A stretch of 64,000 nt of DNA, taken from Helicobacter cetorum. Lineage in GTDB: Bacteria; Campylobacterota; Campylobacteria; Campylobacterales; UBA6016. Position numbers and translations under genes: made by a program. Of the stretch, positions 1 to 64,000 are shown piece after piece. The notes beneath the pieces were generated by a model. The model did no database searches and had not been told where the DNA came from. It saw only the letters and a program-made list of their open reading frames with translations. Position 1 is the first letter of the stretch, and every line of letters begins with the position of its first letter. The stretch covers positions 94,942-158,941 of the forward strand of contig DZAX01000001.1 of the NCBI GenBank assembly GCA_022729705.1. The letters run 5' to 3'.

Positions 1-65
1 AACGATGTACGCATTTTCAAATAGCATACCAGAACAAGCAAAATTACAACAACTGAGATCGACAA

Positions 66-356
66 ATGCGACTAACTAATTTTGAGGTAACAACAATCAA
101 AAAAGTCTTTACAGAGATTTTTGGCGAGGGAAAAATCTATCTTTTTGGCTCCCGCGTAGACGATGGCAAAAGAGGTGGAGATATAGATCTTTATCTATGC
201 CCAAAAAACGAGTTTGAGGATATAAGAGAGAAAAAAATAGAGTTTTTGATTAGGCTGGACGAGTGTATAGGCGAGCAAAAAATAGATGTTGTGATAGCAA
301 AAGATAAAAATAGACTTATAGAAAAAGAGGCTATAAGGGATGGGGTGGAGCTGTGA
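66..356 (+). CDS. mntA: MNT-type nucleotidyltransferase, antitoxin of a HEPN/MNT toxin-antitoxin pair
   Basis: 96 aa; NTase motif FGSRVDDGKRGGDIDLYL (GSx..DxD); overlaps the downstream HEPN gene by 4 bp. Confidence 0.78.
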   Translation: MRLTNFEVTTIKKVFTEIFGEGKIYLFGSRVDDGKRGGDIDLYLCPKNEFEDIREKKIEFLIRLDECIGEQKIDVVIAKDKNRLIEKEAIRDGVEL

Positions 357-844
357 ATAAAAAGATAGAAACACTAGTAGAAAAACTATACGAATGCAAC
401 CAACACAAACAAAAAATAGAGCAAGCCGCAAAACGGCTTGAATCGCTAATGCCACTTGATATATTGCGATATGAAAAACTTAGTATCGAAGAGGGAAGCT
501 TTATAGACCAGATGATTTTCAGATTTTCCAAGCTTCAAGACACGATGGGCGAAAAACTCTTTCCAACCCTGCTAGAGATATTCGGCGAAGAGGTAAAAAG
601 CAAATCATTTATCGATAGGCTAAATCGTATAGAAGAGCTTGGCATTGTCGATAAAAACGAGTGGATGCGCCTTAGAAGAGATAGAAATGAGATAGCGCAT
701 GAATACTCATTTAATAAAGACGAAGTGGTTTTGGGGATAAATTCTATCTATCAAGCGCAAAATAGACTACTAGCCATTTATGCCGCTTTCTATCAATACT
801 GCTGTGAAAAACTGGATTTTGTGAGAGAGTCTGAGGTTTTATAA
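353..844 (+). CDS. hepT: HepT-like HEPN toxin (DUF86-like)
   Basis: 163 aa; contains RNEIAHEY, matching the RX4HXY HEPN RNase motif; translationally coupled to the MNT gene. Confidence 0.78.
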   Translation: MNKKIETLVEKLYECNQHKQKIEQAAKRLESLMPLDILRYEKLSIEEGSFIDQMIFRFSKLQDTMGEKLFPTLLEIFGEEVKSKSFIDRLNRIEELGIVDKNEWMRLRRDRNEIAHEYSFNKDEVVLGINSIYQAQNRLLAIYAAFYQYCCEKLDFVRESEVL

Positions 845-880
845 AGAGCCGCCAAGATTGCGGCGGCTTTGCTTTTTTGG
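845..880 (+). terminator. Rho-independent terminator after hepT
   Basis: AGCCGCC-aagattgc-GGCGGCT followed by TTGCTTTTTT. Confidence 0.65.
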
Positions 881-886
881 CTCAGT

Positions 887-2257
887 TTAGCTTTGACAAT
901 CGTAGATTTTTTTGTCAATTATCTCTGCGGCTTTTACTATGGGGTATGCTGTTGGCGGTGCTGTTAGCAGTGGGTGTGTGGCAACCTGTAGATTTAACAG
1001 ACTATAAACGCTCATTTTATTTTCAATAATTAATCCAATGACGTTTATCATCTCGCCCGCACTTACTCCTCCGCTTACTTGTCCGCCAATGACTGTGCCG
1101 CTTCGTCTTGCGGCTATAAGTTTTACGATTTGTTTTTCGCAACCAGGTATGGCTTGAGGATGTTTATCTATTCCCTCAAAATATCCGGTAACGATGTCTA
1201 TATTTTCCCTTATAGCCTCTTCTTCGGTAACGCCGGCTGAGGCAAAAGTCCTTGTTCCTATGACGGTGGAAAAAATCGCGATAGTGCCGCTAAAGCCTTT
1301 GATATATTCGATTTTATACATCGAAGTTGCGCAAATTCTAGCTTCTGCGGTTGAGGTTGAAGCTAGCATTACATTTGAGGTTTTGCGAGTGATAAAGTGC
1401 TGCTTAGAGGAGCAATCGCCGACCGCATAGACGTCTGCTATCTCTGTTCTCATGTATTCATCTACCCATATTCCGCCTTTTTTGCCAAGCCTGACACCTA
1501 ATTTTGCGGCAAGTTTTGTATCTGGATGATAACCTATACCAAGTATTACGAAGTCGCTATCTATTATCATTCCGCTTTCTGTTTTCACACCTGTGGTTTT
1601 ATCAAGGTTGCATAAAATTTCGGATACTTTTTCACGGTTTAGTAGTCTGATACCTTTTTGGGTAATAATATTTTCAGCATCTTTTGAAAACTCTTTGTCT
1701 AAAGCGTTTTGCAATACTCTATCTTGTTCACCGATAATCGTTACTTCTTTGCCGCAATCTGCTAGCTCTACGGCGACTTCTATGCCGATAAACCCAGTGC
1801 CTATTACGACCACTTTTTTATGCTCTTTGAGCGCTTCTTTTAGACGATCTATTTCGCCTCTATCTTTTGGCACCGTATATACGCCGCACGAGTGAATACC
1901 GCCTAAAGAATTTGGTATATTTGGAATTGAGCCTGTTGCGAATACTAATTTGTCATATTTATAGCTTGCGCCGTCTTTGCCTTTTGCGATTTTGGCGCAA
2001 AAATCAACGTCTATTATTTCGTCAAAAATGAGCTCTACGCCGCTATCTGTTATTTTGTTTACAGGAACAATGTTTTTATTTGAATCGCCAAGAGTTTCTC
2101 CAAAAATGTATGGTATCGCACAAGGCACAAGCGCATCTTTGTTGATTCTTGCAATCGCTACTTTTTTGTCGCGATAGTAGCTTTTTGCCGTAGTTGCCAC
2201 AATCATACCGGCAGGTCCGCCACCAATAACCAAAATGTCAAACTCTAAAGCTTGCAT
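887..2257 (-). CDS. FAD-dependent pyridine nucleotide-disulfide oxidoreductase (CoA-disulfide reductase / NADH oxidase-like)
   Basis: N-terminal DILVIGGGPAGM, second GTGFIGIEVAVELAD nucleotide-binding motif, VPCAIPY candidate active-site Cys, VYAVGDC. Confidence 0.8.
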   Translation of the reverse strand: MQALEFDILVIGGGPAGMIVATTAKSYYRDKKVAIARINKDALVPCAIPYIFGETLGDSNKNIVPVNKITDSGVELIFDEIIDVDFCAKIAKGKDGASYKYDKLVFATGSIPNIPNSLGGIHSCGVYTVPKDRGEIDRLKEALKEHKKVVVIGTGFIGIEVAVELADCGKEVTIIGEQDRVLQNALDKEFSKDAENIITQKGIRLLNREKVSEILCNLDKTTGVKTESGMIIDSDFVILGIGYHPDTKLAAKLGVRLGKKGGIWVDEYMRTEIADVYAVGDCSSKQHFITRKTSNVMLASTSTAEARICATSMYKIEYIKGFSGTIAIFSTVIGTRTFASAGVTEEEAIRENIDIVTGYFEGIDKHPQAIPGCEKQIVKLIAARRSGTVIGGQVSGGVSAGEMINVIGLIIENKMSVYSLLNLQVATHPLLTAPPTAYPIVKAAEIIDKKIYDCQS

Positions 2258-2396
2258 ATATTACTCCTGTTTATTAAGATTATTATATTGTAGCAATTTA
2301 AAGATTATATGTCCAGATAAATGTTCAAATTCTACCCTAATTTTTCATGATATTTTTGCTAGTTTCAATCTTATGAGTTGTTCGTATCTACAAAAG

Positions 2397-3356
2397 CTAT
2401 AAGTAAGATTGAGTAGCCCTAATAGTCCCTTGCTTTTTATTTCCCGCCAACCTTACAGCCTCTTTTACCGCATTCTCATAACTTTTCGTACTAGCAGAGA
2501 GCGTATAGGCTATATCAAAAGCCGTCCCGTGATCTACCGAGGTTCTGATGATTGGAAGTCCGAGGCTTACGTTTATCGACTCGTCAAAGTAGAGCGCTTT
2601 TAGCGGCGCAAGCCCTTGGTCGTGATACATTGCGGCGAACACTTTGAATTTTTCTCTGTTTTTTGGCGTAAACGCTGTATCAGGCGGATATGGACCCTCA
2701 AATATATCTTTGCCTATCTTTTCGTTTGCGGCTTTGATAGCTTCTTTTATCTCTTCGTCTTCGCTTCCAAATACTCCGTCGTCGCCGGCGTGAGGATTGA
2801 AGCCTAGCACGCATACGCTCTCGTAGTCGCCCGCCGTGTGCAGCCTAATCAAAAAATCAGTTATCGGCTCTTTTTTGATTTTTTCGGCTACGTCTTTGAG
2901 CGGTATATGGTCGGTGTAGAGTGCTACAAACATCTCTTCGCAACCTAAAGCCATAATAGCTTTTGTCTCAAACATATCGTTTAGCGCATCAGTGTGACCT
3001 TTGTAACCCACCCCTGCTAGCTCCCACGCTTTTTTGTTGATTGGCAGCGTCACCACTGCGTCCGCTTTGCCGCTTTTGGCGTAACTAACTGCGAGTTTGA
3101 AAGACTTAAACGAAAGTTCGCCGCTTTCTTTGCTTACAACCCCCGGTTTTATAGCGCAATCACTTGCAAAATCAACACACAAAAAATCAAAATCTATCTC
3201 TTCAAGCCCAAGTTCCAATCCCACCGCTTCCATAATCTTTCTAGGTGCGCAATAAATCGGCTCGCATATCTCAAATATCTGCTCATGCGCCTCAAGCGCT
3301 ATTTCAGCTCCTACGCCGTTTATGTCGCCTATGCTAATCGCTATTTTTGGTTTCAA
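2397..3356 (-). CDS. pdxA: 4-hydroxythreonine-4-phosphate dehydrogenase
   Basis: ISIGDINGVGAEIAL; AMYHDQGLAPLKAL; RTSVDHGTAFDIA; next to pdxJ. Confidence 0.93.
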   Translation of the reverse strand: MKPKIAISIGDINGVGAEIALEAHEQIFEICEPIYCAPRKIMEAVGLELGLEEIDFDFLCVDFASDCAIKPGVVSKESGELSFKSFKLAVSYAKSGKADAVVTLPINKKAWELAGVGYKGHTDALNDMFETKAIMALGCEEMFVALYTDHIPLKDVAEKIKKEPITDFLIRLHTAGDYESVCVLGFNPHAGDDGVFGSEDEEIKEAIKAANEKIGKDIFEGPYPPDTAFTPKNREKFKVFAAMYHDQGLAPLKALYFDESINVSLGLPIIRTSVDHGTAFDIAYTLSASTKSYENAVKEAVRLAGNKKQGTIRATQSYL

Positions 3357-4132
3357 ATTATCATCTTTTTCATCTCTTTTATCGCCTCAAGAAGTCCTGT
3401 AAATACGCTTCTTGCTATTATGGATTGTCCTATATTTAACTCTTCTATGGTTTTTATTTTTACTATGTCGCTTACGTTTTGATAGTTTAGTCCGTGTCCC
3501 GCCGCAGTGAAAAGCCCAAGGGCTTGAGCCACATTTGCGCATGATTCTATGCGAGTAAGCTCTTTTTTGAGTTCGCGCAAAAGCTCCTCGGGGCTTAGCT
3601 CCATCTCTTTTATCGCATGATGCGTGAGTTTTAGATTTGAGTGTAGCGACAAAAATAGATTTGAGTATCTACCCGTGTGAAACTCCACCGCATCCGCTCC
3701 GTACTCTTTTGCAAGCGCCACATCCACTTCGTCTGGGTCGATAAAATATGACACGCTAATATTCGCCTCATGAAGCTTTGCGGTTGCCTCCTTAAGAGCT
3801 TCCGCTCTTTTGTAGAGATCAAGTCCGCCCTCGGTCGTCACCTCTTCTCTTTTTTCAGGTACCAAAGTCGCTCTTTGAGGCGCAATGTCGCATATAATAT
3901 CAATGATTGACGGCTCGGAAGAGCACTCGAGATTGACGGGAAGCCTTGACAACCTTCTGATTAGATACGCATCGTCGTCTTGAATATGTCTTCTATCCTC
4001 TCTCAAATGTATCGTAATCTGATCCGCGCCGCCCAAAACGCACGGCAAAAGAGCGTCTATCGGCGATGGGTCGCCGCAACGCCTCGCCTCTCTTAACACC
4101 GCTATGTGGTCGATATTTACGCCAAGTTTCAA
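3353..4132 (-). CDS. pdxJ: Pyridoxine 5'-phosphate synthase
   Basis: LGVNIDHIAVLREARR; ADQITIHLREDRRHIQD; VEFHTGRYS. Confidence 0.95.
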   Translation of the reverse strand: MKLGVNIDHIAVLREARRCGDPSPIDALLPCVLGGADQITIHLREDRRHIQDDDAYLIRRLSRLPVNLECSSEPSIIDIICDIAPQRATLVPEKREEVTTEGGLDLYKRAEALKEATAKLHEANISVSYFIDPDEVDVALAKEYGADAVEFHTGRYSNLFLSLHSNLKLTHHAIKEMELSPEELLRELKKELTRIESCANVAQALGLFTAAGHGLNYQNVSDIVKIKTIEELNIGQSIIARSVFTGLLEAIKEMKKMII

Positions 4133-4226
4133 AAAACACCCCCAAAAACTTTTTTGGCAATTCTAGCGCTTATGGCGTATAAACAACCTTTTGCTAAAAT
4201 TCGCATTAAAAAGGTAAAGTTAAAAA

Positions 4227-5141
4227 TTGATAGCTATTGATATGGGCTCAAACACGGTTAGAGCCGCTAAGTATGATTGTAAAACAGGGAACAAAATAGC
4301 CGTCTATGAAAAAATAGTAAAAACAGCGGACAAAACGCACAGCACTGGCGTGATAAACGACGAGGCAAAAGCGAGAGTCGTGGCGGCGCTAGAAGAGATG
4401 AGGCAAAAGCTAGGCGACGACGAGACCACTATTGCGACGGCGACGGCGGTGTATAGAAAAGCCAAAAACGCGCCTGAGTTTTTAAAAGAGCTAGACGAGA
4501 AGTTTAACATCCAAATAAATCTGATAGACGGTGAGACGGAGGCTATGCTAACAGCTTTGGCGGTTGAGAGCGCTATGTCTAAGACGGAAGATGGGATTGA
4601 GAGCTTTTTGCTTGTGGATATAGGCGGCGGCTCCACGGAGATTATCTTCAAAAAAGGCAATAAGCTCACAATGGAGAGCTTTGATGTGGGCATAGTCGCT
4701 ATGGCGCAAAAGTATAGAGGCAGAGACGCTCTTGAAAAAGGCGTAAGAAAAGAGTGCGGCGAGCTAAAAGAGTTTATCAAAGACACGATGTACGCTTTTT
4801 TGAAACCGCAAGTTTTTTGCGCGACCGCTGGTACGCCGACGACGATAGCGGCTCTGAAAATGGGTATGGATTATGAGAGATACGACGGCGAAAAAGTCAA
4901 CGGAGTCACGATAAGCGAGGGCGACGTGGACACGGTGTTTGCCAAGCTTTTGAGAACTAGCGAGAGCGAGAGAGCAAAGCTAGTCGGCGTCGGAAGAGAA
5001 GAGCTGATTATCGCCGGAATTTTGATATTTAAAGAGATTTTTGAGGCTTCCGGTTTTAGAGAGTGCATGGTATTTGACGACGGACTACGGGAGGGAATAG
5101 CCTTTTCGGTCTGCAAGAAACTAGGGATTTTCACAATATAA
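4227..5141 (+). CDS. Ppx/GppA family phosphatase
   Basis: IDMGSNTVRAAKYD and LLVDIGGGSTEIIF motifs. Confidence 0.82.
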   Translation: MIAIDMGSNTVRAAKYDCKTGNKIAVYEKIVKTADKTHSTGVINDEAKARVVAALEEMRQKLGDDETTIATATAVYRKAKNAPEFLKELDEKFNIQINLIDGETEAMLTALAVESAMSKTEDGIESFLLVDIGGGSTEIIFKKGNKLTMESFDVGIVAMAQKYRGRDALEKGVRKECGELKEFIKDTMYAFLKPQVFCATAGTPTTIAALKMGMDYERYDGEKVNGVTISEGDVDTVFAKLLRTSESERAKLVGVGREELIIAGILIFKEIFEASGFRECMVFDDGLREGIAFSVCKKLGIFTI

Positions 5142-5187
5142 GACAACACATAATAACGCTACGGAAAAAAATTTAAGGAAATTAAAG

Positions 5188-6894
5188 ATGAGCTTAAAAC
5201 TAAACGGCTCGCAAATGGTTGTAGAGGCCATGAGAGCGGAGGGCGTAGATACAGTATTTGGATACCCCGGCGGCGCCGTACTCAATATCTACGACGAAAT
5301 TTGCAAACAAACGCATTTCAAACATATATTAGCAAGACACGAACAGGCCGCCATACATGCGGCGGACGGCTACGCTAGGGCAACCGGCAAAGTCGGAGTT
5401 GCGTTTGTCACAAGCGGTCCGGGATTTACAAACGCTATTACGGGCATAGCCACGGCGTATACAGACTCTATTCCAATGGTTGTCATCAGCGGACAAGTGC
5501 CAATATCGCTTATCGGTACGGACGCTTTTCAAGAGATAGACGCTGTTGGTATATCAAGACCGTGTTCAAAACACAACTATCTTGTAAAGTCAATAGACGA
5601 GCTATCCCATATCCTGCAAGAGGCGTTTTATATAGCCAGAAGCGGCAGACCGGGACCTGTTCATGTAGATATTCCAAAAGATATTACGGCTACCGTAGGT
5701 ACTTTTTGCAGAAAAGAGAACTTCTCTATGCAAACCTACAAGCCTATTTCAAAAGGTAACCCAAAGCAGATACATAAGGCATTTGAAGCGATAAAAGAGG
5801 CGCTGAGACCGATGCTGTATATCGGCGGCGGTGTTATACTTTCAGAAGCCGTAAAAGAGATGAGAGAGTTTGTGACTCTCACGGGTGCGCCTTGCGTTGA
5901 GACATTGATGGCTAGGGGCGTTATGAGTGCTGGTGATTCTCAACTTATTGGCATGCTTGGTATGCACGGAAGTTATGCCGCCAATATGGGGATGAGCGAG
6001 GCTGACCTTATCGTCTCTTTTGGAGCTAGATTTGACGATAGAGTCACGGGCAAACTAAGCGAATTTGCCAAAAACGCTCAAATCATACACATAGACGTTG
6101 ACCCAAGCTCAATAGCAAAACTTGTAAACGTACACTTTCCGATAGTCGGAGATTTGAAACTTGTACTTACAGAACTAAACGAGATGCTAAGACGAGACGG
6201 CTTTGACAAAGAGAAATTAAAACATTGGAGAGAGCTAATCAAGAGATTTGACGAGCTTCACCCGCTTGATAAGACGTACAAAGAGGACGGCAAAACGCTA
6301 AAACCTCAGACGATTATCAAAAAAATGGGCGCAATGCTTCCAAAAGACACGATTGTGGCGACTGATGTTGGTCAACACCAGATGTGGGCGGCGCAGTTTT
6401 TCCCTTTTTATGAGCCTAGGCAGTTGGTAACTAGCGGCGGACTTGGCACTATGGGCTTTGGCTTTCCGGCGGCGATGGGGGCTAAGATGGCGTATCCCGA
6501 TAGAGTAGTCGTTAATATCACAGGGGATGGCTCCATACAGATGAATATCCAAGAGATGATGACCGCAACAGAACACGGGCTAAACGTCATAAACGTCATA
6601 CTAAACAACAACTATCTTGGCATGGTGAGACAGTGGCAGACTTTTTTCTATGAGAAGAGATACTCAGCCGTTGACCTCGCTATGCAACCCGATTTTGTAA
6701 AGCTTGCCGACGCTTTTGGCGCAAAAGGGTATAGAGTGGATAGCTATGAGGCGTTTGAAGAGGCTCTAAAAGAAGCGGTTACGCTCAAAGTTCCGGTTCT
6801 TATCGACGTGGTTATCGATAGATTAGAAAACGTGCTTCCGATGGTTCCGACCGGCGGCGCCCTGTACAATATGATGTTGGAGCTAAAGGAGTAA
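5188..6894 (+). CDS. ilvB: Acetolactate synthase large subunit
   Basis: GYPGGAVLNIYDE; RHEQAAIHAADGYARATGKVG; ThDP motif NITGDGSIQMNIQEMMTA. Confidence 0.95.
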   Translation: MSLKLNGSQMVVEAMRAEGVDTVFGYPGGAVLNIYDEICKQTHFKHILARHEQAAIHAADGYARATGKVGVAFVTSGPGFTNAITGIATAYTDSIPMVVISGQVPISLIGTDAFQEIDAVGISRPCSKHNYLVKSIDELSHILQEAFYIARSGRPGPVHVDIPKDITATVGTFCRKENFSMQTYKPISKGNPKQIHKAFEAIKEALRPMLYIGGGVILSEAVKEMREFVTLTGAPCVETLMARGVMSAGDSQLIGMLGMHGSYAANMGMSEADLIVSFGARFDDRVTGKLSEFAKNAQIIHIDVDPSSIAKLVNVHFPIVGDLKLVLTELNEMLRRDGFDKEKLKHWRELIKRFDELHPLDKTYKEDGKTLKPQTIIKKMGAMLPKDTIVATDVGQHQMWAAQFFPFYEPRQLVTSGGLGTMGFGFPAAMGAKMAYPDRVVVNITGDGSIQMNIQEMMTATEHGLNVINVILNNNYLGMVRQWQTFFYEKRYSAVDLAMQPDFVKLADAFGAKGYRVDSYEAFEEALKEAVTLKVPVLIDVVIDRLENVLPMVPTGGALYNMMLELKE

Positions 6895-6898
6895 GACA

Positions 6899-7366
6899 AT
6901 GATAGAGAGACGAATAATATCTGTTGAAGTAGTCAACGAACACGGCGTACTCGCCCGTATAGCCGGGCTTTTTGCCGGACGTGGATATAATATAGAGACG
7001 CTCACAGTAGCGCCGATGCCGGGAAGTAACCTATCAAGAGTGACGATAGAGACAAGCGGCAACAAAAGAGTGTTGGAGCAGATAGTAAAACAGCTTCACA
7101 AGCTAATCTCTACATACAAAGTCATAGAGCATGAAGAGATGGTGGAAAAAGAGATGGTGTTGGTCAAAATCCCCTCCTCTGGTTCACTCTCCGACATAGA
7201 AGCTTTATCATCGGCGTATAACGGTAAAATCGTAGACGCTACGGATGATTGCGTAATCGTCATGGCGGCGGATGAGCCAAAGAGAATTGAGGGGTTTTTG
7301 AAATCAGTCAAGAAGTTTTCGCCAAAAGAGATAGTAAGAGGCGGGATAGTCGCTATAGAGAAATAA
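6899..7366 (+). CDS. ilvH: Acetolactate synthase small subunit
   Basis: ACT domain: VVNEHGVLARIAGLFAGRGYNIETLTVAP; directly follows ilvB. Confidence 0.95.
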   Translation: MIERRIISVEVVNEHGVLARIAGLFAGRGYNIETLTVAPMPGSNLSRVTIETSGNKRVLEQIVKQLHKLISTYKVIEHEEMVEKEMVLVKIPSSGSLSDIEALSSAYNGKIVDATDDCVIVMAADEPKRIEGFLKSVKKFSPKEIVRGGIVAIEK

Positions 7367-7438
7367 GAGCGGCAAGCCGCGAGAGCCGTCTGCTGAAGAC
7401 CTCGTTTTGGGCTTTGCCTAAAACGTGAGAATTAATTA
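7366..7438 (+). repeat. Three-hairpin dispersed intergenic element, copy A
   Basis: agagcggcaagccgcgagagccgtctgctgaagacctcgttttgggctttgcctaaaacgtgagaattaatt; homologous to 56222-56292 and to the reverse complement of 61901-61972. Confidence 0.85.
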
Positions 7439-7465
7439 GGTAAAAAGTAACTAAAGGTATTTCTA

Positions 7466-8281
7466 ATGTGGATTAAAAAGTTTATTTTACCATTGAGTCT
7501 AGCCTCCGCGCTTTTGCTTACCGGATGTACGCCGACTACAAAAAGCGGTGCCCTCGGCACACAAAGAAGCCAGTTTATGCTTATTTCAAGCGAACAAGCT
7601 TTTGGTAACGGAAATACATATTATTTTGACGAAGTCAAAAATGCGGATAAAAACAGTACTCTAAATCCCAATAAGGCGCAAACACAGAGGCTAAGAACTA
7701 TAGCCTCAAAGCTAATACCACAAACAAAAGTGTTTAGAGACGACGCACCCTCTTGGAAGTGGGAGGTAAACGTCATGAAGTCCAAAGATATAAACGCTTA
7801 TTGCGCCGGACAAGGCAAGATAATGTTTTATACGGGGATTTTGGAGAAAGTGACTATCACAGATGATGAAATAGCCGCCGTCATGGGGCATGAGATAGCG
7901 CACGCGCTAAGAGAGCACTCCAGAGAGCGAATGAGCCAAGCCTACGCCCAAAATCTAGGACTCTCTCTGGCGGGAGCCCTCACAAAAAGCGACGGACTCA
8001 CTATGCAAGTAGCGTCAAAGCTAGCTGAACTGGCTATTACGCTTCCATACAGCAGAGAACACGAGAGAGAAGCGGACAAGATGGGACTTGAACTAATGGC
8101 GAGAGCTGGATACGACCCAAATGCTGCGATAAAACTATGGGAGAAAATGGCAAAACTTGAATCCGCAAAAACGCCGGAATTTCTCTCAACCCACCCGTCA
8201 AACCAGACAAGAATCAACGACATGAAAGGCTACCTAAACGTAGCAAATACACTTTACAAAGAAGCAAAAGGCATAAAATGA
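7466..8281 (+). CDS. M48 family metalloprotease lipoprotein
   Basis: Lipobox LLLTGC; HEIAHALREHSRERMS zinc motif; EREADKMGL. Confidence 0.88.
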   Translation: MWIKKFILPLSLASALLLTGCTPTTKSGALGTQRSQFMLISSEQAFGNGNTYYFDEVKNADKNSTLNPNKAQTQRLRTIASKLIPQTKVFRDDAPSWKWEVNVMKSKDINAYCAGQGKIMFYTGILEKVTITDDEIAAVMGHEIAHALREHSRERMSQAYAQNLGLSLAGALTKSDGLTMQVASKLAELAITLPYSREHEREADKMGLELMARAGYDPNAAIKLWEKMAKLESAKTPEFLSTHPSNQTRINDMKGYLNVANTLYKEAKGIK

Positions 8282-9213
8282 GACTCTCAACAATAGCGGC
8301 ATATATCGGACTAGAGTGTGAAGAAGACGCTGAAATTACGGGTATAAACACCCTAAAAGACGCTTGCTATTATGAAATTAGCTTTTTGGATAACCCAAAA
8401 TACCTAAAAGACCTCAAAGAGACAAAAGCCGCCGCCGTCCTCATATCGCCTGAGAATGCGGCGCACGCACCGGACGAACTAGCGACTCTTGTCACAAACG
8501 AGCCGTATCTAAACGTCGCGATACTCTCAAAGCTATTTGCAAAAGCGCCATTTGAAATCAAAACCTCTGATTTTATCGACGAAGACGCTACGGTAATGCC
8601 AAACGCATATATCGGAAACGGCGCAAAAATACATAGAGGCGCCGTAATTATGAGCGGGGCTTACATAGGTGACAACGTCGTTATCGGCGAAAACACGATA
8701 GTCTATCCGAACGCCACAATATACAGAGATTGCGTAATCGGCAAAAACTGCATTCTGCACGCCGGATGCGTCATAGGTGCCGATGGATTTGGATTTGCCC
8801 ATACAAAGACGGGCGAACACGTCAAATTTTACCAAAATGGCATCGTAGAGATAGAAGACGACGTAGAGATAGGAGCAAACAGCACAATCGATAGAGCCGT
8901 CTTTGGGGCGACAAAAATCAAAAAAGGCGTCAAAATCGACAACCTAGTACAGATAGGTCACAACTGCGAAATAGGCGAATACTCAATACTAGTAAGCCAA
9001 TCAGGAATCGCCGGCTCCACAAAGCTAGGTCGAAACGTAGTAATGGGCGGACAAAGCGCCGCCGCCGGACACCTAAGCATCGGAGCATTCGCCACAATAG
9101 CCGCAAGAGGCGGGGTGAGTAAGTCGATCGAGGGCAATAAAACATACGGCGGTTTTCCGCTGATGGAACAAAGAGAGTGGTTGAAGTTGCAGGCTAGAAT
9201 ATCTAAGCTGTAG
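8278..9213 (+). CDS. lpxD: UDP-3-O-(3-hydroxymyristoyl)glucosamine N-acyltransferase
   Basis: Hexapeptide repeats; GADGFGFAHTKTGEHVKFYQNG; DNLVQIGHNCEIGE. Confidence 0.93.
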   Translation: MRLSTIAAYIGLECEEDAEITGINTLKDACYYEISFLDNPKYLKDLKETKAAAVLISPENAAHAPDELATLVTNEPYLNVAILSKLFAKAPFEIKTSDFIDEDATVMPNAYIGNGAKIHRGAVIMSGAYIGDNVVIGENTIVYPNATIYRDCVIGKNCILHAGCVIGADGFGFAHTKTGEHVKFYQNGIVEIEDDVEIGANSTIDRAVFGATKIKKGVKIDNLVQIGHNCEIGEYSILVSQSGIAGSTKLGRNVVMGGQSAAAGHLSIGAFATIAARGGVSKSIEGNKTYGGFPLMEQREWLKLQARISKL

Positions 9214-9221
9214 TGTTTGGT

Positions 9222-9619
9222 AGTATAATCCCCCAAGAAAAACAAACAATTTTTTGTTTAATCCCCTAAACTTCAGGTACGGATTATCTTTAAAAAGTTC
9301 AGGGCTGGAGTCAAACTTTTCTAGCAATACAGTATAAGGAGTCTTAAACTTTCAATTTGTTGTTCTGTGTCGCTTAGTGATGATTTAATCTTTTTAGCGC
9401 CACTCTTTTTATCTTCTGTGCTTGTATCTCTTTTCCATCTATGAACTGTTTTTGGATTAAGATTATATTTGATTGCTAACTTTGCGATACTCTCACAAGA
9501 GTCTTGAATTTCTTTTCTGATTCTTGGCGTGGTTTTGGCGTTAGCGTGCAATAAATTTCCCATAAATTAGCTTCCATATGGTGTTTGTGTATTATGCCTG
9601 AAGAATGGGGGGCTAAACA
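9222..9619 (-). mobile_element. Internally deleted IS481-like insertion sequence remnant
   Basis: Minus strand: N-terminal HTH piece (MGNLLHANAKTTPRIRKEIQDS...NLNPKTVHRWKRDT) followed after a frame change by a C-terminal piece KTPYTVLLEKFDSSPELFKDNPYLKFRGLNK, with the DDE catalytic core missing. Ends tagtataatCCCCCA and (reverse complement) TGTTTAGCCCCCCA look like imperfect terminal repeats. Confidence 0.7.
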
Positions 9620-9665
9620 GTTAGAAGTTATTTTCACAAGCGGATTTAGCTACCTGTTTGATACA

Positions 9666-10574
9666 TCAAAAGAAATCACAATTATAGTCCGTGAAAAAAG
9701 TTAAACTTAGTAAAATAAAGCAGATAAAAATATAAATTTTTAATCCAACCAGCAAGGTCGCCGTTACCTGCTCTTTTTTTATTTCGCTATCCCCATTCCC
9801 AAAATACGGCTTTTGTTTTATCTTGCCGTGATAACTAGTCGCCCCGCCAAGTCTCACTCCTATCGCCCCCGCCATTGCGGCTATCGGGTATCCGGCGTTT
9901 GGGCTTTCGTGTCCTCCGCCGTCTTTTGTCGCCGATTTTAGAGAGTTAGTGCTTAGCGATACGGCGGCTATCAAAAGTGCGGTTATGCGTGAGGGGATAA
10001 AGTTTGCTGCGTCGTCTAGTCTTGCTGATATTTTACCAAATCTCTCATATTTGGGCGTGCGGTAGCCGACCATCGAATCAAGTGTGTTTATCGCTTTGTA
10101 CGCCGCGATACCTGGGAGTCCGAAGAGGCAGAGATAAAAAAGCGGGGCTATTACTCCGTCGCTTAGGTTTTCGGCGTAGGTCTCTATTAGGGCTTTGTTT
10201 GCGTCGCTTTCGCTTAGATTTGCTGTGTCGCGACTTACTAGCATTGAGAGGGCGGCTCTTTTGTCTTTTGCGTATAACGCCGATTTGACGCTACTATAAA
10301 GCATATTGCCGGCGATGAGAGTAGAGGCGGCGGTGGCGGTCAAAACAAACGCCGCATAATAAGGCAAAAAGCCAACGGCGTACAAAAAAAGATACGAAAC
10401 ACCGACGGAGAGGAAAATAAGCGTCACAGCGAGAACGCCGCCTACAAAGACGCTATCTCGCCAAAATCGCCTCTCAAACCACAAGATAAAATCCCCCATA
10501 AAAACAACAGGGTGACGAACGGCAAACTCGCCAAAAATCATGTCAATAAGATACGCCGCCAAAGCTACTAACAA
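9666..10574 (-). CDS. cbiB: Adenosylcobinamide-phosphate synthase
   Basis: AAYLIDMIFGEFAVRHPVVFMGDFI; NLSDGVIAPLFYL; NTLDSMVGYRTPKYERFG; GAIGVRLGG. Confidence 0.92.
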   Translation of the reverse strand: MLVALAAYLIDMIFGEFAVRHPVVFMGDFILWFERRFWRDSVFVGGVLAVTLIFLSVGVSYLFLYAVGFLPYYAAFVLTATAASTLIAGNMLYSSVKSALYAKDKRAALSMLVSRDTANLSESDANKALIETYAENLSDGVIAPLFYLCLFGLPGIAAYKAINTLDSMVGYRTPKYERFGKISARLDDAANFIPSRITALLIAAVSLSTNSLKSATKDGGGHESPNAGYPIAAMAGAIGVRLGGATSYHGKIKQKPYFGNGDSEIKKEQVTATLLVGLKIYIFICFILLSLTFFTDYNCDFF

Positions 10575-11959
10575 TTAAGAGTCTCTATAATTTTTTGCAC
10601 ATCAATGCTTTTTCTTACGACATTTACAAACTTTTGAAGCTCAGAGTTTTTGTGCGCTTCGTACTCATACCCCTGATATGAAGCCCAAAAGCGACGCAAA
10701 AACTTTGTCCGAAAGTTGTCGTTTTCAAAAAGAGCGTGCAGATGGGTTCCTAAAAAATTTGGCGACTCAAAGCCAAGCGGATATTTTGCCGATACGCCGC
10801 AATGAATCTCGTATCCGCTAAGGGTTTCGCCAAAAAGCTCATAGCTCCCTTTTGCAAGCTTTTTCTCTTTTTCAAACACAATCTCTGCGTCCACAAACCC
10901 AAAACCCTCTTCAAAAGCCCCTGCTTCATTCTCCATGCCATGCGGGTCTGATAGACGCAAAAAAGCCATTTGATACCCGCCGCAAAGTCCGACGACAAAA
11001 GCGCCGCTACGCTTTATGCATTCAAATATTCCGCACTCTTTCATCCACCTCAAATCCCCTATCGTGCACTTGCTACCCGGTAGTATCACCGCATGAAATC
11101 CCGACAAATCTCGCGCCTCACGCACAAACTCCACAGACACGGCGGGGTCGGCGATAAGCGGCTCTATATCTGTAAAATTGCTGATGTGCGGATACCAGAT
11201 TACCGCTATTTTGACGGCGCCGTTTTGGTTTGGGGCGTAGTTTTGAAGCGACAATGCATCTTCGTAGCCGATGTGTTGCGAGATATATGGCGTAATTCCA
11301 AGCACAGGCAAGCCAAAACGTTTCTCAATAATCTCTATCCCCTCGTCAAACAGCGATATATCGCCGCGAAACTTGTTGATAATCACGCCTATGACGTTTT
11401 TTTGCAAAGCCTGCGGTAGCAGCGAATAAGTGCCGTAAATAGAAGCAAACACGCCGCCCCTCTCGATGTCGGCGACAAGAATGATTTTTGTCTCAAATTC
11501 AGAGGCGACAAAGATATTTGAGAGGTCTTTTGTCATTAGATTGAGCTCCACGGGAGAGCCGGCGCCCTCGCACACCACCACATCAAAACGCTCAGCAAGA
11601 TAAGCAAAAGCGTCGCGCACTACAGGCTTTAACGTCTCAATATCGCGAAAATAAGCCCTAGCGTCCTGCGTCTTTAGCGCTTTGCCGTTGACGATTACCT
11701 GACTTTGCGCCTCTTTTTGCGGTTTTAGCAGTATTGGGTTGAAATGATAGCTTGTAGCAAGTCCAAGCATCACAGCTTGCGTATATTGCGCCACGCCTAT
11801 CTCTCCGCCGTCGTCGCATACGCAAGCGTTGTTTGACATATTTTGCGCTTTAAATGGCGCTACGCTGTACCCCTCTTCTTGTAGTATTTTGCAAAGAGCA
11901 AGAGAGATGGAGCTTTTGCCCGCGTCGCTTGAGGTGCCGAAAACGCTTAGATGTCGCAC
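10568..11959 (-). CDS. cobQ: Cobyric acid synthase
   Basis: FGTSSDAGKSSISLALCK; PFKAQNMSNNACV; VVCEGAGSPVELNL; GLCGGYQM amidotransferase motif. Confidence 0.94.
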   Translation of the reverse strand: MRHLSVFGTSSDAGKSSISLALCKILQEEGYSVAPFKAQNMSNNACVCDDGGEIGVAQYTQAVMLGLATSYHFNPILLKPQKEAQSQVIVNGKALKTQDARAYFRDIETLKPVVRDAFAYLAERFDVVVCEGAGSPVELNLMTKDLSNIFVASEFETKIILVADIERGGVFASIYGTYSLLPQALQKNVIGVIINKFRGDISLFDEGIEIIEKRFGLPVLGITPYISQHIGYEDALSLQNYAPNQNGAVKIAVIWYPHISNFTDIEPLIADPAVSVEFVREARDLSGFHAVILPGSKCTIGDLRWMKECGIFECIKRSGAFVVGLCGGYQMAFLRLSDPHGMENEAGAFEEGFGFVDAEIVFEKEKKLAKGSYELFGETLSGYEIHCGVSAKYPLGFESPNFLGTHLHALFENDNFRTKFLRRFWASYQGYEYEAHKNSELQKFVNVVRKSIDVQKIIETLNC

Positions 11960-14900
11960 TATTTTTTTCCTTCGTTGTAAGCCTCGATAAGCGCGTTGAC
12001 ATACTCAGGTTTTTTGTTATTTAACACCTTAAAAGTAGATAAAATATACTCTAGCTCATCTTTGGAAATATCATACATTTTTGCTACTATGCAGTCGTTT
12101 TGTATTTTTAACATATCTATCTGTTTTTGTGTTTTTGGCAAATCATTTTTTGCAATACCAAACTCTCTTGCTAGCTCTTCAAAACTTTCAAAATCATTAC
12201 TTAGCGTTAGCATTAGCGAATTTATTACAAGTTGTTTATAGTTTTGCAAAATCTCATCATCGCTAAGTTGTGGCAGAGGCAATCTCATCAGATATGTTTT
12301 GCTAACATGTATTTGAACCATTTGGCGTACTAAAAAATCTACAATGATAGAATCAAAAACAGCCTGTGCAAACAAAAGCCTAACAGTTGAAATTTGTTTT
12401 ATAGCAATAGTATTATTTTCAATAATATAAGTTTTAGAGCAATTTGCAAATAAAGTATGTCCAAAACCACAATCTTTTGGCAACATAGAAAATACTAGTG
12501 TGCGTTCATTTGTATCGCTCGAAACTTCACGAAAACCTAACCTAAAAAACTCTCTATCAAATTTTACAAACTGGTGCAGCTGTTTTAAATTTTTTGCGCT
12601 GTCTTTTCCGTTATACGCTAATCCAAAATACTCCAGTACGGCTCTTATTTGCGGCGTGGCGTCAGTTTTTAATGCCGGATAAATATCGCTTACAATTCGC
12701 CTTGCCTCTGTGTCTATTATATGGCTATCAAAAACTGTTTTATCTAAATAATATTTTGGTTTTTCAAAATTAGAATGATACTGCCATATCATTTTGCCCT
12801 CATATAGCGGCAAAAGCCCGTCTCGGCGCTCTTCTATAAAAATACTTTTGTCGTTTGTCATATCAAGTTCACGCCTAAAATCAAGCCACTCTTCGCTCAA
12901 CGGCGCATATTTTGCATAGCATTTTTTTACTATATCCAAATCGCTTGAGCGCCTTAGCTCCATCAGAGATAGATAGTTTGGGCTTAGAATTTTTAGCGTA
13001 TTTAAATCATACTCTATAATTTCGTCTTGGTTTTGCAAAGACTCAGTGTTTGTTTTATAAAACATTGTTTTTATAGGCGTATTTTTTGGCAAAGAGTTTT
13101 CTATTTGCATAAGCGCAAATTTGTAACTTCTATGAATATCATCAAAAATGGCGTCGTTATTTTCAAAGCTATAAAAAATATTTAAATTGTACTTTTCAAA
13201 TATCTCTTTGCGTAAATTTGTACTACCCTCTTCAAACATCAGCGCACTTGGTAACACATAGTTTAATGTGCCGTTTTGGTTTAGCAAAGATAGATTTTTT
13301 TCGACAAAAAATCTAAATAAGTTACCATCCCCAGAGCCTTTGTTTAACGGATATCCGTTTTTATAATACACATTTACTTTGTATGTATAATCTTGCTCTT
13401 TTTCATATTTTGCTTTAATATGATTTTTAAAAAGTAAATTATCTTTTGTCTCTTTTTTCTTGCTGTCTATGAGCGTGCGGTAGTTGCTTACAAATTGCGG
13501 GAAAAAGTCGGTATCGCTAAATTTTGTTTTATCCCAAGGCGGATTACCGATAATAATATCAAACCCATTTTGCTCATTAAAAAGCGTATCTTTATGGCAA
13601 AAAACCTCTGGAAACTCTATTTCGTAATTAAAAAACGAATACTCTTTTGCATATTTTGTAATCTCTTTTATTAGGCTTACATTTTGTTCATCAAAAATTT
13701 GCTCCGCAATACCTACCTCTGCTTTTATATTGGCAAAGAGTGTAGCATTTTGCTTTTCGTGTTTTTTGAACTCCAAAAGCGTTACAACATTAAGTGCGGT
13801 ATTTAGCTTTTGCAGTTTTGGCACAATTTCATTTTTATATATAGCTTTTGACTCTTCTATCTCTAAAGTTGTTGTGTCTTTGAGATTATCTAGGCGTTCG
13901 TATACTTTTGAAAGTTCTTCAAACTCTGTTGCAAAATTGCTATTAAAAAGCGTCTTGCCATCACCTTTGCCAAACAGCGCCAAAAACTCTTTTATTTGCG
14001 AGCCAATTAGCGCATTGCCGCATTTGATATGGTGCTCTATAAAACTAAGAGGTGTACCAAAAATAAAGCTATCCATCCATAGACTAAGGCGTGTTAGCTC
14101 AACGGCAAACGGGTTTAAGTCAACGCCAAAAATTAGCTTTTTAAGCAGTATGCGTTTTAACACATCCATTTCGTCAATTTGCGCTCCGCTGATATATTTT
14201 GCAACGCTTTGTTCTATTTTCTCTTTCTCACTAGCCACAATCTCTTTTATACCTGAACTGTTCTCGTACAAATCTAGCGCTTTAGAAGCTATAAAATCTA
14301 ACGCCTCTACCAAAAAATGTCCGCTGCCGCAAGAGTTGTCTAGTATTTTTAAATCTAGCAGATTTTTTTTGCTACTTAGCGCCGATTCTATCGCCTCTTT
14401 GACCAAAAAGCCGCTAAGCGATTGCGGCGTGTAGTAGCTTGCTGTAGTCTTGCGTGAATTCGATGCGTTTTTTAGTATCAAATCGTTTTTTTGATAGCTC
14501 TCTTGCTTTGCTATTTTGTAATTTTTTGCAATTTGACCATAGTCGTATTCATCAAAAAAGCCGTCTATAAATTTTGTAGCGGTTTTTGATTTTTTGTCTG
14601 TATACTCCAAATAGTATGTATTTTCTTCCGCGACTTCAAACCTAAAGCTTAGTATCCCCTCATAAATTTTGCCGATATGCGCGATAGATAGAGTTTTAAA
14701 ATCTCTTTTAAAAAGTGATTTACCGTCTTTTTGAAAATAAAACAAAGAATCCAAAATAAACAGCAAAGTTTTATTATCTATAAGCTTTTTTGCATTTAAA
14801 AGCGGGGCTTTGTGCAAATCAAACAAGCCGCCGTTAAATAGCGGAATATCAACATCGTCATCACCATGATCTAAAATCTCAAAAAGCTCTTTTAACTTTC

Positions 14901-15873
14901 TGTATCCGGTAAAATGTGAACCATCCGCGTCTTGCAAAAAGTTGTAAATTGCATTTAGCGAAAAATTTTTGTAGTGGGTGTGTTTATTGAGCGTATCTTC
15001 ATATTTATCTTCAAAATAGACTATAAAAAGAACCCTAAAAATAAAATAAACGCTATTTTCGTAAATCTCTTCTATATTTGCAAAGTTGTTGTTTTTATAA
15101 ATAGCGTTACCGACAGTTTGAAAAATAGAGGTTTGATTGTCATAGCCGTATATAACGCTCTTTAGATTCTCTTCGATACTTATTTTTGCCGCCTCATCTT
15201 TTTCGCGAATTTGCATCGCCGTGGATTGGCTATTTTCTAGTTCAAAATTTTGTTTTCTAAAAACATAGTAAAAATATTTAAATGCTTCTATGTCGCTGTT
15301 TTCGATTATAGCTTCTAGGTCTATTTCATAAAATACTTTTTGACTAGAAAACTTCCCAGAGTCGTAGTAGCGCCATTTTCTACCGTTAGTTAAAAAACCG
15401 TGCGTTATTTTTAGACTATTTAAGTAGTTTATGATTTGAAAGTGCGGGTTGTCTTTTATGCGCTTATTGTCTATTTCAATATCATACGCTTTTGATTCAC
15501 ACAAAACGGATATAAACTTATTTGTGTAGTATCTCTCATTTTGTGGCAACGCCTCATATAAGTTTTTATCCTCATCCGAGATAAAAAGCGTAAAATCAGG
15601 TTTATCTTGCTTGCCTTGAATAATTTTTATCTCTTGCCTAATTAGATTCCAACCGAGAGCAACTAAGACTTTAGATATAAAATCATCTTCAAACTGGTGT
15701 TCGTATTTCTTCTTAAAAGACTCTTTGTCGTATAAAGATTTTATATCATTAAATATTGGCGCAATATCATCGGTAAAGCTATATAATTTCGGAAACTCCT
15801 CTTTGATAGTATGCAGACTAAATAAATTATTTACAAGAAAATAGAATGGCTCTTGCCGCATACATAACCTCAT
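11959..15873 (-). CDS. Type IIG restriction-modification enzyme (fused PD-(D/E)XK nuclease and adenine methyltransferase)
   Basis: 1304 aa; nuclease-like PDFTLF...CESKAY near N-terminus; MTase motif I LDNSCGSGHFLVEALDF; motif IV IIGNPPWDKTKF. Confidence 0.85.
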   Translation of the reverse strand: MRLCMRQEPFYFLVNNLFSLHTIKEEFPKLYSFTDDIAPIFNDIKSLYDKESFKKKYEHQFEDDFISKVLVALGWNLIRQEIKIIQGKQDKPDFTLFISDEDKNLYEALPQNERYYTNKFISVLCESKAYDIEIDNKRIKDNPHFQIINYLNSLKITHGFLTNGRKWRYYDSGKFSSQKVFYEIDLEAIIENSDIEAFKYFYYVFRKQNFELENSQSTAMQIREKDEAAKISIEENLKSVIYGYDNQTSIFQTVGNAIYKNNNFANIEEIYENSVYFIFRVLFIVYFEDKYEDTLNKHTHYKNFSLNAIYNFLQDADGSHFTGYRKLKELFEILDHGDDDVDIPLFNGGLFDLHKAPLLNAKKLIDNKTLLFILDSLFYFQKDGKSLFKRDFKTLSIAHIGKIYEGILSFRFEVAEENTYYLEYTDKKSKTATKFIDGFFDEYDYGQIAKNYKIAKQESYQKNDLILKNASNSRKTTASYYTPQSLSGFLVKEAIESALSSKKNLLDLKILDNSCGSGHFLVEALDFIASKALDLYENSSGIKEIVASEKEKIEQSVAKYISGAQIDEMDVLKRILLKKLIFGVDLNPFAVELTRLSLWMDSFIFGTPLSFIEHHIKCGNALIGSQIKEFLALFGKGDGKTLFNSNFATEFEELSKVYERLDNLKDTTTLEIEESKAIYKNEIVPKLQKLNTALNVVTLLEFKKHEKQNATLFANIKAEVGIAEQIFDEQNVSLIKEITKYAKEYSFFNYEIEFPEVFCHKDTLFNEQNGFDIIIGNPPWDKTKFSDTDFFPQFVSNYRTLIDSKKKETKDNLLFKNHIKAKYEKEQDYTYKVNVYYKNGYPLNKGSGDGNLFRFFVEKNLSLLNQNGTLNYVLPSALMFEEGSTNLRKEIFEKYNLNIFYSFENNDAIFDDIHRSYKFALMQIENSLPKNTPIKTMFYKTNTESLQNQDEIIEYDLNTLKILSPNYLSLMELRRSSDLDIVKKCYAKYAPLSEEWLDFRRELDMTNDKSIFIEERRDGLLPLYEGKMIWQYHSNFEKPKYYLDKTVFDSHIIDTEARRIVSDIYPALKTDATPQIRAVLEYFGLAYNGKDSAKNLKQLHQFVKFDREFFRLGFREVSSDTNERTLVFSMLPKDCGFGHTLFANCSKTYIIENNTIAIKQISTVRLLFAQAVFDSIIVDFLVRQMVQIHVSKTYLMRLPLPQLSDDEILQNYKQLVINSLMLTLSNDFESFEELAREFGIAKNDLPKTQKQIDMLKIQNDCIVAKMYDISKDELEYILSTFKVLNNKKPEYVNALIEAYNEGKK

Positions 15874-15959
15874 TTTTTTGGCTATTCTAACGTAAACTGG
15901 TTAATTCAAAATATAACGCGACGCATTTTTGCAAAAAGTTATTTTCGCAAATGCCTGAC

Positions 15960-16166
15960 TTAAAAACACCTTTCATATTCCGCCTCGTCCAACAACTCGC
16001 TTGATTCTCTAGCCCGTTTCACCCTTGCTTTTGCCTCTTGCAAGTCGGTAACGATAAAAGAGCTTTTTTCTTCTATCATCACACCGTCGCTTTTAAATAC
16101 ATTAAGCAAAGCCTTTATTTTTTCCGCCAAAATATCGTTTTGTATGGTTACGGTCAAAGTCTGCAT
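15960..16166 (-). CDS. Small antitoxin-like protein without an evident toxin partner
   Basis: 68 aa; MQTLTVTIQNDILAEKIKALLNVFKSDGV... reads like RelB/Phd-type antitoxins; assignment is by general resemblance only. Confidence 0.45.
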   Translation of the reverse strand: MQTLTVTIQNDILAEKIKALLNVFKSDGVMIEEKSSFIVTDLQEAKARVKRARESSELLDEAEYERCF

Positions 16167-16248
16167 TTTTGTTTCTTTTTATGGTTTTTTAATTGATTGA
16201 TTCTAGCATATTTACTCCAAGCCAAAAAAACACTTTTGCATTTCCATA

Positions 16249-17343
16249 CTACCGAGACCATAACCTCTCCACCCACAGCTCAAGCGTCCTATCGGGAATA
16301 AAATAGCTATCATCCTCTTTATCAATAAGCTCTCTTTTAAAAAGCGAGTCAAGAGCGGATTGTAATGTTTGTTTCTTGATATTAAACTCATTTAAAACAT
16401 TTTGGGCAAAAAAACCGGTTTTGTATTTTCCTATAATCTTTAGAGCTATTTTTTGATTGTTGTTTAGCGTATCAAAAATGATTTTATAGCTTGAGTCTTT
16501 GGAGTTGATTATCTCACATTTTATATCGTCAATTAACTCTTTTGTGATTTGTTTGTTTTTTACAATATAGAGCAGATGGAAGATATTTTGCATCATTTTT
16601 GTTTCATATTTTGCGATGTCACAGACATAATTTATCAAATTGTTGTCAATACTCAAAAACTTAAGAACATACTCGCTTATATCCTCAAACTTCAAAGGCG
16701 GAAGCTCATAATGCCTAGCTATCTCGTATAATGGTGCTTGATATTCAAATAGTGACGTTAACAAGTGTCTTTTTGAGCCCAAAAAGATATACGACACAGC
16801 GCCTCGTTGCTGAATCTCTTTTCTAAGCATCGCGTCTAGCCTCACATCAATAATTGAAGCTATCTGCTGAAATTCATCTATGGCGATTACAACGCGACGC
16901 TCCCTTGAAAGCTCTCTAACCACGCTAAAAAAATCATCCATCATCTCCTCAAAATTAAGAGTTGAAACTACGGGCTTAATGGAATACTCAAGCGTATTCA
17001 TATCAATAGTCGGCTCCACTCTCACCCTTTTAAATAGCGAAGCAAACTTTTTAATAACCGCTTTAATATCACCTTTTTGGGCGTTAGACAACGCTCTTAA
17101 CAACTCTTTTGCAAAATCCTCTTTAGAGGTAATATCAAAAATATCAGCATAAACACAGACATAGTCGTCTCTGTGCGTCTCAAAAAAACGCTTCACGAGC
17201 GAGCTTTTTCCAGTCCGTCTTTTGGAGTAGATAAGAATATTATTTGAGTATTCTAGCGTTTGAGACAGTGCCTCCATCTCCTCTTTTCTACCAAAAAAGT
17301 CACGACCTGTTGAAATCTTATCGTATGGAAATGGAGAGTGCAT
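16249..17343 (-). CDS. P-loop ATPase of the archaeal-type ATPase / STAND-like class
   Basis: FFGRKEEMEAL; Walker A SKRRTGKSSLV; Walker B RVVIAIDEFQQI; C-terminal winged-helix-like region. Confidence 0.8.
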   Translation of the reverse strand: MHSPFPYDKISTGRDFFGRKEEMEALSQTLEYSNNILIYSKRRTGKSSLVKRFFETHRDDYVCVYADIFDITSKEDFAKELLRALSNAQKGDIKAVIKKFASLFKRVRVEPTIDMNTLEYSIKPVVSTLNFEEMMDDFFSVVRELSRERRVVIAIDEFQQIASIIDVRLDAMLRKEIQQRGAVSYIFLGSKRHLLTSLFEYQAPLYEIARHYELPPLKFEDISEYVLKFLSIDNNLINYVCDIAKYETKMMQNIFHLLYIVKNKQITKELIDDIKCEIINSKDSSYKIIFDTLNNNQKIALKIIGKYKTGFFAQNVLNEFNIKKQTLQSALDSLFKRELIDKEDDSYFIPDRTLELWVERLWSR

Positions 17344-17425
17344 ATAGCGCCTTTAGTATTGAAATATAGATACTATTAGTATAATACAATTAAAGCAAAG
17401 AAGTCAATACCAAAAGTATTCAAAT

Positions 17426-18445
17426 TTAAGGACAACAAAGCGCATCGCCAAGCGCCAAAATATCCGCCTCGCCCCTCACTGCAAAACGCACATATCCGCT
17501 TTTCATAGCGTCGAAGTTTGAACAATCCCTTATTAATATCTTCTCTCTCGCCAAAATCTCTTGCAAAGCCGCCACAGAGAGCCGCAAGAGTCTAGCGCAT
17601 AAATAGTTTGCCTTGCCCTCAAAAATATATTCAAACACTCCGCTACGCTCAAGCGTCTTGCGTAAAAGCTCCCTATTTGCGTCGTTTTGCTCTTTTGAAC
17701 GCATATCAAAACTTTTGTCGTTTAGAGCCGTCGCCATATAGTATGCGTCAAAGCTAGATAGCTTCCAAAGCGGCTCGCAAGATTTTAGAGCCGCTATATT
17801 TTTGGCGCATGAGGCGACAAAACCAATGCGAACGCCAGCTGCGCCGTAGTATTTGGTTAGCGACTTTACGACGTAGAGTTTTTCGTAGTTTTCCACCTCG
17901 CTTATTAGTGATGCACCATCTGTAAAATCCAAAAACGACTCGTCCACAATAATAGTGCAATCAAGCCCCACCCACTCTCGCAAAAGTGCCGCCGCGTCAT
18001 ATAGTGCGCCATCGGGCGTAGAGGGATTTACAAATACGACCAACGAGCCGCGTTTTGGCTGTTTTGGCTCGCCGTGTCTATCAATAAACGTTATTTTTGC
18101 ATTTTGCAGAGCGGCTATTTTTTTGTACTCCAGATAGATTGGAGCGTATAAAGTGACGCATGAAGGCTTCAAAAATGAAAAAAGCGAGAAGATAGCGGCG
18201 CTTGCTCCATTGTAAAGCTCGATGTTTTTAGCCGGTGCGCCATATCTATGCTCCAACCCCGCCCGAAGCGCCGCATAGTCGTCGCTATTGTATGCGCTCA
18301 AAAACCCAAAATCGCTTGGCGTATCCACGCGAGGCTTTACAAAATTGATATTCGACGAAAAATCTATAATCTCCTCTTGCCTAGCCCCCATGGACTTTGC
18401 AAACCCCGCCGTATCAGCCCCATGTGCATACTCTTTCAACCGCAA
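17426..18445 (-). CDS. cobD: CobD-like (CobC) PLP-dependent aminotransferase-fold decarboxylase of cobalamin biosynthesis
   Basis: IDFSSNINF; IIVDESFLDFT; PLP lysine region KSLTKYYGAAGVRIGF; overlaps the CobT-like gene. Confidence 0.85.
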   Translation of the reverse strand: MRLKEYAHGADTAGFAKSMGARQEEIIDFSSNINFVKPRVDTPSDFGFLSAYNSDDYAALRAGLEHRYGAPAKNIELYNGASAAIFSLFSFLKPSCVTLYAPIYLEYKKIAALQNAKITFIDRHGEPKQPKRGSLVVFVNPSTPDGALYDAAALLREWVGLDCTIIVDESFLDFTDGASLISEVENYEKLYVVKSLTKYYGAAGVRIGFVASCAKNIAALKSCEPLWKLSSFDAYYMATALNDKSFDMRSKEQNDANRELLRKTLERSGVFEYIFEGKANYLCARLLRLSVAALQEILAREKILIRDCSNFDAMKSGYVRFAVRGEADILALGDALCCP

Positions 18446-19920
18446 AACGCCTTATAAATACTCTCCACGCCTTTTAGCATATCCTCCTTGCTTTCGCCGT
18501 GCAAATATGCGTACGCCGTGAGTGCTCCAGCTCCTATCCCCTCTTTTACATACCCCTCCTCATAGAGTCTTAGGTTTTTAAATTCGCTATCCGCAAAGTT
18601 AAACGATGGATGAAAAGCTTTAATCGACGTATCTATCGCTGTTAATAAACCCGCTATATCGCTATTTTTGTCCGTCGCAATCCACTCAGTCGTCACAATG
18701 GCGATACTCTCAAACAACTTTTCATACCCCAAAGCTTTGATAATAGCGCACACCGCCGCCATCTGCGTACCGCCGCCAAGCAGTACCGGCTTTGTCTTTG
18801 AGAGCTCTATCGCAAGCCCCGCCGTAAAAGGCTGCATCGTATCCCCAAAACGAGACAATACGTCAAATACATCAGTTTTGTCAAACTCTTCGCGAGCGAG
18901 AGCCTTTGCGACAACCTCCTCTTTTAGCGTCTTAATCGACGTATTTGCACCGCTAGAGGCAAACGCCCCATCACACTCATGACCAAGAGCCTTAACAACC
19001 GCGTAAGCCGTGGTAGTACCAGCCGGAACGCACTCTGAGAGAATAAAATAATCAGCCAAGTCCGCTATCTCGCCAGCCGTCTTGACGCCCTCGTCAAAAA
19101 GAGCCTTAGCATCCACATCCGCACCCTCCAAAATAGAGTTTGCCGCTTTAAAGCCAAGCGTTTTTACGTTGCATTGCGGCTTTATCGTAAGCCCTGTATC
19201 GACAAAGAATAGTTCAAACGGAACCAAAGCCTTTGCCGCCATACCAATAACCACAGGAGAGGGCGGACCATCCGGAGCTTTTGCAATATCCGGCATAGAT
19301 TTTGGGTATCCTAGCTCCAATACTTCCATATCAAGGGCGGGTGTATATTCAATAAATCCCGGCAGTCCCGCCACGGTAATACCCTCAATTTCAGCTGTTT
19401 TTGTATAACCGCCGGAGAGTACAAACATAGCTTTTTTACCCCTCAAAGCCTCTAAAAATCCTAAATCACCGTGTATGGACTTAATCTCTCCTCCAATTTT
19501 TTCGCAACCGCCCATTATCTCTCTCCAGTTTAAATTAAAATTTTTTTTCACATATTCGTTTTTATGCGGTACGTCGCACAGTGAGCAGTTTTGATGTATC
19601 TTGTCGCCGTATAGCTCTTGTTTGCCCTTCTTTGAAGAGATGGCGCATTCGCTATATATCACAGCACCATCTTTTTGCCCTATTCCGCCGTCAAAAAACC
19701 GAAAGTTTGGGCAGGCGCATAGGTAGCAGTTTAGCGGCTCCATATCGTGACACTTTTTATTTTTGGCGTATAGCGGACAAAAATCGCTTTCACAAAGCCG
19801 CATATTTTTATAATCAAAGTACTCTAATATCTCACTCTCCGCAAAGTCGCGTCCGCATAGTTTTTGGACTATCTTTGCATGTTTGGCGGCGTGAGACTCA
19901 AACCAAGATTTATAACTCAC
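18436..19920 (-). CDS. Fusion: cysteine-rich small domain plus CobT-like nicotinate-nucleotide-dimethylbenzimidazole phosphoribosyltransferase
   Basis: Residues ~1-125 Cys-rich (CESDFCPLYAKNKKCHDMEPLNCYLCACPNFRFF...CSLCDVPHKNEYVKKNF); remainder CobT-like (ALDMEVLELGYPKSMPDIAKAPDGPPSPVVIGMAAKA; ECVPAGTTTAYAV; LLGGGTQMAAV). Confidence 0.8.
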   Translation of the reverse strand: MSYKSWFESHAAKHAKIVQKLCGRDFAESEILEYFDYKNMRLCESDFCPLYAKNKKCHDMEPLNCYLCACPNFRFFDGGIGQKDGAVIYSECAISSKKGKQELYGDKIHQNCSLCDVPHKNEYVKKNFNLNWREIMGGCEKIGGEIKSIHGDLGFLEALRGKKAMFVLSGGYTKTAEIEGITVAGLPGFIEYTPALDMEVLELGYPKSMPDIAKAPDGPPSPVVIGMAAKALVPFELFFVDTGLTIKPQCNVKTLGFKAANSILEGADVDAKALFDEGVKTAGEIADLADYFILSECVPAGTTTAYAVVKALGHECDGAFASSGANTSIKTLKEEVVAKALAREEFDKTDVFDVLSRFGDTMQPFTAGLAIELSKTKPVLLGGGTQMAAVCAIIKALGYEKLFESIAIVTTEWIATDKNSDIAGLLTAIDTSIKAFHPSFNFADSEFKNLRLYEEGYVKEGIGAGALTAYAYLHGESKEDMLKGVESIYKAFCG

Positions 19921-19950
19921 TTAAAAGCCTTTTTACTCTAAAATTCACCG

Positions 19951-20778
19951 ATGAGCGTTATAACAAAACTAACATTTAATCAAATATCCGCCGCCACACT
20001 CAGCATGATAGGCGAAGTTGCACAAAATGCGATAGAGTGCGAAAACGGCGTTTCAGACACCGTCTACCGCGTCCAAACACAAGATAAAAGCTTTATCTTA
20101 AAACTATTTGAAAATGCGACATTTGAAGAGGCAAAAGCCGAAAAAGAGCTTTTAGAAAAGCTTAGCTCTTTGCCTGTTTTACAGCACGCCTGTGATATTT
20201 TCGAGCTTGAAAACAAACCGTGCGCCTTGTATGAAGCGACAAAAGGCGCTCACCCCGCCGAAATATCCGTTTTGCATATACGCCAAATAGGCGAGTTTTT
20301 GCGCTCTATGCACACCGCAACCCGCAATCTAACATCCAAAAATCCATCTTTTGCCAAGCTATGCGCATCAAAAAAAGCCGCTGCAAGCTCTACGCCGTTT
20401 GAGCCGTACGCCTATTTATTTGACGAAATGGCACTTTTGTCTGTTGAGGGCGTAATACACGGCGATATATTTCCCGACAACCTCTTTTTTGAGGGCGAAA
20501 AACTTAGCGGCGTTATCGACTTTATCGAAGCTTTTGAGGGCTCTTTTTGTTTTGAGCTCGGCGTTGTCGCTTTTAGCTTTTGCAAAGACAAAGACGAGCT
20601 GGAGCACTCCAAACTATCCGCCCTCGCCGCCTCTTACGAAAATGTTTACGACGAGTCATCCATAGCGCTCGCCGCCTCCTACGCCGCATTGTTTTACGGC
20701 GTTGGGCGATTTTGGCGCAGAGGCGACTATAGCGAGTGCCTTAGCTTTTTGAATAATAGCATCAAAACGCAGCTTTAA
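19951..20778 (+). CDS. Aminoglycoside-phosphotransferase-fold small-molecule kinase
   Basis: GVSDTVYRVQTQDKSFILKLF; VIHGDIFPDNLFFEGEKLSGVIDFIEAFEGS (HGDxxxxN...DF). Confidence 0.82.
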   Translation: MSVITKLTFNQISAATLSMIGEVAQNAIECENGVSDTVYRVQTQDKSFILKLFENATFEEAKAEKELLEKLSSLPVLQHACDIFELENKPCALYEATKGAHPAEISVLHIRQIGEFLRSMHTATRNLTSKNPSFAKLCASKKAAASSTPFEPYAYLFDEMALLSVEGVIHGDIFPDNLFFEGEKLSGVIDFIEAFEGSFCFELGVVAFSFCKDKDELEHSKLSALAASYENVYDESSIALAASYAALFYGVGRFWRRGDYSECLSFLNNSIKTQL

Positions 20779-22573
20779 GCCCTAGATAAAAGCTTCGTCC
20801 AGCTGTTGCGTAGCCGTCTACACTTTGATACTCTCTATCTAGTAGATTTTCAAGTTTTAGATAGCCGGATATGGTTTTGTCAAACTTATAATTTACGACT
20901 CCGTTTATCAAAGCGTAGTTTCCAGTTTGAACCGCTTTTGCATTTGTATCAAAGCGTGTTCCAACAAAAGATGAATAGACTCCCGCATGAAGAGCGTCGC
21001 TAAGATACCAATCGACGTTTAAAGAGGCAGAGTCGTGCGCTCTTCTGGCAAGTTCTTTACCGCTTCCGTCAACCGCATGAAGTCTCGTATAAAGCCCGCT
21101 TAGCACGAGAGAGTCCGCAATTTGCGTCTTTGCTTTTAGCTCGTATCCTTGTAGCTTTGAGGTTCCGTCTATATTTTGATAGCCTTTTCCTTGCCAGTTT
21201 ATCAGGTTTTGCACGGTGTTATAAAAATATGTTAGGCTAAGATTTCTATATGCGGCGGACACGTCAAAGCTCTTTATATCCTCAGGTTTCAGATCAAAAT
21301 TTGAGCTGCCCCATGGATTCATCATCTGTGTCAAAGTCGGCGTTTTAAACGCCAAACCATAGTTTGTAAAAAATGAGACATCGCTATTTAACGCATATTT
21401 TGCACCGAGCTTACCGGTGGTTTTTGCGCCAAAAGATGTGTAGTCGTCATATCTCGCCGCCCCCGTTAGCGTAAGCCCCTTGTGCGACACTGTATTTGAG
21501 AGAAAAACCGCTCTTGTCGTATCCTTTTTTTTCACCTCAGAAGATGCGTATTTGGAGTATCTAATATCCATATCTTCCACAGCCGCGCCCGCTGTGAGAG
21601 TTCCAAACCATGCGTATTTGAAGTCGTCTTTTAACTCATAGTTTCTAACGTCGCCTTTGAAGATTTTGACGCTATAAGGCGACGTTTCATCTAGCTCGTC
21701 TCTTTTTGACTCCGCTTTACTTACCTGAAAGCTGACATGATGTGAGTCTGCATCAAAAAGTGCCGCGGCTTTGTACATATCGTAGTCATATCCGCTTCGC
21801 TTTACGGCGTTTGGTGCCATATAGCCGTCATAGTTTGTCACGCCTCTAATAGCGTAGTATTCGCCCTCTACTCTCAGATTTTTTAAGACGTTATAGCCCG
21901 CTTTTAAATTTGCGGTCGTGTTTTGGTAGCCGTCTCTTTCAAACTCATCACCTCTTTTGCCTTTTGGAGCCTGCGCACTAAAGCCATCCGTCAAATATCT
22001 TGATGCGTTCACAGCCAAATCATACCTCTCACGCCCATATTTTGCGCCTGCGTCAAAGCTTTTTGTGTTATAGCTTCCGACCATAGCGTGAGCGTGCGAG
22101 CTAAACCCTTTTTGCGCTTTTTTTGTGACGATATTGACAACTCCCGCCGCCGCGTCGGCTCCCCATATCGGATTTGCGCCTTTAATCAACTCTATACGCT
22201 CAACATCGCTTATGAGCAGATGGGCAAGCTCCGCTCCGCCGTCGGCGCTTGCAAGGTTATTGTATTTTACGCCGTCAATCAAAACAAGCGTATATTTTGT
22301 GTCAAACCCCTGCATAAAAAGCGATGTAGCCGTTCCCATGCCGCCGTTTTGCACAAAACCAGCTCCGCTAATTGACGACAACGCCTCAGTCACGCTCGTA
22401 AAACGCCTCTCTTCAATCTCATCCGCCGTTATCACCTCAATATTTGAAGTGACATTTTCAAGTTTTTGAGCCGCCTTTGAAGCCGCCGTAACCGTAATAG
22501 ACTCTAGCGTCTGAGCGGACGCACCAAACGCCGAAACTCCGGCGATAATAGACAATAGTATACTTCTCTTCAA
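20762..22573 (-). CDS. btuB: TonB-dependent outer membrane receptor, probably for corrinoids
   Basis: Signal peptide; plug SITVTA...RIELIKGANPIWGADAAAGVVNIVTKK; C-terminal aromatic beta-strand YLGLKAAF; located in a cobalamin gene cluster. Confidence 0.82.
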   Translation of the reverse strand: MKRSILLSIIAGVSAFGASAQTLESITVTAASKAAQKLENVTSNIEVITADEIEERRFTSVTEALSSISGAGFVQNGGMGTATSLFMQGFDTKYTLVLIDGVKYNNLASADGGAELAHLLISDVERIELIKGANPIWGADAAAGVVNIVTKKAQKGFSSHAHAMVGSYNTKSFDAGAKYGRERYDLAVNASRYLTDGFSAQAPKGKRGDEFERDGYQNTTANLKAGYNVLKNLRVEGEYYAIRGVTNYDGYMAPNAVKRSGYDYDMYKAAALFDADSHHVSFQVSKAESKRDELDETSPYSVKIFKGDVRNYELKDDFKYAWFGTLTAGAAVEDMDIRYSKYASSEVKKKDTTRAVFLSNTVSHKGLTLTGAARYDDYTSFGAKTTGKLGAKYALNSDVSFFTNYGLAFKTPTLTQMMNPWGSSNFDLKPEDIKSFDVSAAYRNLSLTYFYNTVQNLINWQGKGYQNIDGTSKLQGYELKAKTQIADSLVLSGLYTRLHAVDGSGKELARRAHDSASLNVDWYLSDALHAGVYSSFVGTRFDTNAKAVQTGNYALINGVVNYKFDKTISGYLKLENLLDREYQSVDGYATAGRSFYLGLKAAF

Positions 22574-22674
22574 AAAAATCCTTTTGTTTTATGGTTAAAT
22601 TTTTATTTTTTAATTTGAAGTAAAGGCGGGTGGCGAGAGTCCTGTTGATGTGTTGTTGAAGTCGTTTTGAAGGA

Positions 22675-22772
22675 AAAAAGAGTACGCAGAGCCCATTGCG
22701 GAGAGCTTTGCTCTTGATACGCAAAATAAGATTCCCGCATGGGTAAAATAAAATCTGCTTGATACTCTTTTT
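22675..22772 (-). promoter_or_regulatory. Structured 5' leader of btuB with an overlapping 45-codon ORF
   Basis: Nested inverted repeats: AAAAAGAGTA (22675-22684) with TACTCTTTTT (22763-22772); GCAGA (22686-22690) with TCTGC (22754-22758); CCCATTGCGG (22692-22701) with CCGCATGGG (22735-22743); apical AGAGC-TTT-GCTCT (22702-22714). Confidence 0.5.
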
Positions 22773-22783
22773 GTCATATAGAA

Positions 22784-22812
22784 ATTATAGTGGAGTTAGG
22801 CTAAATAAGCAA
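22784..22812 (-). promoter_or_regulatory. Candidate sigma-70 promoter for btuB at the edge of an IS remnant
   Basis: Minus strand TTGCTT-N17-TATAAT (ttgcttatttagcctaactccactataat). Confidence 0.45.
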
Positions 22813-22960
22813 CTGTCAAGTTTTACCACATTGCACCATTTTATTTAAAAGAGTGGTGCAAAACTCATCAGGTGAAATCTTAAAATTTTGCGGTTCTATT
22901 TCAAACCAACTCTTCACTGCTTCGCACGATGTTCTGACTTTAAGTTCTTTTTTCAGGTTG
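22813..22960 (-). mobile_element. C-terminal fragment of an IS481-like transposase with one IS end
   Basis: Minus strand reading YNLKKELKVRTSCEAVKSWFEIEPQNFKISPDEFCTTLLNKMVQCGKT*; no start; plus-strand TGTCAAGTTTTACCACATTGCACC at the border resembles a TGT-starting IS terminus. Confidence 0.55.
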
Positions 22961-23591
22961 TATAGTTTTTTTGGGATATTATAGTTTTTAAATCTTCCAG
23001 CTCCAAGACCTCTTGGAGGTTTTTTGTAAAAAATGGCTTGCTAACGCTATCAAACTCATCGTTTTCCCTGCGGTTAAATAGGAGTGCATGGGCTATTTGT
23101 CTATTTTTTAGGGTCGATGTTGACAAAAGAGCGTCGTTGATGCACCCAAGCCCTGTATGAGATACCAAAATGGTGAAATCAGCTTTTATCGCCAAATCTA
23201 TCATAAAAAAATCTTTTTCAATAGGCGTAAAAAGTCCGCCGGCACCTTCTATGACGACGACGTCGGCTTTTGTAAAAAGTTTTTTTATTGCGTTATCTAT
23301 GTGACTCGGATCAATATTTTGCGACCCTTTCGCCACAAAAGGAGCCGCCGCAAGAGCAAACCTATATGGGCAAACTTCGTCCAAAGAGAGATATTCGCCG
23401 TATAAAGCGAGATATTTTTTCAAAAGAGCCGTCGCATCTTGCGGAGCGTCTACAGCTCCTGTTTCTATCGGCTTAAACGGAGCCGCTTTTATGCCCATGT
23501 CGCAAAATATCTCCATAAGCTTTAGCGTCGTGTATGTTTTGCCAACCCCCGTCCCCGTGGCTGTTACAAAAATAGTTTGTTTTTTAATCAT
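22953..23591 (-). CDS. bioD: Dethiobiotin synthetase
   Basis: TIFVTATGTGVGKTYTTLKLM; PFKPIETGAVD; VVIEGAGGLFTPI. Confidence 0.92.
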   Translation of the reverse strand: MIKKQTIFVTATGTGVGKTYTTLKLMEIFCDMGIKAAPFKPIETGAVDAPQDATALLKKYLALYGEYLSLDEVCPYRFALAAAPFVAKGSQNIDPSHIDNAIKKLFTKADVVVIEGAGGLFTPIEKDFFMIDLAIKADFTILVSHTGLGCINDALLSTSTLKNRQIAHALLFNRRENDEFDSVSKPFFTKNLQEVLELEDLKTIISQKNYTT

Positions 23592-24426
23592 TCATTCTTT
23601 GGATAAGTCTGCTATAGATTAGCATTACGTTTGGATCTGTTAGAAGAGAGACTTTTGCGTCCTCTTTGCCGTCATAGTCGATGTGTAGCAAAATATCTTT
23701 TATGATATTTAGTCTAGCGACTCTTTTGTTGTTTGCGTCTATTATCATCCACGGCGTGTACGGCGTATGAGTTCTTGCAAACATCTCCTCTTTAGCTTTT
23801 GTATACTCGTCAAAGTTTTTTTGCGCCAGCTCGTCTATCGGGCTTATTTTCCATCTTTTTAGCGGGTCTTCCAGCCTTGCGGAGAGTCTTTTTTCCTGCG
23901 TCTCTTTTGTAATTGAGAGATAGTATTTGAAAAATATTATGCCGTCATCCACAAGCATCTGCTCAAAAAGCGGCGTTTGTCTTAGAAATCTCTGGTGTTG
24001 CTCTTTTGTGCAAAATCCCATTACTTTTTCCACACCCGCTCTGTTGTACCAGCTTCTATCAAATAGCACTATTTCGCTGGGGTTTGGCAAGTGCGGCACA
24101 TAGCGCTGAAAATACCAGCTGTTCATCTCTGTATCGCTTGGTTTGCCCAGAGCCACGACTCTAGCACCCCTTGGGTTTAGGTGTTCTGTGATGATTTTGA
24201 TAAGACCGCCCTTACCGGCGGCGTCTCGCCCCTCAAAAACTATCAAAATACGTTTACCTTTATCTTTTACCCAGTTTTGGAGCTTGACAAGCTCTATTTG
24301 TAACTCTTCTAGCTCGTCTTCATATATTTTTGCGTCTATTTTTTTGTTTTTTTTCTCCTCTTTTATAGCCCCCCCTTCCGGATGCTCCTTATCTTTTTTG
24401 CTCATGTGTTGTTCCTTTTTGCCCAA
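23584..24426 (-). CDS. ppk2: Polyphosphate kinase 2 family protein
   Basis: ILIVFEGRDAAGKGGLIKIITEHLNPRGARVVALGKPSDTE; FDRSWYNRAGVEKVMGFC. Confidence 0.93.
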   Translation of the reverse strand: MGKKEQHMSKKDKEHPEGGAIKEEKKNKKIDAKIYEDELEELQIELVKLQNWVKDKGKRILIVFEGRDAAGKGGLIKIITEHLNPRGARVVALGKPSDTEMNSWYFQRYVPHLPNPSEIVLFDRSWYNRAGVEKVMGFCTKEQHQRFLRQTPLFEQMLVDDGIIFFKYYLSITKETQEKRLSARLEDPLKRWKISPIDELAQKNFDEYTKAKEEMFARTHTPYTPWMIIDANNKRVARLNIIKDILLHIDYDGKEDAKVSLLTDPNVMLIYSRLIQRMND

Positions 24427-25421
24427 ATTAACAGATCCTTATCTGTTGTGCGAGAGTGTAATATTTTAAAACTTAAATCAATAGCGTCCAAATCGGAGGC
24501 GCCTGATAATTTTGTGGATACAAAAAAAAGATAGTGCGAGACTATATCGCACGTCGCTTTTAGCATTCCACCGCCGCCCTCTATCATTGTAAAGTTATAG
24601 TTTTTTATTGTGTCTAGTGAGTTTGAAATGATAACTTTTCTATTTTTCACTCCAAATAGCGGTATTGTTTTATCAAAAGCGTCTGTTTTTGAGTAGACAA
24701 ATACATCGGGAGCCTTGCCGCCCGTTAGTCTAGCGTCAAGAGTTGGTCTATCTATGCGGGCGGTGTTGGCTCCTATGGCGAGCAAATCTATCTTATCTCT
24801 TATAGCGTGGACTAGACGAAAAGAGTCGTCACAACTTATTTTGCCGCCGGATATTCTGCCGTTCATCGTAAGGGCGAGCTTGAAAAAAGTAAAGCCATCG
24901 CCGTTTTTCCACATAAAAAAAGGCTCCGTTAACTCATGACATGCAAGGTTGTCGGCAAAAATAGTTTTTACGCCGCTTTGGCTTAATATGTCGCATCCGC
25001 CGAGCGCCTCTATATTTTGCTCTTTTGTTCCGACGATTACGCATTGAGGTTTTAGGACTGATAGAAGTTTTGCGCATGAGGGCGTTTTACCCTCGTGTGC
25101 GCACGGCTCCAGAGTGACGTATATGTCGCAATCGTTAAATAGCGTAGTTGCGTTTTGCTTTAAAAAATCGTGGATTTCATGGGATGTTTGAAGTTTTGTG
25201 AGAAGCTCTTTTTTTTCAGAATCGCCTGAGAGAACAAAAAACGCAGCTTTAAGCGCTTCCACCTCTGCGTGAGGCTCTCCGGCTTTTTTGTGAGCCTCCA
25301 AAGAGAGTAGGAGTCCGTTTTTAACAACCGCCGCACCTACTGCCGGATTTGGATATGTAAGAGCTTGATACTCCCATGCTTTTTGGCATGCTAGGTTAAG
25401 AAATTTTGCGGCTATTTCCAC
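24402..25421 (-). CDS. ribD: Bifunctional riboflavin deaminase/reductase
   Basis: PNPAVGAAVVKNG; HAEVEAL; VTLEPCAHEGKTPSCAKLL; reductase half FFKLALTMNGRIS. Confidence 0.9.
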   Translation of the reverse strand: MEIAAKFLNLACQKAWEYQALTYPNPAVGAAVVKNGLLLSLEAHKKAGEPHAEVEALKAAFFVLSGDSEKKELLTKLQTSHEIHDFLKQNATTLFNDCDIYVTLEPCAHEGKTPSCAKLLSVLKPQCVIVGTKEQNIEALGGCDILSQSGVKTIFADNLACHELTEPFFMWKNGDGFTFFKLALTMNGRISGGKISCDDSFRLVHAIRDKIDLLAIGANTARIDRPTLDARLTGGKAPDVFVYSKTDAFDKTIPLFGVKNRKVIISNSLDTIKNYNFTMIEGGGGMLKATCDIVSHYLFFVSTKLSGASDLDAIDLSFKILHSRTTDKDLLIWAKRNNT

Positions 25422-25840
25422 TCAAAATAGGTTCTGGCTTTTGATATGTCGTTAAAAGAGAGTTTAACAACTTCGTCCGTTTCAACGCTTATGGAGTCGC
25501 CCTCGACGCTTATGAGTTTGCCTCTTAATTTTACGCCGTTTTTTAGGCTCATCTTTACAAGTTCGCCTACTGATTTTTGAAACTGCTCTAAATTTCTTAG
25601 GTTTCTCTCTATTCCAGGTGAGCCGACTTCAAGGTAGTATTTATCTTTTACAGGTGGATTTGTGTCCAAATACGGCGATAAAACAGCATTTATATCGGCG
25701 CATACATCAAGGTTTACGCCGCCCTCTTTTTGGATGGAAACCCTAAAGATATGACCCTCGTCTCCGGCTTGCACAAGCTCTGCATCGTATAGCGTCGCAC
25801 CAAAACTCTCTACTATTTTTTTTATTTCGTTAATATTCAT
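25412..25840 (-). CDS. rimP: Ribosome maturation factor RimP
   Basis: YYLEVGSPGIERNLRNLEQFQKSVGE; next to rbfA-infB. Confidence 0.92.
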   Translation of the reverse strand: MNINEIKKIVESFGATLYDAELVQAGDEGHIFRVSIQKEGGVNLDVCADINAVLSPYLDTNPPVKDKYYLEVGSPGIERNLRNLEQFQKSVGELVKMSLKNGVKLRGKLISVEGDSISVETDEVVKLSFNDISKARTYFEWK

Positions 25841-26184
25841 TTTTTCCCGCCAAGTATCTCTTCTAGTCTCTTCTCTTTTTCTAGCGAATCGTCAAAATAA
25901 AACGTCAGTTTCGGCATTTTTGACACCGCATCTAGCGCCGTACAATATCTAGCTATATATGAGGAACTTTTTTTGAGTCCTGAAATTATTTTCTGTTTTT
26001 CGCTTTGCGAAAATCCGTCGTCAAGTATATAAACCGTAGCGTCCGACAAGCCTTTAGCACTCTCTACTTTTACAACGCTAAGAGAGCTTAGAGTCTCATT
26101 GCCAAGAGTTCCTATCGCTTCTCCGATAAGCTCCGTTAGCGATGACTCCGCCCTTAAAACTCTAATGCTTTTGTTGTTCGCCAT
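25837..26184 (-). CDS. rbfA: 30S ribosome-binding factor RbfA
   Basis: Position between infB and rimP; C-terminal PKLTFYFDDSLEKEKRLEEIL. Confidence 0.88.
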   Translation of the reverse strand: MANNKSIRVLRAESSLTELIGEAIGTLGNETLSSLSVVKVESAKGLSDATVYILDDGFSQSEKQKIISGLKKSSSYIARYCTALDAVSKMPKLTFYFDDSLEKEKRLEEILGGKK

Positions 26185-26186
26185 TA

Positions 26187-28793
26187 TTACCCCGCATTTT
26201 GCTCAAATACAGCGGCTTTTGTGATTGTCTTAAACGTCTCTATCACGTCGCCCTCTTTAAACTCGTTAAAGCCGTCTATTACGATACCGCACTCAAATCC
26301 TGATTTAACTTCTCTTACGTCGTCTTTAAAGCGTTTTAGAGAGTTTATCTTGCCCTCATGCACCACAGCGCCGTTTCTGTGGATTTTTATCTCAGCGCCT
26401 CTTGCCACTGTGCCGTCCGTTACCATACAACCGGCGATTACAAGGTTTTTACCAACTGTAAATAGATTTCTAACCTCAGCTTTTGCCACCGATACAAGCT
26501 CTTTAATTGGAGAGAGCATATCGCCGACCACTACTTTGATGTCGTCTATCAGCTCAAATATTACAGAGTAAGTTTTAATTTCTACGCCATAGTTGTCCGC
26601 TTTGTCTTTGATGACGGTATTTGGTTTTACATTAAAGCCTATAATTAGAGTATTTTCACCCGCCTTTGCAAGCTCGACGTCGCTCTCCGTGATACCGCCG
26701 ACCGCAGAGTGTACAAGGTGAACCTTGACCTCCTCGTTTCGTATCTTCTCAAGGCTCGCTTTGATAGCCTCAAGACTACCTTGAACATCCGCTTTTAGCA
26801 CGATATTTAGTCTTTTTAGCTTACCCTCTTTAATAAGGTGATGCAAGTCGTCAAACGTCGCCTTCGTTGTTTTGGAAAGCTCTCTTTGTCTTTGGTGTTC
26901 TCTGATATTTTCAGCATACTCTCTAGCTATTTTCTCGCTCTCTACGGCTACAAGCATATCTCCGGCGCCAGGTACACCATCAAGTCCGAGTATCTGCCCC
27001 GGCTCCGAAGGAGCTAACTGTTTTAGCGGTTTACCCATGTCGTCGATAATAGCTCTTATTCTTCCGTAGTTTTGACCTACGACTACCGTATCGCCGACTC
27101 TTAACGTGCCGTCTTGTACGAGTACTGTGGCAACTGCGCCTCTTCCTTTTTCAAGAGAAGCTTCTACGACTATCGCTTTTGCATTTTTCTTTGGGTTGCC
27201 TTTTAGCTCCATGATTTCGGCTTGGATAAGTATCGTATCAAGTAGTGTTTCGATTCCTTCGCCTGTTTTTGCCGATATGTGTACAAACTCATAGTCGCCG
27301 CCCCACTCAACGGGAGTGATACCCATCTCGGAGAGTTGTGTTTTTACAAAATCAGGATTTGCGGAGGGTTTGTCTATTTTATTGACAGCTATCAAAAAAG
27401 GCACTTTTGCGTCTCTGATGTGGCTGATAGCCTCTCTTGTCTGAGGCATAACGCCGTCATCCGCCGCTACTACGATAATGGCTATGTCGGTGATTTGTGC
27501 GCCTCTAGCTCTCATGTGCGTAAACGCTTCGTGCCCCGGCGTGTCTAAGAATGTTATCTTGTGTCCGTTTTTCTCCACCATATATGCGCCGATATGCTGA
27601 GTGATGCCTCCCGCTTCTCCCGACGCTACTTTTGCATTTCTGATTTTGTCAAGAAGCGTGGTTTTACCATGGTCGACGTGACCCATGATTGTTACTATCG
27701 GAGCTCTCTCGCCGCCTACCTCTATATCTTGATCGTCATACTCTTTTAGGTAGTCAAACTCCTCCAGCGCACTTGAAATACTAACAGTTATTCCAAACTC
27801 TTCTGAGAGTATCTCAATCAGGTCGTTATCCATAAAGTCGTTTTTAGTCTTCATAAGACCTAGATTAAAGATAGATTTAATTACCTCGCCAAGCGGTTTA
27901 TTGATTTTTTCGGCAAATTCATAAACCCTTATATCTTCATGTACTTCTATGTCGGTTACTACTTCTTCTTTATCTTTCTCTTGCGCCTGAGATCTAAATT
28001 TTCTTCTTTTTTGCGGTCTAGCCATATTTTGTGTATTAATTCTTGGTTGCAGCTTTTTGACACCCGCTTTTGCTTTTTGGTTTTCCGCCGTTTTTGCCGG
28101 AACTACTTTTTCTTCGTCATCCAAAAACTTATCTTGCATAGAAAAGTCAGGTAGCATAACCATATCAAAGCCGTCGTCGTCTTTGTCGGCAAACTCTCTA
28201 TTTATACTTATTTTAACAGCGTCTGTCTTTTTTGAGGCGTAGTGTTGAGCCTTTTGTTTTTTAGCTTGTTCTGATTTTTGCTTTAACTCTACTTTTTTAG
28301 CCTCTTCTTTTTTTATCTCTTCACGTTTAGTTTCTTCTTTTTTAAGTTCTTCTCTTTTGTTTTCTTCGTTTTTAGCTTCTACTTTTGGCTGCGGATTAGC
28401 TTTTCTGATTATTTCAAAATTTTTTCTCTCTCTTGGCGGTTGTGTTCTTTGTTTTACCGGAGCTATCTCTGGCTCTTTTGGTTTATCTTTTACGATTTCC
28501 TCTTTTGTTTGGGTTTGTGGTTGTTGTGCGCTCTGTGTTTCTGGTTGCAGCTTAGGTGTCTCTTTTGGTTTTGGCGTAACCTTTTCTTCGGTTTGCTTTT
28601 TTATCTCCTCAGGGCTTATTGGTTTTTCGCCTTTCATAAAAAAATTCATTACTTTTTGGGCATCCTCAAGACTTATGCCGCTTGAGTGGCTTTTTGCCTC
28701 TATTTTAAACTCTGCGCAAAACTCCAAAATCTCTTTGGGTTTTAACCCGAGTTCATCGGCTATCTCTTTAACTTTTACCTTATTGTCCATCAA
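26187..28793 (-). CDS. infB: Translation initiation factor IF-2
   Basis: [49 protein letters not shown]; Lys/Glu-rich N-terminal linker. Confidence 0.97.
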
Positions 28794-29034
28794 AAATGGT
28801 CTCCTTTAATTTTGCGCAAATGGTCTCGGCGTCTGTTTTTGGAATTTTTAAAAACGAAGAGAATTTTTTTATAAGTTGTTTTGAATTGACGCACTCATTA
28901 CACAGATAAAAACTTCTACCAGACTTCGTGAACTCTTTTAAGCCCCCGTCTATGTATTGAAATCTTTTTAATTCGTGCTGTAAAAAGCGCTTTCTGCAGA
29001 CGATACACATTCTAACGGGATGTTGTTTGTTCAT
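28780..29034 (-). CDS. ylxR: YlxR (DUF448) RNA-binding protein
   Basis: PVRMCIVCRKRFLQHELKRF; upstream of infB. Confidence 0.88.
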   Translation of the reverse strand: MNKQHPVRMCIVCRKRFLQHELKRFQYIDGGLKEFTKSGRSFYLCNECVNSKQLIKKFSSFLKIPKTDAETICAKLKETIFDGQ

Positions 29035-29067
29035 ATTATTTTTCGAATTCTACCAAAGTTTTGCTTT

Positions 29068-29952
29068 TTAGCTTTTTTGGCAAATAAGCCCGTCGTTATC
29101 AAAATCAAAAATCTCAATTCTAAAAAAACCAAACGAATTTTCCAAAACTCTTTTTAGTCTCTCAGCGTCGTCTGCGTACACCATACTAAAAAACGAGGAA
29201 CCGCTACCGGATAACGTGCTCATAAGGGCTCCGCTCTCAAGGGCTAGTCTTTGCACTTCAAAGAGTTCGGGTAAGTTTTTCATTCTAATCTCTTGGTGAA
29301 ACTTATCTTTTGAGGCTGTTCTTAGCATATCGTAGTTACCGGCAAACAAAAGAGCAGTCAAAAGAGAAGAACGCGAAAGATTAAATACCGCCTCTTCTTT
29401 TGTGTACCTTTTTGGCAATGAACCCCTTGAGTGATTGGTGGACATATGCACGTTTGGTATTACCACGACGGCTTTTAGAGAGCTTGGCATCTCTTTTTTT
29501 ATACTAAAGACCCTTGCATCCTCTACCGCCGCCACATTAAATCCGCCGTGTATTGCAGGCGTTATATTATCCGGATGAGGCTCGTAAGTTAGAGCTATAT
29601 TTAGTGCTTTCTCTCGTGAAATTTCTATACCCGCCATTTCGTAAGCCGCTTTAACCGCTGTAACCACAGTGGCGGAAGAGCTTCCAAGCCCTCTTGAAAT
29701 CGGTATATTGTTTGTAAATTCAAACCGAAAATTATCTTTTTTGCCAGTTATATTTTTATATTGTTCGTTAAAAATATTTACAAATATATTTCCGCTTTTC
29801 ATTTTAATACTATTTTTGCCCTCTCCTCTTATGGAGACGCTAAAAAATTTAGAGCGTTTTACGTCGACCTCGTTTCTCAAAGAGAGAGCGACACCAAGCG
29901 TATCAAATCCAGGTCCCATATTGGCGCTTGTTGCGGGTACCGAAAAAAACAA
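29068..29952 (-). CDS. thrB: Homoserine kinase (GHMP family)
   Basis: VPATSANMGPGFDTLGVALSL; PISRGLGSSSATVV; MSTLSGSGSS. Confidence 0.94.
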   Translation of the reverse strand: MFFSVPATSANMGPGFDTLGVALSLRNEVDVKRSKFFSVSIRGEGKNSIKMKSGNIFVNIFNEQYKNITGKKDNFRFEFTNNIPISRGLGSSSATVVTAVKAAYEMAGIEISREKALNIALTYEPHPDNITPAIHGGFNVAAVEDARVFSIKKEMPSSLKAVVVIPNVHMSTNHSRGSLPKRYTKEEAVFNLSRSSLLTALLFAGNYDMLRTASKDKFHQEIRMKNLPELFEVQRLALESGALMSTLSGSGSSFFSMVYADDAERLKRVLENSFGFFRIEIFDFDNDGLICQKS

Positions 29953-29988
29953 TTCTTAATCCTTTACATTTATATCTTAATAGTACGC

Positions 29989-30060
29989 TACAACGGGCAA
30001 AGCCCGTTGTAGCTACGCTGAGCGCTAAGCTACTAAAGCTAGCCGCCAAGGCGGCAGATT
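29989..30060. repeat. Multi-hairpin intergenic element
   Basis: CTACAACGGGC-aaa-GCCCGTTGTAG perfect 11-bp stem plus GCCGCC-aa-GGCGGC; reverse-strand GGGC-TTT-GCCC tip shared with other elements in the window. Confidence 0.65.
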
Positions 30061-30089
30061 TTTTGAGCGGCATTAAAAGCGGCTTTATT

Positions 30090-30542
30090 TTATACTGGTG
30101 GCAATAAAAACAGAGGTTCGTCGGAACTTTTTAGTTTGTCCGCCTCAAATCTATTTGGTAAGGCGGCAAATGTTAGCGATGGCTTGTCTTCAAAACCTAT
30201 TAACTCTATTTTACCAGTATTTGACACAAAATAACTATTTCCAAACGCTTTTATTGGCGAATTATTGTTAAAAATAAATGGTGATACGCCATAAAGTGGT
30301 ATTTTTTTTATAAGAGCAAGCGATTTTAGGCATACATACGCAATTTTAAGAGACATATGATTGCCCGGACCGTTTGTATAGTATATTTCGTCCGCTTCAA
30401 AATTTTTTAGAGCTTCATCTATCATAGCGGGTAAAACGTCGCTTGCTTTACCCTCTTTTTCATATTTTTTTATGAGTTTATTATCTTTGTATATGCCGAG
30501 TAAAAAAGGTGAAGAGACAGTTAAAAATAAAAACCTAATCAA
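30090..30542 (-). CDS. tsaB: TsaB-like tRNA threonylcarbamoyladenosine component (short)
   Basis: [28 protein letters not shown]; short 150-aa form. Confidence 0.7.
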
Positions 30543-31435
30543 CCTCTAATACTCTCCATAACGCTCTCTTTTTCGCCCTCTTTTTCAAAATTAAGCTCGA
30601 CTACCTCGTAGTTTTCAGCACTTTCAAGCAGTTTTTTTGTAAGTAGATGGTTTAGTTTGTGGCTACCGGCGCTTGCTTCATAATGCCCGATAAAATGCGC
30701 CCCAAGAAGCGTCATGTCGCCTATTGCGTCAAGCACTTTGTGGCGAACAAACTCATCGTCAAATCTAAGTCCCTCGGGATTTAATATTTTAAGATCATCC
30801 AATACGATTGCATTCTCAAGGCTTCCGCCCTTTGCAAGACCTATGGAGCGAAGATATTGCACCTCTTTCAAAAATCCAAATGTTCTAGCTCTGCCTATCT
30901 CGTTTTTGAAGTTCTCTTTTGTAAAGACAAACTCATATTTTTGCACTTGTATCATCGGATGGTCAAATTTGATTTCATAGCTGTATTTGCACTCATCGGA
31001 TGGCGAAAGCCTGACAAATTTATCACCCTCTCGCACTTCAATAGCCTTTTTGACTACAAGCAGTTTTTTGGCGGCGTCTAGCTCTTTTATTCCCGCCTCT
31101 TCCAAAAGTATACAAAAAGCCGAAGAGGAGCCCTCCATTATCGGTATCTCATCGTTGTCTATCACTATTCGCAAATTATCTATTCCGCTAGCGGATATTG
31201 CAGACATTAGGTGTTCTATCGTGGAGATGACTACGCCGTCTTTGCCTATGACGGTCGCCATCTTTGTGTCTACGACATTTTGGGGTTTTAGCTCTATCGT
31301 TTTTGCCGCATCTTCTCTATAAAAAACTATGCCGCTATTCTCCGATTGAGGTTCAAGGCGAAGCTTTACAACAACGGCTTTATGAAGCCCTATGCCGGAG
31401 AGTTCGACTTGCTTGGATATTGTAGTCTGCCTCAC
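30539..31435 (-). CDS. lpxC: UDP-3-O-acyl-N-acetylglucosamine deacetylase
   Basis: [48 protein letters not shown]. Confidence 0.95.
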
Positions 31436-32052
31436 TAAATATCCCTCAGGTTAAGTTTGCCGTCAAATGTTATAAGTTTTGTTTTACCGTCAAAGCTCTC
31501 TCTTTTGAGATTTTGACCGCAAAACACTACGGTACCCTTACCTATTTTTTTTATCATCATGTAGTCGCCCCAAGCCTCAAGGGAGCCGTCTATTGTTCCA
31601 AGGACAATAGCGTTGCCGCTTGTTTTTACTTTTGCTCCGCTATTTATGCGTCCTGTTATGGTGACGCCTGCTTCTGTGTCTATATCTTCGCCGCTTCTAA
31701 GATTTTTTGCTACGAGTATTGTTTTGGCAAGCTCTTTTTGCTCATATCTACTCATGCTATCCATAAAAACGGATTGTTCGGCATTTTTCTCTTCTTCTTG
31801 TGGTTTGCTCTCTTGTATTGTTTGCTCTTCTTTTGAGGCGTGTGCAACGTCTTCACCACGCTCTACATAGCAAGAGGCGCACCAAAGAGCTTTACGATTA
31901 CACTCTTTTGCAAAAGCGCCGTCGGCATCGCCTTTTAAAAGTAGTAAAAAATTTCTTAATAAAATTGCGTTTTTATCCAAATACGCTTCAAATGCGCCTA
32001 AATCTTCGCACTCGAATTCAAAAACCCTAATATTTTTTTGTTTTATTTTCAT
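31435..32052 (-). CDS. minC: Septum site-determining protein MinC
   Basis: C-terminal beta-helix [49 protein letters not shown]. Confidence 0.88.
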
Positions 32053-33417
32053 CTATTTCATACCCGAAATTATATCTTTCGCCTCGTTTATAACATTTGT
32101 TATATTGAGTTTTATCCATTTTGCGTCAAGCCATTCGACGGGACGCACTTCTACGCCTTGAATCAATACGCCGTAGTGTAAGTGGTCACCAAATGCTAGT
32201 CCGCTTAATCCTGTTTTTGCTATCGGTTGATTTTTTTTCACCAACTCGCCGGTTTTTGCCAAAAATGAGCTACAATGCCCGTAAAGGGTAAATAACCCAA
32301 GTCCGTGATACACAATGGATGTATTGCCGTAAATGCCGTTTGGTTCGGCAAAAATTACCACGCCGTTGTTTGGAGAGAGTATCGTGTCTTCTTTGACGCT
32401 TGCAAAATCGACGCCTTTGTGATAGGACTCGCTTATTACTTTGTCATTTAAAATATAGCTTCTATGATCGCCAAAGTTTCCGACTACAGAGGCGTTTTTG
32501 ATAGGCAAAAAAGGTTCCGTAAAAAAACTATCAATGCTATTATTACCTATTCTTGTTGTAACTCTTTCTATGAGTTTTTCGTTTGCTTCTCTCATTGTAT
32601 TGTTTACATAGACAAACCTATCAAGCGGCGTTGTTTGCGGCGTATCTTGCATAGCGGCGGATAGCTCCATTATTTTGCTGTTTAGAAAATTATCTTTTAG
32701 CTCAATTTTTGCGTCTTTATATGCCATATCTCGCAAGAAGTATCTAATTGGAACAGAGCTTTTATTTCCGGATAAATCGGTTGCCACAACCGACGCTGAA
32801 AACCTACTATCTTTAAGCTCCCACGCTATAAGCGATATATAGAATCCTTTTTTGACAAAAGGCTGCGCTTCAAATACTCTGCCGCTTGCGGTTTTGATAT
32901 ACACATCTTTTAGGTTTGGGTCTTTTGCTTCAAAAATAACAACCGAACTCCCGCCCCTTGCAATGGCGTATGAGTTTGAGATAACGGAAACAACGGGCGG
33001 TATCTTATCGCATATTACTCGAAGCTCTAAGCGTGTGGTATTTGGTCTAAAAAAATTCCAAAGACTTCTATCGCTTACTTCTATTAACATTTTAGCTTCC
33101 GGCGTTTTGGGTAGAAAAGCGTTTTTTGGATAGGAGAGTGTAATATTAAACTCTTTTTGACGACTTACAACTTCTCCTTGAGCGACGGTTGTAATTTTGC
33201 CCTCATCTTTAATCTCGACTTTATAATCGCCTATTTCGTTATTGTCTGATATTTTAAATGTAAATGGAGTTTTAAAATTCCAGTATACTGTGCCGTTAAG
33301 CTCTATCTTTGGATCTTCTCCCTCAAAAAGAGGCAAATAGTAAATATAACTTATAAAACCCAAAATCGACGCAAAAAGAACTGATATTTTTATCAATCTA
33401 ATCCAATCTTTATCCAT
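32053..33417 (-). CDS. M23 family peptidoglycan endopeptidase, membrane-anchored
   Basis: N-terminal TM; SYHKGVDFASVKEDTILSPNNGVV; HGLGLFTLYGHCSSFL; FGDHLHYGVLIQGVEVRPVEWLDAKWI. Confidence 0.87.
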   Translation of the reverse strand: MDKDWIRLIKISVLFASILGFISYIYYLPLFEGEDPKIELNGTVYWNFKTPFTFKISDNNEIGDYKVEIKDEGKITTVAQGEVVSRQKEFNITLSYPKNAFLPKTPEAKMLIEVSDRSLWNFFRPNTTRLELRVICDKIPPVVSVISNSYAIARGGSSVVIFEAKDPNLKDVYIKTASGRVFEAQPFVKKGFYISLIAWELKDSRFSASVVATDLSGNKSSVPIRYFLRDMAYKDAKIELKDNFLNSKIMELSAAMQDTPQTTPLDRFVYVNNTMREANEKLIERVTTRIGNNSIDSFFTEPFLPIKNASVVGNFGDHRSYILNDKVISESYHKGVDFASVKEDTILSPNNGVVIFAEPNGIYGNTSIVYHGLGLFTLYGHCSSFLAKTGELVKKNQPIAKTGLSGLAFGDHLHYGVLIQGVEVRPVEWLDAKWIKLNITNVINEAKDIISGMK

Positions 33418-34396
33418 TTACCTGCTCCAGCGCTTGCTCAATTTTTAACGCTACCATTCTTGCAACAAGCATAAACTCTCTATCATTTTTTATTGTAAAC
33501 CCAGCGGCTCTGATATGTCCGCCGCCGCCAAATATTGCGGCTATCGTATCGACATCTGCGGCTGTTTTACTTCTTAATGAGCCTCTAATATCGCCGTTTT
33601 CTAGCTCTCTTAAAAAAAGCCCCACTTCTATGCCGTCTATACTTCTAGCGGTTTCGACTACGCCGTCAGCCTCCTCTTCATTGGCTTGCGCTTTTTTTAG
33701 AGTCTCTCTTGTCATATACAAAAACGCAAGTTTTCCATCCGCCATTATCTCCAAGGTTGACAAGATAGACGAGTGTAGTTTTATCTTTGACAAAGGCTCT
33801 TTTTGCGTCAAATAGTGCGTTACCATCGGCGCCTCGGCACCGCATTCGATTAAGTATGCGGCGTCTAAAAAGAGTTTTTTTGCCAAGGAGCCGTATTGAA
33901 AAAATCCGGTATCGTCAGCCAAAGCTGCATATAAACATGTCGCCGCATCTTTTGTTGGTTTGATACAAAGTGCGCTCAAAAACTCCAATACGACGCTCGC
34001 AGCGCTTGGCGCCAATGAATTTACTAGATTTTCATCTCCGTAAAGAGTGTTTGAGGCGTGATGGTCTATGTTGATTATTTTATAGTCGCCATTTGGCAGA
34101 CATAGTCTCTCTTTATTTGCGCAGTCAAAAGAGATTACAAGGTCGCAATCTTTAGGAAACTCTTGTGTTAAGGTGCCTACTTGCGGCAAAAAAGCCAAAG
34201 AGATCGGAGCGGCGCCGACGTTATACAGAGAGCTTCGCTTTTGCATAAATGCCAAAGAGAGCATAAGCCCGATTGCCGAGCCAAGCGTATCGGTATCCGG
34301 ATTGAGATGCGAAGCAAAAACTATGTGTTTAGCTGATTTTATTAGTTCAAATGCCTTTTGCACGCCGAAAACCTTTTTGACTGATGTTACACACAA
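33410..34396 (-). CDS. DHH family phosphoesterase (NrnA-like)
   Basis: IVFASHLNPDTDTLGSAIGL; INIDHHASNTLYGDENLV; FGGGGHIRAAGFTI. Confidence 0.88.
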   Translation of the reverse strand: MCVTSVKKVFGVQKAFELIKSAKHIVFASHLNPDTDTLGSAIGLMLSLAFMQKRSSLYNVGAAPISLAFLPQVGTLTQEFPKDCDLVISFDCANKERLCLPNGDYKIINIDHHASNTLYGDENLVNSLAPSAASVVLEFLSALCIKPTKDAATCLYAALADDTGFFQYGSLAKKLFLDAAYLIECGAEAPMVTHYLTQKEPLSKIKLHSSILSTLEIMADGKLAFLYMTRETLKKAQANEEEADGVVETARSIDGIEVGLFLRELENGDIRGSLRSKTAADVDTIAAIFGGGGHIRAAGFTIKNDREFMLVARMVALKIEQALEQVNG

Positions 34397-34454
34397 ACAC
34401 GAGCAAAGCCTGTATTATTGTATAACTATAGCGGGCATTGTACCGAAAAAGGGC

Positions 34455-35516
34455 TTATTTTTTTGAGTTTAGTTTCATGACATATACAAGTAGTTCGGCA
34501 ACGGCTTGATATAGAGTGTCTGGAATATACTCCTCGGGTGCTACTTTTGCATACAACTCTCTAGCAAGCGGCGGATTTTCCACAATTGGAATATTGTTTT
34601 CCATCGCTATCTCTTTTATTTTTAGCGCAATCTTATCAGTTCCGCTCGCTACGACTTTTGGCGCAACGTCTCCATCTTCGGCTTTGTATTTGATAGCTAC
34701 GGCGTAGTGTGTTGGATTTGTTACGACAACGCTTGCGCTTGGAACGGCGGACATCATTCTTTTTTTAAACATTTGAAATTGTAACTGCCTGATTTTACCC
34801 TTTACCTCAGGGTTTCCTTCCATATTTTTAAACTCATCTTTGACCTCCTGCTTGGTCATACGCAAATCTTTAAAAAATTTGTATCTTGTCCAAAAAAGAT
34901 CTATAGCGGCAAAAACAAAAAATATCGCAAGCATAATAAGCGATATTTGAATAGCTTTTTCTACAAGCCACCAGAGTTGAGCTCCAAGACTAAATAGCGA
35001 AACGGTTGGGAGTTCTTTGATATATCCCAAAAAGTAATAGTATCCAATCCCAAAAGCAGCGAAGCTTTTGAGCGTCATTTTAAGCCCTTCTACAATCTTT
35101 GTGAATGAAATAAGATTTTTCATACCAGTGATAGGATTTAATTTGGCTATATTAAACTCTAGCGGTTTTGTTGTAAAAAGAAAACCTATCTGTGCCACAT
35201 TGCCGATAATTCCGGCAAGCAAAATTGTTCCCAAAATTGGCAGTAACGACAACATTGTGTATTGCATTGAAATAAGCATTATCTCGTAAATAAGCGGTTT
35301 TGTAAGCTCTCTTCCGATAAGAGAGATGTAATAGTAATATAGGCGCAAAACATTTTCAGCGGCAAAACCAAATAAAAATATAATTGCCGGAATAGAGACA
35401 AGCATACTAACCCACGCCGCCGTATCGGCGCTTTTTGGAACATTGCCCTCGTTTCTAGCGTCCTCAATACGCTTGCCGGTGGGTTCTTCGGTTTTTGACT
35501 CTTTATCTTCTGCCAC
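34455..35516 (-). CDS. flhB: Flagellar export apparatus protein FlhB
   Basis: EDKESKTEEPTGKRIEDARNEGNVPKS; NPTHYAVAIKY autocleavage motif. Confidence 0.95.
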   Translation of the reverse strand: MAEDKESKTEEPTGKRIEDARNEGNVPKSADTAAWVSMLVSIPAIIFLFGFAAENVLRLYYYYISLIGRELTKPLIYEIMLISMQYTMLSLLPILGTILLAGIIGNVAQIGFLFTTKPLEFNIAKLNPITGMKNLISFTKIVEGLKMTLKSFAAFGIGYYYFLGYIKELPTVSLFSLGAQLWWLVEKAIQISLIMLAIFFVFAAIDLFWTRYKFFKDLRMTKQEVKDEFKNMEGNPEVKGKIRQLQFQMFKKRMMSAVPSASVVVTNPTHYAVAIKYKAEDGDVAPKVVASGTDKIALKIKEIAMENNIPIVENPPLARELYAKVAPEEYIPDTLYQAVAELLVYVMKLNSKK

Positions 35517-35533
35517 CCGTTATAAACCTTGTC

Positions 35534-36007
35534 TTAGCTGAATATTTTTGGCGGAATAACGGCTTTTAAAACACCTTTAAAGTCTTCGTTTATATCTATT
35601 TCTATAAGAGAAGCTTTCCTGACGTCTATTGAGAGGTTTCCACCGTTTGCGACTAGTGCGCCTATGATTGAGGTAAAGTCAGGCTCATGTCCTACAATGA
35701 CCACACATTCGTTTGAGTCGTCTGCTAAAAGAGCTTTAAAGTCTTTAAAAGAGGCGCCTGGATTTAGTAGTGCGCTTTGTGTTATCTTAACTCCGTTAAA
35801 ACTTTTTGAGAGAAGTTGAGCCGTCTCTTTTGCCCTTATTGCCTCCGAAGAGTATATAAGAGCCGGAACATCATATATCTTTGCAAACTCTTTAAAAAAT
35901 TTTTTCGCCGTTATAATTCCTTTATCGCTAAGAGGTCTCTCCATATCGTCTCTAAGCCAGTTAGTGCGGCTAAGCGCAGGCGCGTGTCTTATGAATAAAA
36001 CTTTCAT
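35534..36007 (-). CDS. SixA-like histidine phosphatase
   Basis: VLFIRHAPALSRTNW...RPLSDKG; IVGHEPDFTSIIGAL. Confidence 0.85.
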   Translation of the reverse strand: MKVLFIRHAPALSRTNWLRDDMERPLSDKGIITAKKFFKEFAKIYDVPALIYSSEAIRAKETAQLLSKSFNGVKITQSALLNPGASFKDFKALLADDSNECVVIVGHEPDFTSIIGALVANGGNLSIDVRKASLIEIDINEDFKGVLKAVIPPKIFS

Positions 36008-36828
36008 GCTCGTACTCCTTTCATAGAAAAATCAAGCCAAACAGCTTGATGAATGATTTTGCCGATACTTATGGCATCCACGCCTGTTTTGGCATACTCT
36101 TCAAAACTCTTTTCGTCTATATTTCCACTACATTCTAGCAAAATTTTGTTGTTTGTTTTATTTTTGAAGTTTACCACTGTTTTTACGTCATCTGGCGTCA
36201 TATTATCGCACATCACAATGTCGACCCCAAGGGCAATAACCTCTTTTGCCACCTCTACGCTTTCGCACTCTATCTCTATTTTTGCGGTAAAGGGAATATT
36301 TTTTCTTGCGTTTTGAATGTAGCTTTCTAAGTCGTCTATCGCTTGCAAATGAGTGTCTTTTATCATAAGAGCGTCGTCTAGTCCAAATCTATGATTTTTT
36401 ACGCCACCAACTCTCGCCGCATACTTTTCAAATACTCTCATTCCGGCTCTTGTTTTTCTGGTGTCAAGTGCCGACACGTTGTATTTTGCTCCCAATTTTG
36501 CAAAAATTGCGGCGTTTGAGGCTATACCGCTGGCGTGCTGGAGCATATTTAAAAGCGTTCTTTCTAGTTTTAAAATATCAGTGTTTTGACCTTGCAGTTC
36601 TAGTAGTTTTTGTCCGTGTGTTATCTCTTCGCCGTCTTTTACCAAAAACTCGTATTGGGTGTTAAAAAGTCCAAAAAGAATGCGAGCATACTCTTCGCCT
36701 GCAAACACACCTACGTCTTTTGAAGCGATATAAGCGGAGTAGGGCGCCGGTAAAATAGTGCGCTCAAACAAATCACCCCTGCCAATATCTTCCTCAAGCG
36801 CATTTTTTACAAACTCCTCTTTTGTCAT
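36004..36828 (-). CDS. nadC: Nicotinate-nucleotide pyrophosphorylase
   Basis: DIGRGDLFERTI; LDTRKTRAGMRVFEKYAARVGGVKNHRFGLDDALMIKDTH. Confidence 0.94.
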   Translation of the reverse strand: MTKEEFVKNALEEDIGRGDLFERTILPAPYSAYIASKDVGVFAGEEYARILFGLFNTQYEFLVKDGEEITHGQKLLELQGQNTDILKLERTLLNMLQHASGIASNAAIFAKLGAKYNVSALDTRKTRAGMRVFEKYAARVGGVKNHRFGLDDALMIKDTHLQAIDDLESYIQNARKNIPFTAKIEIECESVEVAKEVIALGVDIVMCDNMTPDDVKTVVNFKNKTNNKILLECSGNIDEKSFEEYAKTGVDAISIGKIIHQAVWLDFSMKGVRA

Positions 36829-37814
36829 TGCGTAATTTCCAGCATCTTATCAAGGGACGTTTTCGCTTGTAGGCGTATTGTTTCGTCTAATACAATCTCA
36901 TTGTACGGCGCCCCTTCTTTTATGGAGAGTAGGAGATTGTATACGTCCTCCAGCGTAGTTTCATTCATCGTCGGACACTCCGGCTTTGTAGAGGAGAGTA
37001 CATAAGTGTTTTTCTCTCTTAGGCGGTTTACTAGGTTAAACTCCGTACCTATCGCTACTTTTTGCTCTTTGTCAAGCGCCGCCACATAGTTGATGATTTG
37101 TGATGTAGAGCCTACAAAGTCAGCTTTTTTTACTACGGATGGGTCGCATTCAGGGTGTACGGCAATTTGGATATCCGGATATTTTGCCCTATAAAACTCT
37201 ATATCGTCTACGCAAAAGAGTTGATGGATGGAACAAAACCCGTCATAGCATATTACGTCGCACTCTTTCATGTCAGCGCCGTCGCCGATGACGCATGATT
37301 TTAACCCCATTTTATTTGCCGTATTGACCCCAAGGCATCTATCCGGCGCAAAGAGTATTTTTTTGCCGCTTTTTAGAGCGTGTTTGATGATAGTTACGGC
37401 GCTTGAGCTTGTGCATACGACGCCGCCCATTTGCCCGACTTTTGCTTTAACGTCGGCGTTTGAGTTGATATATACAAGCGGAAAAATTTTATCTTTAGAG
37501 ATTCCGGCTTCCTCTATTTTTTTTACCGCGTCGTCAAAGCAGTCGCCGTCTATCATTTTTGCCATCGAGCAACAAGCTAGGCGCGGCATGTACACTTTTT
37601 TTTCAGGAGATAAAATCTTTACGCTTTGACCCATAAAACCAACGCCGCAAAAAACAACCGTCTCTTTTGTCGATTCTTTGCACTTTCTGGCAAGCTCCAA
37701 GCTATCCCCACTCTCGTCCGCCATAAAAAAAACCTCATCCCTTTGGTAGTGGTGGGCGACAAGCAAAACTCCTAACTCTTCTTTTAAATTTAAAATTTTT
37801 TCTTTTATGTCCAT
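36825..37814 (-). CDS. nadA: Quinolinate synthase
   Basis: LVAHHYQRDEVFFMADESGDSLELARK; PRLACCSMAKM; HPECDPSVV; KPECPTMNETTLEDVY. Confidence 0.95.
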   Translation of the reverse strand: MDIKEKILNLKEELGVLLVAHHYQRDEVFFMADESGDSLELARKCKESTKETVVFCGVGFMGQSVKILSPEKKVYMPRLACCSMAKMIDGDCFDDAVKKIEEAGISKDKIFPLVYINSNADVKAKVGQMGGVVCTSSSAVTIIKHALKSGKKILFAPDRCLGVNTANKMGLKSCVIGDGADMKECDVICYDGFCSIHQLFCVDDIEFYRAKYPDIQIAVHPECDPSVVKKADFVGSTSQIINYVAALDKEQKVAIGTEFNLVNRLREKNTYVLSSTKPECPTMNETTLEDVYNLLLSIKEGAPYNEIVLDETIRLQAKTSLDKMLEITQ

Positions 37815-37985
37815 AGTCTTCCATAGTGTTTAAATTTTTAGCGGATTTTATTTGAGCTAGCCTTAAAGATATTGTAAAATTTTGATGTTATACGCTTTGC
37901 GGGAGAGTGTGGCGCTAAAATGGTTTTTTATGCGTGTAAAGTGCATAATAGCAAAAAATAAACATGAAATGGAAGAAATAGAGAG

Positions 37986-38630
37986 ATGAATGGAATTGTG
38001 GAAGCTTTGGCGAATGTAAATGTGATTTTTTATCTAGCGGCGTATCTCGTCGGCGGTATACCGTTTGGGTATCTGTTTGCAAAATATATAGCTGGGGTGA
38101 ATATCAGGGACGCAGGTAGTAAGAGCATTGGGGCGACAAATGTGCTTCGGGTTGTAAAAGAAAAAGACCCGGTTCTCGGTAAAAAACTAGGAGCTATGAC
38201 GCTTGCGGCAGACGCTTTTAAGGCGATTATTCCTTTGGCGGTAGCGGCGTTTATCTTTAAGCTTGATGCATCGGTTTTATGGGGAATGGGTGTACTAAGC
38301 GTGCTTGGTCACTGCTTTAGCCCATATCTCGGATTTGAGGGCGGCAAAGGCGTTGCTACGGCTTTTGGGGCTTTGGTTTTTCTTGCTCCTCTAAATGCGC
38401 TTTTAGCTTTTGTGTGTTGGTTTGCGGCGGCAAAAACTCTTAAAGTCTCCTCTCTATCCTCTCTTGTCGGACTAATAGGGTTGCTTTGTTCTTTTTATCT
38501 GCCTATTCCGGTTATATTTGATGTGGGAAGTATGTCGCCTGTTGCCATTATAGCTATTTTGGTTATCTACAAGCATATTCCAAATATTCTCAGACTCTTT
38601 AGCGGTCAAGAGACAAAGGTTGTAGCGTGA
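37986..38630 (+). CDS. plsY: Acyl-phosphate:glycerol-3-phosphate acyltransferase
   Basis: GGIPFGYLFAK; DAGSKSIGATNVLRV; FEGGKGVATAFG. Confidence 0.94.
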   Translation: MNGIVEALANVNVIFYLAAYLVGGIPFGYLFAKYIAGVNIRDAGSKSIGATNVLRVVKEKDPVLGKKLGAMTLAADAFKAIIPLAVAAFIFKLDASVLWGMGVLSVLGHCFSPYLGFEGGKGVATAFGALVFLAPLNALLAFVCWFAAAKTLKVSSLSSLVGLIGLLCSFYLPIPVIFDVGSMSPVAIIAILVIYKHIPNILRLFSGQETKVVA

Positions 38631-38956
38631 CGATTTTGATAGAAGATTTTTGTTTTGAGTGTATTATTGGAATCATGAAAGAGGAGAGGGTAAAAGCGCA
38701 AAAAGTAGAGATAACGGCGCATATAGGCTATGAGCCAAAAGATGGCGGATTTTTGGATTACATGAAGCTTTGCTCTGAGATAAAAAAAGAGTTTGTTGTA
38801 AAAAAATTTAGACTTCTTGAAGAGGCGGTTATCGGTGTGAGCGAAACGCTAAAATCTAAAAATCCATCAATCTCCTCTATTTATATCAAAATCGTTAAGC
38901 CGGAAGTTAGAGAGGATGCAAAAGTGGGAATAATTTTTGAAAAAAGTTTTATCTAA
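38627..38956 (+). CDS. folB: Dihydroneopterin aldolase-like
   Basis: MTILIEDFCFECIIGIMKEERVKAQKVEI; overlaps plsY. Confidence 0.82.
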   Translation: MTILIEDFCFECIIGIMKEERVKAQKVEITAHIGYEPKDGGFLDYMKLCSEIKKEFVVKKFRLLEEAVIGVSETLKSKNPSISSIYIKIVKPEVREDAKVGIIFEKSFI

Positions 38957-38978
38957 GCTTAAAAAAGTTTAAAATTTC

Positions 38979-38987
38979 TGCTATAAT
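38979..38987 (+). promoter_or_regulatory. Extended -10 promoter element upstream of the response regulator
   Basis: TGcTATAAT, 28 bp before the ATG at 39015. Confidence 0.6.
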
Positions 38988-39014
38988 CGCTAAAAAAATT
39001 TAAGGCAACGATAG

Positions 39015-39695
39015 ATGAGAATATTAGTGGTTGAGAGTGAAACCGCACTAAATAAAATGATAACAGAGGGCTTAAGCGAGCTTGGATACCAAACAGACGA
39101 TGCCGAGAGCATAAAAGACGCTCTATATTTTATAAGTATAAGAAATTATGACTTGATTATTATCAATTGGCTTATGGATGGCGGCGACGTTAGAGAGCTT
39201 ATTGAGACTATAAAAAGAAAATCAAACAGAATGGCGATTATACTTTTGGCGGCAAGAGTCGGTAAAGAAGACGAGATAGACGGGCTTAGAGCTGGAGCCG
39301 ATGATTATCTTAAAAAACCGTTTGATTTTGACGTATTGGTAGCAAGAATCGAGGCTAAGCTTAGGTTTGGCGGGACAAGTATTATTGAGATAGAGGATTT
39401 GGTTATCGATCCAGATGAAGAGAAGACAACCTTCAAGGGTATAGAAATAGAGCTAAAAGGCAAGCCTTTTGAAGTATTGACACACCTTGCTAGACATAGA
39501 GATTTGATAGTCTCAAAAGAGCAGCTTTTGGACGCAATTTGGGAAGAGCCAGAGCTTGTTACGCCAAACGTTATAGAGGTGGCTATAAATCAAATTAGAC
39601 AAAAAATGGATAAGCCGCTTGAAATATCAACAATTGAGACGGTAAGAAGAAGAGGGTACAGATTTTGTTACCCAAAACCAGCCGAAGAGCTATAA
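39015..39695 (+). CDS. hsrA: OmpR-type orphan response regulator, HsrA-like
   Basis: Receiver plus winged-helix domain (RRRGYRFCYP); atypical receiver LIIINWLMDGGDV. Confidence 0.82.
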   Translation: MRILVVESETALNKMITEGLSELGYQTDDAESIKDALYFISIRNYDLIIINWLMDGGDVRELIETIKRKSNRMAIILLAARVGKEDEIDGLRAGADDYLKKPFDFDVLVARIEAKLRFGGTSIIEIEDLVIDPDEEKTTFKGIEIELKGKPFEVLTHLARHRDLIVSKEQLLDAIWEEPELVTPNVIEVAINQIRQKMDKPLEISTIETVRRRGYRFCYPKPAEEL

Positions 39696-39764
39696 AGCGT
39701 AGCTATTGGCAAGTAAGCGTAAATATTAAGTTTTGATTTTGTATAACTTCGCCCTAAGTCAATT

Positions 39765-39945
39765 AGCCGCTTTAGCGGCAGGCACAGGTTAAAATAGCAT
39801 AAAAAAACCCTCAATTCTCCCGCGAATGCGGGTAGCTAGAGCCACCCATCGCCTGTCGGCAATGGGGCCCGGCTGGGGGTTGCAAGGGACATTTATGTCC
39901 CTGCCGTTAATACGGGCTTTGCCCGTATTAACGCATAACATTAAA
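39765..39945 (+). repeat. Mosaic multi-hairpin intergenic element, full-length copy
   Basis: GCCGC-ttta-GCGGC; CCCGC-gaat-GCGGG (39819-39832); CCCATcGCC-tgtc-GGCaATGGG; GGGAC-atttat-GTCCC (39886-39901); GTTAATACGGGC-ttt-GCCCGTATTAAC (39906-39932). Confidence 0.8.
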
Positions 39946-39967
39946 TAAAAACAAAGAGGGTTTAAAA

Positions 39968-40219
39968 ATGGCTCTAATTATAACCGATGAGTGCATAGCG
40001 TGCGACGCATGCGTAGATGAGTGTCCAAATGAGGCGATAAGCGAAGGCGATCCAATATATATAATAGACCCAGACGGATGTACGGAGTGTGTTGGTCACT
40101 ATGACGAACCGGCGTGCGTGGCCGTATGTCCGGTAGACTGTATTAAGCTTGATGCGGACAATCAAGAGACTTTAGAAGAGTTAAAATTTAAGTTTAAACA
40201 TCTACAGAATAAACTCTAA
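39968..40219 (+). CDS. 2[4Fe-4S] ferredoxin (YfhL-like)
   Basis: CIACDACVDECPNEAI and CTECVGHYDEPACVAVCPVDCI. Confidence 0.92.
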   Translation: MALIITDECIACDACVDECPNEAISEGDPIYIIDPDGCTECVGHYDEPACVAVCPVDCIKLDADNQETLEELKFKFKHLQNKL

Positions 40220-40222
40220 TTT

Positions 40223-41689
40223 ATGGCGAGAATAACCGCCGTAATAGACATCGGCTCAAATTCTGCTAGAATGGTAGTCTTTGAAAGGACTAGCAGGTTT
40301 GGCTTTCATCTACTAAAAGAGATAAAATCAAAAGTTAGAATATCGGAGGGCGCCTACGAAAATGGCGGCGCTCTTCAGCCTGAGGCTATAGAGAGGGCTC
40401 TTCACGCTCTTTTAGAGTTTTTGTCGATTGTAAAAGCGCATAAAACGAGAAAAATACTTTGTGTGGCTACATCTGCGGTTAGAGACGCTCCAAATAAATC
40501 AGAATTTTTAGCTTTAGTCAAAAAAGAGACCGGACTTTCCATTAAGGTGATAGACGGACCAAAAGAGGCGTATTTTGGAGCCTTGTCGGCTCTCAATATG
40601 CTCAAGATAGAAGATGGAATAACGGTTGATATAGGCGGCGGCTCTACAGAGATGGCTCTTATCAAAAATGGTAAGATAGAAGATCTTATATCTTTAAATC
40701 TTGGCACCGTAAGGCTAAAAGAGCTTGTATTTGATAAAAAACTCCCGCTTGAAGAAGCGGTAAAATTTGTTAATGTAGAATTATCAAGAGTTCCCGCACA
40801 TTTTAAAAGTAAAACAATCATAGGTATAGGCGGCACAAATAGGGCTTTAGCAAACGCCATTATGGAGATTGAGAACTATCCTATAGACACGCTTCACGGC
40901 TTTGAGTTTTCTCTTAGCGGTCGGCTTGATTTTTTTGATGAAATTATCTCCTCAAAAGTTCAAAAGCTCAAAAACTTTAGAATTAAACCGGATAGATATG
41001 ATGTTATCAGAGAAGGAGTTTTGATTATCCGCTCCGTAATAAGTATTGTGAAAGCTGAGAAAATGATTGCAAGCGGGGTTGGCGTAAGGGAGGGTGTATT
41101 TTTATCAGACCTTTTGAGAAACCAAGGCGGCAAATTTCCAAAAAACTTTAGCCCAAGCCTTAGAAGCTTGGTCGATAGATTTTCTCTTTTAGACGACTCT
41201 TCAAGACGTATAAATACTATCTCAAAAGCTCTTTTTAAAGTCTTACAACCTGTCCACAAGCTTGACGATAGTGAGTTGTTTTATTTGGATACAGCGGCAA
41301 AGCTCCTTAATATAGGGATTTGTCTAAACTTCTATAGCCACAGATACCACAGTCATTATCTAATACTAAACAACCTTGATTACGGCTTTACTCACTTAGA
41401 TAAGTTGCTTATATCTTCAATCGTAAAATATCACGGCAAAAAATTTGCAGGATTAGACGACGACGTATTTTTTGACACCTTAAAACCGCATGAAGAGAAA
41501 ATTAAATGGTTAACATCGATTATCTCCATTGCCGAAGCCCTCGCCGTCGATAGGTCTGAGGCAAAGATAGAGTTTTTATTCGAAAAAAATACTATAGTTA
41601 TAAAAAGTGAAAAAAGACTCTATCTCGCGGAAGAAAAACTAAAAGCCTTACTTAAAGGTAACGGTCTAAATTTTAGATTTGAGACTTAA
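40223..41689 (+). CDS. ppx: Exopolyphosphatase / Ppx-GppA phosphatase with C-terminal HD-like region
   Basis: AVIDIGSNSARMVVFE; TVDIGGGSTEMALI; IGIGGTNRAL; 488 aa. Confidence 0.88.
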   Translation: MARITAVIDIGSNSARMVVFERTSRFGFHLLKEIKSKVRISEGAYENGGALQPEAIERALHALLEFLSIVKAHKTRKILCVATSAVRDAPNKSEFLALVKKETGLSIKVIDGPKEAYFGALSALNMLKIEDGITVDIGGGSTEMALIKNGKIEDLISLNLGTVRLKELVFDKKLPLEEAVKFVNVELSRVPAHFKSKTIIGIGGTNRALANAIMEIENYPIDTLHGFEFSLSGRLDFFDEIISSKVQKLKNFRIKPDRYDVIREGVLIIRSVISIVKAEKMIASGVGVREGVFLSDLLRNQGGKFPKNFSPSLRSLVDRFSLLDDSSRRINTISKALFKVLQPVHKLDDSELFYLDTAAKLLNIGICLNFYSHRYHSHYLILNNLDYGFTHLDKLLISSIVKYHGKKFAGLDDDVFFDTLKPHEEKIKWLTSIISIAEALAVDRSEAKIEFLFEKNTIVIKSEKRLYLAEEKLKALLKGNGLNFRFET

Positions 41690-41706
41690 GCTTATACTCT
41701 CTCTTC

Positions 41707-41792
41707 TGTCGGCAATGGGGGGGGTGCAAGGGATATTTATGTCCTTTGCCGCCAATGCCGGCTTTGCTCGTATTGACGTAATAGTGTTAAAA
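41707..41792 (+). repeat. Mosaic multi-hairpin intergenic element, truncated copy
   Basis: ctgtcggcaatggggggggtgcaagggatatttatgtcctttgccgccaatgccggctttgctcgtattgacg, homologous to 39853-39933; overlaps the bamA stop region. Confidence 0.72.
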
Positions 41793-44000
41793 TCTAGTCC
41801 CTATCGTAAACTCGATATTTGATGTCTTATCGCCTGTTTTTTGATTTAGCGGTTTTGCGTAGATAATTTGTATAGGACCCATAGGTGAAAACCACTCAAG
41901 AGCCACGCCCGTTCCCATTCTTGTATTATCTGTGATACTTGAGCTTCCTATCATGCCGTAGTCAAAGAAAAACGAACATCTCATTTTTGCCTCAGTAATA
42001 AGCGGCAAGCTAAGCTCTATACTATTTGAAAATGTCTTTGTGTCGCCAAGCAGATAGTCTTGCGAGTCTTTTGCTCCGATGGAGCTTGATTGATACCCTC
42101 TTACCGATGACAAGCCGCCCATATAAAGCTTACTTCCTCTGGCTATCTGTTTGTCGTTAAATATCCAGCCAAGTCTCGCTTTGTATCTCAAGATGGCGTC
42201 ATAATCTATCAAATCCTCAAAACCATAGTAATATCCAAATTTGCTAAAGCTTTTTACATACTTCTCTTTGCCGCCAATACCCGCATACTCTAGGCTTGTT
42301 GAGGCGTTAAAACCTTTTCTTGGTGTATAGTAGTCATCGGTATTGTCGTAGCTTAAAAATGGGGTTACTGATGACTTTGTCGTGTTTTCCAAATCTTGAG
42401 GTCTTGTGATATTGGTTGAAATCTCCGAGTATTGAATGGTGTTGTACTGATATGAGGCGCCGCCGGATAAGTATCTAGTAAGCTGTTTACCCGTTGTTAC
42501 GCTTGCTCCTTTTGTCTCTTCTGTGTAGTCATAAGAGATATATTTCCTTGAAAATATATTGCCCCCAAGCGAATATTTTCCATCCCTAAGGTGCGGGTTA
42601 AAAAGAGATATATCAAAATTTGACTGCTTACCTGATAGTTCGACGTTAAAGCCTAGGTTTAGACCGCTGCCAAATATGTTTTTGTCGTTAATTCCGGCGT
42701 TAAAGATTAGACCGTCATAAGAGCCGTAGCCACCGCCTACAAGCACATTTCCGGTTGGAGCTTCTTTGACTTTTACGATAATATCCATTTTTTCTACCGA
42801 GACTCTTTTTTCATCTACGGTTACGTCTTCAAAAAATCCTGTTCGCTTAAGAGTGTTTTTTGAGTCTGTCATGTCTGTAAGGCTATACAAATCGCCGGGA
42901 GCCAAATACATATCCCTTCTTATGACGCTATCTAAAGTTCTATTATTTCCTGAGATAATAACATTGTTAATAAATACTTTTTGCCCCGGTTCCACCATAA
43001 AAACTACAGACGTTGTGTGTGTTTTTTCATCTTTTATAAAATCAGGCGTTACTCTTGTAAAAGCGTAGCCTTTATCGGATACTTTGTATTTGATAAACTC
43101 CATATCTTTTCTTAGTTTATCAACGTTAAATACGGCGCCTTTTTTAAGTTTTAGCTCCGCTAAAAGCTCTTTTTCATCTACTACCTGCTCTTTTTGCTCG
43201 ATTTTTATTTCTGAGATTTTATACGCTTCGCCCTCTGAAATTTTGTAATCAAGCGTAGCTGTGTAGGTATTAAAATCAGCACTCAAAAAAGGTTCGCTAA
43301 CCGTTGCGTCCAAAAAGCCGTTTTGCCTATAAACGTCTTTAATTCTAGCTCCGTCCATACTAAGCTCGTCTAGTTTTAGCTTACCGTCGTTTCTTCCCCA
43401 TAGCCACCCCATCCACTCTTTCTCTTGATTGGCGGCTTGCGAGAGGGCTTTTCTTTTTTTGATTTTTTTGATTCCAAGTGCGTTTAGCTTTTCGATATAT
43501 ATCTTCTCGCCCTTGTTGATAATATATGTGAGTGCTACCGCTTGCCCGTCGTTTAGCTCTTTTTTGTCTGTTTCGATGACGGTGTTAAAGTAGCCCTCGG
43601 ACTCTATATGTTCTATAATAGCTTTTTTGCTTTTTTCAACTCTGTCTTCGTCAAAACTATCGCCTTTTTTTACGCCCAAATTGCTCATATATTTTTCTAT
43701 ATCACCCTCAGATTCTCCGGCAAACTCTATTTTTGCGACTATTGGTTTTTCTTTAAAGCGGTACGTCAAGATTCCGTCTTGTTCGTCAACCCAAATATCC
43801 TCAAAGTATCCTTGCGAGTAAAAGTTTAGTATCGATTTACCAATTCTGTCGTAGCTAAATTGATCGCCTTTGCGCACGCCGCTAAGCTCTTCCGCCATCA
43901 TCGGCGATATTCTGGAAAGCCCTTCGTATTTCACGTCTTTTATCGTTAACGCATAGCTTGCAACGCCTGCCGCCAACATAATTGCGGAGAATTTTTTCAA
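41787..44000 (-). CDS. bamA: Outer membrane protein assembly factor BamA
   Basis: POTRA repeats; RNTGFFEDVTVDE-type motifs; barrel GGLSSVRGYQSSSIG; C-terminal FTIGTRF. Confidence 0.93.
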   Translation of the reverse strand: MKKFSAIMLAAGVASYALTIKDVKYEGLSRISPMMAEELSGVRKGDQFSYDRIGKSILNFYSQGYFEDIWVDEQDGILTYRFKEKPIVAKIEFAGESEGDIEKYMSNLGVKKGDSFDEDRVEKSKKAIIEHIESEGYFNTVIETDKKELNDGQAVALTYIINKGEKIYIEKLNALGIKKIKKRKALSQAANQEKEWMGWLWGRNDGKLKLDELSMDGARIKDVYRQNGFLDATVSEPFLSADFNTYTATLDYKISEGEAYKISEIKIEQKEQVVDEKELLAELKLKKGAVFNVDKLRKDMEFIKYKVSDKGYAFTRVTPDFIKDEKTHTTSVVFMVEPGQKVFINNVIISGNNRTLDSVIRRDMYLAPGDLYSLTDMTDSKNTLKRTGFFEDVTVDEKRVSVEKMDIIVKVKEAPTGNVLVGGGYGSYDGLIFNAGINDKNIFGSGLNLGFNVELSGKQSNFDISLFNPHLRDGKYSLGGNIFSRKYISYDYTEETKGASVTTGKQLTRYLSGGASYQYNTIQYSEISTNITRPQDLENTTKSSVTPFLSYDNTDDYYTPRKGFNASTSLEYAGIGGKEKYVKSFSKFGYYYGFEDLIDYDAILRYKARLGWIFNDKQIARGSKLYMGGLSSVRGYQSSSIGAKDSQDYLLGDTKTFSNSIELSLPLITEAKMRCSFFFDYGMIGSSSITDNTRMGTGVALEWFSPMGPIQIIYAKPLNQKTGDKTSNIEFTIGTRF

Positions 44001-44067
44001 TGTTAAACCTTTTAAAAAGCGCTTGATTTTAGTTGATTTTAACCTTTTTTGTTTTAAATCCTTGACT

Positions 44068-44076
44068 TGATATAAT
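44068..44076 (+). promoter_or_regulatory. Extended -10 promoter element upstream of tyrA
   Basis: TGaTATAAT about 14 bp upstream of the ATG at 44090; leader would be very short. Confidence 0.45.
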
Positions 44077-44089
44077 TTTACTTAAAAAC

Positions 44090-44929
44090 GTGGTGCGAAT
44101 GGAAATAGCTATTGTAGGTTTGGGGCTAATGGGCGGCTCTATGGGGCTTGCGTTAAAAAAAATCTCGCCCATATATAGGGTGTACGGTTGCGATAACAAT
44201 GAAGAGCACTCAAAAAAAGCGTTAGAGCTTTTTTTGGTTGACGAGATAGTTGATTTAAGCGAAGCTTTTACAAAAGATATTATCGTATTGGCGACTCCGG
44301 TTGATGTGTGCATAAAAATATTAAACGATTTTAGACCGACAAACGAGTTTCAAACTATTATTGATTTGGGAAGCACAAAAGAGAAGATTTCAAACGCCAT
44401 AAAAGCGGATATACGCAAAAACTTTGTAGCCGCTCACCCGATGACCGGTACTGAGTATAGCGGACCAAAAGCCGCCAAAGAGGGGCTTTATAAGGGTGCT
44501 ACGGTTGTTCTTTGCGATTTGCAAAAAAGCGGAACGTATCAGGCGGATATTGCAAAAAGCATTTTTGATGCTCTTGGTATGAAAATTATAGAGATGGATT
44601 CAAATACGCACGACGCACATGCGGCGCACATAAGCCATCTACCTCACATAATCAGTTTTTCACTAGCGGGTGCTGTGCTTTCAAAAGAGAATCCACAAGA
44701 TATTCTCTCAATGGCGGCGGGCGGTTTTCGCGATATGAGCCGCTTAGCAAAGAGTAGACCGGACTTGTGGACGCAGATATTTAGGCAAAACAAAGCAAAT
44801 CTGCTTGAATCAATGGAGCTTTTTTTGCAAAATCTAGGCGAATTAAAATCTATGATAGAGTCTGAAAATTGGTCAGAGCTTGAAAAAAAGCTAGAAAAAG
44901 CAAACGAATTATATTTAATTTTTAAGTGA
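44090..44929 (+). CDS. tyrA: Prephenate dehydrogenase
   Basis: [45 protein letters not shown]. Confidence 0.9.
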
Positions 44930-44936
44930 GAAAAGC

Positions 44937-45812
44937 ATGAGACACCTTTTGACGACTACGGATTTTGATTATGACGAAGTAGGGGGGATACTGGCTAGGG
45001 CGGCTACGTTTTTGGAGGCGAAAGAGGATGAAAAAAAGCATACAGGCAAGCTTTTGATTAATATCTTTTTTGAAAACTCCACAAGAACAAGAAGCTCTTT
45101 TGAAGTTGCGGCAAAGAGGCTAGGGCTTGATGTGGTAAACCTAGACGTTGGCGCCAGCTCTACAAGCAAGGGCGAGACGCTTTACGATACGGCGGCAAAT
45201 CTTGACGTAATGGGACCATCCATCATAGTAGTCCGCCACAAAAGCTCCGGCGTGCCGCAAATACTCTCCAAATACGTCTCATGCTCCATCGTAAACGGCG
45301 GCGACGGCTCTCATGCGCACCCGACGCAAGCTCTTTTGGATCTCTTTACGCTAAGGGCAAATCTTGGCGAGTTAAAGGGCAAAAAAGTGGTAATAGTCGG
45401 CGACGTCAAAAACTCAAGGGTCGCAAACTCCAATATAGAGCTACTGACGAGATTTGGCGTAGAGGTCGTCTTGGCTGCTCCGCCTCACTTTATGCCAAAA
45501 ACGGAGCTTAAAAAAACATACAATCTCAAAGAGGCGATTGAGGGGGCAGACGCTATTATGAGCCTTCGCACGCAAACAGAGAGGCATGAGACGGTTAGTT
45601 ATGCGAGTCTCAAAGATTATGCGTCTGATTTTTGCATCACCGAGGAGCTTATAGAGGGCAGAGATATTATCGTGCTTCACCCGGGACCCGTGCATAGAAA
45701 TATCGACATAACGGACGGCGTACTGGCTGATTCTAGGTGTAAAGTATTGGAGCAGGTGCGAAACGGAGTCGCTATTAGAATGGCGGTTATAGAAAAACTA
45801 ATTAACGGATGA
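44937..45812 (+). CDS. pyrB: Aspartate carbamoyltransferase catalytic subunit
   Basis: [43 protein letters not shown]. Confidence 0.95.
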
Positions 45813-46750
45813 GGGAGAGGATAAACTCTCTTGCAGGCTCTAAAACACCGTTTTTGTTTTGCCTTGACTATGAGGCTAAAGACGGTTTTGTGTATCCGCT
45901 AGAGTCTTTGCCTGACAATATTGCTTTTGAGATAGGCGGACGCCGTCACGGACGAGTTAGCCTAAAACAAACCCCAAAAATAGTAGCCAAAACTCCGATA
46001 AGCGCCAAAAACTACGCCTCAAAAATAACCGCCATAAAAGAAAAAATAGCAAAAGGCGACGTCTATATGGCAAACCTCACAGCCCCGACATTCATTGAAC
46101 TTGTCGGCGACTTGGAGGATGTTTTTTGCGCCTCTAAGGCTTATTTTAAACTGCTTGTAAAAGATAGGTTTGTCGTCTCATCGCCTGAGGCGTTTGTGCG
46201 AGTGGAAGAGGGCAAAATCTTTACTTATCCGATGAAAGGCACAGCCGCATTTATTGACGAAACAAGTGCGCAAACTCTACTTAATAGTCAAAAAGAGTTA
46301 GCCGAACATACGATGACCGTGGATTTGCTCCGAAACGACCTCTCAATCGTCGGCGAGCGCGTGAAAGTTGATAAGTTTCGCTATCCGCTTATGATAGAGG
46401 CAAACGGGCAAAAGCTGATACAAACGGTCTCAGAGATTAGCGCCGATTTGCCGCTTGATTTTATGCTTGGCGACACTATTTTTGCGCTTTTGCCGGCGGG
46501 TTCTATCACGGGGACGCCAAAGAAAAAGTGTGTTGAAGCGCTAAAGAGTATCGAGGGGTACGATAGAGGGTTTTTTTGTGGTGTGTTTGGGTATTTTGAC
46601 GGAAAAAGTATGCAAAGCGCCGTATCAATCAGGTATATCGAAAAAACAGAAGAGGGCTACGTCTACAAAAGCGGCGGCGGAATCACATACGATAGCGACG
46701 CAAATGCCGAATATGCGGAGATGCTACAAAAGGTCTACCTTGCTTTTTGA
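45809..46750 (+). CDS. pabB: Aminodeoxychorismate synthase component I-like
   Basis: [69 protein letters not shown]. Confidence 0.9.
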
Positions 46751-47390
46751 GACTATTCTTTGCAAAGACGGGGCGGCGCAAAATTTGGAGTATCACGAAA
46801 GACGGATGCTTGAGTCAAGCGGCAAAAAGTTTGACCTCTCTTTTTTGCGTCCGCCGATTAGTGCTTTATGGCGTTGTAAACTTATTTATGCCGAAACCAT
46901 CATATCCGTAGAGTTTACGCCATATATCAAATGCGAGATAAAAAGCCTGACGCTTATCAAATCAAATATAAGCTATTCAAGTAAGTTTGTCGACAGAAAA
47001 GAACTCGACGCGCTATTTGAGGCGAGGGGGGCGGGCGATGATACGCTAATCGTCAAAAATGGACTCATTACAGATACGACAATCGCCAATGTCGCTTTTT
47101 TAAGTGAAGGCGATATATGGCTAACGCCAAAAACACCGCTTCTGAAAGGAACGATGAGGGCGAAGCTATTGGCGGATGGGTTTTTGGAGGAAGCGGACAT
47201 AGAGATAAAAGATTTACCGTCATTTAAAATGGCGGCTATAATGAATGCTCTTAGGGGGTTTGAGGTTTTGGGATATTATGCTAGAACGCCCGGCGTATAC
47301 AACGCCAAAGCAATTTTTCTCATTTTTTCTCCCCCAAAGCCCAATAATACGGCTTCCTATGATGATTTGCTACAGATAATATCAGGATAG
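46740..47390 (+). CDS. pabC: Aminodeoxychorismate lyase-like (class IV aminotransferase)
   Basis: Likely TTG start at 46740 ([24 protein letters not shown]), in frame with ORF 46578-47390; DDTLIVKNGLITDTTIANVAF; TPLLKGTMRAKL. Confidence 0.8.
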   Translation: MLFETILCKDGAAQNLEYHERRMLESSGKKFDLSFLRPPISALWRCKLIYAETIISVEFTPYIKCEIKSLTLIKSNISYSSKFVDRKELDALFEARGAGDDTLIVKNGLITDTTIANVAFLSEGDIWLTPKTPLLKGTMRAKLLADGFLEEADIEIKDLPSFKMAAIMNALRGFEVLGYYARTPGVYNAKAIFLIFSPPKPNNTASYDDLLQIISG

Positions 47391-47616
47391 TATCCTCTGT
47401 TGTCGTATAAAATAGATTGTATGGGAATCTATGAAGTACACATTTTCTGATATTGTCTCTGGCTATCGGATATAGTTTTGGAAATCGGATAATTCTATCC
47501 ACGGTTTCTTTAATGTCTTGTTTAAATCTATCGCCTAGGTTTTCCTGCTGGAGGTTGTAGTACTCTTTTGCATCTTCCATCTTTCGAAAATGCAAACTCT
47601 GTAAAATTGGCTTCAA
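47320..47616 (-). CDS. parE: ParE-like type II toxin
   Basis: DAKEYYNLQQENLGDRFKQDIKETVDRIIRFPKLYP...CVLHRFPYNLFYTTTEDTILILSVANHHRKPYYW; overlaps the antitoxin gene. Confidence 0.85.
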   Translation of the reverse strand: MKPILQSLHFRKMEDAKEYYNLQQENLGDRFKQDIKETVDRIIRFPKLYPIARDNIRKCVLHRFPYNLFYTTTEDTILILSVANHHRKPYYWALGEKK

Positions 47617-47816
47617 GCACCAAATACTTCGTTATATGAGAGAGTTTTTAGGCTACCACTTCGATACGCTTTTGCTCTTTTGATGGACTCTACTATCCAC
47701 TGCTCGTCTATCTCACCATCTGGCTTGTCGAGGCTTTGGACTAGATTTTCTATCACTATATATCTATCTTGCGGTTTTAGATGTAGTGCTTCTGAGATTA
47801 TTTCATTTATGCTCAT
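47613..47816 (-). CDS. Addiction-module antitoxin partner of ParE-like toxin
   Basis: 67 aa; ALHLKPQDRYIVIENLVQSLDKPDGEIDEQWIVESIKRAKAYRSGSLKTLSYNEVF. Confidence 0.82.
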   Translation of the reverse strand: MSINEIISEALHLKPQDRYIVIENLVQSLDKPDGEIDEQWIVESIKRAKAYRSGSLKTLSYNEVFGA

Positions 47817-47884
47817 GGCTAGCTCCTTTTTTGCTTATTATATCTCAAATTAGGGCTTTATTTCGTTTTAACTACCACAAAAGA

Positions 47885-47922
47885 TGTATAATACCCCAAG
47901 AAAAACAAACAATTTTGTTTAA
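47885..47922. mobile_element. Solo IS-end fragment
   Basis: tgtataataccccaagaaaaacaaacaattttgtttaa nearly identical to the IS end at 9222-9261. Confidence 0.65.
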
Positions 47923-47946
47923 AGAAGAGTTTACTACAATCTTTAG

Positions 47947-48897
47947 ATGAAAATTAAACACTTATTTTTAAAAGTTTTTCTCTCTTTTGTCTTTGCGGGG
48001 CTCGGCGCTCTAGGTTATGTCTACGTCTACTTAAACGAATATTTGCAGGCTCCGGCTGTTATTGTAATAGAAAAAGGCTCAAATCAAAAGGCTATTGAGG
48101 CGTTAAACGAGGCGTCTATCGGTACAAATATTATTGATATAGCGGTCATTAAATATCTTGGCGGCGCAAAAAGCGGAGCTATAGCCACAAACGGCGTAAA
48201 TAGTAGAATAGAGCTTCTCAAAGCTCTTGTTGCGGGAAAGCAAAAAAACAGTGCTTTGACTTTGATACCAAGCGAAACAACGGAAGTTTTTTTGCAAAAT
48301 CTGGCAAAAAAAGAGGGGCTTAGTCTTGAAAAGTTGAAAGCCGCATATGCGAGGCAAACAAATCAACCCGAGGGCAAGCTATATCCGGAGACGTATAGTT
48401 TGCCGTTTGACGCCGATGAGGAGAAAATAATAACAGAGCTTTTTGCATATTCCAAAAAAGAGTATGCTGCGTTACAAAAAAAGTACGGCGCGACTGAAGC
48501 AGAGTTTGACGAGAAGCTAATTATTGCGTCTATTATAGAAAAAGAGGCGGTAAACCATCAGGAGATGCCGATAATCGCCTCAGTGATTTATAATCGCCTA
48601 AAAATAAATATGCCGCTTCAAATGGACGGAGCGTTAAATTATGGACTATATAGCCACCAAAAAGTAACACCTGAGCGGATTAGAACCGATGAGAGTAGTT
48701 ACAACACATACAAGTACAAAGGTCTACCGCGCTATCCGGTATGCGCGCCCTCGAGAGAGGCTATAAACGCTGCGTTTAATCCCTTAAGCACTGATTTTTT
48801 ATACTTTGTAAAGGGCGTTGACGGCAAGCATAACTTTTCAAATAGTTACACTGAACATAAAATAAACATTAGTGATGTGAAGAAAAGTAACAGATAG
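47947..48897 (+). CDS. mltG: Endolytic transglycosylase MltG
   Basis: LIIASIIEKEA; IIASVIYNRLKINMPLQMDGALNYGL; SSYNTYKYKGLPRYPVCAPSREAINAAFNP. Confidence 0.93.
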   Translation: MKIKHLFLKVFLSFVFAGLGALGYVYVYLNEYLQAPAVIVIEKGSNQKAIEALNEASIGTNIIDIAVIKYLGGAKSGAIATNGVNSRIELLKALVAGKQKNSALTLIPSETTEVFLQNLAKKEGLSLEKLKAAYARQTNQPEGKLYPETYSLPFDADEEKIITELFAYSKKEYAALQKKYGATEAEFDEKLIIASIIEKEAVNHQEMPIIASVIYNRLKINMPLQMDGALNYGLYSHQKVTPERIRTDESSYNTYKYKGLPRYPVCAPSREAINAAFNPLSTDFLYFVKGVDGKHNFSNSYTEHKINISDVKKSNR

Positions 48898-48989
48898 GCT
48901 ATTTTTAGCCTAATATGCCATTTTTTTAAAACTACTTAATCTCTATAGTATAAAAAACTGTTACAATTATACTCGCACACGCAAATTAG

Positions 48990-51233
<2,244 letters not shown>

Positions 51234-51237
51234 TTAA

Positions 51238-51266
51238 GTGCCGCTCCTTTTGGGGCGGCTTTCTAA
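51238..51266 (+). terminator. Terminator hairpin after icd
   Basis: GCCGCTCC-tttt-GGGGCGGC then TTTCT. Confidence 0.65.
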
Positions 51267-51334
51267 AACATTTTTTTGTGTAAAGTTTAATCAAATGATT
51301 TTAGATTGGACTTTAGACAAAAGATACAAACAAA

Positions 51335-51435
51335 ACCTCAACTCTCCCGCGAATGCGGGCAGCTTTAGGGGGTCGCAAGGGACATTCGTGTCCCTGCCAC
51401 AGAGGGAAGCTTCGCTTCCCTCTGTGTATAACATC
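51335..51435 (+). repeat. Mosaic multi-hairpin intergenic element, copy lacking one module
   Basis: cctcaactctCCCGCgaatGCGGGcagct...gcaaGGGACattcgtGTCCCtgc; distal stem CACAGAGGGAAGC-ttc-GCTTCCCTCTGTG replaces the stem seen at 39906-39932. Confidence 0.8.
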
Positions 51436-51454
51436 AAAATGAAAAAGGCGAAAC

Positions 51455-52408
51455 ATGAAAGGAAGAAAAGTAACGGTTGTAGGTGCTGGAAATGTTGGTT
51501 CTACTATTGCGTTTATCCTTGCTATGAACGGAGTTTGCCATGAGATTTGGATGCGCGATAATAAAGTAAACGTAGCAAAAGGCAGAGCACTTGACATGAG
51601 CCAAGCTGCGCAAGCCGGAAGAAGTCACGCCGTAGTTAGAGCGGCGGAGACTCCAAAAGATATAGCCGGTAGCGATATAGTCGTTATAACAGCGGGAAGC
51701 CCTAGAAAACCGGGTATGAGTAGAGACGACCTTTTGTTTATTAACGCAGAAATTATAAAATCTATATGTTTGGATATTAAAGAGCATGCTCCAAACTCTA
51801 TAATAATCGTTGTGTCAAACCCGCTTGATGCCATGGTTTACACAGCGGTGCGGAGTTCTGGTTTTGATAGAGACAGAGTGCTTGGAATGGCTGGAATACT
51901 TGATTCGGCGAGAATGGCTAGCTTTATCCAGCAAAAATTGGGCTATGGGGCAGGGCAGATCAGGGCTTCTGTGATGGGTGGACACGGTGATGATATGGTG
52001 CCTCTTCCTAGGTATTCGACCGTTGCGGGGGTTGGGCTTTATGACCTTTTGACGCCTGAGGAGATAGATGAGATTGTTTATCGCACAAGACATGGCGGAG
52101 CTGAGATAGTGGAGCTATTGCAAACCGGTTCGGCGTACTACGCTCCCGCAAAAGCTACGGCTATGATGGTTGAGTCTATCATGAGAGACACCAAGCAGAT
52201 TCACCCTTGCGCCGTTATGATGAACGGCGAATACGGCTACAACAATATCGTAAGCGGCGTGCCAATCATGATAGGTGCAAAAGGCGTTGAAAAGGTGATA
52301 GAGGTCAATCTAAACGACGATGAAAAAGCGGCGTTTGGTCGTTCGGTGGCAAGTGTGCAAACGTTGGTTGACAAGTTAGAAAACGCAAACTTCTTTGGGG
52401 GGCTATAA
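51455..52408 (+). CDS. mdh: Malate dehydrogenase
   Basis: [87 protein letters not shown]. Confidence 0.95.
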
Positions 52409-52410
52409 AA

Positions 52411-53799
52411 ATGGAGTATAGAGTAGAAAAAGACACAATGGGCGAAGTGTGCGTACCAAAAGAGGCGATATGGGGCGCACAAACGCAAAGAAGCCTTGAA
52501 AACTTCAAAATAGGCGTTGAGAAGATGCCCTCTGAGCTTATATCGGCGTTTGCGGTACTTAAAAAAGCGTTGGCAATTACAAACCACGAGCTAGGCAAAA
52601 TGGACGAGGTCAAAAAAGAGGCTATCGTAAGAGCGTGTGAGGAGATAATGGAAGGCAAGCTAGAGGGCGCATTTCCTCTATCTATCTGGCAAACCGGAAG
52701 TGGCACACAGACAAATATGAATATGAACGAAGTAATAGCGCATAGAGCGATGCAAAATATGGGTCTTGACTTCACAAAAGAAAAAGCGATACATCCAAAC
52801 GACCACGTCAATATGTCTCAAAGCTCAAACGACACGTTTCCTACGGCTATGCATATAGCGACGGTGGTTGAGGTTGAAGACAAACTTTTTGCGGCGTTAA
52901 GCCATCTAAGAGTGGTGTTGGCGGACAAAATGACGGCGTTTGACGACATCGTAAAAATCGGCAGAACGCATTTGCAAGACGCAACGCCTCTTACTTTAGG
53001 GCAAGAGTTTAGCGGATATGTCGCTATGCTTGACAACTCAAAAGCACAGATAAAAGCTAATTTGGAGTTTGTAAGAGATCTTGCAATAGGCGGTACGGCG
53101 GTGGGTACGGGGCTAAATGCGCATCCAAAACTCTCAGAGACGGCGGCGAGAGTAATTAGCGAGATTACAGAGAAGAGATTTTTTAGCGCCCCAAATAAAT
53201 TTCACGCACTTACAAGCCACGATGCGCTTACGAGTCTTCACGGAGCCCTTAAAGGTTTGGCGGCAAACTTGATGAAAATAGCAAACGATATTAGATGGCT
53301 CGCATCGGGCCCTAGATGCGGACTCGGCGAGCTAACTATTCCCGAAAACGAGCCGGGAAGCTCTATTATGCCGGGAAAAGTAAACCCTACGCAATCAGAG
53401 GCTATTACGATGGTGGCGTGTCAAGTAATGGGCAACGATGCGGCGGTCGGTTTTGCGGCATCACAGGGAAATTTTGAGCTAAACGTATTTAAGCCCGTGA
53501 TAATTTACAACGTGCTTCAAAGCGTAAGATTGCTAACTGATTCAATGATTAGTTTTGCCGATAATTGCGCAGTTGGAATAGAGCCAAACGTTGAAAAAAT
53601 TACAACATATCTAAATGACTCTTTGATGCTGGTAACAGCTCTGAATCCTCATATAGGTTATGAAAATGCGGCAAAAATAGCCAAAACGGCGCACAAAAAC
53701 GGCTCCACCTTAAAAGAGGAAGCTGTAGGGCTAGGGCTTCTTACGCCCGAACAGTTTGACGCATGGGTTGTCCCCATCGATATGACAAATAAATCTTGA
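52411..53799 (+). CDS. fumC: Class II fumarate hydratase
   Basis: [63 protein letters not shown]. Confidence 0.96.
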
Positions 53800-53816
53800 T
53801 CAAAGGATAGATAAAA

Positions 53817-54989
53817 ATGAATATACACGAGTACCAAGCCAAGGCTATTTTTAAAGAGTTTGGCGTTGCTGTTTTAAAAGGGGTTGTAGTTTCAAACCCA
53901 AAAGACGCTAGAGAAGCGGCGCAAGAGCTTGGCGGACATATTTGGGTGGTAAAAGCTCAAATTCATGCAGGTGGAAGAGGTAAAGGCGGCGGCGTTAAGC
54001 TTGCAAAATCTACGCTTGAAGTAGAAGAGCTTACAAAACAAATCCTTGGTATGACACTGGTAACTCACCAAACAGGTCCTGAGGGTAAGTTGGTTCAAAA
54101 AGTATATATCGAAGAGGGTGCAAAAATAAAGCAAGAGCTATATCTTGGTATGACGCTAGATAGAAGTAAAGAGCAGACGGTGATGATGGCATCTACGGAG
54201 GGCGGCGTAGAGATAGAAGAGGTGGCGGCAAACCATCCTGAAAAAATTATCAAAGTAGCCATAGACTCGGCGTGCGGCTTTCAAGGTTTTCACGGGAGAG
54301 AGCTTGCTTTTGGTTTGGGGCTAGCAAACGAACAGATACCTGAGTTTATCAAATTCGCCAAAGCTCTTTATGAGTGCTACACAAAAAAAGAGGCAAATCT
54401 TGTAGAGATAAATCCGCTTATACTAACAGAAGAGGGTCACTTTTTGGCTCTTGACGCAAAAATGGGTTTTGATGATAACTCTTTGCCAAGACACCACGAA
54501 ATAGAGGGACTAAGAGATCTTGGCGAAGAGGAGCCGACTGAGATTGAGGCTTCAAGATACGGGCTAAGCTATGTAAAGCTAGATGGAAACGTCGGCTGTA
54601 TGGTAAACGGCGCAGGTCTTGCAATGGGAACCATGGACATCATCAAGCACGAAGGTGGAGAGCCAGCAAACTTCCTTGACGTGGGCGGCGGCGCAAGTCC
54701 TGAGACTGTGGCTAGAGGTTTTGAGATAATACTTAAAGATAAAAATGTAAAAGCTATATTCGTAAATATTTTTGGCGGAATAGTAAGGTGTGATAGAGTC
54801 GCAAACGGTATTATAGAAGCGACAAAAATCATTCACGTCGGAGTTCCGGTCATAGTAAGACTAGACGGCACAAATGCAGTAGAGGCAAAAGAGATACTAA
54901 AAAATTCAAATATACCAAATCTAATAGCGGCTGAGAGCCTAGAAGACGGCGCAAAAAAAGCGGTAGCAGCGGCAAAGGGGGAGTTTTAA
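53817..54989 (+). CDS. sucC: Succinyl-CoA synthetase beta subunit
   Basis: [53 protein letters not shown]. Confidence 0.96.
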
Positions 54990-54990
54990 T

Positions 54991-55863
54991 ATGGCGATAC
55001 TAGTTGGTAAACACTCAAAAGTAATAGTTCAAGGTTTTACGGGTAAAGAGGGAACGTTTCACGCGACTCAATGTCTTGACTACGGCACAAATATCGTAGG
55101 CGGAGTAACTCCTGGCAAAGGCGGTCAGACGCATCTTGATAAACCTGTTTTTAATACGGTAAGAGATGCGGTTGAGGCGACTGGAGCCGATGTGTCTCTT
55201 ATATTTGTCCCACCTATGTTTGTCGCAGACGCAATTATGGAAGCGGCAGAGGCTGGTATTAAGCTAATCGTCACCATCACAGAGGGAACGCCTGTAAAAG
55301 ATATGATGATTGCAAAACCTTATGCGACAAAAAAAGGCGCAAAGCTAATAGGACCAAACTGCCCTGGTATTATCACTCCTGAAGAGGCAAAAATAGGGAT
55401 TATGCCCGGTATGATATTCAAAAAAGGTAATGTGGGTCTTATATCAAAATCAGGAACGCTTACATACGAAGCGTCAAATCAAATAGTAGAAGAGGGACTT
55501 GGAATCTCCACGGCTGTAGGTATCGGCGGCGACCCAATAATAGGTCTTAGCTATATAGAACTTTTGGAGATGTTTGAAAATGACCCTGAGACAAAAGCTA
55601 TCGCAATGATAGGCGAAATCGGCGGCGACCTTGAAATACAAGCAGCAAAATACATCAAAGAGCATGTAACAAAACCTGTTACGGCGTTTATCGCAGGTCA
55701 AAGCGCACCTGAGGGTAAAAGAATGGGTCACGCGGGAGCTATCATAGCGGGCGGCGCCGGAACTGCCGCTGAGAAGATGGCGGCTCTTGAGGCGGCTGGC
55801 GTACGTGTCGTAAAATCTCCGGCTGATATAGGAAAAACAGTAAGGTTAAGTTTTAATAATTAA
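54991..55863 (+). CDS. sucD: Succinyl-CoA synthetase alpha subunit
   Basis: [64 protein letters not shown]. Confidence 0.96.
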
Positions 55864-55890
55864 CAAAAAGAAGCAAAGCTTCTTCTTGTT
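55862..55890 (+). terminator. Long hairpin downstream of sucD
   Basis: AACAAAAAGAAGC-aaa-GCTTCTTCTTGTT, 13-bp stem with one mismatch; no long U tract, so terminator function is uncertain. Confidence 0.5.
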
Positions 55891-55940
55891 ACGCTGTATT
55901 AAGTCACTTTGAGTGAATTAATTGGCAAAAGGATTACAAA

Positions 55941-56198
55941 ATGAAACATACTTACGAAGTTCAAAATATTAGATGCGGTGGTTGTGCAAATACTATAAAC
56001 AAAGCTCTTTCGGCAGAATTTGAAGATGTTGAAATAGATGTAATGAGTAAAAAAGTAACAGTTGAAATCAAAAATGAGTCTGAAATATCAAAAGGTGCCG
56101 AGATGTTAAAAAAACTAGGTTACCCTTTGACAGGCGAAGAGAGCGGAATGCTTGATAAGGCTAAAAGCTTTGTCTCTTGCGCTATTGGAAAAATATGA
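55941..56198 (+). CDS. Heavy-metal-associated (HMA) domain protein, CopZ-like
   Basis: YEVQNIRCGGCANTINKAL (CxxC metal-binding motif). Confidence 0.8.
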   Translation: MKHTYEVQNIRCGGCANTINKALSAEFEDVEIDVMSKKVTVEIKNESEISKGAEMLKKLGYPLTGEESGMLDKAKSFVSCAIGKI

Positions 56199-56221
56199 CT
56201 CTCTGAATAATTCAGAATTTT

Positions 56222-56292
56222 AGAGCGGCAAGCCGCAAGAGCCGTCTACTGAAGACCTCATTTTGGGCTTTGCTCAAAATGTGAGAATTAAC
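56222..56292 (+). repeat. Three-hairpin dispersed intergenic element, copy B
   Basis: agagcggcaagccgcaagagccgtctactgaagacctcattttgggctttgctcaaaatgtgagaattaac. Confidence 0.85.
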
Positions 56293-56323
56293 TATGATGT
56301 TTTAAATAATAAGAGGAGATGAG

Positions 56324-56641
56324 ATGTCAGTAATAAATGCGCCCGAAAATACTCCGGTATGGGTTGACGAAGCTAGATGTAAGGCGTGCGATATTTGTGT
56401 TTCCGTGTGCCCTGCGGGAGTTCTCGCTATGAGACCAGAGCCGACTTCAACGCTTGGATCTATGATAGAAATAATCGCTCCAAATGCTTGCATTGGATGC
56501 AATGATTGTGAAATAAGCTGTCCAGATTTTGCAATTTTTGTCGCTGATAAAGCGCAATATAAATTTGCAAAACTAAGCGAAGAGTCAAAACAGAGAGCAC
56601 AGGCTATCAAAGACAACAAATACAGAATTTTGAGCGCTTAA
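56324..56641 (+). CDS. oorD: 2-oxoglutarate:ferredoxin oxidoreductase delta (ferredoxin-like) subunit
   Basis: CKACDICVSVCPAGVLAM and CIGCNDCEISCPDFAIFV; first gene of oor cluster. Confidence 0.9.
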   Translation: MSVINAPENTPVWVDEARCKACDICVSVCPAGVLAMRPEPTSTLGSMIEIIAPNACIGCNDCEISCPDFAIFVADKAQYKFAKLSEESKQRAQAIKDNKYRILSA

Positions 56642-56652
56642 GGAGAAGAGTA

Positions 56653-57795
56653 ATGGCAACAAGAGAAATAATATCTACAGGAAACGACTTATCCGCAATC
56701 GCCGCAGTTGACGCTGGTTGTAGATTTTTTGGAGGGTATCCAATAACTCCGTCAAGTGAAATAATGCACACTATTTCGGATCTTTTGCCGGAACAAGGCG
56801 GCACATGTATTCAGATGGAAGACGAGATAGCCGGTATTGCGGCGGCCATAGGCGCCTCTATGAGCGGTGTTAGGTCAATGACCGCTACTAGCGGACCGGG
56901 CGTATCTCTTAAAGCTGAAAATCTTGGTTTAGCCCAAATGACAGAAACGCCGCTAGTGCTTGTAAACGTCATGAGAGGCGGTCCTTCGACAGGTCTACCA
57001 ACAAGGGTATCTCAAGGCGACGTAAGACAATCAAGAAATCCAAGTCACGGCGACTATAGATCAATAACGCTTTGCGCCGGAACTTTGGCTGAGTGCTACA
57101 CGGAGACGGTTAGAGCGTTTAATCTTGCCGATAGATTTATGCAGCCTGTAATTGTTTTGACTGACGAAACATTGGGGCATATGCACGGAAAAGCGATGGT
57201 GCCAACTGTTGAAGAGGTAAAAGCTGATATTAAATTAAGAGCTGTGTTTACAGGAGCCCCTGAAGATTATAGACCATACGGTGTCGGCGCTGATGAAGCG
57301 GCGGTATTAAACCCGATGTTTAAAGGGTATAGATACCATTTTACTGGTCTTCACCACGATGCAAAAGGTTTTCCAACAGAAGAGATTGAGACTTGCAGAA
57401 AACTGATTCAAAGACTTGAAGATAAAGTAATGATGCACACTGATGAGATTGAGCTAAACGAAGAGTTTATGTGTGATGATTTGCAAGAGGGAGACGTTCT
57501 TATTATCGCTTACGGCTCCGTATCTCTCGCAGCAAAAGAGGCTATTAGACATCTTAGAAAAGACGGCATTAAAGCGGGACTATTTAGACCAATAACACTT
57601 TGGCCAAGTCCTGCTACAAGAATCAAACACTTTACAGACAAAGTAAAAAAAGTACTTTGTGTCGAACTAAATATTAGACAATACACTGAAGAAGTTGAAA
57701 GAGTTTCAGGAAGACTTGATATAGACGGTCTATATAAAGTAAACGGTAGAGCGATCTCTCCATACGAAATCGTTGAAAAAGTGAAGGGGATGTAA
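56653..57795 (+). CDS. oorA: 2-oxoglutarate:ferredoxin oxidoreductase alpha subunit
   Basis: FFGGYPITPSSEIMHTISDLLPEQGGTCIQMEDEIAGIAAAIGASMSGVRSMTATSGPG. Confidence 0.93.
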   Translation: MATREIISTGNDLSAIAAVDAGCRFFGGYPITPSSEIMHTISDLLPEQGGTCIQMEDEIAGIAAAIGASMSGVRSMTATSGPGVSLKAENLGLAQMTETPLVLVNVMRGGPSTGLPTRVSQGDVRQSRNPSHGDYRSITLCAGTLAECYTETVRAFNLADRFMQPVIVLTDETLGHMHGKAMVPTVEEVKADIKLRAVFTGAPEDYRPYGVGADEAAVLNPMFKGYRYHFTGLHHDAKGFPTEEIETCRKLIQRLEDKVMMHTDEIELNEEFMCDDLQEGDVLIIAYGSVSLAAKEAIRHLRKDGIKAGLFRPITLWPSPATRIKHFTDKVKKVLCVELNIRQYTEEVERVSGRLDIDGLYKVNGRAISPYEIVEKVKGM

Positions 57796-57797
57796 CA

Positions 57798-58655
57798 ATG
57801 GCATTTGATTATGATAAATACTTAAGACTAGAAAAAATGCCGACACTTTGGTGTTGGGGTTGTGGTGATGGCGTTATTCTAAAATCCGTTATAAGAGCGA
57901 TTGATGCGTGCGGTTGGGATATGGATGATGTTTGTATTGTCTCTGGTATTGGATGCTCGGGAAGATTTTCTTCTTACATCAATTGCAATACAGTGCATAC
58001 TACGCACGGTAGAACTATCCCGTTTGCAACAGGTATAAAGCTTGCCAATCCTGATAAGCATGTTATCGTTGTCGCCGGCGACGGAGACGCCCTTGCAATT
58101 GGCGGTAACCACACAATTCATGGTTGCAGAAGAAATATAGATCTAAACTTTATAGTTATAAACAACTTTATTTACGGCTTAACAAACTCTCAAACAAGCC
58201 CGACAACTCCGCAAGGTATGTGGACCGTTAGTCAAACAGCCGGCAACATTGACCCTACATTTGACGCGTGTAAGCTTGCTATCGCCTCAGGAGCTTCTTT
58301 TGTTGCTAGAGAGTCTATGCTTGACCCTAAAAAACTAGAAAAATCTCTTGTAAAAGGCTTTCAACATAAGGGTTTCTCTTTCTTTGACGTATTTTCGAAT
58401 TGCCACGTAAACCTTGGTAGAAAAAACAAAATGGAAAGCGCTATGAAAAACCTAGACTGGATCGACTCTATTACGACTCCGTTGGCAAAATATGAGAAGC
58501 TCTCGCCTGAGGAGCAACTCAATAAATTCCCAACAGGCGTCTTAAAACACGACACGGAAGCCAAAGAGTATTGCGATATGTACAAAGAGATTATCGCTGT
58601 TCACCAAGGAAATAGAAAAGCCTTGACGCAAGACGATTTCGCTAAAAAAATATAA
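57798..58655 (+). CDS. oorB: 2-oxoglutarate:ferredoxin oxidoreductase beta subunit
   Basis: LWCWGCGDGVILKSVIRAID; HGRTIPFATGIKLANP; VVAGDGDALAIGGNHTIHGCRRNIDLNFIVINNFIYGLT. Confidence 0.93.
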   Translation: MAFDYDKYLRLEKMPTLWCWGCGDGVILKSVIRAIDACGWDMDDVCIVSGIGCSGRFSSYINCNTVHTTHGRTIPFATGIKLANPDKHVIVVAGDGDALAIGGNHTIHGCRRNIDLNFIVINNFIYGLTNSQTSPTTPQGMWTVSQTAGNIDPTFDACKLAIASGASFVARESMLDPKKLEKSLVKGFQHKGFSFFDVFSNCHVNLGRKNKMESAMKNLDWIDSITTPLAKYEKLSPEEQLNKFPTGVLKHDTEAKEYCDMYKEIIAVHQGNRKALTQDDFAKKI

Positions 58656-58667
58656 GGAAGGCGCACA

Positions 58668-59270
58668 ATGGCTAGAACATTAATGAGATTTACGGGCGTC
58701 GGTGGGCAAGGCGTACTTCTTGCGGGCGAAATATTTGCCGCCGCAAAAATAAAAACAGGAGGCTACGGTCTTAAAACCGCCACATACACATCACAAGTGC
58801 GCGGTGGTCCAACGGTTGTTGATATTACGCTGGATGATGAAGAGATATTTTATCCTTATGCAAATGACGGAGAGATAGATTTTATGCTCTCAGTCGCTCA
58901 AAAAAGTTATGATTTGTTTAAAAACGGCGTATCAGATGGCGGCACTATTGTTATAGAGCCAAATCTGGTAAAACCGACTGAAGACGATTTGAAAAAATGG
59001 AATATTATTGAAATTCCTATCATCACAATCGCAAAAGAGGAAGTTGGTAATGTTATTACTCAGTCTGTTGTAGCTCTGGCTATTGCAAACACTATGACAA
59101 AAGCCCTTGATAAGGATTTGTTAAAAGGCGTGATGCTAAGCAAGGTTCCGGCAAAAGTTCATGAAGTAAATATTAAGGCTTACGAACTGGGTGAGAAGTA
59201 CGCAATAGACGCCATGAACGGTAAAATCTACAAAGCAAAATGCGACACAGCGGGATGTGTGATGGAGTAA
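58668..59270 (+). CDS. oorC: 2-oxoglutarate:ferredoxin oxidoreductase gamma subunit
   Basis: FTGVGGQGVLLAGEIFAAAKIKTGGYGLKTATYTSQVRGGPTVVDI. Confidence 0.93.
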   Translation: MARTLMRFTGVGGQGVLLAGEIFAAAKIKTGGYGLKTATYTSQVRGGPTVVDITLDDEEIFYPYANDGEIDFMLSVAQKSYDLFKNGVSDGGTIVIEPNLVKPTEDDLKKWNIIEIPIITIAKEEVGNVITQSVVALAIANTMTKALDKDLLKGVMLSKVPAKVHEVNIKAYELGEKYAIDAMNGKIYKAKCDTAGCVME

Positions 59271-59276
59271 TCCATC

Positions 59277-59759
59277 TCACACCTTTTTGTCAAACAAAAC
59301 ACCAATTGCGTAATCAATTCTTCTAAGTAGCATATCCGCCTCATCTTTAGATAAATCTTTTATTTTTTTAACTCCATTTTTCTCAATAAAAGAGATAGCA
59401 ATGGAGTCTGCCCTATCATTGATACCAAACTTTATATTTTGACTAAACGTATTCATACTTTTGTTTAGTCTGTCAGTTAGCTCTTGTATCTCCTCTGCTT
59501 TTCGTTCTTCCTCTGCTCTCTGTTTTCGCTCACTATCTCGTCTTTTAGACTTTTCTTGCTCTTCTTCGTATATTTTTTTTACTTTAAATGCCTCTTGCTT
59601 ATTACTATCTGCAATATCGATGGCTCTATACGCATCGATTCCCATCGGCTCTTTTGGGGTAATTTTTTTGCTTTTTTCGGCTTCTGCGGTTTTTAGATAT
59701 TTATTTTCATAACCAGTGGCCGTGCTGTAGGCACTGATGGATGTTTTCATTGGAGTCAC
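59277..59759 (-). CDS. flaG: FlaG-family flagellar protein
   Basis: C-terminal ELTDRLNKSMNTFSQNIKFGINDRADSIAISFIEKNGVKKIKDLS...; precedes a FliD-like gene; charged N-terminal coiled region. Confidence 0.6.
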   Translation of the reverse strand: MTPMKTSISAYSTATGYENKYLKTAEAEKSKKITPKEPMGIDAYRAIDIADSNKQEAFKVKKIYEEEQEKSKRRDSERKQRAEEERKAEEIQELTDRLNKSMNTFSQNIKFGINDRADSIAISFIEKNGVKKIKDLSKDEADMLLRRIDYAIGVLFDKKV

Positions 59760-59954
59760 CTCTTGTTTATATTATTGTTCGCTTACAGTATCGGCAAATA
59801 ATCAATTATTTTAAATTCATTGTTAAATGAAGATAAAAAGTTATAGAAGTAAGAAGTGGATACTTAGATGGGAAGCTTGATGTGTTAGCTAGGCTGGAGT
59901 GGCTAAACTGTAGTTATATTTTCGTATTAATGCGTATGGCGTAGCATAAACCTC

Positions 59955-59987
59955 ACAGCCGACGCAAGTAAAGCTTGCGTTGGCTGT
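59955..59987. terminator. Hairpin downstream of the FliD-like gene
   Basis: ACAGCCGACGCAAG-taaag-CTTGCGTTGGCTGT, 14-bp stem with one G-U pair; no strong U tract. Confidence 0.4.
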
Positions 59988-59999
59988 AAATATCAGATA

Positions 60000-61637
60000 T
60001 TAGTGTATCTCGTCGTACTGTTTTTTAATAGAGTTTGCAACTTGCTGAAACTTGCTTATAATTGAGCCAAGATTTTCAAATCTGTTGTCTGACTCTTTGT
60101 ATCTGTCTACTAGATTTTTGATAACATGGATTTTTTTATCCCTATCTCTATGCCTAAATCTATCTTTGTGTTTATGATCGTCGTCTTTATCTGTGCCATC
60201 CACGACGCTGCCCTTAAGTGCAACGCTAAGCGCAGAATCTATTTTTGCGAACACACTTTTAAATAACGACTCTGATGTGTTTGGATTAGTGTTAATCCCA
60301 CTATTTAGTGCGGTCTTATCTACGCTTATAGCACCGGAGGCACTTATTGAAAAACCATAATCGCTCAAAGATACGCCACCGGGGCTTTTTTCGGTGATAA
60401 GAGAGCCAACTGTATTATAGAGCTCTGCAACCTTCTTAGAGTCTTGTCTAGTTAGCCCAAGAGTTTTTGAGCCAAGAGCGTTGAATGATGAGGTAAAGCT
60501 ATCTACTAAAGTGGGAATATTGGAAAGCTCTTGTGATACGGATAGCTTAATATCTACGCCTGAGGCTTTGTTCAGTTTTAACACTCCGCCGTCAATAACG
60601 TCTGTTACTTCATTGCTTGAGCGAGTCATCAGTTCGCCGTTAAGAGTAAAATTAGCGTCTTTTGCAACTTGCAATAATCTGGCTTTCGAAATATCAGTAT
60701 TGACATTGCCATCGCCGTCTGTGTCTTGCGTTTTGCCCATTAGTTCATTTGCGGCATCAGAGGATGTTATATTTATCTCTCCACCGCTAAGATTTTTAAA
60801 GCCTATTTTTCTTACTTTGTCTGTTTCTGTGATGTAAGTGTAAGCTCTTACGCCTGTTTCGGCAGTTTTTGTATTTATAGCTCTTACTATAGCTAGCGCA
60901 TTATCTTCGCTGGTATTTGTAGTTTTTGTAGCCGCCATTGAGATATTGACGCCGTTAATTGACAGCTCGCCGTCTGCAATTTCAGCACTTCCACTTTTTA
61001 CTGTGCTGTCGAGCATCTTTCTTGTCGTCAAACCAATATCAAAAGTGGAGTCTATTGTTATTTTGTTAGACAAACCTGTGTTATTGGCTTTTAACGTCAT
61101 AACAAATGGATTTTTTGCAACCCCAGTATCTAAAATACCAGCTGTGACAGCTCCGCCCGTTGCATCGTTAATTTTTTGTACAAACTGCTCTAGCGTGGTT
61201 CCCGCTTTTACATCTACGCTGTAGCTTTGGCTGTTTACGCTCATTTTGAATGTAGCGTCATACGTCGAAACGACCGCCGCATTTTTAGCGGAAAATCCTC
61301 TGGATTGCATAATATGATTTTGTGCCAATCCTGAGACGTTTATTATCGACTCTTGTGCTTTTGCGCCATCGCCAACGCTTATGGACACATCAGTGCTTGA
61401 GCTTGTCGCAACTCTTTTAATATAAGTAGAATCATCAGTTAGACTCGCAACATTTGACTTTATAGATGCGATAGCATCGGTTAGTTTGGCTGAAGCGTCT
61501 ACTGTCGTAGGTTGTGTAATTGTAGTAACGTCATGCTTACGCTCTACTCTTTCATCTTTTATTTTTGATTTTATGCTATCAGGCATATTTTGAGCGTAAA
61601 TGCTACTCGTGTAGCCTATGGCATTTATATTTGCCAT
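60000..61637 (-). CDS. fliD: FliD-like flagellar filament-capping protein
   Basis: ESIINVSGLAQNHIMQSRGFS (FliD_N-like); C-terminal LGSIISKFQQVANSIKKQYDEIH; next to flaG-like gene. Confidence 0.72.
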   Translation of the reverse strand: MANINAIGYTSSIYAQNMPDSIKSKIKDERVERKHDVTTITQPTTVDASAKLTDAIASIKSNVASLTDDSTYIKRVATSSSTDVSISVGDGAKAQESIINVSGLAQNHIMQSRGFSAKNAAVVSTYDATFKMSVNSQSYSVDVKAGTTLEQFVQKINDATGGAVTAGILDTGVAKNPFVMTLKANNTGLSNKITIDSTFDIGLTTRKMLDSTVKSGSAEIADGELSINGVNISMAATKTTNTSEDNALAIVRAINTKTAETGVRAYTYITETDKVRKIGFKNLSGGEINITSSDAANELMGKTQDTDGDGNVNTDISKARLLQVAKDANFTLNGELMTRSSNEVTDVIDGGVLKLNKASGVDIKLSVSQELSNIPTLVDSFTSSFNALGSKTLGLTRQDSKKVAELYNTVGSLITEKSPGGVSLSDYGFSISASGAISVDKTALNSGINTNPNTSESLFKSVFAKIDSALSVALKGSVVDGTDKDDDHKHKDRFRHRDRDKKIHVIKNLVDRYKESDNRFENLGSIISKFQQVANSIKKQYDEIH

Positions 61638-61753
61638 TTTAAATCCTTTCTTTGGCTCTATGCCAAAAGTTATCCCAAACTCTTGCTGAGTTACTCACCT
61701 CTATATATCGTCATATATTGGCACGATTATATCAAATCTCCATTTAAAAAACT

Positions 61754-61896
61754 TTAATATAAAAAGAATCGTTGATATTCATCAATATCAAATCCAACAA
61801 TAAGCTTATCTTTAAACTCTATAACTGGACGTTTTATCATTGTCGGCTCGATTGCGAGGCTCTCTATTTTTTGCTTATCATCCAACTCTTTTTTAT
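61754..61896 (-). pseudogene. C-terminal remnant of an ArsC/Spx-family reductase
   Basis: Minus-strand reading KELDDKQKIESLAIEPTMIKRPVIEFKDKLIVGFDIDEYQRFFLY*; no N-terminal half, sequence runs into the repeat at 61901. Confidence 0.6.
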
Positions 61897-61900
61897 TTTA

Positions 61901-61972
61901 ATTAATTCTCACATTTTGGGCAAAGCCCAAAATTAGGTCTTCGGCAGACTGCCCTTGCGACTAGTCGCTCTT
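61901..61972 (-). repeat. Three-hairpin dispersed intergenic element, copy C
   Basis: Reverse complement agagcgactagtcgcaagggcagtctgccgaagacctaattttgggctttgcccaaaatgtgagaattaat aligns end to end with copies A and B. Confidence 0.85.
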
Positions 61973-61978
61973 GGAATT

Positions 61979-62482
61979 TCATTTTTTCTCTATTTTTTCA
62001 AAATTCTCGACAATCTCCGCATCTATTGTGGTTGTGTCCCCTCTTTGCATCGGCGTTTCGCGTTTTCGTCTTATGTTGTTTTGGTTTAAAAAGTTAAAAT
62101 TAAAAGGACGAAATAGTGTGTAGCCCAGCGTCATAAATATTATGCCAATGGCCGCTTCATACATATCAAGCGACTCGGCGGAAAGCGACAAAAGATATGA
62201 GCCAAACAGCAAAGCCCCTCTATTTGCCAGAAGTGTCGAAAAAAATATTCCCGCAGCACCTTTGAATAGTCCCGTAAAAAGAGTTGAAGTGAGCGCTAAT
62301 TTGAGCCCTTTTTTGAGAGCCAAAAACGCTATGAGGGCAAATGAGAGCGTAATAGCGCTTGTAAGCATAAAATATGAAAATAGCATATTGGAGGCAAAGA
62401 TTGCAGAATTTACGGCGTCTTGCTTAAATATAAATGAAAAAATAAAGCAGAAAAACGCAAAATATAATCCAAAGTATCTCAT
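61979..62482 (-). CDS. Hypothetical integral membrane protein
   Basis: 167 aa with several hydrophobic segments and a charged C-terminus. Confidence 0.6.
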   Translation of the reverse strand: MRYFGLYFAFFCFIFSFIFKQDAVNSAIFASNMLFSYFMLTSAITLSFALIAFLALKKGLKLALTSTLFTGLFKGAAGIFFSTLLANRGALLFGSYLLSLSAESLDMYEAAIGIIFMTLGYTLFRPFNFNFLNQNNIRRKRETPMQRGDTTTIDAEIVENFEKIEKK

Positions 62483-62494
62483 AGTTTTTTCTCC

Positions 62495-62743
62495 TCAAAT
62501 CCCAAAACTCGCTATCATAGCAAAAACCGCAAACATTACGGCAAGGTGCGGCATATTGGCGCCATCTCTTAGGTATTGCATATGTCCGCCGCGAATGCCG
62601 CGAGGATCTTTTTACCTATATTTTTGGGCTAGCAGTATCTCTGAATACTTTGTAGCCATACCGATTCCAAGCAATAAAATAACAAGCGGTACGCCCCAGA
62701 GTAGACCTGAGAGCTGCTTTAGAAAATCGTTTATAAAATTCAT
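62495..62743 (-). pseudogene. Decayed sodium:alanine/glycine symporter (AGCS family) remnant
   Basis: 83-codon in-frame reading [81 protein letters not shown]; internal TAA, with expected sequence missing after LLLGIG. Confidence 0.65.
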
Positions 62744-62836
62744 TGAACGCCTTTTTTAAAAACATTTCAAAATTTTGATAAAAAAACCTAAAATTTTGCT
62801 AAAATACCATAAAAATAATTATCTCAAGTGGAATAA

Positions 62837-63094
62837 ATGAGCGCAAAAACAATAGAAGCTAGACTTTTTAAAAAATATAACAAAATGTTTTTGACAAGAG
62901 AACAGGTCGAAGCCGAAACACATGAGGCCGCCGACAAAATAGACAGCTCCTCATCGGTTGAGGACACATGGCTTATAGCCGATGTAGCGAGGTTTGTGGC
63001 AAAGCTTGGCGAAAAAAACGTCCGAACCAAACAGCAAACCATCGAGTACTACACCCAAAGACTCCAAGATATTTGGAGAAAACAGAGCCATTAA
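62837..63094 (+). CDS. Hypothetical protein, 85 aa
   Basis: Complete ORF with start and stop; no recognised motif. Confidence 0.5.
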   Translation: MSAKTIEARLFKKYNKMFLTREQVEAETHEAADKIDSSSSVEDTWLIADVARFVAKLGEKNVRTKQQTIEYYTQRLQDIWRKQSH

Positions 63095-63840
63095 GGTAGA
63101 ACACTCCTAAAAATAGGCGTTTCTCTAACCTTTTTCATATCAGTTTCTCCGTTGACGTTTACTATTTTGATGGCTCCATGCCCCTCTCTCAAATCGTTTG
63201 CAAAGTCATAAACCATACCGACTACCGTTAGTTTGTCGTTATTTACCTCGTGTGCAAATGCAACCGTTGCGTCGGCAACCTGCTGATGCACGTTTGAGAG
63301 TACGGCGTTTAGCCATTTTTCATGTTCGTTTGCGCCGCTTTTTGCTTTTTTGATAGATAGCGATAGCGAGTCAACCTCTTTTTTGATATGAAGACTCTCG
63401 CTAGAGTAGTCGCTCATAGCGGCTTTGACGGCTCCGCATCTTGTGTGACCTAGGATAATTAGAAGCGGCGTATGAAGATGTCTTACTCCATACTCAATTG
63501 AGCCGGGGTTTGACGCAAACTGATTGCCTATATTTCTAACCACGAAAATATCGTTTTCCGGCGTTTCGTCTATAGCACCCATCTGAAATCTGGAGTCTGA
63601 GCAGCCGACTAGCGTAACTCTTGGACGTTGATGATCTGTGAACGTCTGAAAAAAGGTTCTGCTTTTACTTTTTTTGTAGTAGTCGTTGCTTTTATAGATC
63701 TCTTCCAGCATTTTTCTTGAAACGTCTCGTATATTTGTCAAAACAAAATTATCGCGGTTAGCCTCGGCGGATAAAAGAGGGGCGCTTGCGGCAACCGCCA
63801 TTGCGGCACCTGCAAATCTTACAAAATCTCTTCGTTGCAC
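63091..63840 (-). CDS. Beta-class carbonic anhydrase with N-terminal Tat signal peptide
   Basis: GTG start at 63840 preceded by AAGGAG (63847-63852); product MQRRDFVRFAGAAMAVAASAPLLSAEA...; zinc-site motifs CSDSRF and HTRCGAV. Confidence 0.85.
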   Translation of the reverse strand: MQRRDFVRFAGAAMAVAASAPLLSAEANRDNFVLTNIRDVSRKMLEEIYKSNDYYKKSKSRTFFQTFTDHQRPRVTLVGCSDSRFQMGAIDETPENDIFVVRNIGNQFASNPGSIEYGVRHLHTPLLIILGHTRCGAVKAAMSDYSSESLHIKKEVDSLSLSIKKAKSGANEHEKWLNAVLSNVHQQVADATVAFAHEVNNDKLTVVGMVYDFANDLREGHGAIKIVNVNGETDMKKVRETPIFRSVLP

Positions 63841-64000
63841 ATTAAACTCCTTGTTTGTTTTTTTTGGCATCGGTAAAATACACATTGGCGACTCTTTACC
63901 TAAAATTTCGTATGCTCTTATTATAGCTTCATCAATATGAGAAACTATAATACCCCAAATTGTCAAGACAACATTCTAAAAAATCTTATTCCCTTTAACA

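Follow-up and report, generated by a model that had tools for sequence, protein, structure and literature searches.

According to our analysis, the intergenic hairpins that recur at three places of the window, the 64,000-nucleotide stretch of Helicobacter cetorum DNA that was analyzed, belong to a family of non-coding, non-autonomous mobile repeats which, in full-length form, is probably a MITE, a reading that assumes no host function. In relatives, a unit of ~120 bp bounded by the terminal inverted repeats CTGAYSTTACGC...GCRTAACATCAG would insert into AT-rich intergenic DNA and duplicate 7 bp of it, a duplication in line with a DDE-type transposase acting in trans, the putative mover. The parts of the unit would be a left-end hairpin H0, the hairpin H1, an optional H2, a linker, H3, and H4. 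That left end would mostly be missing from the window's genome, where a shorter H1-(H2)-H3-H4 unit would have multiplied; we infer that this short form is the full unit minus its left end.

Window copies and architecture of the family

The features of the three window copies are given below with the evidence for each.

39766..39779, + strand: small hairpin GCCGC-TTTA-GCGGC upstream of copy 1 (sequence; inside the segment missing from the empty site of congener G001)
39806..39944, + strand: copy 1, long form H1-H2-H3-H4-right end (sequence, blastn, folding; empty in congeners G001 and G002)
39819..39832, + strand: copy 1 H1, CCCGC-gaat-GCGGG (CCCGCgaatGCGGG) (sequence)
39845..39866, + strand: copy 1 H2, optional module CCCATcGCC-tgtc-GGCaATGGG (sequence; ~13 copies in the same genome, present also in congener G002)
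39875..39881, + strand: copy 1 core linker GGGGGTT (near-invariant across families)
39882..39904, + strand: copy 1 H3, GCAAGGGACatttatGTCCCTGC, with one bulged A (sequence)
39905..39933, + strand: copy 1 H4, distal stem CGTTAATACGGGC-TTT-GCCCGTATTAACG of 12 to 13 bp (sequence, folding, covariation)
39933..39944, + strand: copy 1 right end GCATAACATTAA, equivalent of the relatives' right terminal repeat GCGTAACATCAG (TAACAT conservation in the same genome; relatives)
41706..41786, + strand: copy 2, 5'-truncated relic with the H2 3' arm, H3, and a decayed H4 (sequence, folding; empty in G002, shorter in G001)
51332..51437, + strand: copy 3, short form H1-H3-H4 (sequence, folding; empty in G001 and G002)
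51346..51359, + strand: copy 3 H1 (sequence)
51375..51397, + strand: copy 3 H3 (sequence)
51398..51426, + strand: copy 3 H4, swapped perfect 13-bp stem CACAGAGGGAAGC-TTC-GCTTCCCTCTGTG (sequence, folding; unique stem)

Copies 1 and 3 are as the sequence-only reading had described them: they share H1, H3, and the distal stem in this order, every hairpin lies where it had been noted, copy 3 passes from H1 to H3 without the CCCAT module H2, and its perfect distal stem is unlike that of copy 1 in sequence. They fold with z scores of -5.3 to -6.6 on either strand, none of 200 shuffles being as good. The 41.7-kb copy, instead, was described correctly as lacking H1 but not as carrying the CCCAT module, since it starts within H2 and retains the 3' arm only (GGCAATGGG, 41711-41719). 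With a single H2 arm, no H1, and an imperfect H4 (z = -2.4 versus shuffles), copy 2 is a truncated relic, that is, a decayed fragment and not a case of selective loss of the first module. The neighbors of copy 1 are genes like those for a response regulator (39015-39695) and a ferredoxin (from 39969), and copy 3 lies between genes resembling those for isocitrate dehydrogenase and malate dehydrogenase. In copy 1, a pairing of the linker GGGGGTT with AACCCTC (39806-39812) is predicted. The small hairpin upstream of this copy stands where full-length relatives have their left-end hairpin H0, of which it would be the homologue.

In the window's genome of 2.19 Mb, the repeat occupies at least 60 dispersed, intergenic places. 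Searching that genome by blastn with copy 1 matched 55 pieces, of which 44 are main copies; the total adds ~15 more detected with a covariance model or a short-form query, as well as window copies 2 and 3. The unit, of ~95 to 135 bp, runs H1, optional H2, H3, and H4 around the almost invariant linker AGCTTYAGGGGG, which is conserved nearly without change across families. Its short-form consensus in this genome is ACTCTCCCGC-loop-GCGGGTAGCTTYAGGGGGTTGCAAGGGACATTTATGTCCCTGCCGNNAATACGGGCTTTGCCCGTATTNNCGYRTAACATCAA, and in the long form, found in ~13 of the copies, a module of ~36 nt with H2 stands in place of TYA after TAGCT. H2 is the mark of a recurrent subfamily, long copies being present also in congener G002, and the module loss of the sequence-only reading is better understood as the coexistence of two recurrent subfamilies, one having H2 and one lacking it, together with truncation. 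Information content falls just upstream of ACT|CTCCC and just downstream of TAACATCAA, which sets the limits of the unit in this genome; the TAACAT portion of the right end is kept in the copies examined and information drops sharply beyond it.

No coding content was found in the repeat, and no Rfam model was matched at its gathering score, the hits being at chance level only. The description of the hairpins as a mobile and mosaic family of intergenic DNA, distinct from coding sequence and from any known IS, is supported. In the published literature on repeats of this bacterial group, we found nothing on the family and no name for it, and we read it as an old MITE family, small and non-coding, that in relatives looks like a miniature transposon. 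At one locus of the window's genome (L034, contig C16:15880-16145), three copies lie head to tail with a period of 87 bp, joined via ATACCATCGAATGGTA. A second repeat family, with a GGGCTTTGCCY hairpin resembling H4, is present in the window at 7366-7438, 56222-56294, and 61899-61988, and is directly joined to the multi-hairpin repeat in L016/L043 (contig C41 of the same genome).

Empty sites and full-length relatives

When window positions 38600 to 52500 were aligned to congeners G001 and G002, whose flanks are ~71 to 79% identical in nucleotides, the copy 1 site measured 29 bp in G001 (209 in the window) and 25 in G002 (213 in the window), and the copy 3 site 38 bp (versus 156) and 40 bp (versus 154), respectively; the empty sites of both copies were also aligned base by base. 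The copy 2 site is empty in G002 (32 versus 112 bp) and shorter in G001 (144 versus 234 bp). Gaps at all three sites in two congeners mean that the repeat has moved. A fourth locus lies between two genes that we named ilvE and purU from the flanking sequence: the window's genome holds the short form there and one G002 contig the long form, whereas a different G002 contig and G001 have an empty site. The copy in the window's genome (L027, 1441-1600) is flanked by an imperfect direct repeat of ~17 bp (AAAGATAACTGCTTTAT / AAAGATAACGGTTTTAT), which is present once at the empty sites of these two congeners and is longer than the 7 bp of relatives. The filled and empty versions within G002 are L263 and L265 (contigs C16 and C83); G002 is a metagenome-assembled genome and the two contigs may represent two strains.

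Two complete genomes, G005 and G040, come from another family (distant genus g4) and have the same core within a unit of ~120 bp with terminal inverted repeats. This unit opens with CTGACGTTACGC, whose left-end hairpin has GCGTAACGTC, and closes with GCGTAACATCAG. We counted the end motif 78 times in G005 and 46 times in G040; its reversed control occurs once in G005 and never in G040. Target duplications of 7 bp accompany the unit: 12 of the 26 g4 copies with both ends recognizable have 6 or 7 of 7 bases matching just outside the ends (permutation mean 0.8, maximum 5 in 2000). A second MITE of 239 to 269 bp with two large hairpins, found in G005, G040, G066, G079, and G204 (e.g., L159-L167), has ends CTGATGTTACGCAGTATA...TATACTGCGTAACATCAG identical to those of the ~120-bp unit and mostly perfect 7-bp duplications (TTAAAAA, TTTATCA, TTATGAA, TTCCAAA, CTTGTAA, TTATAAA, TTAGGAA, TTTAAAA), and these ends are therefore transposition-competent there. 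Pattern searches of 399 genomes and genus g4 for an autonomous element with the same ends returned only MITEs and micro-elements of 24 bp, and the loci inspected in five genomes had no transposase open reading frame beside matching ends; the autonomous partner may be located elsewhere or lost. The micro-elements, CTGATGTTRCGCAGTATACATCAG and variants, are exemplified by L240 near 1501 (G079) and by L247, L252, and L259 (G040); that of L240 has the perfect 7-bp repeat TTTGAAA on both sides and lies upstream of an mdh-like gene.

The window's family derives from a unit like that of g4, since in the congener copy L215 (G002) the left end CTGACCTTACGCAC is joined to the H2 form. In the window's own genome, the left terminal repeat could be recognized in no more than 3 of 32 copies, and exact duplications of at least 7 bp (3 of 33, versus 1.2 by chance) were not above chance. 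One could suppose that the unit without terminal repeats has, in the window's genus, a spreading route of its own in which the folded single strand, and not inverted repeats, is recognized, an idea that we deem distinctly unlikely; if true, one structured core would exist in two guises, a DDE-type MITE and a repeat guided by its structure. Against the MITE reading itself stand the rare left repeats and chance-level duplications of the window's genome, the ~17-bp flanking repeat at ilvE-purU, which looks like an imperfect duplication of a length other than 7, the failure to find a transposase with matching ends at the loci inspected, and an internal linker whose conservation equals or exceeds that of the ends. 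The interior of a MITE is expected to drift, and such a conserved linker is unusual.

Distribution across the order Campylobacterales is patchy. The covariance model matched 30 of 130 genomes drawn from the order at E <= 1e-4, and strong matches (E below 1e-10) fall in seven families as labeled by the search tool (f1, f4, f6, f7, f10, f17, and f20). In these, a genome has from 1 to at least 33 copies, 33 being the most that the scoring counts; elsewhere, the weaker matches may be due to chance. The part shared with a Sulfurimonas metagenome genome is only a short core around an exact match of 22 bp. Searches of plasmids and phages gave no relative.

Origin of the paired stems

The stems stay paired from copy to copy. 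In a set of 26 copies that spans several families, standard pairs make up 98% of cells, and 11 of 18 pairs have changed on both sides; the covariation score is 0.451, compared to 0.192 for shuffled copies, a control limited by the relatedness of the copies, and to 0.06 to 0.15 with slid partners, which retain that relatedness. H4 exhibits the same strong covariation within the window's genome. The H4 of copy 3 changed en bloc: its stem occurs at this sole place in the genome, allowing up to 3 mismatches, whereas the adjoining 31-bp core is still 90% identical. Furthermore, the H4 pairs 37-61 and 38-60 have undergone 11 and 15 double changes with zero G-U intermediates.

When replication switches template at inverted repeats, it generates perfect stems and also restores pairing within them (PMC8794818). 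The block swap in copy 3 and the missing wobble intermediates are as indicative of such template switching as they are of selection. Of the interpretation proposed from sequence alone, the mosaic mobile hairpin family holds, but a stem that was replaced and is again perfect cannot for this reason be taken as strong evidence of a role for the hairpin. Taken to its extreme, stem perfection would be purely mutational, template switching homogenizing the arms of hairpins that are of no use to the element itself. The swap, the two highly variable pairs, and the published mechanism all agree with this possibility, which bears on the upkeep of the stems and does not conflict with the MITE reading, but H1, H3, and H4 are retained in several families despite differing letters, which makes some selection likely, at least for propagation; we consider the purely mutational account doubtful. 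Template switching would contribute to stem maintenance, the stems probably remaining paired through template-switch repair of inverted repeats as their letters change, with some additional selection possible.

A structured RNA under selection, such as a leader, an attenuator, or an mRNA-stability hairpin that is mobile by happenstance, would account for the strong covariation with its far lower slid-partner controls, for the linker conserved across families, and for an excess of G-T over A-C on the + strand (37:10 in the window's genome, 42:5 in genus g4). This excess, however, comes mainly from a few columns, without which the ratios become 16:9 (p = 0.11) and 9:5 (p = 0.21), and was not relied upon for + strand folding; as proof of an RNA role, the strand asymmetry was rejected. 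The copies stand in both orientations to their neighbors with no clear bias (rough open reading frame calls), no promoter- or terminator-like site above shuffles was detected in the region of copy 1, the same genes occur in congeners without the repeat, and Rfam offers no match. We therefore hold a selected RNA element to be unlikely. Where a neighboring gene is read towards the repeat, the right end often abuts its stop codon (within 10 nt in ~15 of 18 such cases, by a rough open reading frame call), a placement that is partly built in because the reversed right end supplies TGA or TAA.

Re-paired perfect stems thus call for caution before they are taken as proof of function. With dozens of differing, fully paired H4 stems on one core, the family is a natural test of how perfect stems originate, and strain data could separate stepwise compensation from one-step template switching.

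Comparison with known repeat systems

GTAG- and CGTC-tagged REP palindromes are both listed for the related Sulfurovum sp. NBC37-1 (PMC3733652) and share with our family extragenic hairpins, complementary stem variants, and many copies. Mobilization of REP/REPIN-type palindromes by a Y1 (RAYT) HUH transposase, via single-stranded DNA and without target duplication, would fit the high copy number, the intergenic sites, the bulged H3 hairpin, the GTAG string found between H1 and H3 in many copies, the RAYT-like genes of the window's genome and relatives, and the short form of that genome, which has neither terminal repeats nor 7-bp duplications. Yet none of 22 Y1 genes in nine genomes has a family copy within ~1.5 kb, the RAYT-like genes of the window's genome are surrounded by other repeats, and G001 and G002 contain family copies with no Y1 gene above the limit. 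GTAG follows H1 and lies ~14 nt before H3 instead of standing at the foot of a single 6- to 13-bp stem, many g4 copies have GAAG, and the 7-bp duplications of relatives do not suit HUH transposition. Y1/RAYT was rejected as the mobilizer for want of linkage to the 22 genes, and this origin is very unlikely. Beyond these points, the repeat differs from REPs as that source describes them by its ~95 to 135 bp and several hairpins; a partial overlap with the Sulfurovum repeats is possible, the two being set apart by description only. The window's genome has three Y1 transposase genes (L044, L045, and L046, on contigs C48, C17, and C72), one IS200-like with an interrupting TGA and two RAYT-like amid repeats of their own (GGGTGTCAGGCACTCTTTTATG; GGAAGTGGGRCTTTAGTCCCGC).

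Pneumococcal BOX elements are boxA-boxB-boxC modular composites with tandem boxB arrays (PMC3049150). Compared by architecture only, they resemble the repeat in being modular composites with an optional internal hairpin module, a predicted stem-loop RNA, and intergenic dispersal (PMC3049150); phylum and sequence differ, and the repeat has zero or one H2 in place of tandem boxB.

From MITEs, the family departs by its strongly conserved, structured interior and by the lack of the left terminal repeat in most copies of the window's genome. It shares with them a short, non-coding, intergenic, multi-copy form and insertion polymorphism, terminal inverted repeats in genus g4 and in the congener copy L215, and, in g4, a target duplication of fixed length, 7 bp.
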